Part shown: positions 1-27,511 of the stretch, piece after piece
How positions within the stretch are numbered: the first letter of the stretch is position 1
Layout of the letters: each line of letters opens with the position of its first letter
Virus record (IMG/VR): IMGVR_UViG_3300028130_000021
Span: 1-27,511 of that record
Source of the DNA: a virus
Length of the DNA: 27,511 nucleotides
Reading direction: 5' to 3' (one strand)
Made by a program: the position numbers and the translations under genes
The notes under the pieces: generated by a model
Told to the model about the DNA's origin: nothing
Database searches by the model: none
What the model saw: only the letters and a program-made list of their open reading frames with translations

Positions 1-1
1 A

Positions 2-3000
2 ATAGACACTAGTCAAAACTTTAATGTTACAGTTTCAATAGGAGACAAAGTAATAAACCAAGTAGACGGTCAAAGTGCTCTAGTAACGGTTATAGACAGT
101 AATACGCAGTTATCACTAGACGCAGATATAATGTTAAGCAGTGAAGCTTATACTATTGATGCAAGTCCTTTTATTCAACAAGGACAATACTATGTAGTAA
201 ACTACGCAGGAACAACAAACTTAAACGGAATTACAGACTGGTCTATTGGAGACTGGGTTATAGCAGATGCTGACAACAGATGGTCAAAACTAGATCATAG
301 TCAAGTAGACGGACAAGGTAGTATAGGAAACCTTCCTGTTTGGACAACTGCAAACACACTAGGAGACTCTATAGTTTCAGAAAGTGGAACGGCTCTGACA
401 GTTACAGGTTCTTTAGATACTACACTAGGAGCTTCGGTTACAGGAGACTTTGCAGTAAATACAGATAAATTTACAGTAGCTGCAGCAAGTGGAATAGTAT
501 CAACAGCAAATGATATTTTTACTGCTCAAAATAAAGGTATTTTCTTTAATGGTGCATCTGATTTTTCGTCTGGTATTGCAGGAACATCAGCAGGTCAAGG
601 GGTAAGAATATTTGCAGGTGGTTCAGCTAAAGTAACAATTGACAGTTCAGGGAACGCAACTTTTGCAGGAGATGTAACTGCTAATGGTATATATTCAGCA
701 GGTCAAAGTGCAATAATTTATAAAGCACAAAGAAATGGTGGTGCAGTAGCAGGAGATTGGAGTTACGATGATGCTACTACTGATATGTCTTTAGGAACAT
801 CAACATCACATTCGTTTTCAATAAAAACTGGAAATACAAGAGCTTTAACTATTGATTCATCACAAAACTCAACTTTTGCAGGTAATGTAACTGTTAATAA
901 AACTACAGGTGTTGCAGTAACTGATATAATAAGTGGAGATAATTATTCTGTTCTTACTTTACAGGGTGGACAAACTGGAGATGCTGCAAATGGTTTTGGT
1001 ATTTATTCAGGTTACCCATCAGCAGGAGATTTTACTATACGAGAAAATGGAGTTGCTAATTACTTAACAATAGCCAAAACAACTGGAAACGCAACTTTTG
1101 CAGGAAATGTAAAATCAAATTCAACAAGTGCGTTTTCAGTTGGGACTGTTGGAAACATAGGAAACACAGCAGGAGATATAAATATTTATAGCACAAGTTC
1201 TGGTCATAATGGTTTAAGAATGCACGCTAATGGTATTTTACCTACTGATAATGCAGGTACTATTATTGATAATGATGCAGATTTAGGTTTTCCAACTTAT
1301 AGATTTAAAGATTTATATTTAGGTGGTTCTATTACAGGAGTTGGTGCAACATTTCTTGGTGCAGCAGCGTCAGGTGCTCCGTTAGTAACAATAGAAAATA
1401 ATAGTGGCTCAACTGCTACATCTTATGGTTTATTAGTTAAAGGTGGTGGAAATAGTGCAAGTGGAAAAACTTTTGAAGTTAGAGATGATAATGGAAATTC
1501 AGATTTTATTGTAAAAGGAAATGGAAAAGTAGGAATACAAACTAATTTGCCAATAGGTAATTTTAACATATTTGGTGGAACAGGAGATACAACAGCAGAG
1601 GATGTAGTTCAAACCTTTACAAGAACATCAAGCACAGGAAATGTTTTAGCAGCTAAATTAAGACTTGTAGAGGGAGCATCAACAACACACGCAGATTTAA
1701 AATTCCAAGTTAAAACAACTGCAAGTTCAGCAGAAAATGATGCTTATTATACGGATGCAATAACTATAAAAGGAAACAATGCAAACGTAGGAATAGGTAG
1801 TGATGACCCTGATTATACACTTCATTTGTTAAAATCATCTGGAAATACAGAAATGTATATAAACGGTCAAAATGGTCAGTCAAGTTTAAGAATGGGATTA
1901 GATGCCAGAAATTGGCAAATCAAAACTGCTGCTGCACCTTATCTTTGGTCGCTTAATTATGTGGGTACTGATTTTCAAACATCAAATATAATAACTGCTA
2001 AAACGACAGGAGACGTAGGAATAGGAACTGATGACCCTCTAACAGATTTACATATTGAAAAAGACGATGCAAGTCCAGTATTATTAGTAAAAGCATCTGG
2101 TCAAACAAGCTCTACCGCTCCTTATGCAAAATTAGTATTAGCAGCAGGTAGTGCAAGTGGTGCTGATGTTGGCTCAAATATTATGGGTTATAGAACAGCA
2201 GATTTTAGTTCAGCGGCAGCAAGAAGCACAGGTTTAAAATTTGGAGTTTTACAAAACAATGTAGCAAAAGATGCTATGTGGATTAACGAAGCAGGAAATG
2301 TAGGAATAGGCGAAAACGCTCCTGGAACTCTTTTAAGTTTAAAGGGTGGTGCAGACACTTCTATAATTACGTTAAAATGTACTAAAAACGATTCAAGTTG
2401 GAATGGCGAAAGAATTGGTGGTATTAATTTTTTCTCTGAAGATGGCTCAGGTGCAATAGGTGCAGGTATTAGAGGCTCTATAAATTATGTAGCAGAATCA
2501 AGCTCAGGTGGAAGCACAGCTATGACTTTTAATACTGGAGATAATACAGAGAGAATGCGTATTCTTAACGGAGGGACAGTTTATATAGGTGATGTAACTA
2601 ATAGTTATGGATATAGTGCTCATCATATTGCAAAAAATTCTTCACAGGGATATGCTTTAATTGTAAGAAATACAAATACTAGTACTGAAAATAATAGTGT
2701 ACTTCAATTAAACCAAGCTACTACAGGTACTAATGGTTATTTTATGATTTGTAGACAAGGAGACCCAAATAGTGGAACAAATCGTTTATTTATTTATTCA
2801 AATGGAAATGTGCAAAATGTTAATAATTCTTATGGTGCAATTTCTGATGAAAGATTAAAAGAAAACATAGTAGATGCTACTCCAAAATTAGACGACTTAA
2901 TGAAAGTTAAGATTCGTAATTATAATTTTATTGGTCAACAGGATAAACAAATAGGAGTTATAGCACAAGAAATTGAAAATGTATTTCCAAGTTTAGTAGA

Positions 3001-3136
3001 GGACACAAAAGACCCAGAAAGCGAGGAAAAAACAAAATCAGTTAAGTATTCAGTATTAGTTCCAATAATGTTAAAAGCAATACAAGAACTAAAAGCAGAA
3101 GTAGATTTGTTAAAGAAAGAATGTAAATGTAAATAA
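2..3136 (+). CDS. Tail fibre/tailspike with C-terminal S74 chaperone domain (5' partial)
   Basis: Long structural protein, probably the receptor-binding tail fibre or spike. The frame is open from base 2, with 43 codons before the first ATG at 131, so the real start lies upstream of the window; 1044 residues are visible. The body is low-complexity Gly/Ala/Thr/Ser-rich with recurring units (GNATFAGNV-like, and VGIGTDDP-like near the middle), as in beta-rich trimeric fibres. The last ~98 residues match the peptidase S74 (intramolecular chaperone) domain: ISDERLKENI, then IGVIAQEIENVFPSLV and a C-terminal helix ILKAIQEL-like ending in a coiled-coil tail with ECKCK. In this family the Ser of S-D-E-R (codon at 2843) starts the chaperone, which drives trimerisation and is then cut off autocatalytically. 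Codon use changes at about nt 440-480 (see findings). Function is known for the family; host receptor is unknown. Confidence 0.9.
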   Translation: MDTSQNFNVTVSIGDKVINQVDGQSALVTVIDSNTQLSLDADIMLSSEAYTIDASPFIQQGQYYVVNYAGTTNLNGITDWSIGDWVIADADNRWSKLDHSQVDGQGSIGNLPVWTTANTLGDSIVSESGTALTVTGSLDTTLGASVTGDFAVNTDKFTVAAASGIVSTANDIFTAQNKGIFFNGASDFSSGIAGTSAGQGVRIFAGGSAKVTIDSSGNATFAGDVTANGIYSAGQSAIIYKAQRNGGAVAGDWSYDDATTDMSLGTSTSHSFSIKTGNTRALTIDSSQNSTFAGNVTVNKTTGVAVTDIISGDNYSVLTLQGGQTGDAANGFGIYSGYPSAGDFTIRENGVANYLTIAKTTGNATFAGNVKSNSTSAFSVGTVGNIGNTAGDINIYSTSSGHNGLRMHANGILPTDNAGTIIDNDADLGFPTYRFKDLYLGGSITGVGATFLGAAASGAPLVTIENNSGSTATSYGLLVKGGGNSASGKTFEVRDDNGNSDFIVKGNGKVGIQTNLPIGNFNIFGGTGDTTAEDVVQTFTRTSSTGNVLAAKLRLVEGASTTHADLKFQVKTTASSAENDAYYTDAITIKGNNANVGIGSDDPDYTLHLLKSSGNTEMYINGQNGQSSLRMGLDARNWQIKTAAAPYLWSLNYVGTDFQTSNIITAKTTGDVGIGTDDPLTDLHIEKDDASPVLLVKASGQTSSTAPYAKLVLAAGSASGADVGSNIMGYRTADFSSAAARSTGLKFGVLQNNVAKDAMWINEAGNVGIGENAPGTLLSLKGGADTSIITLKCTKNDSSWNGERIGGINFFSEDGSGAIGAGIRGSINYVAESSSGGSTAMTFNTGDNTERMRILNGGTVYIGDVTNSYGYSAHHIAKNSSQGYALIVRNTNTSTENNSVLQLNQATTGTNGYFMICRQGDPNSGTNRLFIYSNGNVQNVNNSYGAISDERLKENIVDATPKLDDLMKVKIRNYNFIGQQDKQIGVIAQEIENVFPSLVEDTKDPESEEKTKSVKYSVLVPIMLKAIQELKAEVDLLKKECKCK

Positions 3137-3137
3137 T

Positions 3138-3353
3138 ATGAAAAAAGTAGAAAAAGTAGAAGTATTACAAGACAACAAAGTAAAGGTTTGGTATTCAAAC
3201 CATACTATGGATGGTAAAATAACTGTAAGCTATTCTAAAGGTCAAGACTTAATAATCCAGGGAGACAAAGAAAAAGCTGAGTTATATGATCTTACTGAAT
3301 TTACTGAAGAGTTATGGTCTAGTAAAAAAGTAGTTAAAAAGAAGAAAAAATAA
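3138..3353 (+). CDS. Small basic hypothetical protein
   Basis: 71-residue protein starting one base after the stop of the fibre gene, so probably translated from the same mRNA. It begins with a Lys/Val-rich strand-like segment, has a central SNHTMDGKITVSY stretch and ends in a run of lysines (KKVVKKKKK). No membrane segment or signal peptide. I do not recognise a family. Its place directly after the fibre gene could suit a fibre-associated or tail accessory protein, but nothing in the sequence shows this. Confidence 0.6.
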   Translation: MKKVEKVEVLQDNKVKVWYSNHTMDGKITVSYSKGQDLIIQGDKEKAELYDLTEFTEELWSSKKVVKKKKK

Positions 3354-3384
3354 TATATTTACTATTCACTTTAAAATAAATAAA

Positions 3385-3621
3385 ATGTCTAAAATTAAAA
3401 AAGAAGAGTTAGAAGTATTACACAAACAAGAGAACGCTAAAGTAGAAATCCAAAACAGAATTGGTATGCTGCAGATAGAAATTCACTCGTTGTCTCACGC
3501 ACATTTAGGAGTTCAAGAAGAGCAAAACAAAACTAAACAAGAACTAGAAGAGTCTTACGGAAAAATTAATATTGATCTTAAAGACGGTTCTTACGAAGTT
3601 ATAGAAGAAGAAAATAAATAA
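3385..3621 (+). CDS. Small coiled-coil hypothetical protein
   Basis: 78-residue, highly charged protein with an almost continuous helical heptad-like pattern (EELEVLHKQENAKVEIQNR, then KTKQELEESYGKI) and an acidic C terminus. No Cys, membrane segment or signal peptide. It lies between the fibre and the lysis cassette, 31 bp after the previous gene, with an A-rich leader ending AAATAAATAAAATG instead of a Shine-Dalgarno. Similar small helical proteins are common next to phage fibre genes, but I cannot assign a function. Confidence 0.65.
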   Translation: MSKIKKEELEVLHKQENAKVEIQNRIGMLQIEIHSLSHAHLGVQEEQNKTKQELEESYGKINIDLKDGSYEVIEEENK

Positions 3622-3623
3622 TT

Positions 3624-3776
3624 ATGAATTTTACAGATTTGAAAATATATTTTTATAATACAATAGCACTAGGAGTATCAATGACAGAAGTAGAGTTAGG
3701 CTTAAAAATTATATTACTTATCTGTACTATAGGCTATACTATAAGTAGATGGATTTCAAATGAGAAAAATAGATAA
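3624..3776 (+). CDS. One-TM small protein, holin candidate
   Basis: 50-residue ORF (MNFTDLKIYFY...NEKNR). Residues ~27-43 (LKIILLICTIGYTISRW) form one hydrophobic segment followed by a short basic tail. It starts 2 bp after the previous stop and overlaps the amidase gene by 17 bp, so it is embedded in the lysis cassette. Small size, single membrane span and translational coupling to an endolysin fit a holin or antiholin. Two other membrane proteins follow (4179 and 4771), and the last is a stronger holin match, so this may instead be an antiholin or lysis accessory protein. Confidence 0.6.
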   Translation: MNFTDLKIYFYNTIALGVSMTEVELGLKIILLICTIGYTISRWISNEKNR

Positions 3777-4179
3777 AATAATAATACACTGTTCTGCAAC
3801 TCCAGAGTTTAAGGACTTTGATGTTAAGGATATAAGAGACTGGCACGTTAACGGTAATGGGTGGTCTGACGTTGGTTATCATTACGTTATTAAACTAGAC
3901 GGAGAAGTAGAGCCTGGTAGACCTGAAAATAAAATAGGAGCTCACGTTAAAGGAAAAAACAGAAGCTCTATAGGTGTTTGTTATATTGGCGGTATGGATA
4001 GAAATATGGAAAACTGGTTAGATACTAGGACTGAATCTCAAAAAGAATCTTTAATAAAATTAATAAAAGACCTACAGAAAAAATATCCAGGTTCAATAGT
4101 ATACGGTCATAAAGACTTTACTAGTAAAAAACCTTGTCCAAGTTTTGATGCGAAGGAAGAGTATAAAGAATTTAAATAA
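3760..4179 (+). CDS. N-acetylmuramoyl-L-alanine amidase endolysin
   Basis: 139-residue Amidase_2/PGRP-fold enzyme that cuts the amide bond between N-acetylmuramic acid and L-Ala in peptidoglycan, releasing progeny. The T7-lysozyme active-site pattern is complete: zinc ligands H10 (IIIHCSAT), H117 (YGHKDF) and C126 (KKPCPSFD), with Y40 (GYHYVI) and K124 as catalytic helpers. These correspond to H17, H122, C130, Y46 and K128 of T7 lysozyme. The length is that of a single catalytic domain with no extra wall-binding domain. No signal peptide is present, so a holin is needed for access. The start overlaps the small TM gene; the stop overlaps the next start (TAATG). Confidence 0.95.
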   Translation: MRKIDKIIIHCSATPEFKDFDVKDIRDWHVNGNGWSDVGYHYVIKLDGEVEPGRPENKIGAHVKGKNRSSIGVCYIGGMDRNMENWLDTRTESQKESLIKLIKDLQKKYPGSIVYGHKDFTSKKPCPSFDAKEEYKEFK

Positions 4180-4457
4180 TGAGTGAACTAAGCGAAGAAA
4201 GTAAATTTGAAATAAGTATTAAAACACTTATAGGAATTGGAGTAGCCTTATCTACTTTAATAGGAATGTGGTTTGCTTTACAAGCTGACATCCAAGAGGC
4301 TAAAGAACTTCCTGTCCCAGAAATTAGTAGAACTGAGTACGATCTAAAAGACCGTTTAATTAGAGAGACTATAATGAATACTGGAGAAAAAGTAGAAGAA
4401 AACTCTGAGTCGTTAAAGAAGATAGACGATAAGTTGTTTGAAATAATTAATAAATGA
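4179..4457 (+). CDS. Membrane-anchored coiled-coil protein (lysis cassette; possible inner spanin)
   Basis: 92-residue protein with a short polar N terminus, one transmembrane segment at about residues 13-34 (IKTLIGIGVALSTLIGMWFAL) and a charged helical C-terminal half. This gives an N-in, C-out topology like inner-membrane spanins (Rz type). It is translationally coupled to the amidase (TAATG) and overlaps the next gene by 4 bp. There is no neighbouring lipobox protein that could be the outer-membrane Rz1 partner; the next gene has an ordinary signal peptide instead. A holin role is an alternative. Confidence 0.7.
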   Translation: MSELSEESKFEISIKTLIGIGVALSTLIGMWFALQADIQEAKELPVPEISRTEYDLKDRLIRETIMNTGEKVEENSESLKKIDDKLFEIINK

Positions 4458-4774
4458 AAAAACTATTATGTGCGATATTTGTATTAGCTGCGGTTTATGT
4501 TAACGCTCAAGAAGTAACTGTTTTTCAGATTAATGCTCAATGGAATCAGATTAACAATTACGACACTAGGGGACTAAAAAACTGTATTATAAAATTTGGT
4601 TACTTAAAAAACCAACCTAAAGACATACAGAAAAGTATTACTGCTCTTCCTGTTTTAGTTATACAAGACAAAAACGGTAGGACTCGTATGCAGTATATAG
4701 GAGATATAAGTTTAAAAATTAAAGTCTCTAAAGAAGAGCTGCAGGAAACTATAAATAAAATTAATGAGCTATGA
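4454..4774 (+). CDS. Exported protein with signal peptide, possible thioredoxin-like fold
   Basis: 106 residues. MKKLLCAIFVLAAVYVNAQ is a clear Sec signal peptide, with probable cleavage after N-A or A-Q, the motif typical of Bacteroidota. The Cys at 6 is inside the hydrophobic core and not in a lipobox, so this is not a lipoprotein. The mature part has VFQINAQWNQ near its start and ALPVLVIQDKNGRTRMQYIG near its end. The second motif resembles the cis-proline strand and following hairpin of thioredoxin-like folds. There is no CXXC, so redox catalysis is unlikely. It lies inside the lysis cassette with 4-bp overlaps on both sides. A periplasmic role in lysis or superinfection exclusion is possible but is inference. 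Confidence 0.7.
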   Translation: MKKLLCAIFVLAAVYVNAQEVTVFQINAQWNQINNYDTRGLKNCIIKFGYLKNQPKDIQKSITALPVLVIQDKNGRTRMQYIGDISLKIKVSKEELQETINKINEL

Positions 4775-5217
4775 AAAAAAAGTTCAAAGATACTAAAGTA
4801 GGTAAGTTTCTTATTGGAAAAGGAGGAGTATTTACATCACTAACTGACAGTATACCAGACAAAGGATTATTAGGGCTTGTAAAGAACTTAATTAATAAAG
4901 ACGAGTCAATGCCTCAGCAAGACAAAGAAACTGCTTTAAAGCTACTTGAAATGGATAATAACGAGTTAGTAGAGATTACTAAAAGGTGGGAGTCTGACAA
5001 CAAATCAGATTCTAGTTTAGCTAAAAACGTAAGACCTTTGTCGTTAATATTCTTAACTATTTCCTTAATAGTGTTTATACTGTTAGACGGATTCGATATA
5101 AATTTTGGTGTAGATTCTGGTTGGATAGATTTGCTCAAGTCTCTTTTAATAACAGTTTATGTAGCCTATTTTGGTTCTAGAGGAGCAGAGAAATTTAAAA
5201 ATATTTCTCAAAAATAA
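4771..5217 (+). CDS. Holin, 3TM/GTA-type family
   Basis: 148-residue membrane protein. The central motif RWESDNKSDSSLAKNVRP just before the membrane part, two hydrophobic segments (~89-108 and ~120-136) and the closing YFGSRGAEKFK are the hallmarks of the 'holin of 3TMs' family (GTA_holin_3TM) found in many phages. Holins form the inner-membrane lesion that lets the endolysin reach the wall. The N-terminal ~85 residues are soluble and helical. It is the last gene of the overlapping lysis operon and is followed by an A/T-only spacer. The family call is from memory of its motif. Confidence 0.8.
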   Translation: MKKKFKDTKVGKFLIGKGGVFTSLTDSIPDKGLLGLVKNLINKDESMPQQDKETALKLLEMDNNELVEITKRWESDNKSDSSLAKNVRPLSLIFLTISLIVFILLDGFDINFGVDSGWIDLLKSLLITVYVAYFGSRGAEKFKNISQK

Positions 5218-5308
5218 ATATTATATTAGTATAAGTCTAATATTAATATAAGTCTTATAATATAAGTTTAATTAATATAATATTAATATAATATAATGCA
5301 AGTTAATT
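5218..5308. repeat. A/T-only spacer with three imperfect TATAAGTYTWA repeats
   Basis: The 91 bp between the holin and the NinG-like gene is nearly pure A/T and contains TATAAGTCTAA at 5230-5240, TATAAGTCTTA at 5247-5257 and TATAAGTTTAA at 5261-5271. After these comes a palindromic ATTAATATAATATTAAT-type tract. No good intrinsic terminator is visible. It could be a protein-binding array, a promoter region or an easily melted replication element; the sequence does not decide. Confidence 0.55.
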
Positions 5309-5713
5309 TTGAAAAAAAAATTATCCAGAAGCAAAGTAGTAAAAAAACTAGACGCAGAATTTAGTAGATACATTCGTTTAAAGAACGCAGATCATAACGG
5401 TTATGTAAAATGCTATACTTGCGACAGGGTTAGGCATTATAAAGATTCTATGCAGTGTGGACATTTTATGTCTAGAAGATTTTATGCTACAAGATGGCTA
5501 GATACAAACGCTAGACCCCAATGTTACGGCTGTAATGTACACTCTCAAGGTAGAAATTATGAGTTTGCTTTAAATCTAAATAAAGAATACGGATACGACA
5601 TAGCTCAAGAAATTTTACATTTAAGTAGAGAGACAGTAAAGTTTTCTACACCAGAACTCCTAGAAAAAATAGAATACTATAAAGTTTTGAACAATGAGTT
5701 TAATATAGATTAA
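5309..5713 (+). CDS. ninG: NinG-like recombination/HNH-type zinc protein
   Basis: 134-residue protein matching the lambda NinG/Rap family. It has a CYTC pair (C35, C38), MQCGHFMSRR (C50, H52), and QCYGCNVHSQG (C72, C75, H78), followed by NYEFALNLNKEYG. NinG/Rap is a structure-specific (Holliday-junction-type) endonuclease in lambda recombination; the metal-binding core is HNH-like. The start must be TTG at 5309: the frame has a TAA at 5294-5296 and no ATG or GTG before the conserved region. The ATG at 5296 is in another frame and stops early. It is the first gene of the DNA-metabolism half, after the A/T-only spacer, and is closed by a strong terminator at 5751. Confidence 0.85.
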   Translation: MKKKLSRSKVVKKLDAEFSRYIRLKNADHNGYVKCYTCDRVRHYKDSMQCGHFMSRRFYATRWLDTNARPQCYGCNVHSQGRNYEFALNLNKEYGYDIAQEILHLSRETVKFSTPELLEKIEYYKVLNNEFNID

Positions 5714-5750
5714 TTAGCCTATATTAGCAGTCTAATTTTCTCTGTGTTAA

Positions 5751-5788
5751 GGGAGTATTTAGCCGCCTGGCTTCTGCTCCCTTTTTTT
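5751..5788 (+). terminator. Intrinsic terminator after the NinG-like gene
   Basis: GGGAG (5751-5755) pairs with CTCCC (5777-5781) around an internal stem AGCC (5761-5764)/GGCT (5769-5772) with a GCCT loop, then T7 (5782-5788). The two-step hairpin followed by a U-tract is a classic rho-independent terminator. Confidence 0.85.
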
Positions 5789-5813
5789 GTTTATTATATT
5801 TTTATTATATTTG
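5786..5813 (+). promoter_or_regulatory. Bacteroidota-type promoter candidate
   Basis: TATATTTG at 5806-5813 is a perfect match to the Bacteroidota -7 element TAnnTTTG. A TTTG at 5786-5789 could be the -33 element, but the 16-bp gap is shorter than the usual ~19-21. It lies directly after a terminator and 21 bp before the ATG at 5835, where an early-operon promoter would be expected. Confidence 0.4.
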
Positions 5814-5834
5814 TATTTATAACACAGAAAAAAT

Positions 5835-5963
5835 ATGAATATAGAAATCCAAAATCTCTATGACAGAATAGAGTTTCTAGACAAAAAAATACACTGGCTA
5901 GAAAAAGAAAACGAATTACTTACAATTCAAAAAGAAAGAGCAGAAAGTCTGCTTATTAATTAA
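5835..5963 (+). CDS. 42-residue coiled-coil peptide
   Basis: MNIEIQNLYDRIEFLDKKIH... is a small, almost wholly helical peptide with regular hydrophobic spacing (L, I, F, L, I, L, L) characteristic of a two-stranded coiled coil. It begins 21 bp after a TAnnTTTG element and ends 12 bp before the next gene, so it probably leads the operon. The leader is AAAAAATATG with no Shine-Dalgarno. No function can be assigned; small coiled-coil peptides like this often regulate or dimerise with a partner. Confidence 0.55.
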   Translation: MNIEIQNLYDRIEFLDKKIHWLEKENELLTIQKERAESLLIN

Positions 5964-5975
5964 ACACACAAAATA

Positions 5976-6368
5976 ATGACAGGAAAAATTACATTTATTA
6001 ATCGAGAACCAGATTTTGACAAAAATCAATGTTACAATGTAACACTAGCAAACGGACAAAGTTTTAAATTTTATCAATTAAAAGAATACAAAGGGGAGGT
6101 TCGAACACAATTTTCTAAAAAAGTTGGAGACGAAATTGAGTTTGAAATAAGTAGTCCAAAGTATAACACAGCTAGACTAATTAGAAATCAAAAAACAGAA
6201 ACGAAAAGTTTTCAAAAACCAGTTTCTCAGCAAACATCAATAGAGTTTCAGTCTTGCTTAAGGTCAGCAGCTTTATTGTATTCTAACACACCAAACGTCA
6301 AGAGTAGTACGGTACTAGAAACTACTGAATTATTTTATAACAAACTAAAACAAATAACAAATGTCTAA
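5976..6368 (+). CDS. Hypothetical protein, possible OB-fold ssDNA-binding type
   Basis: 130 residues in two parts. The first ~65 residues alternate strand-like segments (GKITFINREPDF, CYNVTLANGQSFKFYQL, GDEIEFEIS) in a pattern that would suit a small five-stranded OB barrel. The C-terminal ~45 residues are helical (EFQSCLRSAALLYS, ETTELFYNKLKQI) after a Gln/Thr-rich linker. The stop overlaps the next start by 8 bp, and the next protein ends in an SSB-like acidic tip. I infer a DNA-binding role from fold pattern and context only; no family was recognised outright. Confidence 0.65.
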   Translation: MTGKITFINREPDFDKNQCYNVTLANGQSFKFYQLKEYKGEVRTQFSKKVGDEIEFEISSPKYNTARLIRNQKTETKSFQKPVSQQTSIEFQSCLRSAALLYSNTPNVKSSTVLETTELFYNKLKQITNV

Positions 6369-6639
6369 TTTCGAAACTGAGTACTGGAACTGCGTAGCTC
6401 CTTACAAATCTAAGTATGAATTTATTAAACTGCATTTTTTAATGGATGTAGATGAATGTATTAAAATGTTAAACAAAGCTAAGTCTGAAGGGAACGATAA
6501 AATTGTTCTAGACATAATGTCTAAGAAAGCTGACCCTAGCAAGTTTTATGCCAAGAGAAGCATTCCTTTACAAAAATCTGATGATGCTCAGAAAGCACAC
6601 TTGCCAAGAGCGGAAGCTAAAGAAGACCTACCATTTTAA
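6361..6639 (+). CDS. Hypothetical protein with SSB-like C-terminal tip
   Basis: 92-residue protein with aromatic-rich N terminus (NFETEYWNCVAPYKSKYEF), a central helix (VDECIKMLNKAKSEG) and a polar tail that finishes in A-K-E-D-L-P-F. Bacterial and phage SSBs end in an acidic tip of the D-D-L/I-P-F type that recruits DNA repair and replication enzymes. No OB fold is obvious here, whereas the preceding, 8-bp-overlapping gene could supply one. It lies directly before the helicase and is followed by its own terminator. Functional call is inference. Confidence 0.65.
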   Translation: MSNFETEYWNCVAPYKSKYEFIKLHFLMDVDECIKMLNKAKSEGNDKIVLDIMSKKADPSKFYAKRSIPLQKSDDAQKAHLPRAEAKEDLPF

Positions 6640-6640
6640 T

Positions 6641-6670
6641 AAAGGGGAGTTAATAGCTCCCTTTTTTTTT
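6641..6670 (+). terminator. Intrinsic terminator
   Basis: GGGAG (6645-6649) and CTCCC (6657-6661) pair, with a G-T closing pair and TAATA loop, extended by AAAG/TTTT outside. T9 (6662-6670) follows. Separates the ssDNA-binding-like pair from the helicase gene. Confidence 0.85.
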
Positions 6671-6696
6671 CAACTTAAAATTCCTACATTTAAACA

Positions 6697-7596
6697 ATGC
6701 TAATAAACTATGAGAAAGTTACTGCACATTTACAAGACATACGATCAGGAAAAGTTAAAGAAGGATTAATATTAGGTATTCCAGAAATAGACGAATACTT
6801 TAGATTTAAACCTTCTAGTTTTAATATAGTACTAGGACATTCTAATACAGGAAAAACTACAATAGTTCTTTATTTAATGTTAGCTTATTCAATTAAGCAT
6901 CAAATCAAATGGCTAGTATTTTCTAGTGAGAATGAAGCTTATTCTATAATTAGAAAACTTATAGAGTTTCTTGAAGAAAGACCTATACAAGATGTGCCAC
7001 AAAAACAATTTGAAAAACACAGTAAATTTATTTATAATCATTTTAAGATTATAGATTCAAATAAAACTTATACATATAGAGAACTTCTAGATTTATGTAA
7101 GGTTATAAAAGATGCCTGGAATTACCAAGGTTTACTTATTGACCCTTACAACTCTTTAATAAAAGACCCTAAATTAATTGGTTCTGTAGGTGGTCACGAG
7201 TACGACTATCAGGCTACAACTGAGCTAAGAATATTTGCTAAGAAAAACAATATAGCTGTTTGGGTTAACACTCACGCTAACACTTCTGCATTAAGAATTA
7301 TGCACAGACTAGAGCACGAATACGCAGGTCATCCTATACCGCCTAATGCTGCAGACGTAGAAGGAGGAGGAAAGTTTGTAAACAGAGCAGACGATTTTCT
7401 AGTAGTTCACAGGTATATACAACACCCCACAGAATTTATGATTTCTATGATTCACGTTAGAAAAGTTAAAGAAACTGAAACTGGAGGTAGACCGACAAGT
7501 ATTGATGACCCTATAAAACTTAGAGCTTTAGTTAATAATGTAGGTTTTAGTATAAACGGAGTTAGTGTTCTAAAAAAAATAATTCAACCTTTTTAA
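6697..7596 (+). CDS. DnaB/RecA-type hexameric helicase ATPase
   Basis: 299 residues corresponding to the C-terminal RecA-like motor of DnaB-family helicases, without the N-terminal primase-binding domain. Visible motifs: Walker A GHSNTGKT (47-54), a strand KWLVFSSEN (71-79), Walker B LLIDPYNS (147-154), the NTHAN sensor (191-195), an EGGGKFVNRADDFLVVHR segment (222-239) like the DnaB H4 region with its R at the end of a strand, and HVRKVKETETGG like the arginine-finger loop. Likely replicative helicase of the phage; a KaiC-like or RepA-like ATPase is the alternative. It begins after a terminator, so it needs its own promoter; TACATTTA at 6685-6692 is a weak -7-like match 4 bp before the ATG. 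Confidence 0.85.
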   Translation: MLINYEKVTAHLQDIRSGKVKEGLILGIPEIDEYFRFKPSSFNIVLGHSNTGKTTIVLYLMLAYSIKHQIKWLVFSSENEAYSIIRKLIEFLEERPIQDVPQKQFEKHSKFIYNHFKIIDSNKTYTYRELLDLCKVIKDAWNYQGLLIDPYNSLIKDPKLIGSVGGHEYDYQATTELRIFAKKNNIAVWVNTHANTSALRIMHRLEHEYAGHPIPPNAADVEGGGKFVNRADDFLVVHRYIQHPTEFMISMIHVRKVKETETGGRPTSIDDPIKLRALVNNVGFSINGVSVLKKIIQPF

Positions 7597-7617
7597 AATT
7601 TTTCTTATCTTTCTGTT

Positions 7618-8214
7618 GTGGAAAGTGAAATAAAAGAATTAGTCAAAAAAGAGCAGACTTGGCTTAACTACTTAAAAAGTTGGGGATGTAATCCTGACAC
7701 TGCAAAAGACTTAGTTCAAGAATTATATATCACTATTAACAGTTGGTTAAAAAAGCATAACAAATCATTAATGTATAATGATAATGAAGTTAATTGGTAT
7801 TTTGTATATGTTACTCTTAGAAATTTATTTCTGGATTTAAAACGACAAGAAGCGAAAGTAAAAATAATTTCTTTAGATAATTCTGATAAAATAAAAGCTA
7901 GTCTAATAGTAGAACAATACCAAGAAATAGAAGACGATAAATTTGAAAAGCATAAATGTATAGAAGAGTGGTTACTAAACGATGACTTTATAGAAATGAC
8001 TAAAGACAGTGAAGTTTTTGATTTTGATAGATATGATAAAAACAAAATGTTTAATTACTATCAAAGAAAAGTATTCGAAGAAATTTTTATACATAATAAA
8101 AGTATAAGTCAACTTAGTAGAGATACAAATATTAGTTATTACTCGTTATACAATACAGTAAAGAACATTAAAGAACAAATAAATAAATTTTATGAATCTA
8201 AAAATTGGGGATAA
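7618..8214 (+). CDS. Sigma-70-family RNA polymerase sigma factor
   Basis: 198-residue protein with the two-domain layout of a small (ECF-like) sigma factor. Region 2 at ~24-80: NPDTAKDLVQELYITI, then NEVNWYFVYVTLRNLFLDLKR, which resembles the core-binding and -10-reading helices. Region 4 at ~148-188: YYQRKVFEEIFIHNKSISQL followed by SRDTNISYYSLYNTVKNIK, a helix-turn-helix. It would redirect host polymerase to phage promoters. GTG (7618) is the only reasonable start, since no upstream ATG precedes the conserved region. TATCTTTC at 7606-7613 is a weak -7-like match just before it. A possible target set is the CGTTATA elements before the structural genes (inference). Confidence 0.8.
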   Translation: MESEIKELVKKEQTWLNYLKSWGCNPDTAKDLVQELYITINSWLKKHNKSLMYNDNEVNWYFVYVTLRNLFLDLKRQEAKVKIISLDNSDKIKASLIVEQYQEIEDDKFEKHKCIEEWLLNDDFIEMTKDSEVFDFDRYDKNKMFNYYQRKVFEEIFIHNKSISQLSRDTNISYYSLYNTVKNIKEQINKFYESKNWG

Positions 8215-8353
8215 ACTAGAGTTTATATTTAAGTGGACAGGTATAAAATGGCTAGTAAACAAAGTAGTAGTAGACTGGTTAGGCTATGAAAGCTGCGGCT
8301 GTGAAGAAAGACGTGACGCTCTAAATAATTTTAAAATAAATAGAAATGGATAG
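8192..8353 (+). CDS. Small conserved protein with CGC-RR-LN motif
   Basis: 53 residues (MNLKIGDKLEFIFKWTGIK...). The pattern GDxxE-x-TGIKxLV...CGC-EERRDALN is one I associate with a very widespread small protein of Bacteroidota phages and prophages, of unknown function, often encoded in the replication or structural region. The paired Cys and the RR/LN motif may form a metal or nucleic-acid site. It overlaps the sigma-factor gene by 23 bp and the next gene by 8 bp, so all three are likely translationally coupled. Confidence 0.75.
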   Translation: MNLKIGDKLEFIFKWTGIKWLVNKVVVDWLGYESCGCEERRDALNNFKINRNG

Positions 8354-8564
8354 AAAAGATTATTTTCTTTGGAAAGACTTTAGATCAAAAGACGGTCAGC
8401 ATTTAAGTAATGAAGAGTTTGAATTAATTTGTGAGCTCCACGCTAAATATCAGAATCATACTTTTTATCGTCCTTGTACTTGTTCTCCAAAGACTATTTT
8501 ACAATGGATAAAACATTTAAACATAAAGTTTAATGAGTCTAAAAAATATAGAGTAAGAAAATGA
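8346..8564 (+). CDS. Small protein with PCTCSPKTI motif
   Basis: 72 residues: LWKDFRSKDGQHLSNEEFELICELHAKY, then FYRPCTCSPKTILQWIKHLN. The C-T-C-S-P-K motif followed by a helix with W looks like a compact metal-bound or HTH-like DNA-binding peptide. I recall similar proteins beside the CGC-RR-LN protein in flavobacterial phages, but with no known function. It overlaps its neighbours by 8 and 4 bp. Confidence 0.7.
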   Translation: MDRKDYFLWKDFRSKDGQHLSNEEFELICELHAKYQNHTFYRPCTCSPKTILQWIKHLNIKFNESKKYRVRK

Positions 8565-8998
8565 AACTAGAACAAGTCCAGGAATATGAGAAAGCAGTAA
8601 TTTTTCTGCTTAATTTAGACGGATGGGACTTGAAATGGACAGGAAACGAAGACAAGTACAAACACTATGACGCTTCAGGATATACTCCTAAGACTGATAA
8701 AGACGGAAACCGCATAAGATGTGTAATAGAAATGAAGTTCCGCAATAAATACTATCCAGAAAAACTACTAGAAAAATCTAAACTAGATTACTTAATGTCT
8801 ATGGATAAAGACATAGTTAAGTTATATTTCGTTGCAGACGAAAAAGGTAATTATTTGTTTTGGTTAAATGATATTAAGCTTCCTAAAGTACAAAAGAGAT
8901 ACTGTCCTAGTACTACTTTATGGAGTAACAAAAAAGAATCAAAAGAAGTTTACCTTCTAAAAGAAAACTTAGCCTCTAGGATAAACTGGAACAATTAG
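8561..8998 (+). CDS. PD-(D/E)XK nuclease-like protein
   Basis: 145 residues with a probable restriction-endonuclease-like core: D37 (HYDASG), then IRCVIEMKFR with E57-x-K59, and EKLLEKSKLDYLM with E71 and K74 on the following helix. This is the D...ExK...K layout of Hjc/archaeal-resolvase-like and VRR-type nucleases. Likely acts on DNA in replication, recombination or host DNA breakdown. An alternative is a non-catalytic member of the fold. The start overlaps the previous gene by 4 bp; a 49-bp gap follows. Confidence 0.65.
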   Translation: MKLEQVQEYEKAVIFLLNLDGWDLKWTGNEDKYKHYDASGYTPKTDKDGNRIRCVIEMKFRNKYYPEKLLEKSKLDYLMSMDKDIVKLYFVADEKGNYLFWLNDIKLPKVQKRYCPSTTLWSNKKESKEVYLLKENLASRINWNN

Positions 8999-9047
8999 GT
9001 TCGTATTTATTTTTTTCTTACTTTTATAAAAGAGAAAATTATACATA

Positions 9048-9362
9048 TTGGAAATTAAACACGATAAAACCGAAGTCCTTAAAGACATAGAATATAACTC
9101 ACATACTACTATTTGTTTAGAAACTTTAAACAAGTGGAAAAAAGAAAGTTCTAATAAAGATTTAAGATTATTTATAAAGTCTTTTCTAGAAACTATATTT
9201 TATACTAACGCACTTCAAACAGATAGATTTATTTATAATAAGATTAAAGAGGAGTATCGAGCTGACAAGTTACGAGCAGTAGAAAGAGCACGTAAAGCAG
9301 AAGCTAAAGTAGAAAAGCTAAATAAAGAAATATCCAAACTTAGAAAACTTATAAACCTATGA
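9048..9362 (+). CDS. Helical/coiled-coil hypothetical protein
   Basis: 104 residues; the first ~60 form a helical globular part (LETLNKWKKESSN, FIKSFLETIFYT) and the last ~40 are a strong charged coiled coil (RAVERARKAEAKVEKLNKEI). The start used is TTG at 9048, because no ATG lies near the beginning of the coding-like region. The spacer before it contains TACTTTTA (9019-9026), a weak -7 match. The stop overlaps the next start (ATGA). No family recognised. Confidence 0.6.
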   Translation: MEIKHDKTEVLKDIEYNSHTTICLETLNKWKKESSNKDLRLFIKSFLETIFYTNALQTDRFIYNKIKEEYRADKLRAVERARKAEAKVEKLNKEISKLRKLINL

Positions 9363-9532
9363 CAGCAAAAGATAGTTTAATAGAAATGTATAGAGCAGAA
9401 ATAGACTGTCTTAGAACTGCATACTTAAAAGAACAAGACAACGCTAAACAGTTATGTGATATTATAGCTGACAAAGAGATAATAATAAAACTACTTAAAA
9501 ATAAAAATAAAGCCTATGACAAATTCAATTAA
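9359..9532 (+). CDS. 57-residue helical hypothetical protein
   Basis: MTAKDSLIEMYRAEIDCLRTAY... is a charged helical peptide with two Cys. It starts within the ATGA overlap with the previous coiled-coil gene and runs 17 bp into the following exonuclease gene. Both overlaps support real, coupled translation, and the codon use matches the neighbours. It may pair with the preceding coiled-coil protein. No function assigned. Confidence 0.55.
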   Translation: MTAKDSLIEMYRAEIDCLRTAYLKEQDNAKQLCDIIADKEIIIKLLKNKNKAYDKFN

Positions 9533-10295
9533 ACTTCTTAACGGTAAAATAGAAAATAAACAGGAAGTAATAGATAATATGTATTCAGACGATTACTACT
9601 ATGGTTATCTAGGAAAAAATGCTTTGTCTAGTAGTTCTATTAAACTTCTTCTGGATAGTGCAAAGACTTATTTATATATTAATAAATATGGTCAAAAAGA
9701 AACGCAGCCATTAAGAGACGGACACTTATTCCATACAATGATATTAGAACCAGAAAAGATAAATGATATTGTTTTTGTAGATGTTCAAAGCAAGAACACC
9801 AATAAGTTTAAAGAAGCTAAAAAGTTTCACGATCAGGTTTTTACAATGAAAGAGAAAAACGATGCAGAAAGATTATGTGACGCACTACTTAGAAACGAGA
9901 CAGCACTTAGTTTAATTCAGGATTCACAGTTTGAGATACCTATGATAGATACTATAAATGGCTATCCTTTTCGAGGTAAGGCAGACGTGTTGAAAAACAA
10001 AGGAGGCATAGTAGATTTAAAAACAACTATAGACGTAAAGAACTTTTATAAGTCTGCAGATGCTTATAAGTATTTTAACCAAGTCTACATATACTGTAAG
10101 CTATTTAACGTAGATTACAAGGACTTTAAGTTTTTATGTATAGACAAAAAGAATTTAGACGTAGGGGTCTGGGACTGCTCAGAGAATTTCTACTTAAAAG
10201 GAGAAGCTTCTGTACACGCAGGTATCGAGATATACAAAGACTTTATAGAGTCTAACTTTGACATAGACCAGTATATAATAAAAGGAACACTTTAA
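9516..10295 (+). CDS. RecE-like PD-(D/E)XK exonuclease
   Basis: 259 residues of the exodeoxyribonuclease VIII-like (PDDEXK_1/DUF3799) family. Signature elements in order: NALSSSSIKLLLDSAKTY near the N terminus, LRDGHLFHTMILEPE (H70, H73), FEIP (E140), PFRGKADVLK (D157), GIVDLKTT (D167-x-K169), and FNQVYIYCKLF (Q189, Y191), which matches the QxxxY motif of RecB-type nucleases. It degrades one strand of linear duplex DNA to give a 3' overhang for annealing. No Erf/RecT-type annealase is obvious next to it; the ssDNA-binding-like pair at 5976/6361 is a possible partner. Confidence 0.85.
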   Translation: MTNSIKLLNGKIENKQEVIDNMYSDDYYYGYLGKNALSSSSIKLLLDSAKTYLYINKYGQKETQPLRDGHLFHTMILEPEKINDIVFVDVQSKNTNKFKEAKKFHDQVFTMKEKNDAERLCDALLRNETALSLIQDSQFEIPMIDTINGYPFRGKADVLKNKGGIVDLKTTIDVKNFYKSADAYKYFNQVYIYCKLFNVDYKDFKFLCIDKKNLDVGVWDCSENFYLKGEASVHAGIEIYKDFIESNFDIDQYIIKGTL

Positions 10296-10305
10296 AATTA
10301 ATAAT

Positions 10306-11052
10306 ATGAACATAGAAAAATTTAACATTTACGAAACTAAAAACTACAACTTGTTTAAACTACTAGACTCTAATAGAGAGCCTAATCAAAGAATACTAAA
10401 CAAACTAGAAAAGAGTATTAAAGAAATTGGAATACAAATTCCTATAATATTAAATACTGAAAACCAAATAGTAGACGGTCAGCATAGGTTCTGGACTCTT
10501 CAAAAACTAGGATATGTAGTACCCTATATAATTAGTAAAGCCTGGAAAAAAGATTCACATACTATAGACATTAATAATACTAGTTCTAATTGGACTTCAC
10601 TAGACTACGCTAATTATCAAATGAGAAAAGGACATTTAGATATAAAGTCTGCACTAGAAAAAGCTGAAGTTTTAAATAAAGTAACTGAAAGTAAATTAAA
10701 ACCTATTAATAGTTTAGAGCTTTTTATGAAAGGAAGAGTATATTGTAACTTAAAGAGAAAATTAAAAACTGGCAGTTATGAAGTAGATTTAAAAACAGGA
10801 CATAATATTTTTGAAATACTAAAGATAATGAATGAATATCCTTCAAAGACTTCTCCCTTTTCACAAAAATTTGTTAGAGCTATAAAGATGTTATATTATG
10901 ATAATAAGAAAATAAACATATTAGCTATAAGAAAAATGTGTAAAGAAAACTATATGTCAGCTTATAACAACGAAATAGATACTTTAGAATATTTAACAGA
11001 CATATATAACAAAGCAAATAAAAAATTAAAAAGAGAAAAAACTTTATTTTAA
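10306..11052 (+). CDS. ParB/Srx-domain protein
   Basis: 248 residues with an N-terminal ParB-like fold: NREPNQRILNKLEKSIKEIG, then IQIPIILNTENQIVDGQHRF, where D57-G-Q-H-R61 is the nucleotide-binding motif of ParB/Srx proteins, and QKLGYVVPYII. The remaining ~150 residues are helical and basic and unlike chromosomal ParB. Phage members of this group are common in Bacteroidota; proposed roles are CTP/ATP-dependent DNA binding, regulation or nuclease activity, but none is proven. It lies between the exonuclease and the DnaA-like gene, 10 and 1 bp apart. Confidence 0.8.
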   Translation: MNIEKFNIYETKNYNLFKLLDSNREPNQRILNKLEKSIKEIGIQIPIILNTENQIVDGQHRFWTLQKLGYVVPYIISKAWKKDSHTIDINNTSSNWTSLDYANYQMRKGHLDIKSALEKAEVLNKVTESKLKPINSLELFMKGRVYCNLKRKLKTGSYEVDLKTGHNIFEILKIMNEYPSKTSPFSQKFVRAIKMLYYDNKKINILAIRKMCKENYMSAYNNEIDTLEYLTDIYNKANKKLKREKTLF

Positions 11053-11053
11053 T

Positions 11054-11476
11054 ATGAAAGATTACGACAAAATAGCAGATCTGGTAATAAATCTAACAGA
11101 GACAGATATATTCAAGAATCAAAAAACACAAAACCACGTAGACAGCAGAACATTCTTTGACTACATAATGAGATACCTGCATAATAAAACGCTTCACTCA
11201 ATATCTAATTTTTATCTAAGCAAAGGTAAAACTTCTTCTCACGCTACTATATATCATAGACTTACTAAGTTTGATGAATTATTAAGTAGAAGACCAGAAT
11301 TTCTGACCTGGCTAAATATTATTAAAAATACTATAGTAGATACCAAAGAAGCATTATCTATGTACGATAAAATTAAAGGCTTAAAAACTAGAGATTCTTT
11401 AGACCAAGTTAATGAACTACTTGACAAGTTAACTTATAAAGAAAAACTCTATAAAACTCTTTTAATTAAAAGTTAA
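11054..11476 (+). CDS. DnaA domain-IV-like DNA-binding protein
   Basis: 140 residues. VDSRTFFDYIMRYLHNKTLHSI, then SNFYLSKGKTSSHATIYHRLTK (about 29-72) resembles the DnaA C-terminal domain: a helix-turn-helix followed by the D-H-T/S-T-V-x-H signature, here S-S-H-A-T-I-Y-H. No ATPase domain is present, so it is only the DNA-binding part. It may recognise a phage origin and recruit the helicase, or act as a repressor. The C-terminal half is helical. It ends just before the terminase unit. Confidence 0.6.
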   Translation: MKDYDKIADLVINLTETDIFKNQKTQNHVDSRTFFDYIMRYLHNKTLHSISNFYLSKGKTSSHATIYHRLTKFDELLSRRPEFLTWLNIIKNTIVDTKEALSMYDKIKGLKTRDSLDQVNELLDKLTYKEKLYKTLLIKS

Positions 11477-11484
11477 ATATTTTC

Positions 11485-11494
11485 CGTTATATTA
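11485..11494 (+). promoter_or_regulatory. CGTTATA element upstream of terminase
   Basis: CGTTATATTA, 15 bp before the GTG at 11500 and 18 bp before the first ATG. One of five copies at structural-gene unit starts (others 14490, 21659, 22501, 25741). Candidate late-promoter -10-like element. Confidence 0.5.
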
Positions 11495-11499
11495 GTAGA

Positions 11500-11862
11500 G
11501 TGATGTCTCAAATGTCACACTATAAAAAAGATATAATGAAAACAGAAAATAAAGATAAAATGTTAGAAGCTTTAGATGACTGCTTAGGCATAGTATCGAC
11601 AGCAAGTATAAACGCAGGTATAAACAGAAGAACTCATTATAGATGGTTAGAAGAAGATGAAGAGTACAGACTTAAAGTACAAGACATAAAGAATTCAGCT
11701 ATAGATTTTGTAGAGTCTAAACTATTTGACTGTATTAAAAGCGAAAAAGAAACTTCTATAATATTCTACTTAAAGACTATAGGAAAGTCTAGAGGTTATG
11801 TTCCACGCCAGGAAATAGATACTGGAGACAATAAAGAATTTAGAATTGAAGTAGTAGAGTGA
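11500..11862 (+). CDS. Terminase small subunit
   Basis: 120 residues (from GTG) with a helix-turn-helix N-terminal domain: MLEALDDCLGIVSTASINAG, then INRRTHYRWLEEDEEYRLKV, then a helical oligomerisation part ending IIFYLKTIGKSRGYVPRQEID. This matches small terminases, which bind the packaging site and hand DNA to the large subunit. The start is uncertain: GTG 11500, ATG 11503, ATG 11512 or ATG 11536 (MKTENKDKML) are all in frame, and the domain begins after the last of these. Its last bases overlap the large-subunit start (GTGA). Confidence 0.85.
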   Translation: MMSQMSHYKKDIMKTENKDKMLEALDDCLGIVSTASINAGINRRTHYRWLEEDEEYRLKVQDIKNSAIDFVESKLFDCIKSEKETSIIFYLKTIGKSRGYVPRQEIDTGDNKEFRIEVVE

Positions 11863-13019
11863 GAGACTTAAAAACTAATATAGTCTGGAAGCATTTAGAA
11901 AAAAGCCAAAAGAAAATAGTAATAGAGCAGGGCGGTTCTAGAAGCGGTAAAACATATAATATTTTAATCTGGATTATATTCGGTTATTGCCTTAGAGAAA
12001 AAAACAAAGTAGTTTCTATATGTAGAAAAACTTTTCCTGCGTTAAGGACTTCAGCTATGAGAGATTTCTTTGAGATACTAAAATCTCAAGAATTATATAG
12101 TGAACAAGATCATAATAAGACAAGTCACGAATACAAGATAAACAGCAACCTAGTAGAGTTTATAAGCTTAGACTCTCCACAAAAAGTAAGAGGACGTAAA
12201 AGAGATATACTTTTTTTGAATGAAGCAAACGAGTGCACCTGGGAAGACTGGAATCAGCTCGTGTTCCGAACAGTTGGACGTATTATATTAGACTACAATC
12301 CTTCAGACGAATTTCACTGGATATACGATAAAGTAAAAGTAAGAGAAGATGCAGACTTTTATAAAACTACTTATAAAAATAATAAGTTTCTGGAGGAGTC
12401 TATAGTAAAAGAAATAGAAAGACTACAGTTTACAGACGAAAACTATTGGAGAATATATGGACTAGGAGAGGTCGGACAAAGTAAAGCTACTATATTTCAG
12501 TTTAGAGAAATAGAAAAGATACCTGACAATGCTAAGTTCGTTTCTTATGGTATGGATTTTGGCTATACTAATGATCCTACTTGCATATCAAAAATTTACT
12601 TACACGATACTAACCTTTACTGCGAAGAGGTGTTATACAGAACAGGAATGACTAATAGAGATATTCATAATGAATTACTTAGTCTAGGTATTAATAGGCG
12701 TGATGAAATCTTTGCAGACTCAGCAGAACCGAAAACTATTGACGAACTCTATAGATACGGATGGAATATAAAACCTAGTACAAAAGGAAGAGACTCAATT
12801 AACATAGGAATAGATATGTTAAAGAGATACACTATACACGTAAACAAGAAAAGTCTTAATGCTATTAAAGAATTTCGTAATTATAAATGGAAAGAAGACA
12901 AGAACGGAAATATACTTAATCAACCTGAAGATAAATTTAATCATTTTATCGACAGCCTCCGTTACGGAATTTATAACAAACTAGCCAGACCTAATTATGG
13001 AAAGTACGCAATCAGGTAA
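11859..13019 (+). CDS. terL: Terminase large subunit
   Basis: 386-residue packaging motor and nuclease of the Terminase_3/PBSX type. ATPase domain: Walker A GGSRSGKT (25-32), a strand VVSICRKTFPALRTSAMRDF, and Walker B DILFLNEAN (about 115-123, with NE as in this family). Nuclease domain (RNase H fold): YGMDFGYTNDPT (about 229-240), IFADSAEPKTIDEL (about 283-296) and FNHFIDSLRYG near the C terminus, giving the three metal-binding Asp. It cuts concatemers and pumps DNA through the portal. The start is GTG at 11859, overlapping the small-subunit stop by 4 bp. The length is slightly short but complete for the family. Confidence 0.95.
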   Translation: MRDLKTNIVWKHLEKSQKKIVIEQGGSRSGKTYNILIWIIFGYCLREKNKVVSICRKTFPALRTSAMRDFFEILKSQELYSEQDHNKTSHEYKINSNLVEFISLDSPQKVRGRKRDILFLNEANECTWEDWNQLVFRTVGRIILDYNPSDEFHWIYDKVKVREDADFYKTTYKNNKFLEESIVKEIERLQFTDENYWRIYGLGEVGQSKATIFQFREIEKIPDNAKFVSYGMDFGYTNDPTCISKIYLHDTNLYCEEVLYRTGMTNRDIHNELLSLGINRRDEIFADSAEPKTIDELYRYGWNIKPSTKGRDSINIGIDMLKRYTIHVNKKSLNAIKEFRNYKWKEDKNGNILNQPEDKFNHFIDSLRYGIYNKLARPNYGKYAIR

Positions 13020-13122
13020 GACTTGTAGGTTTTGTAAAATAGTAATGACTCCTACTGGTTCACTACAAAATGGTTTTTATTTCTACTGTTCTAAATGTGG
13101 AAAAGTAGAGTTCTGGAAATAA
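12997..13122 (+). CDS. 41-residue zinc-ribbon peptide
   Basis: MESTQSGKTCRFCKIVMTP... with two Cys pairs, CRFC and CSKC, about 18 residues apart, giving a typical four-Cys zinc ribbon. It begins 23 bp inside the end of the terminase gene and stops 5 bp before the convergent tRNA gene. It probably binds nucleic acid or a protein partner. Function unknown. Confidence 0.65.
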   Translation: MESTQSGKTCRFCKIVMTPTGSLQNGFYFYCSKCGKVEFWK

Positions 13123-13126
13123 GTAG

Positions 13127-13199
13127 ATGCGAGAGTAGGATTCGAACCTACGACCTTTGGGTTATGAGCCCAACGAGCTGACCTCTGCTCCACCTCGCA
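13127..13199 (-). tRNA. tRNA-Met (CAT), initiator-like
   Basis: Complete cloverleaf on the minus strand: acceptor TGCGAGG/TCTCGCA, T8-G9, D stem GAGC/GCTC with an 8-nt loop, anticodon stem TTGGG/CCCAA with loop CTCATAA (anticodon CAT), variable loop AGGTC, T stem GTAGG/CCTAC with loop TTCGAAT. The three stacked G-C pairs next to the anticodon loop and the A11-T24 pair in the D stem are initiator tRNA traits, and the 5' half from GGTGGAGCAG to CTCATAACCC resembles bacterial tRNA-fMet. The first pair is T1-A72 rather than the usual C1xA72 mismatch. The base after A72 is T, and no CCA is encoded. Confidence 0.9.
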
Positions 13200-13205
13200 A
13201 TTAAT

Positions 13206-13418
13206 CTATTTTAAATTTTTGTCTAGTAATTTTTTAGCTTCTACAACTTGTAATAAAAATCTTTTTAGGTTATAATTAGTTATTGCATCTGCAGCACCGT
13301 TTAAGTCGTTTTCGTACTCTATATAATTAGCAAACAAATTATACCTGTATTCCAATAAGTCATTATCATTTTCTGTTAATAATAATTTAAAGTGAGATAA
13401 TGCTTCTTTGTCTGACAT
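13206..13418 (-). CDS. Small acidic hypothetical protein, antisense island
   Basis: 70 residues, the only likely protein gene on the minus strand. Composition is protein-like (helical, Leu/Asn/Asp/Glu-rich: LSHFKLLLTENDND, FANYIEYENDL, FLLQVVEAKKLL). Its stop lies 6 bp before the tRNA on the same strand, suggesting one transcript. The reading frame stays open for 23 further codons upstream of the ATG (to 13487) and still looks coding (ETFETLNQDYTEQGKADLID), but that stretch has no ATG, GTG or TTG start. The gene may be N-terminally truncated, or start at ATA/ATT. No family recognised. Confidence 0.55.
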   Translation of the reverse strand: MSDKEALSHFKLLLTENDNDLLEYRYNLFANYIEYENDLNGAADAITNYNLKRFLLQVVEAKKLLDKNLK

Positions 13419-13632
13419 AATAAAATCTATTAAATCAGCTTTTCCTTGTTCTGTGTAATCTTGGTTTAATGTTTCGAAAGTTTCTATGTTTTAGTTATGT
13501 GCCTTATGGCTTATTATTTATACTGCAATTATAATATCTTAATACGAACAATAAATTCGTTTTATATATTATTTGGAAATGTAGATAACTTTTTGTAACT
13601 TTATAATGTTGTTAAAGTAAAACTCTCAAAAT
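13419..13632. other. Divergent intergenic region
   Basis: 214 bp between the minus-strand island and the + strand small-gene run. The first ~70 bp continue the minus-strand open frame. It also holds an inverted repeat ACGAA (13544-13548)/TTCGT (13556-13560) with a 7-nt loop, a minus-strand weak -7 match (TATAATTG, complement of 13526-13533), and a + strand promoter candidate at 13572-13603. No ORF otherwise. Confidence 0.6.
13572..13603 (+). promoter_or_regulatory. Bacteroidota-type promoter candidate
   Basis: TTTG at 13572-13575, a 20-bp gap, then TAACTTTA at 13596-13603. The spacing matches the Bacteroidota -33/-7 promoter and only the last base of TAnnTTTG differs. It would drive the small-gene run beginning at 13633. 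Confidence 0.45.
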
Positions 13633-13764
13633 ATGCAGAGTGGTCTAGCAAGTAAAAGGTCAAAGCAAAACCTAACGAGGCAACCAAGGAGCTATCCTAG
13701 AATAGCAAAAGGGTGTAAACAGGGAGCACCTACTCACAGACAAATTAAAATCCCTTTAATTTAA
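13633..13764 (+). CDS. 43-residue basic peptide
   Basis: MQSGLASKRSKQNLTRQPRS... ending RQIKIPLI. It is Lys/Arg/Gln-rich, with a middle segment SYPRIAKGCKQGAP that loosely resembles the first helices of a DNA-binding HTH. It is the first ORF after the divergent region and is followed 9 bp later by a zinc-ribbon gene. Composition and codon use differ from the neighbours (AGG, ACG and GGG codons). It might instead be an untranslated leader or small RNA. Low confidence as a protein. Confidence 0.35.
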   Translation: MQSGLASKRSKQNLTRQPRSYPRIAKGCKQGAPTHRQIKIPLI

Positions 13765-13773
13765 AACTTAGTA

Positions 13774-13911
13774 ATGAAACTTATAAAATGTGATAACTGT
13801 AAAAAAGAAAATGACCCATACAACTTTATATGTGAGTTCTGCGGCTTTGACTTTGACTTTCAGTTAACATATAATAAATGGGGTCTACCTGAGTTAACAC
13901 AAAAAAATTAA
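13774..13911 (+). CDS. 45-residue zinc-ribbon peptide
   Basis: MKLIKCDNCKKENDPYNFICEFCGFDFDF... with two CxxC pairs (C6/C9 and C20/C23), a complete four-Cys zinc ribbon of the rubredoxin-knuckle type. The tail is acidic and aromatic. The start has an AAAACTTAGTA leader. It stands in a run of very small genes between the terminase and tail modules. It is the second zinc ribbon near the terminase (the other ends at 13122), but the two are not obviously related in sequence. Function unknown. Confidence 0.65.
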   Translation: MKLIKCDNCKKENDPYNFICEFCGFDFDFQLTYNKWGLPELTQKN

Positions 13912-13915
13912 AACT

Positions 13916-14065
13916 ATGCCAATATCAAATGAAATATTCGAAACTTACAGGATTCAAGAAAGAGTTAAAGAACAAAAAAAAGCAATTAAACTCCTAGTAG
14001 CTCAAGGCTATACTATCCTGGACTTAGAAAATAATATTATTAACAAAGAAACTATAAAAATATAA
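13916..14065 (+). CDS. 49-residue helical hypothetical protein
   Basis: MPISNEIFETYRIQERVKEQKKAIKLLVAQGYTILDLENNIINKE... The first 30 residues form an amphipathic helix, then G-Y-T-I-L-D-L-E, a pattern like 'gyxvxdxxg' turns of small phage regulators. It begins 4 bp after the previous gene and ends 2 bp before the next. No family recognised; the tight packing supports that it is a real gene. Confidence 0.6.
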   Translation: MPISNEIFETYRIQERVKEQKKAIKLLVAQGYTILDLENNIINKETIKI

Positions 14066-14067
14066 AT

Positions 14068-14223
14068 ATGAACAGAGAAAATTTAGATAACTTTTTAAGC
14101 TACTGGGCAGGACTAGTAGTTCAATTTACAGCTATAGTATTCGCTTTTACATTTGCTGTAGTAACTTTAATGACTTGTACTAAGCTTTTGTATAATGTGT
14201 TTGAAACTTTATTTATTACTTAA
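14068..14223 (+). CDS. 51-residue single-TM protein
   Basis: MNRENLDNFLSYWAGLVVQF... with one strong hydrophobic span at about residues 14-38 (GLVVQFTAIVFAFTFAVVTLM) and no signal-peptide cleavage motif. Stop and next start overlap (TAATG). Small membrane proteins in this position could be superinfection-exclusion or holin-like factors, but the lysis cassette lies elsewhere, so the role is open. Confidence 0.6.
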   Translation: MNRENLDNFLSYWAGLVVQFTAIVFAFTFAVVTLMTCTKLLYNVFETLFIT

Positions 14224-14387
14224 TGACTAACAAGGAGTGGTTTCATCATAACAGAATTAGAGTTATGAGACAGTATAGAAGTAACCAGGGTAGAAACCCA
14301 AAAAAAGAAAGAACAACTTTCCGAGTTCTGAGACTTGCAATAATAATTTTTGTTATCAGTGTTTTGTATTTCGTAATTGCAGGTTAA
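14223..14387 (+). CDS. 54-residue basic C-tail-anchored protein
   Basis: MTNKEWFHHNRIRVMRQYRSNQGRNPKKERTTFRV... has a very basic N-terminal half (~15 Lys/Arg in the first 37 residues) and a C-terminal membrane span (LAIIIFVISVLYFVIAG). This gives an N-in tail-anchored topology. It is coupled to the previous TM gene by TAATG, so the two may act together in the membrane. It is the last gene before the terminator at 14442. Confidence 0.6.
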   Translation: MTNKEWFHHNRIRVMRQYRSNQGRNPKKERTTFRVLRLAIIIFVISVLYFVIAG

Positions 14388-14441
14388 AAGTTCACTATAA
14401 ATCCAATATTTTTGGTAAGTCAGCTAAGTTGTTTTAAATTA

Positions 14442-14467
14442 GGGTAGTCGAAAGGCTGCCCTTTTTT
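14442..14467 (+). terminator. Intrinsic terminator before the tail module
   Basis: GGGTAGTC (14442-14449), tetraloop GAAA (GNRA type), GGCTGCCC (14454-14461): eight consecutive pairs including two G-T, then T6 (14462-14467). A very clean rho-independent terminator that separates the small-gene run from the tail genes. Confidence 0.92.
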
Positions 14468-14489
14468 ATTTAAAAAAAATTAATTTATA

Positions 14490-14499
14490 CGTTATATAA
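14490..14499 (+). promoter_or_regulatory. CGTTATA element upstream of the tail module
   Basis: CGTTATATAA, 14 bp before the ATG at 14504 and 23 bp after the T-tract of the preceding terminator. One of five copies at structural-gene unit starts; a new promoter is required here because of the terminator. Confidence 0.55.
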
Positions 14500-14503
14500 T
14501 TAT

Positions 14504-15142
14504 ATGGAGGTAAAAGTAAATGTTCCTACAAGAATGCAAGATATAACTCTAGAACAATATCAAAAGTTTCTAGAGGAGTGTACAGATGAAAATCTTACAG
14601 AAGAAACTATAGCAATTAAAATGCTAGAGATATTCTGCGGTTTACCTAAAGACAACTCTTTGCAGTTAAGAATGAGTGATGTGTTCAATATCTGTGACCA
14701 GATCAATAAAATACTAGACGAAAAACCACAGCTTATAAGCAGGTGGAAATTTGATAAACTAGAGTTTGGTTTTATTCCACAGCTAGACGATATGACTTTT
14801 GGAGAGTATGTAGATGTAGACACTTATATTACCGAGTGGAAAAATATGCATAAAGCTATGGCTGTTTTATACAGACCTGTTATGCAAAACTATAAAGGAA
14901 GTTATGAGATAGAAAAATATAAAGGGGACACTTACTGGGAACTAATGAAGCAGATGCCACTTAATTTAGTAATGGGTTGTATGCTTTTTTTTTGGAATTT
15001 AGAAAAGGACTTAGTGAAAGTTATGAGGCACTCTTTGAAGAACAAGGAGAACCTGACCTCTCAAGAGAAGCTAACTTCAATGTTAAGTACGGATGGTATC
15101 ACTCTGTCTGGAGACTCGCAAACGAAGATGTCACAAAACTAG
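14504..15142 (+). CDS. Tail assembly chaperone-like protein, unshifted form
   Basis: 212 residues in the zero frame. The first ~163 residues look like a folded helical protein (QDITLEQYQKFLEECTDENL, IKMLEIFCGLP, EFGFIPQLDDMTFGEYVDVD, MHKAMAVLYRPV). After MLFF, at a T9 run, the zero frame becomes less protein-like (KNKENLTSQEKLTSML...), while the -1 frame continues with a plausible protein. This is the arrangement of gpG/gpGT-type chaperones that hold the tape measure during tail assembly. It sits at the head of the tail genes. The ATG at 14504 overlaps a GGAGG that is part of its own codons, not a ribosome site. A sequencing indel in the T-run is the alternative to recoding. Confidence 0.75.
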   Translation: MEVKVNVPTRMQDITLEQYQKFLEECTDENLTEETIAIKMLEIFCGLPKDNSLQLRMSDVFNICDQINKILDEKPQLISRWKFDKLEFGFIPQLDDMTFGEYVDVDTYITEWKNMHKAMAVLYRPVMQNYKGSYEIEKYKGDTYWELMKQMPLNLVMGCMLFFWNLEKDLVKVMRHSLKNKENLTSQEKLTSMLSTDGITLSGDSQTKMSQN

Positions 15143-15240
15143 ATGAAGTTACTGATATAAATTTCCATAAATGTTTGAGTGCGTTAATGTATATAAAAGA
15201 AAAGAATACGATACAAGTATCTAAAATAAAAAATAAATAA
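14977..15240 (+). CDS. -1 frame extension of the tail chaperone (probable frameshift product)
   Basis: Open frame, protein-like from about 14992: LEFRKGLSESYEALFEEQGE, then FNVKYGWYHSVWRLANEDVT and KLDEVTDINFHKCLSALMYI. The KYGWY...LA-D-tkldeVT pattern is typical of the C terminus of this tail protein in flavobacterial phages, as far as I recall. The only start in its own frame is a TTG at 14977, and a TAA at 14962 closes the frame upstream, so it is most likely reached by -1 slippage at T TTT TTT (14986-14992). The fusion would be 163 + 82 = 245 residues. Confidence 0.7.
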   Translation: MYAFFLEFRKGLSESYEALFEEQGEPDLSREANFNVKYGWYHSVWRLANEDVTKLDEVTDINFHKCLSALMYIKEKNTIQVSKIKNK

Positions 15241-15327
15241 ATGAATATATCAATATTACATCCTTGTCCAGTTTGTATTAGCGTTTCGCTAGTACTTTAT
15301 TTAATATATAAATACTTTAAGAAATGA
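15241..15327 (+). CDS. 28-residue membrane peptide with CPVC
   Basis: MNISILHPCPVCISVSLVLY... begins directly after the chaperone stop and overlaps the next ATG (ATGA). A CPVC pair precedes a short hydrophobic span and a Lys-rich end. Its size and overlaps suggest translational coupling, but it may be a spurious ORF that only fills the gap. Confidence 0.4.
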   Translation: MNISILHPCPVCISVSLVLYLIYKYFKK

Positions 15328-15797
15328 GTAATAAAAGAGGTATAAGAAGTTATTATCTTATAATGAATAAACTAGAGGAGCAGTTACTACTAAGCCCTTT
15401 TGTTAAGACAGTTACGTTTGGAGACATAACTCAAGTAGATTTAAGAAAGCAAACTATATTTCCTTTGTCTCATATTATAGTAAACAACGTAGTTCAGAGC
15501 GGACAAGTAATGACATACAATATGACTATACTTCTAATGGACATTATAGATATAAACAAAGCTGTAGTAGTAGACCAATTCACAGGGAACACAGATGAAA
15601 TGGATATTCTAAATACGCAACTAGGAGTAGGCAATAGACTTGTAGAGCAAATGAGATCAGGACAACTATTTAACGATATGTACCAAGTAAGTACAGACGT
15701 AACTTTTGAGCCTTTCTTTGACAGGTTCGGAAATGAGTTAGTAGGATGGGCTATGAATTTAAATATAACTGTAGAAAATGATATTTATATATGTTAG
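15324..15797 (+). CDS. Tail terminator/completion-like protein
   Basis: 157 residues. The pattern FGDITQVDLRKQTIFPLSHI, then MTYNMTILLMDIID, ILNTQLGVGNRLVEQMRSGQ and RFGNELVGWAMNL...IC is one I associate with a conserved tail protein in flavobacterial phages. A small alpha/beta fold followed by a beta-rich end is expected of tail terminators that cap the tube and join it to the head. It lies between the chaperone and a gp10-like gene, the usual head-tail connector position. The specific role is inference. Confidence 0.65.
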   Translation: MSNKRGIRSYYLIMNKLEEQLLLSPFVKTVTFGDITQVDLRKQTIFPLSHIIVNNVVQSGQVMTYNMTILLMDIIDINKAVVVDQFTGNTDEMDILNTQLGVGNRLVEQMRSGQLFNDMYQVSTDVTFEPFFDRFGNELVGWAMNLNITVENDIYIC

Positions 15798-16369
15798 CAG
15801 AAGTAAATAAAATAATGGATGCGTTTGCTATCAATGTAATTTCTGCAGCTAAAAACAATTTAGCAAAGTCTAATAACTCAAATGGAGATTTATATAATAG
15901 TTTAAGTTATAATATTTCTGACACAGACGATAGTATTGAGGTAGACTTTGTAGCAACTGATTATGCTAAGTTCTACGATCTAGGAGTCCAGGGAGCAGCA
16001 CCATCAAAGATGCCTCCTAATTCTATAAGCAGATATAACAAAGCACCTATGAGTCCTTATAAATTTGGAACAGGGTCAGGAAAAAAAGGAGGATTAAGAG
16101 GAGCTATAGACAAATGGGTTATAACAAAAAACCTAGACAATATAAGAGACCCAGAGACAGGAAGATTTTTACCAAGAAAAAGTATTGTATTTCTAATTTC
16201 TAGAAGTATATATCTAACAGGAATAAGAGCAAGTAATTTCTTTACAGCTCCATTTGAACAATACACACGAGACCTAGAATCAGACTTAGAAGATGCACTA
16301 GGAAGAGATATAAAATTAGCTTTTGAAAAAGTAGAAAGCAGTAACGAATTAATAATAACTATAACATAA
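15791..16369 (+). CDS. HK97 gp10-like head-tail joining protein
   Basis: 192 residues. An N-terminal helix (VNKIMDAFAINVISAAKNNL), SNGDLYNSLSYNISD, a YAKFYDLGVQGAAPSKMPPN turn, and a C-terminal helix. The Y-x-x-Y/F-D-x-G-V-x-G motif resembles HK97 gp10/tail-completion proteins found between connector and tail-tube genes. The region 80-130 is Gly/Lys/Arg-rich (FGTGSGKKGGLRG), as is common in these. It overlaps the previous gene by 7 bp and the next by 1 bp. Confidence 0.65.
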   Translation: MLAEVNKIMDAFAINVISAAKNNLAKSNNSNGDLYNSLSYNISDTDDSIEVDFVATDYAKFYDLGVQGAAPSKMPPNSISRYNKAPMSPYKFGTGSGKKGGLRGAIDKWVITKNLDNIRDPETGRFLPRKSIVFLISRSIYLTGIRASNFFTAPFEQYTRDLESDLEDALGRDIKLAFEKVESSNELIITIT

Positions 16370-17361
16370 TGGCAGCAATAGCTTTAAGAAGCCCTCAATA
16401 TAAATCAGCTACAGCAGGAACAGGAGCTAATTCTGCTCAATTAACTATTAGTATTGATGGTACTATAGAATATACTTTAGTTAAATCTACAACAGCAGGA
16501 GCTACTATGCTTTGGGAAATATCAGAACTATGTAGAGATTTTTTAAATATTACTTATGGTGGCAGTTATACAGCACAAACTTTAGCAATAATTTGTACTT
16601 TAACCTCACACGCTTCAACAGACGGAACAGGAACAGCGTTAACTACATTAACAATAACAGACGTAGGTTACGATGGTTACGGTACTTACGAACAAGGTTC
16701 AAATCCTACAATACCTTTTAGCAATAGACCACGTTGGTTATTAAATACTAATCCAGAAAGTTTAGATGTGTATTATATATATGTTCCTAATAATACTGCA
16801 GGAGTTTTGCCTTATATAGCTGTAGACGCTTCTATGGGTTATGCAGGTTATGGAGCTAGTCAAACAAGTATTTCAGCTAGTTCTAATTACGGTCAATATC
16901 TAGTTAATATAGTAAGAGTTGACTGTACTAAATATGGAGACGGAAATAGAATAACATTTGTAAATAAATTTGGAGCATTACAGGATATTTGGTTTTTCTT
17001 AAAATCAGTAAATACAACAAATAAAAAACAAGAACAATACCAAAGAAATACTATTAGCTCTTCTGGTGGTTATAATGTAAGTGAACACACAAAACAAGTT
17101 TTTAATACTGTAGCTAATACTAGTCTAACTTTAAGTTCTGGTTTTTATCCTGAGTGGGCTAACCAATGGTTTGAACAATTACTATTATCTGAACAAGTGT
17201 GGTTAACAAGACTTAATCCTAGTAATCCAAATGCTACAGAATATATACCCTTAAATGTTAAAAAAAGTAGTATGGTTAAAAAAACTGTTTTAAATGATAA
17301 ATTAATAGAATACACATTTGAGTTTGATATGTCTTACGATTATATAAATAATGTTAGATAA
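16369..17361 (+). CDS. Tail/baseplate structural protein
   Basis: 330 residues, Thr/Ser/Ala-rich and beta-strand-like throughout. Recognisable conserved segments: ITFVNKFGALQDIWFFLKS (about 205-223), LTLSSGFYPEWANQWFEQLLLSEQVWL (about 253-279) and the end KKTVLNDKLIEYTFEFDMSYDYINNVR. I recall these from flavobacterial phage tail modules, where the gene precedes a large tail protein and the tape measure; the exact function is not established to my knowledge. It is joined to both neighbours by TAATG-type overlaps. Confidence 0.65.
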   Translation: MAAIALRSPQYKSATAGTGANSAQLTISIDGTIEYTLVKSTTAGATMLWEISELCRDFLNITYGGSYTAQTLAIICTLTSHASTDGTGTALTTLTITDVGYDGYGTYEQGSNPTIPFSNRPRWLLNTNPESLDVYYIYVPNNTAGVLPYIAVDASMGYAGYGASQTSISASSNYGQYLVNIVRVDCTKYGDGNRITFVNKFGALQDIWFFLKSVNTTNKKQEQYQRNTISSSGGYNVSEHTKQVFNTVANTSLTLSSGFYPEWANQWFEQLLLSEQVWLTRLNPSNPNATEYIPLNVKKSSMVKKTVLNDKLIEYTFEFDMSYDYINNVR

Positions 17362-19775
17362 TGCAAAAACTACAATTATATATAGGTGGTCAAAGAGTAG
17401 ATTTGTTCAAAGATGAAACGGTTACTATAAACCAAACTATACAAAACATAAAAGACCCTGGTAAAATATTTGTAGAATTTACTAAAGACTTTACAATACC
17501 TGCTTCTAAAATTAATAATCAGATTTTTAAGCATTATTACAACTATGATATTTCTACTAACTTTTACGATGCAAGATTTAAAACTGCAGCAGAGATTCAA
17601 CTTAATAATATTGCTTTTAAAAAAGGTTTTGTAAAGCTAGAAGGAGTCGATCTTAAAATAAATAAAGCCTATGCTTATAGAATAGTTTTTTACGGAGAAA
17701 CTGTAAGTTTAAAAGATTTACTAGGAGATGACAAATTAGCTGCTCTACCTGATTTATCTAATATACAATTAACCTATAGCAATACTCAAATAGAAGCAAG
17801 ATTACAAAGTATTAATAATGACATATTATGTCCTTTAATTACATCTGGAGCTTCAAATGAAGACAATGACTTAAATCCTTCTAGATTATATTATAATTCA
17901 CAAACTCATAATGTATTAGATGGTAATTTATATTTTCATAATACTGGAACAAAAAACGGTGTGTTATGGTCTGACTTAAAATATGCTATAAGAATACATA
18001 AAATAATACAAGCTATTGAAAATCATTATAATATTAATTTTACAAATGACTTTTTTAATAACACTAATTTACCTTACTATAATTTATTTATATGGTTACA
18101 CAGAAAGAAAGGTAGCGTAGAACCTGCAGAACAAATACAAAGTTTTCCTACTTTAGTTACAGAGTTTGGAACAGCACAGCAATTTACTACTATGCTTTCA
18201 GGAACTACTTTAGAAGTTTACTCGTCTTGTAATCCTTATAGTAGCACACCTTGTCCTAATAATACATCTTTACCTTCTATTACTCAGTCCTTAACGCTAA
18301 CTCCAAACACTAATGATTTTTACGATGTAGTAATTTCTAGAAATACTGTTACTTGGTCTTCTCATATTGGATTAAGTGGAACACGAACTTTGACTAGAGC
18401 AGATATGCCTATAATGGATGAAGCAGGTTACACAGTAACTATTTTTGTAGCTAGTGGAGTTAGTCTAACATTTTCTAGTATAAAGTGGGAATTGTCTGGA
18501 TATTTTGGAAATTCAGGTTGGCAAGAAACGTACATTACTGGAACTAATACAGTAACTGCAGATGCCTCTATAGACTTTGTCGTTAGTCAACAAATTCCAG
18601 ATATAAAGACTTTAGATTTTTTAACTTCTATTTTCCAAATGTTTAATTTAACGGCATATACTGTTCAAGATGCTGCAGACGCAGATTTTGGAAATATAAA
18701 AGTAGAACCTTTAGATAGTTTTTATGCTACATACAACGCTTACGATATATCAAAATACGTAGATGTGAACTCTAGTTCTGTAGATGCAGCTTTACCTTAT
18801 AGAGAGATTAATTTTAGTTATGAAGGAACAGAAACTTTTTTAGCAAAACAATACAATCAGTTAACAGGCAAATCTTGGGCAGCAGAAGAGTTTACAGGAG
18901 ACTCTACAACTAATGGAGATAGTTTTGATGGTAATAACGAATCTTACTCTATACAAATTCCTTTAGAGCACGTTCTTAATGAAAGGTTAGTAGACGCTAA
19001 TACAAATTTAACTCCTAGTACTAATAAAACTTCTATTCAATATGCTTATTTTGTTGACGATAATCAGGATGCTTATATAGGCAAACCGTTATTATTTTAT
19101 CCTATACTAATAAATAGTAATTCTGCTAACTATAAAAGTATAGCTTTTAGAGATACAACTTCAACACATAAAGAAGTAACAAGTTATTTTATACCCTCTA
19201 ACAGTGTGAGTACAGACGCTGCAGTTAGTACTAGTAATATTAATTTTTATGAAGAGACAAACGAGTATACTCCAAACGATAGTTTTAGTGGAACTTTATT
19301 TGCTAACTATTACAGAAATTATATAAGAAGCATATTTACTATTAACAGAAGATTAATAAAAGTTAAAGCCTATTTGCCTTTAAAAATATTATTTAAACTA
19401 AAACTAAATGATATTCTTACTATAAACGGTAGAGTATTTAATATTAATACAATAGAAACTAATTTACAGTCAGGAGAAAGCAATATAGAACTACTTAATA
19501 ACTTCAATCAAACTTATTTAGTTTTAACTGATGTGAGTTTTCAAAATATTGCAAGGGATGTGTATTATAGATCAAATGTAGGAAATGCAGAAAATTTAAG
19601 TAATGGAAATATAATTTATGCAGATCAATCATTAAGTATACCGTTAGGAGCAGGGACTTATTATCAAGATGGTACGTCAGAAACTACAACTCACTGTCCT
19701 AATAACGGAAGTATAATGGTTATGACTCTTAACTCAAGCGGAGTAATAACAGCAATAGGATGTGAGTTTCCATAA
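17361..19775 (+). CDS. Large tail/baseplate hub-like protein
   Basis: 804 residues. The N terminus (LYIGGQRVDLFKDETVTINQT, DPGKIFVEFTKDFTIPASKIN, FKHYYNYD, FKTAAEIQLNNIAFKKGFVKLEG) has the D..sktFtiPAS pattern I associate with Bacteroidota phage tail proteins placed next to the tape measure. The centre is beta-rich with an immunoglobulin-like, Thr/Ser-rich part; the end (FKLKLNDILTINGRVFNINTIE...) is hub-like. Likely a baseplate or distal tail component. It overlaps the previous gene by 1 bp and is followed by a small ORF. No enzyme motif was seen. Confidence 0.65.
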   Translation: MQKLQLYIGGQRVDLFKDETVTINQTIQNIKDPGKIFVEFTKDFTIPASKINNQIFKHYYNYDISTNFYDARFKTAAEIQLNNIAFKKGFVKLEGVDLKINKAYAYRIVFYGETVSLKDLLGDDKLAALPDLSNIQLTYSNTQIEARLQSINNDILCPLITSGASNEDNDLNPSRLYYNSQTHNVLDGNLYFHNTGTKNGVLWSDLKYAIRIHKIIQAIENHYNINFTNDFFNNTNLPYYNLFIWLHRKKGSVEPAEQIQSFPTLVTEFGTAQQFTTMLSGTTLEVYSSCNPYSSTPCPNNTSLPSITQSLTLTPNTNDFYDVVISRNTVTWSSHIGLSGTRTLTRADMPIMDEAGYTVTIFVASGVSLTFSSIKWELSGYFGNSGWQETYITGTNTVTADASIDFVVSQQIPDIKTLDFLTSIFQMFNLTAYTVQDAADADFGNIKVEPLDSFYATYNAYDISKYVDVNSSSVDAALPYREINFSYEGTETFLAKQYNQLTGKSWAAEEFTGDSTTNGDSFDGNNESYSIQIPLEHVLNERLVDANTNLTPSTNKTSIQYAYFVDDNQDAYIGKPLLFYPILINSNSANYKSIAFRDTTSTHKEVTSYFIPSNSVSTDAAVSTSNINFYEETNEYTPNDSFSGTLFANYYRNYIRSIFTINRRLIKVKAYLPLKILFKLKLNDILTINGRVFNINTIETNLQSGESNIELLNNFNQTYLVLTDVSFQNIARDVYYRSNVGNAENLSNGNIIYADQSLSIPLGAGTYYQDGTSETTTHCPNNGSIMVMTLNSSGVITAIGCEFP

Positions 19776-19784
19776 AATATAATT

Positions 19785-19940
19785 ATGATAAAAAATATAA
19801 TAGAATTATTAAAATATGCTAACGGAGAAACCGAGAACATAAGATTTGCACAGGGAGCAAAGAAACTTCCTACAAATTTTAAAGAAACTAAAAACAAATT
19901 AAAAACAGAATTAAAATGGGTGATTCAGTCCAAAAAATAA
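19785..19940 (+). CDS. 51-residue helical peptide overlapping the tape measure start
   Basis: MIKNIIELLKYANGETENIRFAQGAKKLPTNFKETKNKL... is a basic, helical peptide beginning 9 bp after the large tail gene and running 25 bp into the tape-measure gene. The pattern of a short gene coupled to the tape measure is frequent in tailed phages. It may chaperone the tape measure, but this is only positional inference. Confidence 0.55.
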   Translation: MIKNIIELLKYANGETENIRFAQGAKKLPTNFKETKNKLKTELKWVIQSKK

Positions 19941-21637
19941 GAGTAGAAGGCGGTAAGGAAGCAGAGGCTGCCATACAAGGTGTACAAAACGCACTAGAAA
20001 AGTTTAACAAGACTGCGTCTAAAAATAGAGATGCTGTAAGACTTTTGGATAAAGCTACAGGCGGTGCTGTAACAAAGTTCCAGGATTTCCAAAAAGGTAT
20101 TACTCAAGGTATAACAACTGTCAAAGGATTATCAAAAACATTTAAAGGTTTAAGGGTAGCAATAGCAGCTACAGGTATTGGACTTATAGTAGTGGCACTA
20201 GGAACTATAGCTACATACTGGGAAGATATAACAGGATTTATTTCAGGTTCTACTGAAGAACTAAAAAGACAACAAGCCGAACTTGAAGACACTAAGAAAA
20301 TATTAAATAATGAAGTAGATTTATTAAACAGTCAATTAAGATTACAAGAGTTAAAAGGAGAGTCTACAGACGAAACTCTGTTAACATTAAGAAAAACCTT
20401 ATTAGTTCAACAAGAACTTAATAAAGCTGAACTAGAAGAAAATATATTATTATTAGAAAAACAAAAATCTAGAGATAATGAGATTACTTTCTTTGATAAA
20501 CTTAAAGCTTCTTTTGATATTAGAAAAGGTTATAACTATCAGGAAAATTTAGCTTTAATTACTGCAGAGAAAAAAAATACAAAAACTGAAGAGCAAATAG
20601 AGTTAGAAGATAAAATTAATTTACTCAAAAAAGACCGATTTAAAATAGAAACTTCTTTAGCTACACTAGATAGTAATGCTGAGAAGAGAAGAAAAAAAGA
20701 ACTAGACGATGAAAAGAAGATTACAGACGAATTAAGAAGACAAAAACTAGAAGCTGCTAAAGAGGATATAAAACTACAAGAAGAAATAGACAAAGCTCTA
20801 TTGACTAGCAAAGAAGAGTTAAGAGCAAAAGAATTAGCAGACTTAGATTTATATTACGAACAATTAATTATTAAAGCTACGTTAGCAGGTAATGTAGAAC
20901 AGGAAACTCTACTTGCTTTAGAAGACCAAAAAAGAACAGCTCTAAAAGAACAACAAGCGGAATTCGACCAGGAAGACCAAGAAGAAGCAGATAAAAGAGC
21001 AGAAGAAGCAGAAAAAGCTCAGCAAGTTAAAATAGATGAAGCTGAAAAAATACTAGAAGCAGAGCTCGATCTAGAAGAAAAGAAAAGAAAATTTAAAGCT
21101 GACACACTAGACAACTTAATACAGCTAGGAGGAGAAGAATCAGATTTAAGCAAGGCTTTATTACTTGCTAAACAAGCTATAGCTCTACAAGAGTTTTTAA
21201 TTGACATAGGAGCATTACAAAACAAAGCTAGTATAGTTACAGCCGAAACTAATTTAGAAGCAGCAAAGGCAGGAAGTTCTATAGCTGCAGGTACTGCTGA
21301 AACTGCTAAGATCGGTTTTCCACAAAACATTTTACCATTACTTGCTTACGCAGGACAAGCTGCAGGAATTATTATGGCTATAAAAGCAGCGACTAGTTCT
21401 ACTAAAGAAGTAGCTTCATCTGTAGGAGGTAAAGACAAAGGAGGTTCTCCTGCAATACAAGCTCCAGTAGTTAGTGCACCTGCATTTAATATAGTAGGTC
21501 AAAACGATACTAGTCAATTAGCAGAAGCAATTACAGGACAAACTCAAGCTCCTATAAAAGCATACGTTGTAAGTAACGAAGTAACTACTGCTCAAAGCCT
21601 AGACAGGAATATAGTTCAGGGAGCTACAATAGGATAA
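19916..21637 (+). CDS. Tail tape measure protein (short)
   Basis: 573 residues. N terminus coiled coil (IQGVQNALEKFNKTASKNRDA), a hydrophobic segment at ~78-101 (LRVAIAATGIGLIVVALGTIATYW), then a long charged coiled coil (~115-420), an Ala/Gly-rich helical part with a second hydrophobic patch (FPQNILPLLAYAGQAAGIIMAIKA), and a C terminus AYVVSNEVTTAQSLDRNIVQGA, a signature end of such proteins. It sets tail length and is ejected first with the DNA. For a siphovirus 573 residues implies a short tail. A terminus motif match and position support the call. Confidence 0.8.
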   Translation: MGDSVQKIRVEGGKEAEAAIQGVQNALEKFNKTASKNRDAVRLLDKATGGAVTKFQDFQKGITQGITTVKGLSKTFKGLRVAIAATGIGLIVVALGTIATYWEDITGFISGSTEELKRQQAELEDTKKILNNEVDLLNSQLRLQELKGESTDETLLTLRKTLLVQQELNKAELEENILLLEKQKSRDNEITFFDKLKASFDIRKGYNYQENLALITAEKKNTKTEEQIELEDKINLLKKDRFKIETSLATLDSNAEKRRKKELDDEKKITDELRRQKLEAAKEDIKLQEEIDKALLTSKEELRAKELADLDLYYEQLIIKATLAGNVEQETLLALEDQKRTALKEQQAEFDQEDQEEADKRAEEAEKAQQVKIDEAEKILEAELDLEEKKRKFKADTLDNLIQLGGEESDLSKALLLAKQAIALQEFLIDIGALQNKASIVTAETNLEAAKAGSSIAAGTAETAKIGFPQNILPLLAYAGQAAGIIMAIKAATSSTKEVASSVGGKDKGGSPAIQAPVVSAPAFNIVGQNDTSQLAEAITGQTQAPIKAYVVSNEVTTAQSLDRNIVQGATIG

Positions 21638-21658
21638 AAACAAAAACTAATTTAAACA

Positions 21659-21668
21659 CGTTATACTA
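21659..21668 (+). promoter_or_regulatory. CGTTATA element upstream of the capsid protease
   Basis: CGTTATACTA, beginning 12 bp before the ATG at 21671, in the 33-bp gap after the tape measure. It has the same first eight bases (CGTTATAC) as the copy at 25741. Confidence 0.5.
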
Positions 21669-21670
21669 AT

Positions 21671-22288
21671 ATGAAAATAGTTGAATTAATTATAGACGAA
21701 GAAGACGAATACGCAGGTATTGATGCTATCAGTATTGTTGAAAGTCCTGCTATAGAAGAAAATTTTGTAGCATTAAACGACCAAAAAGAAGTTAAACTTA
21801 AATCTATTGACGATGAAAAGAAAATTCTTATGGGTGCATTACTTATACCTAATAAGACTATTTACAGGAAAGACGGTAAAGAAGAGTACTATATATACTT
21901 CTCTAAAGACACAGTAAAAAAAGCTAGTGAGTTATTTCTTATGAAGGGAAAACAAAACAATGCTACACTAGAACACAAATTTGACATAGAAGGATTAACA
22001 CTTGTAGAGTCCTGGATAGTTGAAGACAAACAAAAAGATAAAACTGCTTTATACAATATGGATGTTCCAGTAGGAACTTGGATGGGTGCTGTAAAAGTAA
22101 ACAACGATGAAATTTGGAACGACTTTGTTAAAAATGGTTCTGTTAAAGGATTCAGTATAGAAGGATTCTTTTTAGACAAAGAAGAAAGACCTAAAGAAAA
22201 AATACAAGACAATTTAAAGTCTGAAATAAAGGCAGGAGTCAAGTTATTAAGAATTAAAAAAATGATAATAGATTCTATAAAAAACTAA
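21671..22288 (+). CDS. XkdF-like capsid maturation protease
   Basis: 205 residues. The start M-K-I-V-E-L-I-I-D and SIVESPAIEENFVAL are typical of the XkdF-like serine-protease domain found in many phages of Gram-positive and Bacteroidota hosts. Candidate catalytic residues lie in ATLEHKF (H102), LVESWIVED (S114) and VKGFSIEGFF (S162, E164), with PVGTWMGAVKV between. It would cut scaffold or capsid precursors in prohead maturation. It is the first gene of the capsid block, followed by small proteins, scaffold and capsid. Confidence 0.8.
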   Translation: MKIVELIIDEEDEYAGIDAISIVESPAIEENFVALNDQKEVKLKSIDDEKKILMGALLIPNKTIYRKDGKEEYYIYFSKDTVKKASELFLMKGKQNNATLEHKFDIEGLTLVESWIVEDKQKDKTALYNMDVPVGTWMGAVKVNNDEIWNDFVKNGSVKGFSIEGFFLDKEERPKEKIQDNLKSEIKAGVKLLRIKKMIIDSIKN

Positions 22289-22289
22289 T

Positions 22290-22478
22290 ATGCCAGTAAG
22301 AAAAAAAATAAATAAATCTAATAGAAGAGGACAAGCTCAACCTTATGCTGCTAGGTGGAACCCTGCTAGTCCTAGTAATAGCTCCAGAGCGTGTTACTGT
22401 AAAGACCAAAACACTTATTCAAGAGAGTGCTGTGACGGCTCTCTATGGTCTCAGGGTATTGGTAGAATTACAGGATAA
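22290..22478 (+). CDS. Small Cys-rich conserved protein
   Basis: 62 residues: very basic N terminus, then ACYCKDQNTYSRECCDGSLW and QGIGRITG. The C-x-C...NTYS-x-x-CCDG-s...QGIG pattern recurs in flavobacterial phages in the capsid region, to my recollection, always uncharacterised. Four Cys within 18 residues suggest a metal site or disulfides. It starts 1 bp after the protease stop. The basic tail may touch DNA or the scaffold. Confidence 0.7.
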   Translation: MPVRKKINKSNRRGQAQPYAARWNPASPSNSSRACYCKDQNTYSRECCDGSLWSQGIGRITG

Positions 22479-22500
22479 AATGCAAAAAAAATAAACCTTT

Positions 22501-22510
22501 CGTTATAACT
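22501..22510 (+). promoter_or_regulatory. CGTTATA element upstream of 22526
   Basis: CGTTATAACT, 25 bp before the ATG at 22526, in the 47-bp gap after the Cys-rich gene. One of five similar elements at structural-gene unit starts. Confidence 0.5.
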
Positions 22511-22525
22511 ATATAAAACAATAAT

Positions 22526-22963
22526 ATGCCTATAAAATTCAACCAAGTTATTTTAGATAAATTAAAAAAGAATAGAACTGAGCTTTCTAAAAAAGTAGAC
22601 TTAGGTCTTATAGATGAATTTTCTTATGGAACTTACGAAGATATGCAGCAGGAAGTAGACAATTTAAGTTATTTTACGCAAGAGTGGTTTCCTGAAAAAT
22701 TTGACCAATGGTTTGATCTAGGTAGAGAAATATATTCTATTTATTTTCAAAGAGGAGAGCCTTTATTAACTGAAGAAGATTTTAATACTGACCAAGCTGT
22801 TTTAGATAAAATTAAAGAAGCTGCAGATGAGTTAGGTATAGACGTAACTCAAGTTTATCCTGCTTATTACGAGCATAAAGACGCTATAACTACAGGGTTA
22901 GTTTATGCAGATGAGTTCGAAAGACAAAAACAAGAATTTAGAGACGAATCAAAATCAGTATAA
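22526..22963 (+). CDS. Helical acidic protein, copy A of a paralogous pair
   Basis: 145 residues, helical and acidic. Contains IKEAADELGIDVTQVYPAYY (about 94-113), closely matched in the next gene by LEIAADELGIPPSEVYYDYD. It precedes the scaffold, and such proteins may be head accessory or minor capsid proteins. No enzymatic motif visible. The gene is separated from the next by only 4 bp. Confidence 0.65.
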   Translation: MPIKFNQVILDKLKKNRTELSKKVDLGLIDEFSYGTYEDMQQEVDNLSYFTQEWFPEKFDQWFDLGREIYSIYFQRGEPLLTEEDFNTDQAVLDKIKEAADELGIDVTQVYPAYYEHKDAITTGLVYADEFERQKQEFRDESKSV

Positions 22964-22967
22964 ATAA

Positions 22968-23429
22968 ATGAAAGCATTAAAAAACATACTTAACAAATTA
23001 TACTCAGAAGACAATAAAGTTTTCGCAGTATTAAGCACAAAAAGAAAAATAGACTTATCCTTAGTAGATGACATAGAAAATGAAGTAGATAGTTTTGAGG
23101 AAGCAGAGTCAGACGCTAGTTACTTAGCTTACGAGTACGGAGACGAAGTAATAGATGCTTACGATGATTTTAGAATGAAATACGATCTAGATAACTATGT
23201 AGTAAATGGTAGTGTAAGATATTTAGAAGAGTCTGCAGAAATATTAAAAGCTAGTTTAAATAAATTAGAAATAGCTGCAGACGAGTTAGGTATTCCACCT
23301 AGTGAAGTATACTATGATTATGACAATTTAAAACAAAGAGTAGATAATGCTCAGAGTTTATCAGACGAAGCAAAATCTAAATATAGAGAAGTTACGGACT
23401 ATACAGGAATGCCAAATTTCTGGAATTAA
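22968..23429 (+). CDS. Helical acidic protein, copy B of a paralogous pair
   Basis: 153 residues, acidic and helical. LEIAADELGIPPSEVYYDYD (about 101-120) aligns with the motif of the preceding gene. Preceding segments share only general features (a D/E-rich helix, then YLAYEYGDEVIDAYDDF versus YFTQEWFPEKFDQWFDLGRE). The pair therefore looks like an old tandem duplication rather than a recent one. Followed by a 30-bp A/T-rich gap and the scaffold gene. Confidence 0.65.
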   Translation: MKALKNILNKLYSEDNKVFAVLSTKRKIDLSLVDDIENEVDSFEEAESDASYLAYEYGDEVIDAYDDFRMKYDLDNYVVNGSVRYLEESAEILKASLNKLEIAADELGIPPSEVYYDYDNLKQRVDNAQSLSDEAKSKYREVTDYTGMPNFWN

Positions 23430-23459
23430 TAATAAACATTAATAAATAAATAATAAATA

Positions 23460-24080
23460 ATGAAAGCAAGTGAAATGTTAAAAAAGATCAACACACTCCT
23501 AGGAGTTCAAGTTGAACTAGAAGAACTTATCCTGGACAACGGTACTAGAATATTTGCCGATAGCTACGATAAGGGAGAAAGCGTTTTTATTGTCACTGAG
23601 GACTCAAGAGTTCCTTTACCAGAAGGAGAGTACTTAATAGAAGACGGTAGAATGCTAATAGTAAAAGAAGAAGGCTTAATTGACGAACTAAGATTAGAGT
23701 CAATAGACGAAGCTGAAGAAGAAGGTTACAAAGACGGAATCAAAGACGAAAAAGAAGATGTTAAAGAAGACTTAGAAGAAGAAGAAATTATCGTAGAAGC
23801 TCCTGAAGAAGTAATAGACGAAATTGGAGATATAGTTGCTGCAGTTGTAGAAGTTGTTAGCCCTATTATCGAAGAAGTAAAAGAAGAAATTGAAGAGCTT
23901 AAAAAGAAATATGGCGAAGTAGACAAAGTAAAAGAAAAAATGTCTAAAACTCCTGCTAGAAAACCTTTAGCTCACGCACCCTCTAAACAACAAAATGAAG
24001 GGTTTACGTATGGACAAAACAGACCTCAAACAACAATGGATAGAGTTCTGTCTAAATTAAATAATATCAATAAAAAATAA
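23460..24080 (+). CDS. Capsid scaffolding protein
   Basis: 206 residues immediately before the capsid gene. N-terminal beta-rich part (NGTRIFADSYDKGESVFIVT, PLPEGEYLIEDGRMLIVKEEG), then a strongly acidic helix (EEAEEEGYKDGIKDEKEDVKE, and a long Glu-rich coiled coil), and a basic C-terminal end (ARKPLAHAPSKQQNEGFTYG...LNNINKK). The acidic middle and basic capsid-binding end fit phage scaffolds; the XkdF-like protease upstream is the expected processing enzyme. Confidence 0.75.
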   Translation: MKASEMLKKINTLLGVQVELEELILDNGTRIFADSYDKGESVFIVTEDSRVPLPEGEYLIEDGRMLIVKEEGLIDELRLESIDEAEEEGYKDGIKDEKEDVKEDLEEEEIIVEAPEEVIDEIGDIVAAVVEVVSPIIEEVKEEIEELKKKYGEVDKVKEKMSKTPARKPLAHAPSKQQNEGFTYGQNRPQTTMDRVLSKLNNINKK

Positions 24081-24084
24081 TAAA

Positions 24085-25044
24085 ATGAAAAGAAATGTAA
24101 ATTTAGCTACTACTACTAACATTACTACTACTTATGCAGGAGAGTTCGCAAATCAATATATTGCGGCTGCTCTTTTATCTGCTAGTACTATTGAAGATGG
24201 CGGTATCTCTGTAAAACCAAATATTAACTATAAAGAAGTTATTAAAAAAGTATCTACTAACAACTTAGTTGTCGATGCTACGTGTGATTTTTCTCCAACG
24301 TCTACTATAGATTTGACAGAAAGATTATTAGAACCAACTAACCTACAAGTTAACTTACAATTATGTAAGCAAGACTTTTTATCTGACTGGGAAGCTCAAA
24401 GTATGGGATTCAGTGGGTTCAAAAACCTGCCTCCTTCGTTTGCTGACTTTATCTTAGCTCACGTTGCTGCAGAAATTGCTCAAAAAACAGAACAAACTAT
24501 CTGGTCTGGAGCTAATGCTAATGCAGGAGAATATGACGGACTAGTAACTTTAGCTGCTGCAGACGCTACTATTCCTGCTGCTCAAAAAATTACTGCTGTT
24601 GTAGGTGGTGTTGACGCTGCAAATGTAATTGCTGAAATGGGGAAAGTTGTAGATGAAATTCCTTCTGCTTTATACGGAAAAGAGGACTTATACTTATATG
24701 TATCTCAAAACGTAGCAAGAGCTTACGTAAGACAATTAGGAGGATTCGGAGCAAATGGACTAGGAGCTAACGGTGTAAACAATATGGGTACGCAGTGGTG
24801 GAACAATGGTTCTTTATCTTTTGACGGAGTAAAAGTGTTTGTTGCTCCAGGTATGGCTAACAACACTATGTTTGCTGCAGAAAGATCAAATATCTTTTTT
24901 GGAACATCTTTAGTTTCAAATATGAATGAGGTTAAACTTCTAGATATGGGAGACTTAGACGGTTCGCAAAACGCAAGAGTTATCGCAAGATTCTCAGGTT
25001 CTGTAAACTATGGTATTTCTTCTGACATCGTAGTTTATTCTTAA
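24085..25044 (+). CDS. Major capsid protein
   Basis: 319 residues. An HK97-fold type of the flavobacterial kind: N-terminal arm (TTYAGEFANQYIAAALLSAST), LQVNLQLCKQDFLSDWEAQS, a helix (FADFILAHVAAEIAQKTEQTIWSG), a beta-rich P-domain and LYLYVSQNVARAYVRQLGG, then GVKVFVAPGMANNTMFAAERSN. It lies 4 bp after the scaffold gene and ends before a strong terminator, as expected of the most abundant head protein. I did not run a structural search. Confidence 0.85.
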   Translation: MKRNVNLATTTNITTTYAGEFANQYIAAALLSASTIEDGGISVKPNINYKEVIKKVSTNNLVVDATCDFSPTSTIDLTERLLEPTNLQVNLQLCKQDFLSDWEAQSMGFSGFKNLPPSFADFILAHVAAEIAQKTEQTIWSGANANAGEYDGLVTLAAADATIPAAQKITAVVGGVDAANVIAEMGKVVDEIPSALYGKEDLYLYVSQNVARAYVRQLGGFGANGLGANGVNNMGTQWWNNGSLSFDGVKVFVAPGMANNTMFAAERSNIFFGTSLVSNMNEVKLLDMGDLDGSQNARVIARFSGSVNYGISSDIVVYS

Positions 25045-25067
25045 TAAATTAAATTAACCAAAATTTA

Positions 25068-25102
25068 GGGTAGGTGGGGACAACCTACTTACCCTTTTTT
25101 TT
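25068..25102 (+). terminator. Intrinsic terminator after the capsid gene
   Basis: GTAGGT (25070-25075) pairs with ACCTAC (25083-25088) around GGGGACA, with an outer GG/TT wobble extension, then T8 (25095-25102). It would end or reduce transcription after the major capsid gene. Confidence 0.85.
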
Positions 25103-25119
25103 ATAAAAAATATAAATAT

Positions 25120-25650
25120 ATGAGCTGTTCAATATTATCTACAGGTAGAAACCTTCCTTGTACTAAAGGAGTAGGGGGAATAAAATCTATCATATTAGTA
25201 GACTATGGATTACTAGGAGCACTTTCAATAACAGGAGCTGAGGTTACTGCTATTGGTTCTACTCCTTCAGGTTATGAATATTTAGTAAAACCTGGTTCAA
25301 GTGGACTAGAGCAAACTATTACTGCATCTGCAGAAAATGGAACTATTTATTATGACCAAAATGTTACAGTACAATTACAAAAACTGGACAAGGAAACTCA
25401 AGCTGAGTTACAAGATGTAGCTAAAGGAAATCCTCACGTATTCGTACAAGACTTTAACGGAAACTATTTCTTAGTAGGAGCTTACAACGGTGCGGATACT
25501 TCTGCAGGTACTATCGGAACTGGAACTGCTTTAGCAGATTTTACAGGTTTTAATATGACATTCACAGCCCAAGAGACGCTTCCTGCGTTTTTCTGTGCTT
25601 CTGCTGTTATTAGTGCAATTACAATAGGTTCTTCTATTGACCCATCGTAA
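25120..25650 (+). CDS. Tail tube-like (major tail) protein
   Basis: 176 residues. Beta-rich: CSILSTGRNLPCTKGVGGIK at the N terminus, then GLEQTITASAENGTIYYDQN, and LADFTGFNMTFTAQETLPAF near the end. The T-F-x-A-Q-E-x-x-P-A-F motif is typical of phage tail tube proteins. It lies between the capsid and portal blocks behind its own 25-bp leader, away from the other tail genes, and is bounded by terminators on both sides, so it may be separately regulated for high copy number. A head-decoration protein is the alternative. Confidence 0.65.
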   Translation: MSCSILSTGRNLPCTKGVGGIKSIILVDYGLLGALSITGAEVTAIGSTPSGYEYLVKPGSSGLEQTITASAENGTIYYDQNVTVQLQKLDKETQAELQDVAKGNPHVFVQDFNGNYFLVGAYNGADTSAGTIGTGTALADFTGFNMTFTAQETLPAFFCASAVISAITIGSSIDPS

Positions 25651-25676
25651 TAGGATTTTGTGTGTTTGATAAGATT

Positions 25677-25706
25677 ATAGGGGGAGAGATTCCCCTATTT
25701 CTTTTT
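25677..25706 (+). terminator. Intrinsic terminator
   Basis: ATAGGGG (25677-25683 to 25684) and CCCCTAT (25692-25698) form seven pairs around AGAGATT, followed by TTCTTTTT. Isolates the tube-like gene from the portal unit. Confidence 0.9.
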
Positions 25707-25740
25707 AAATACATTTGGAATGCAAAATAAATAAAAAGTA

Positions 25741-25750
25741 CGTTATACTA
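25741..25750 (+). promoter_or_regulatory. CGTTATA element upstream of 25762
   Basis: CGTTATACTA, 21 bp before the ATG at 25762 and 35 bp after the preceding terminator T-tract. Same element as at 11485, 14490, 21659 and 22501. Confidence 0.55.
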
Positions 25751-25761
25751 TAAAGTAAGAA

Positions 25762-26181
25762 ATGATAGTTTTAACTACTACAACTGCGGAGCAAACATTT
25801 GAGATAATTCCTAGAGAATATGTAACGGATGCTCAAATTTGTATAAGAGACGAAAGTACTAATGAAGAGATTTGTGTTTTTACAACAGGGAGTTTTTGGA
25901 ACACTAATACTTTACAATGGCAGTTGGCTAATTATGACTGGGAAGATGAAGCAGGAATTGTTATAACAAATGATTTGATGTATATTACGCTAAACTTAAA
26001 TTTAGTAGAATCTAGGTTTTATGACATTAAAATTTCTAATGTAAGTGGTACTGTAATATTTAGAGATAAAATTTTCTGTACAGACCAAACTATAGATCAG
26101 GCTACTAATAATTATTATGATATGAATTTAGGACAATATACAATTAACACTTCAGGAAATAACGATTATATAATATACTAA
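25762..26181 (+). CDS. Beta-rich structural hypothetical protein
   Basis: 139 residues, mostly beta-strand-like and acidic/aromatic (ICIRDESTNEEICVFTTGSF, YDWEDEAGIVITNDLMYITL, FYDIKISNVSGTVIFRDKIF) with a CTDQ end and a polar C terminus. No signal peptide or membrane span. It resembles small beta-sandwich proteins found near head genes in flavobacterial phages. Its stop is 1 bp before the portal ATG, so it is co-translated with the portal. Confidence 0.6.
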   Translation: MIVLTTTTAEQTFEIIPREYVTDAQICIRDESTNEEICVFTTGSFWNTNTLQWQLANYDWEDEAGIVITNDLMYITLNLNLVESRFYDIKISNVSGTVIFRDKIFCTDQTIDQATNNYYDMNLGQYTINTSGNNDYIIY

Positions 26182-26182
26182 A

Positions 26183-27511
26183 ATGGATTATAAATTTTTA
26201 CAATTAAGCACATACACCACACCTGAGATAAAAGAAGTATCTAATCAGGACTGGATAGGTTACGGAGCAGATAATGATTATTTTCAATTCCTTATTGATC
26301 GTTATAATGGGTCAGCTACAAACAATGCTATTATAAACGGAATTTCTGCTATGATAGTAGGAAAGTTTTTAGATGCTACAGACTCTAGTCAAAAACCAGA
26401 AGAGTATGCACAAATGAAGTCTTTGATTTCAGAAAGTATGCAGCAAAAATTAGCTAGTGATTTAAAATTAATGGGTCAGTGTGCTATGCAGGTTATATAC
26501 AGTCAAGACCATTCTAGAATAGCCCAAGTAGAACACATACCTGTAGAAACTTTAAGAGCAGAAAAATGTAACGAAGAGGGGGAGATACCTGCTTATTATT
26601 ATTATTATGACTGGTCAGAGTATAAACAAGGAGACTATCTAGAACGTCTACCTGTGTTTGGAACGTCTAAACAAGAAATAGAAGTACTATACATAAAACC
26701 TTATAGAGCAGGATTTAAATACTATAGTCCTGTAGACTATCAAGGAGGGATTCAGTACTGTGAACTAGAAGAAGAAATAGCTAACTATCATTTAAATAAT
26801 ATAATGAACGGATTAGCTCCTAGTATGCTTCTTAATTTTAACAACGGAACTCCTACAGAAGAAGAAAGAAATATTATAGAACAAAAGATAGCTGCAAAAT
26901 ACCAGGGTACTAGTAATGCAGGAAGATTTATACTAGCTTTTAACGATTCTGCAGATTCTGCTGCAACTATGGAGACAGTACAGTTAAGTGATGCTCCACA
27001 GCAATATGAATTTTTATCTACTGAGTCAATGAAAAAAATAATGGTAGCTCACAGGGTTACTAGTCCAATTTTATTTGGAATTAAGGATATGACAGGATTC
27101 GGAAATAATGCTGACGAAATTGTTACAGCTTCAACGCTTATGGACAATACAGTTATTAGACCTTTTCAGCAGATGTTATTAAATGCTTTCGATGAAATAC
27201 TAGCTTATAACGATGTAGTGCTTAATTTATACTTTAAAACTCTACAACCTTTAGAATTTAACGATTTGTCTAATGCTACTAATCAGGAACAAATAGAAGA
27301 AGAGACAGGTCAAAAATTTAGTTTTAAAAAGATAGACGGAAAACAAGTATATGAAACTATAGAAGAAGCTGAAAACAAAGCTAACGAGATGGGATGTATG
27401 GGCTATCACGAACACGAAGAAGACGGTAAGACTTGGTATATGCCTTGTCAAACACATACTGACCTTAAAGCTCCTTGTTGGGATGGGTACGAACAAATAG
27501 GCACTAAAATT
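26183..27511 (+). CDS. Portal protein (3' partial)
   Basis: 443 codons visible and no stop before the window end. The body has portal features: ISAMIVGKFL, DLKLMGQCAMQVIYSQDHSR with AQVEHIPVETLRAEKCNEEG, the (TAT)5 Tyr run AYYYYYDWSE, PYRAGFKYYSPVDYQGGIQY, NYHLNNIMNGLAPSMLLNFN and MVAHRVTSPILFGIKD-MTGFGNNADEIV, as in HK97-type portals. The portal forms the dodecameric ring at the packaging vertex. After residue ~375, YETIEEAENKANEMGCMGYHEHEEDGKTWYMPCQTH looks like an extra Cys/His domain fused to the portal. The gene lies after the capsid, an uncommon position. Confidence 0.85.
   Translation, partial: MDYKFLQLSTYTTPEIKEVSNQDWIGYGADNDYFQFLIDRYNGSATNNAIINGISAMIVGKFLDATDSSQKPEEYAQMKSLISESMQQKLASDLKLMGQCAMQVIYSQDHSRIAQVEHIPVETLRAEKCNEEGEIPAYYYYYDWSEYKQGDYLERLPVFGTSKQEIEVLYIKPYRAGFKYYSPVDYQGGIQYCELEEEIANYHLNNIMNGLAPSMLLNFNNGTPTEEERNIIEQKIAAKYQGTSNAGRFILAFNDSADSAATMETVQLSDAPQQYEFLSTESMKKIMVAHRVTSPILFGIKDMTGFGNNADEIVTASTLMDNTVIRPFQQMLLNAFDEILAYNDVVLNLYFKTLQPLEFNDLSNATNQEQIEEETGQKFSFKKIDGKQVYETIEEAENKANEMGCMGYHEHEEDGKTWYMPCQTHTDLKAPCWDGYEQIGTKI

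Follow-up and report, generated by a model that had tools for sequence, protein, structure and literature searches.

The window, by which we mean the whole 27,511-base virus record analysed here, carries on its minus strand a tRNA-Met (CAU) gene at 13127–13199 that has the body of an initiator tRNA and an acceptor end closed by a U1-A72 pair. The gene is the 3′ part of a cassette that, judging from sequence comparisons, moved between phages, and the U1-A72 pair is in excess among phage initiator-type tRNAs; both the mobile cassette and this excess go beyond the first-pass annotation of this DNA. We give a probability of roughly 45% to the reading that this is an initiator-derived tRNA-Met whose re-paired end would be partly competent for EF-Tu, so that it could take part in elongation as well as in initiation.

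An initiator body with an acceptor end foreign to the host phylum

The tRNA is a real gene. ARAGORN returned a single tRNA-Met(CAT) at 13126–13199 on the minus strand (it counts one base beyond position 73), and the Rfam family RF00005 matched 13127–13199 on the same strand, scoring 66.7 bits where the gathering score is 29 (E 1e-12), far above chance. Written 5′ to 3′ the tRNA reads TGCGAGG TG GAGC AGAGGTCA GCTC G TTGGG CTCATAA CCCAA AGGTC GTAGG TTCGAAT CCTAC TCTCGCA T, and folding it gave a full cloverleaf with all four stems fully paired. Directly 3′ of position 73 lies CTA, not CCA. ARAGORN and Rfam found no further RNA gene in the record, and the tRNA and a 70-aa ORF lie together on the minus strand, surrounded by plus-strand genes. 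The first-pass annotation had described a minus-strand tRNA-Met, alone among RNA genes and lying in a minus-strand island, with a T-A pair at 1-72 and T as the discriminator, and on all these points (now written U1-A72 and U73) we agree with it.

The body of the tRNA belongs to the initiator class. In a census of bacterial genes, 4430 of 4438 initiators have A11-U24, which is absent from all 2762 elongator Met genes and all 2717 Ile(CAU) genes; the base of the anticodon stem is GGG:CCC in 3849 initiators and AGG:CCU in 522 (PMC5143459). The window tRNA has A11-U24 (R11:Y24) and GGG:CCC at G29–G31:C39–C41, the two hallmarks for which it had been called initiator-like. Its whole sequence agrees: a TFAM-like position-weight classifier, a check that the annotation had proposed, was trained on 120 Bacteroidota initiators and 34 other CAU tRNAs and gave it +55.9 bits, with the same result when positions 1, 72 and 73 were left out. 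This groups it with the initiators (+22.9 bits or more) and not with the elongators (−34.1 bits or less), a range that is slightly flattering because the training sequences were scored without leave-one-out. The C11-G24 pair of elongator Met and lysidine-type Ile(CAU) tRNAs is absent. At the acceptor end, by contrast with the body, the initiator features are missing: 1:72 is paired, as in elongators, and position 73 is U instead of A. In the same census 98.6% of bacterial initiators have no Watson-Crick pair at 1:72, and U1-A72 occurs in 63 of the 4438 (1.4%) and in only 3 elongators (PMC5143459).

The host is probably a bacterium of the Bacteroidota, since the best relatives of the terminase large subunit (TerL) in genomes are mainly from this phylum, and its closest counterparts in annotated phages, at 38% identity, are from a faecal phage contig and from phages of Flavobacterium psychrophilum. 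Besides TerL, protein matches in the record include a DnaB-like helicase, exonuclease VIII, an amidase, a holin, a tail fibre and a tape-measure protein. We searched Bacteroidota genomes with a covariance model of initiator tRNAs and read the 120 initiators mentioned above, mostly one per genome. Positions 1 and 72 were CxU in 70, CxC in 27, UxU in 12 and CxA in 11, that is, mismatched in 120 of 120 and paired in none; A73 was present in all 120. The U1-A72/U73 end is therefore foreign to the host phylum. The annotation was thus right to call the end atypical, and U1-A72 is not a family trait of the host; its premise that C1xA72 is the normal state did not hold, and the E. coli CxA rule is inapplicable to Bacteroidota initiators. 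It had also pointed out the missing CCA, which stands, and such an absence is ordinary in this phylum (10 of the 120 encode CCA), as previously reported (PMC5143459). The CCA of the phage tRNA would come from the host enzyme.

The U1-A72 state among viral initiator-type tRNAs

Initiator-type tRNAs are common in phages, contrary to the earlier statement that initiators are a rarity among phage tRNAs. IMG/VR was scanned with two patterns, both with positions 1 and 72 left free, which gave at least 165 unique, well-paired viral initiator-type tRNAs. Such tRNAs were also found in 104 phage records. Among the matches listed, U1-A72 was present in 27 of the 165 (16%) compared with 1.4% in the bacterial census (Fisher p <1e-9 in each scan), a comparison in which the viral sequences are not phylogenetically independent and in which some contigs may include host DNA flanking a prophage, an admixture that would weaken the excess. 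U1-A72 is thus a phage trait, as a minority state. It was accompanied by a discriminator other than A73 in 8 of 27 tRNAs, as opposed to 8 of 138 with other 1:72 states (p 0.001, among the viral matches listed). In the second scan, 38 of 81 viral tRNAs (about 43–47%, matches listed) had an anticodon stem unlike any in the published set of initiators. An association between a paired 1:72 and loss of the three G-C pairs (any kind of 1:72 pair, unfiltered: p 0.018) is not claimed here, because it fell to p 0.22 for U1-A72 once bad parses were filtered out. A degenerate-pattern scan of IMG/VR found no near copies of the window tRNA.

Isolated phages also carry U1-A72 initiator-type tRNAs, some of them with U73: CcrColossus, Acinetobacter phage MD-2021a, Kaldavass, cr60_1, Slicko01 and DSS3P8, which span several host phyla. 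We observed that the initiator-type tRNA-Met genes of CcrColossus, MD-2021a, Kaldavass, nt-1 and DSS3P8 (L394, L397, L402, L392 and L405), which have U1-A72, stems unseen in bacterial initiators, or both, are annotated as plain tRNA-Met or not at all. The tRNA-Met of Rhodobacter phage RcXuper (L398, 401–476) has an apparent extra base 5′ of the D stem (TGGTAGCAG), which shifts the usual initiator numbering.

The genes around these tRNAs were sampled as well. Several unrelated phages (L399, L401, L395, L224) have an initiator-type tRNA-Met near terL, and adjacency in cr60_1, BI-TP1 and Elanor had suggested a general rule. This was not borne out: among 150 neighbouring genes sampled, terL was not visibly commoner beside the tRNA than 3–5 genes away. 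HNH endonucleases were the commonest neighbours in that sample.

A cassette beside terL

In the window, the tRNA is the last element of a cassette of ~435 bp (13124–13559, minus strand) made up, in this order, of a leader, the 70-aa ORF (ORF70) and the tRNA, its limits being those of the homology shared with phages whose TerL is ~40% identical. Relative to close relatives (TerL 84–95% identical), 13121–13570 is an insertion, and in six of them (L126, L127, L130–L133) the cassette is absent and flank is joined straight to flank. TerL itself is encoded at 11859–13019 on the plus strand and neighbours the cassette in both phage lineages.

A search with ORF70 recovered 13 loci, and in 13 of 13 a tRNA-Met lay just downstream. 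One of these loci, L202, is nearly identical to the window, and several of the rest are closely alike. In the distant phages L206–L214, ORF70 and the tRNA follow directly after terL in the orientation opposite to that of the window. There ORF70 is ~84% identical to that of the window, compared with ~40% for TerL and 31–57% for most other shared genes. The disparity in identity, the shared slot and the reversed orientation together indicate, at the level of sequence comparison, horizontal movement of the cassette between phages as a unit. Every cassette tRNA has U1-A72 and A11-U24. The remaining features vary: GGG:CCC with U73 in the window, L202 and L205; AGG:CCU with A73 in L206–L214; AGU:ACU with U73 in L203, L204 and L134. 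Differences between cassette tRNAs within stems are compensated (G7-U66 / U7-A66 and C13-G22 / A13-U22). The AGU:ACU tRNA was also found in phages L221, L224, L227 and L229, in which ORF70 was not detected.

ORF70 (13206–13418, minus strand) encodes a protein of 70 aa predicted to be all-helical, and its stop codon lies 6 nt before the tRNA. The coding signal is confined to its own frame, which shows 360 synonymous and 235 non-synonymous codon differences, compared with 67:538 and 55:536 in the other two frames. The helices are confidently predicted (pLDDT 90). Neither Pfam nor PHROG offered a family for the protein, no viral fold match fell below E 1.4, and neither the 70-aa ORF nor its 94-aa version had relatives in GTDB genomes or INPHARED phages. 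That longer version, with a non-AUG start, was ruled out and the 75 nt directly upstream of the ATG (13419–13493, minus strand) were treated as a leader, because substitutions there show no frame preference. The leader is more conserved than the ORF and hardly varies between phages that share most of their other genes at 31–57% identity; folding found no strong structure in it. Further upstream, the conserved stretch 13494–13559 (minus strand; CGAATTTATTGTTCG...TATAATTG, in relatives TATGTTTG) resembles a Bacteroidota promoter and is a putative promoter of the cassette.

The slot after terL looks like an insertion hotspot. In two close relatives (L124, 7261–7830; L125, 7250–7800) it is occupied by a different ORF of 89–91 aa, after which comes conserved non-coding sequence (TAGACTCGAATATCTA...) that ends in a T-rich, terminator-like hairpin. 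In the window, on the terL side of the cassette, a 41-aa ORF with a zinc-ribbon-like CxxC...CxxC pattern (12997–13122, plus strand) overlaps the 3′ end of terL; it is 95% identical in L205 and was not detected in L203, where the cassette directly abuts terL.

Possible roles of the phage tRNA

Mutants of the E. coli initiator described by Seong and RajBhandary in 1987 and by Varshney et al. in 1991 are said to act as elongators or in both steps, and the single change of C1 to U1 in the 1987 work reportedly created U1-A72. The phage tRNA resembles them in having an initiator body from which the 1:72 mismatch has been removed, and differs in being natural, phage-encoded and U73-bearing; its own dual function would follow by analogy. 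In bacteria the role of the mismatch lies in formylation and that of the three G-C pairs in entry into the P site, and an initiator whose 1:72 is paired can function in both steps (PMC7949028). An engineered C1:G72 initiator was unable to discriminate initiation from elongation codons (PMC8576571). The single tRNA-Met of human mitochondria, with G1-U72, is partly formylated and serves both steps (PMC7949028); there too a paired 1:72 is the proposed basis of dual use, although that tRNA is organellar, has a wobble pair and is the only Met tRNA of its system. By analogy with these paired initiators, the phage tRNA could enter elongation while keeping its P-site features: a closed but weak 1:72 pair would lower formylation and admit EF-Tu, and the retained G29–31:C39–41 would preserve P-site entry. 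A dual-purpose Met-tRNA would then be made during infection and would be of use if host Met-tRNAs run short or are cut, and cassette tRNAs without the three G-C pairs would be shifted further toward elongation. More tentative is a broader proposal, that U1-A72 initiator-derived dual tRNAs, some of them with pyrimidine 73 and a changed anticodon stem, form a widespread phage class which, in Bacteroidota phages, moves with a dedicated small protein, ORF70, that may act on this tRNA or share its target.

Several points weigh against a role in both steps. G29–31:C39–41 is intact in the window copy, U1-A72 is present in 63 bacterial initiators, where the tRNA presumably initiates, and such a weak terminal pair may still be formylated. 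Moreover, in some phages the initiator-type tRNA is accompanied by an ordinary elongator tRNA-Met, which disfavours a need for another elongator. In the filtered viral set U1-A72 shows no significant association with loss of the three G-C pairs (p 0.22), and U73 may weaken charging by MetRS. The main rival is a spare tRNA-fMet, whose U1-A72 would fray enough for formylation and which would raise initiation capacity or replace host tRNA-fMet cut by VapC-like defences. It is nearly as likely as dual use, given that the U1-A72 pair is a weak one and that a few bacterial initiators tolerate it. A11-U24, the three G-C pairs and the clear verdict of the classifier suit it, as does the AGG:CCU of L206–L214, a known initiator variant (522 genes, PMC5143459). 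PMC10264068 cites cleavage of tRNA-fMet by VapC, although in that one survey phages generally avoid encoding tRNA-fMet where it is the VapC target. Against a spare initiator, U1-A72 and U73 lie within the region read by the formyltransferase, 1:72 is never paired in the host group, and the three G-C pairs are gone in some cassette relatives. Provision of tRNAs by phages against tRNA-cleaving defence is known, as when the tRNA-Tyr of T5 counters the tRNA-cleaving retron-Eco7 (PMC11555353), and it is reasonable to suppose that such a supply would benefit the phage whether its tRNA initiates only or serves both steps. The likeness is that the phage brings its own tRNA; the difference is that T5 tRNA-Tyr has a named defence system, retron-Eco7, as its counterpart.

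That the tRNA is drifting under relaxed constraint, in a cassette kept alive by ORF70, seems improbable. The share of viral initiator-type tRNAs with unusual anticodon stems (about 43–47% in one scan, matches listed), the unusual U73 and the lower stability of one phage's tRNAs relative to those of its host (PMC12482277) would fit such drift, but the four stems are fully paired, the differences between cassette tRNAs are compensated, and tRNA and ORF70 occur together in 13 of 13 loci. tRNA genes are common targets of phage integration, and the gene could in principle be an attachment-site remnant from integration at a host tRNA-fMet gene. We rejected this as very improbable: no integrase was found among the ~30 window proteins scanned, and the tRNA is complete, is joined to ORF70 in the genome interior beside terL, and has an acceptor end unlike that of host initiators.

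Among the closest known systems is the U1-A72 minority of bacterial tRNA-fMet, with which the phage tRNA shares A11-U24, GGG:CCC, CAU and U1-A72 (Ardell and Hou 2016, PMC5143459). Unlike them, it is phage-borne, has U73, lacks an encoded CCA and belongs to a mobile ORF and tRNA cassette, and its host phylum is without U1-A72. The distinction between initiators and elongators was established on engineered mutants, and phages appear to hold many natural counterparts, at ~10x the frequency of bacterial genomes among the viral matches listed, so the contributions of 1:72, position 73 and the three G-C pairs could be tested on natural variants. A tRNA and ORF cassette that entered distant phages at the same place would, in addition, offer a handle on why phages carry a Met tRNA.
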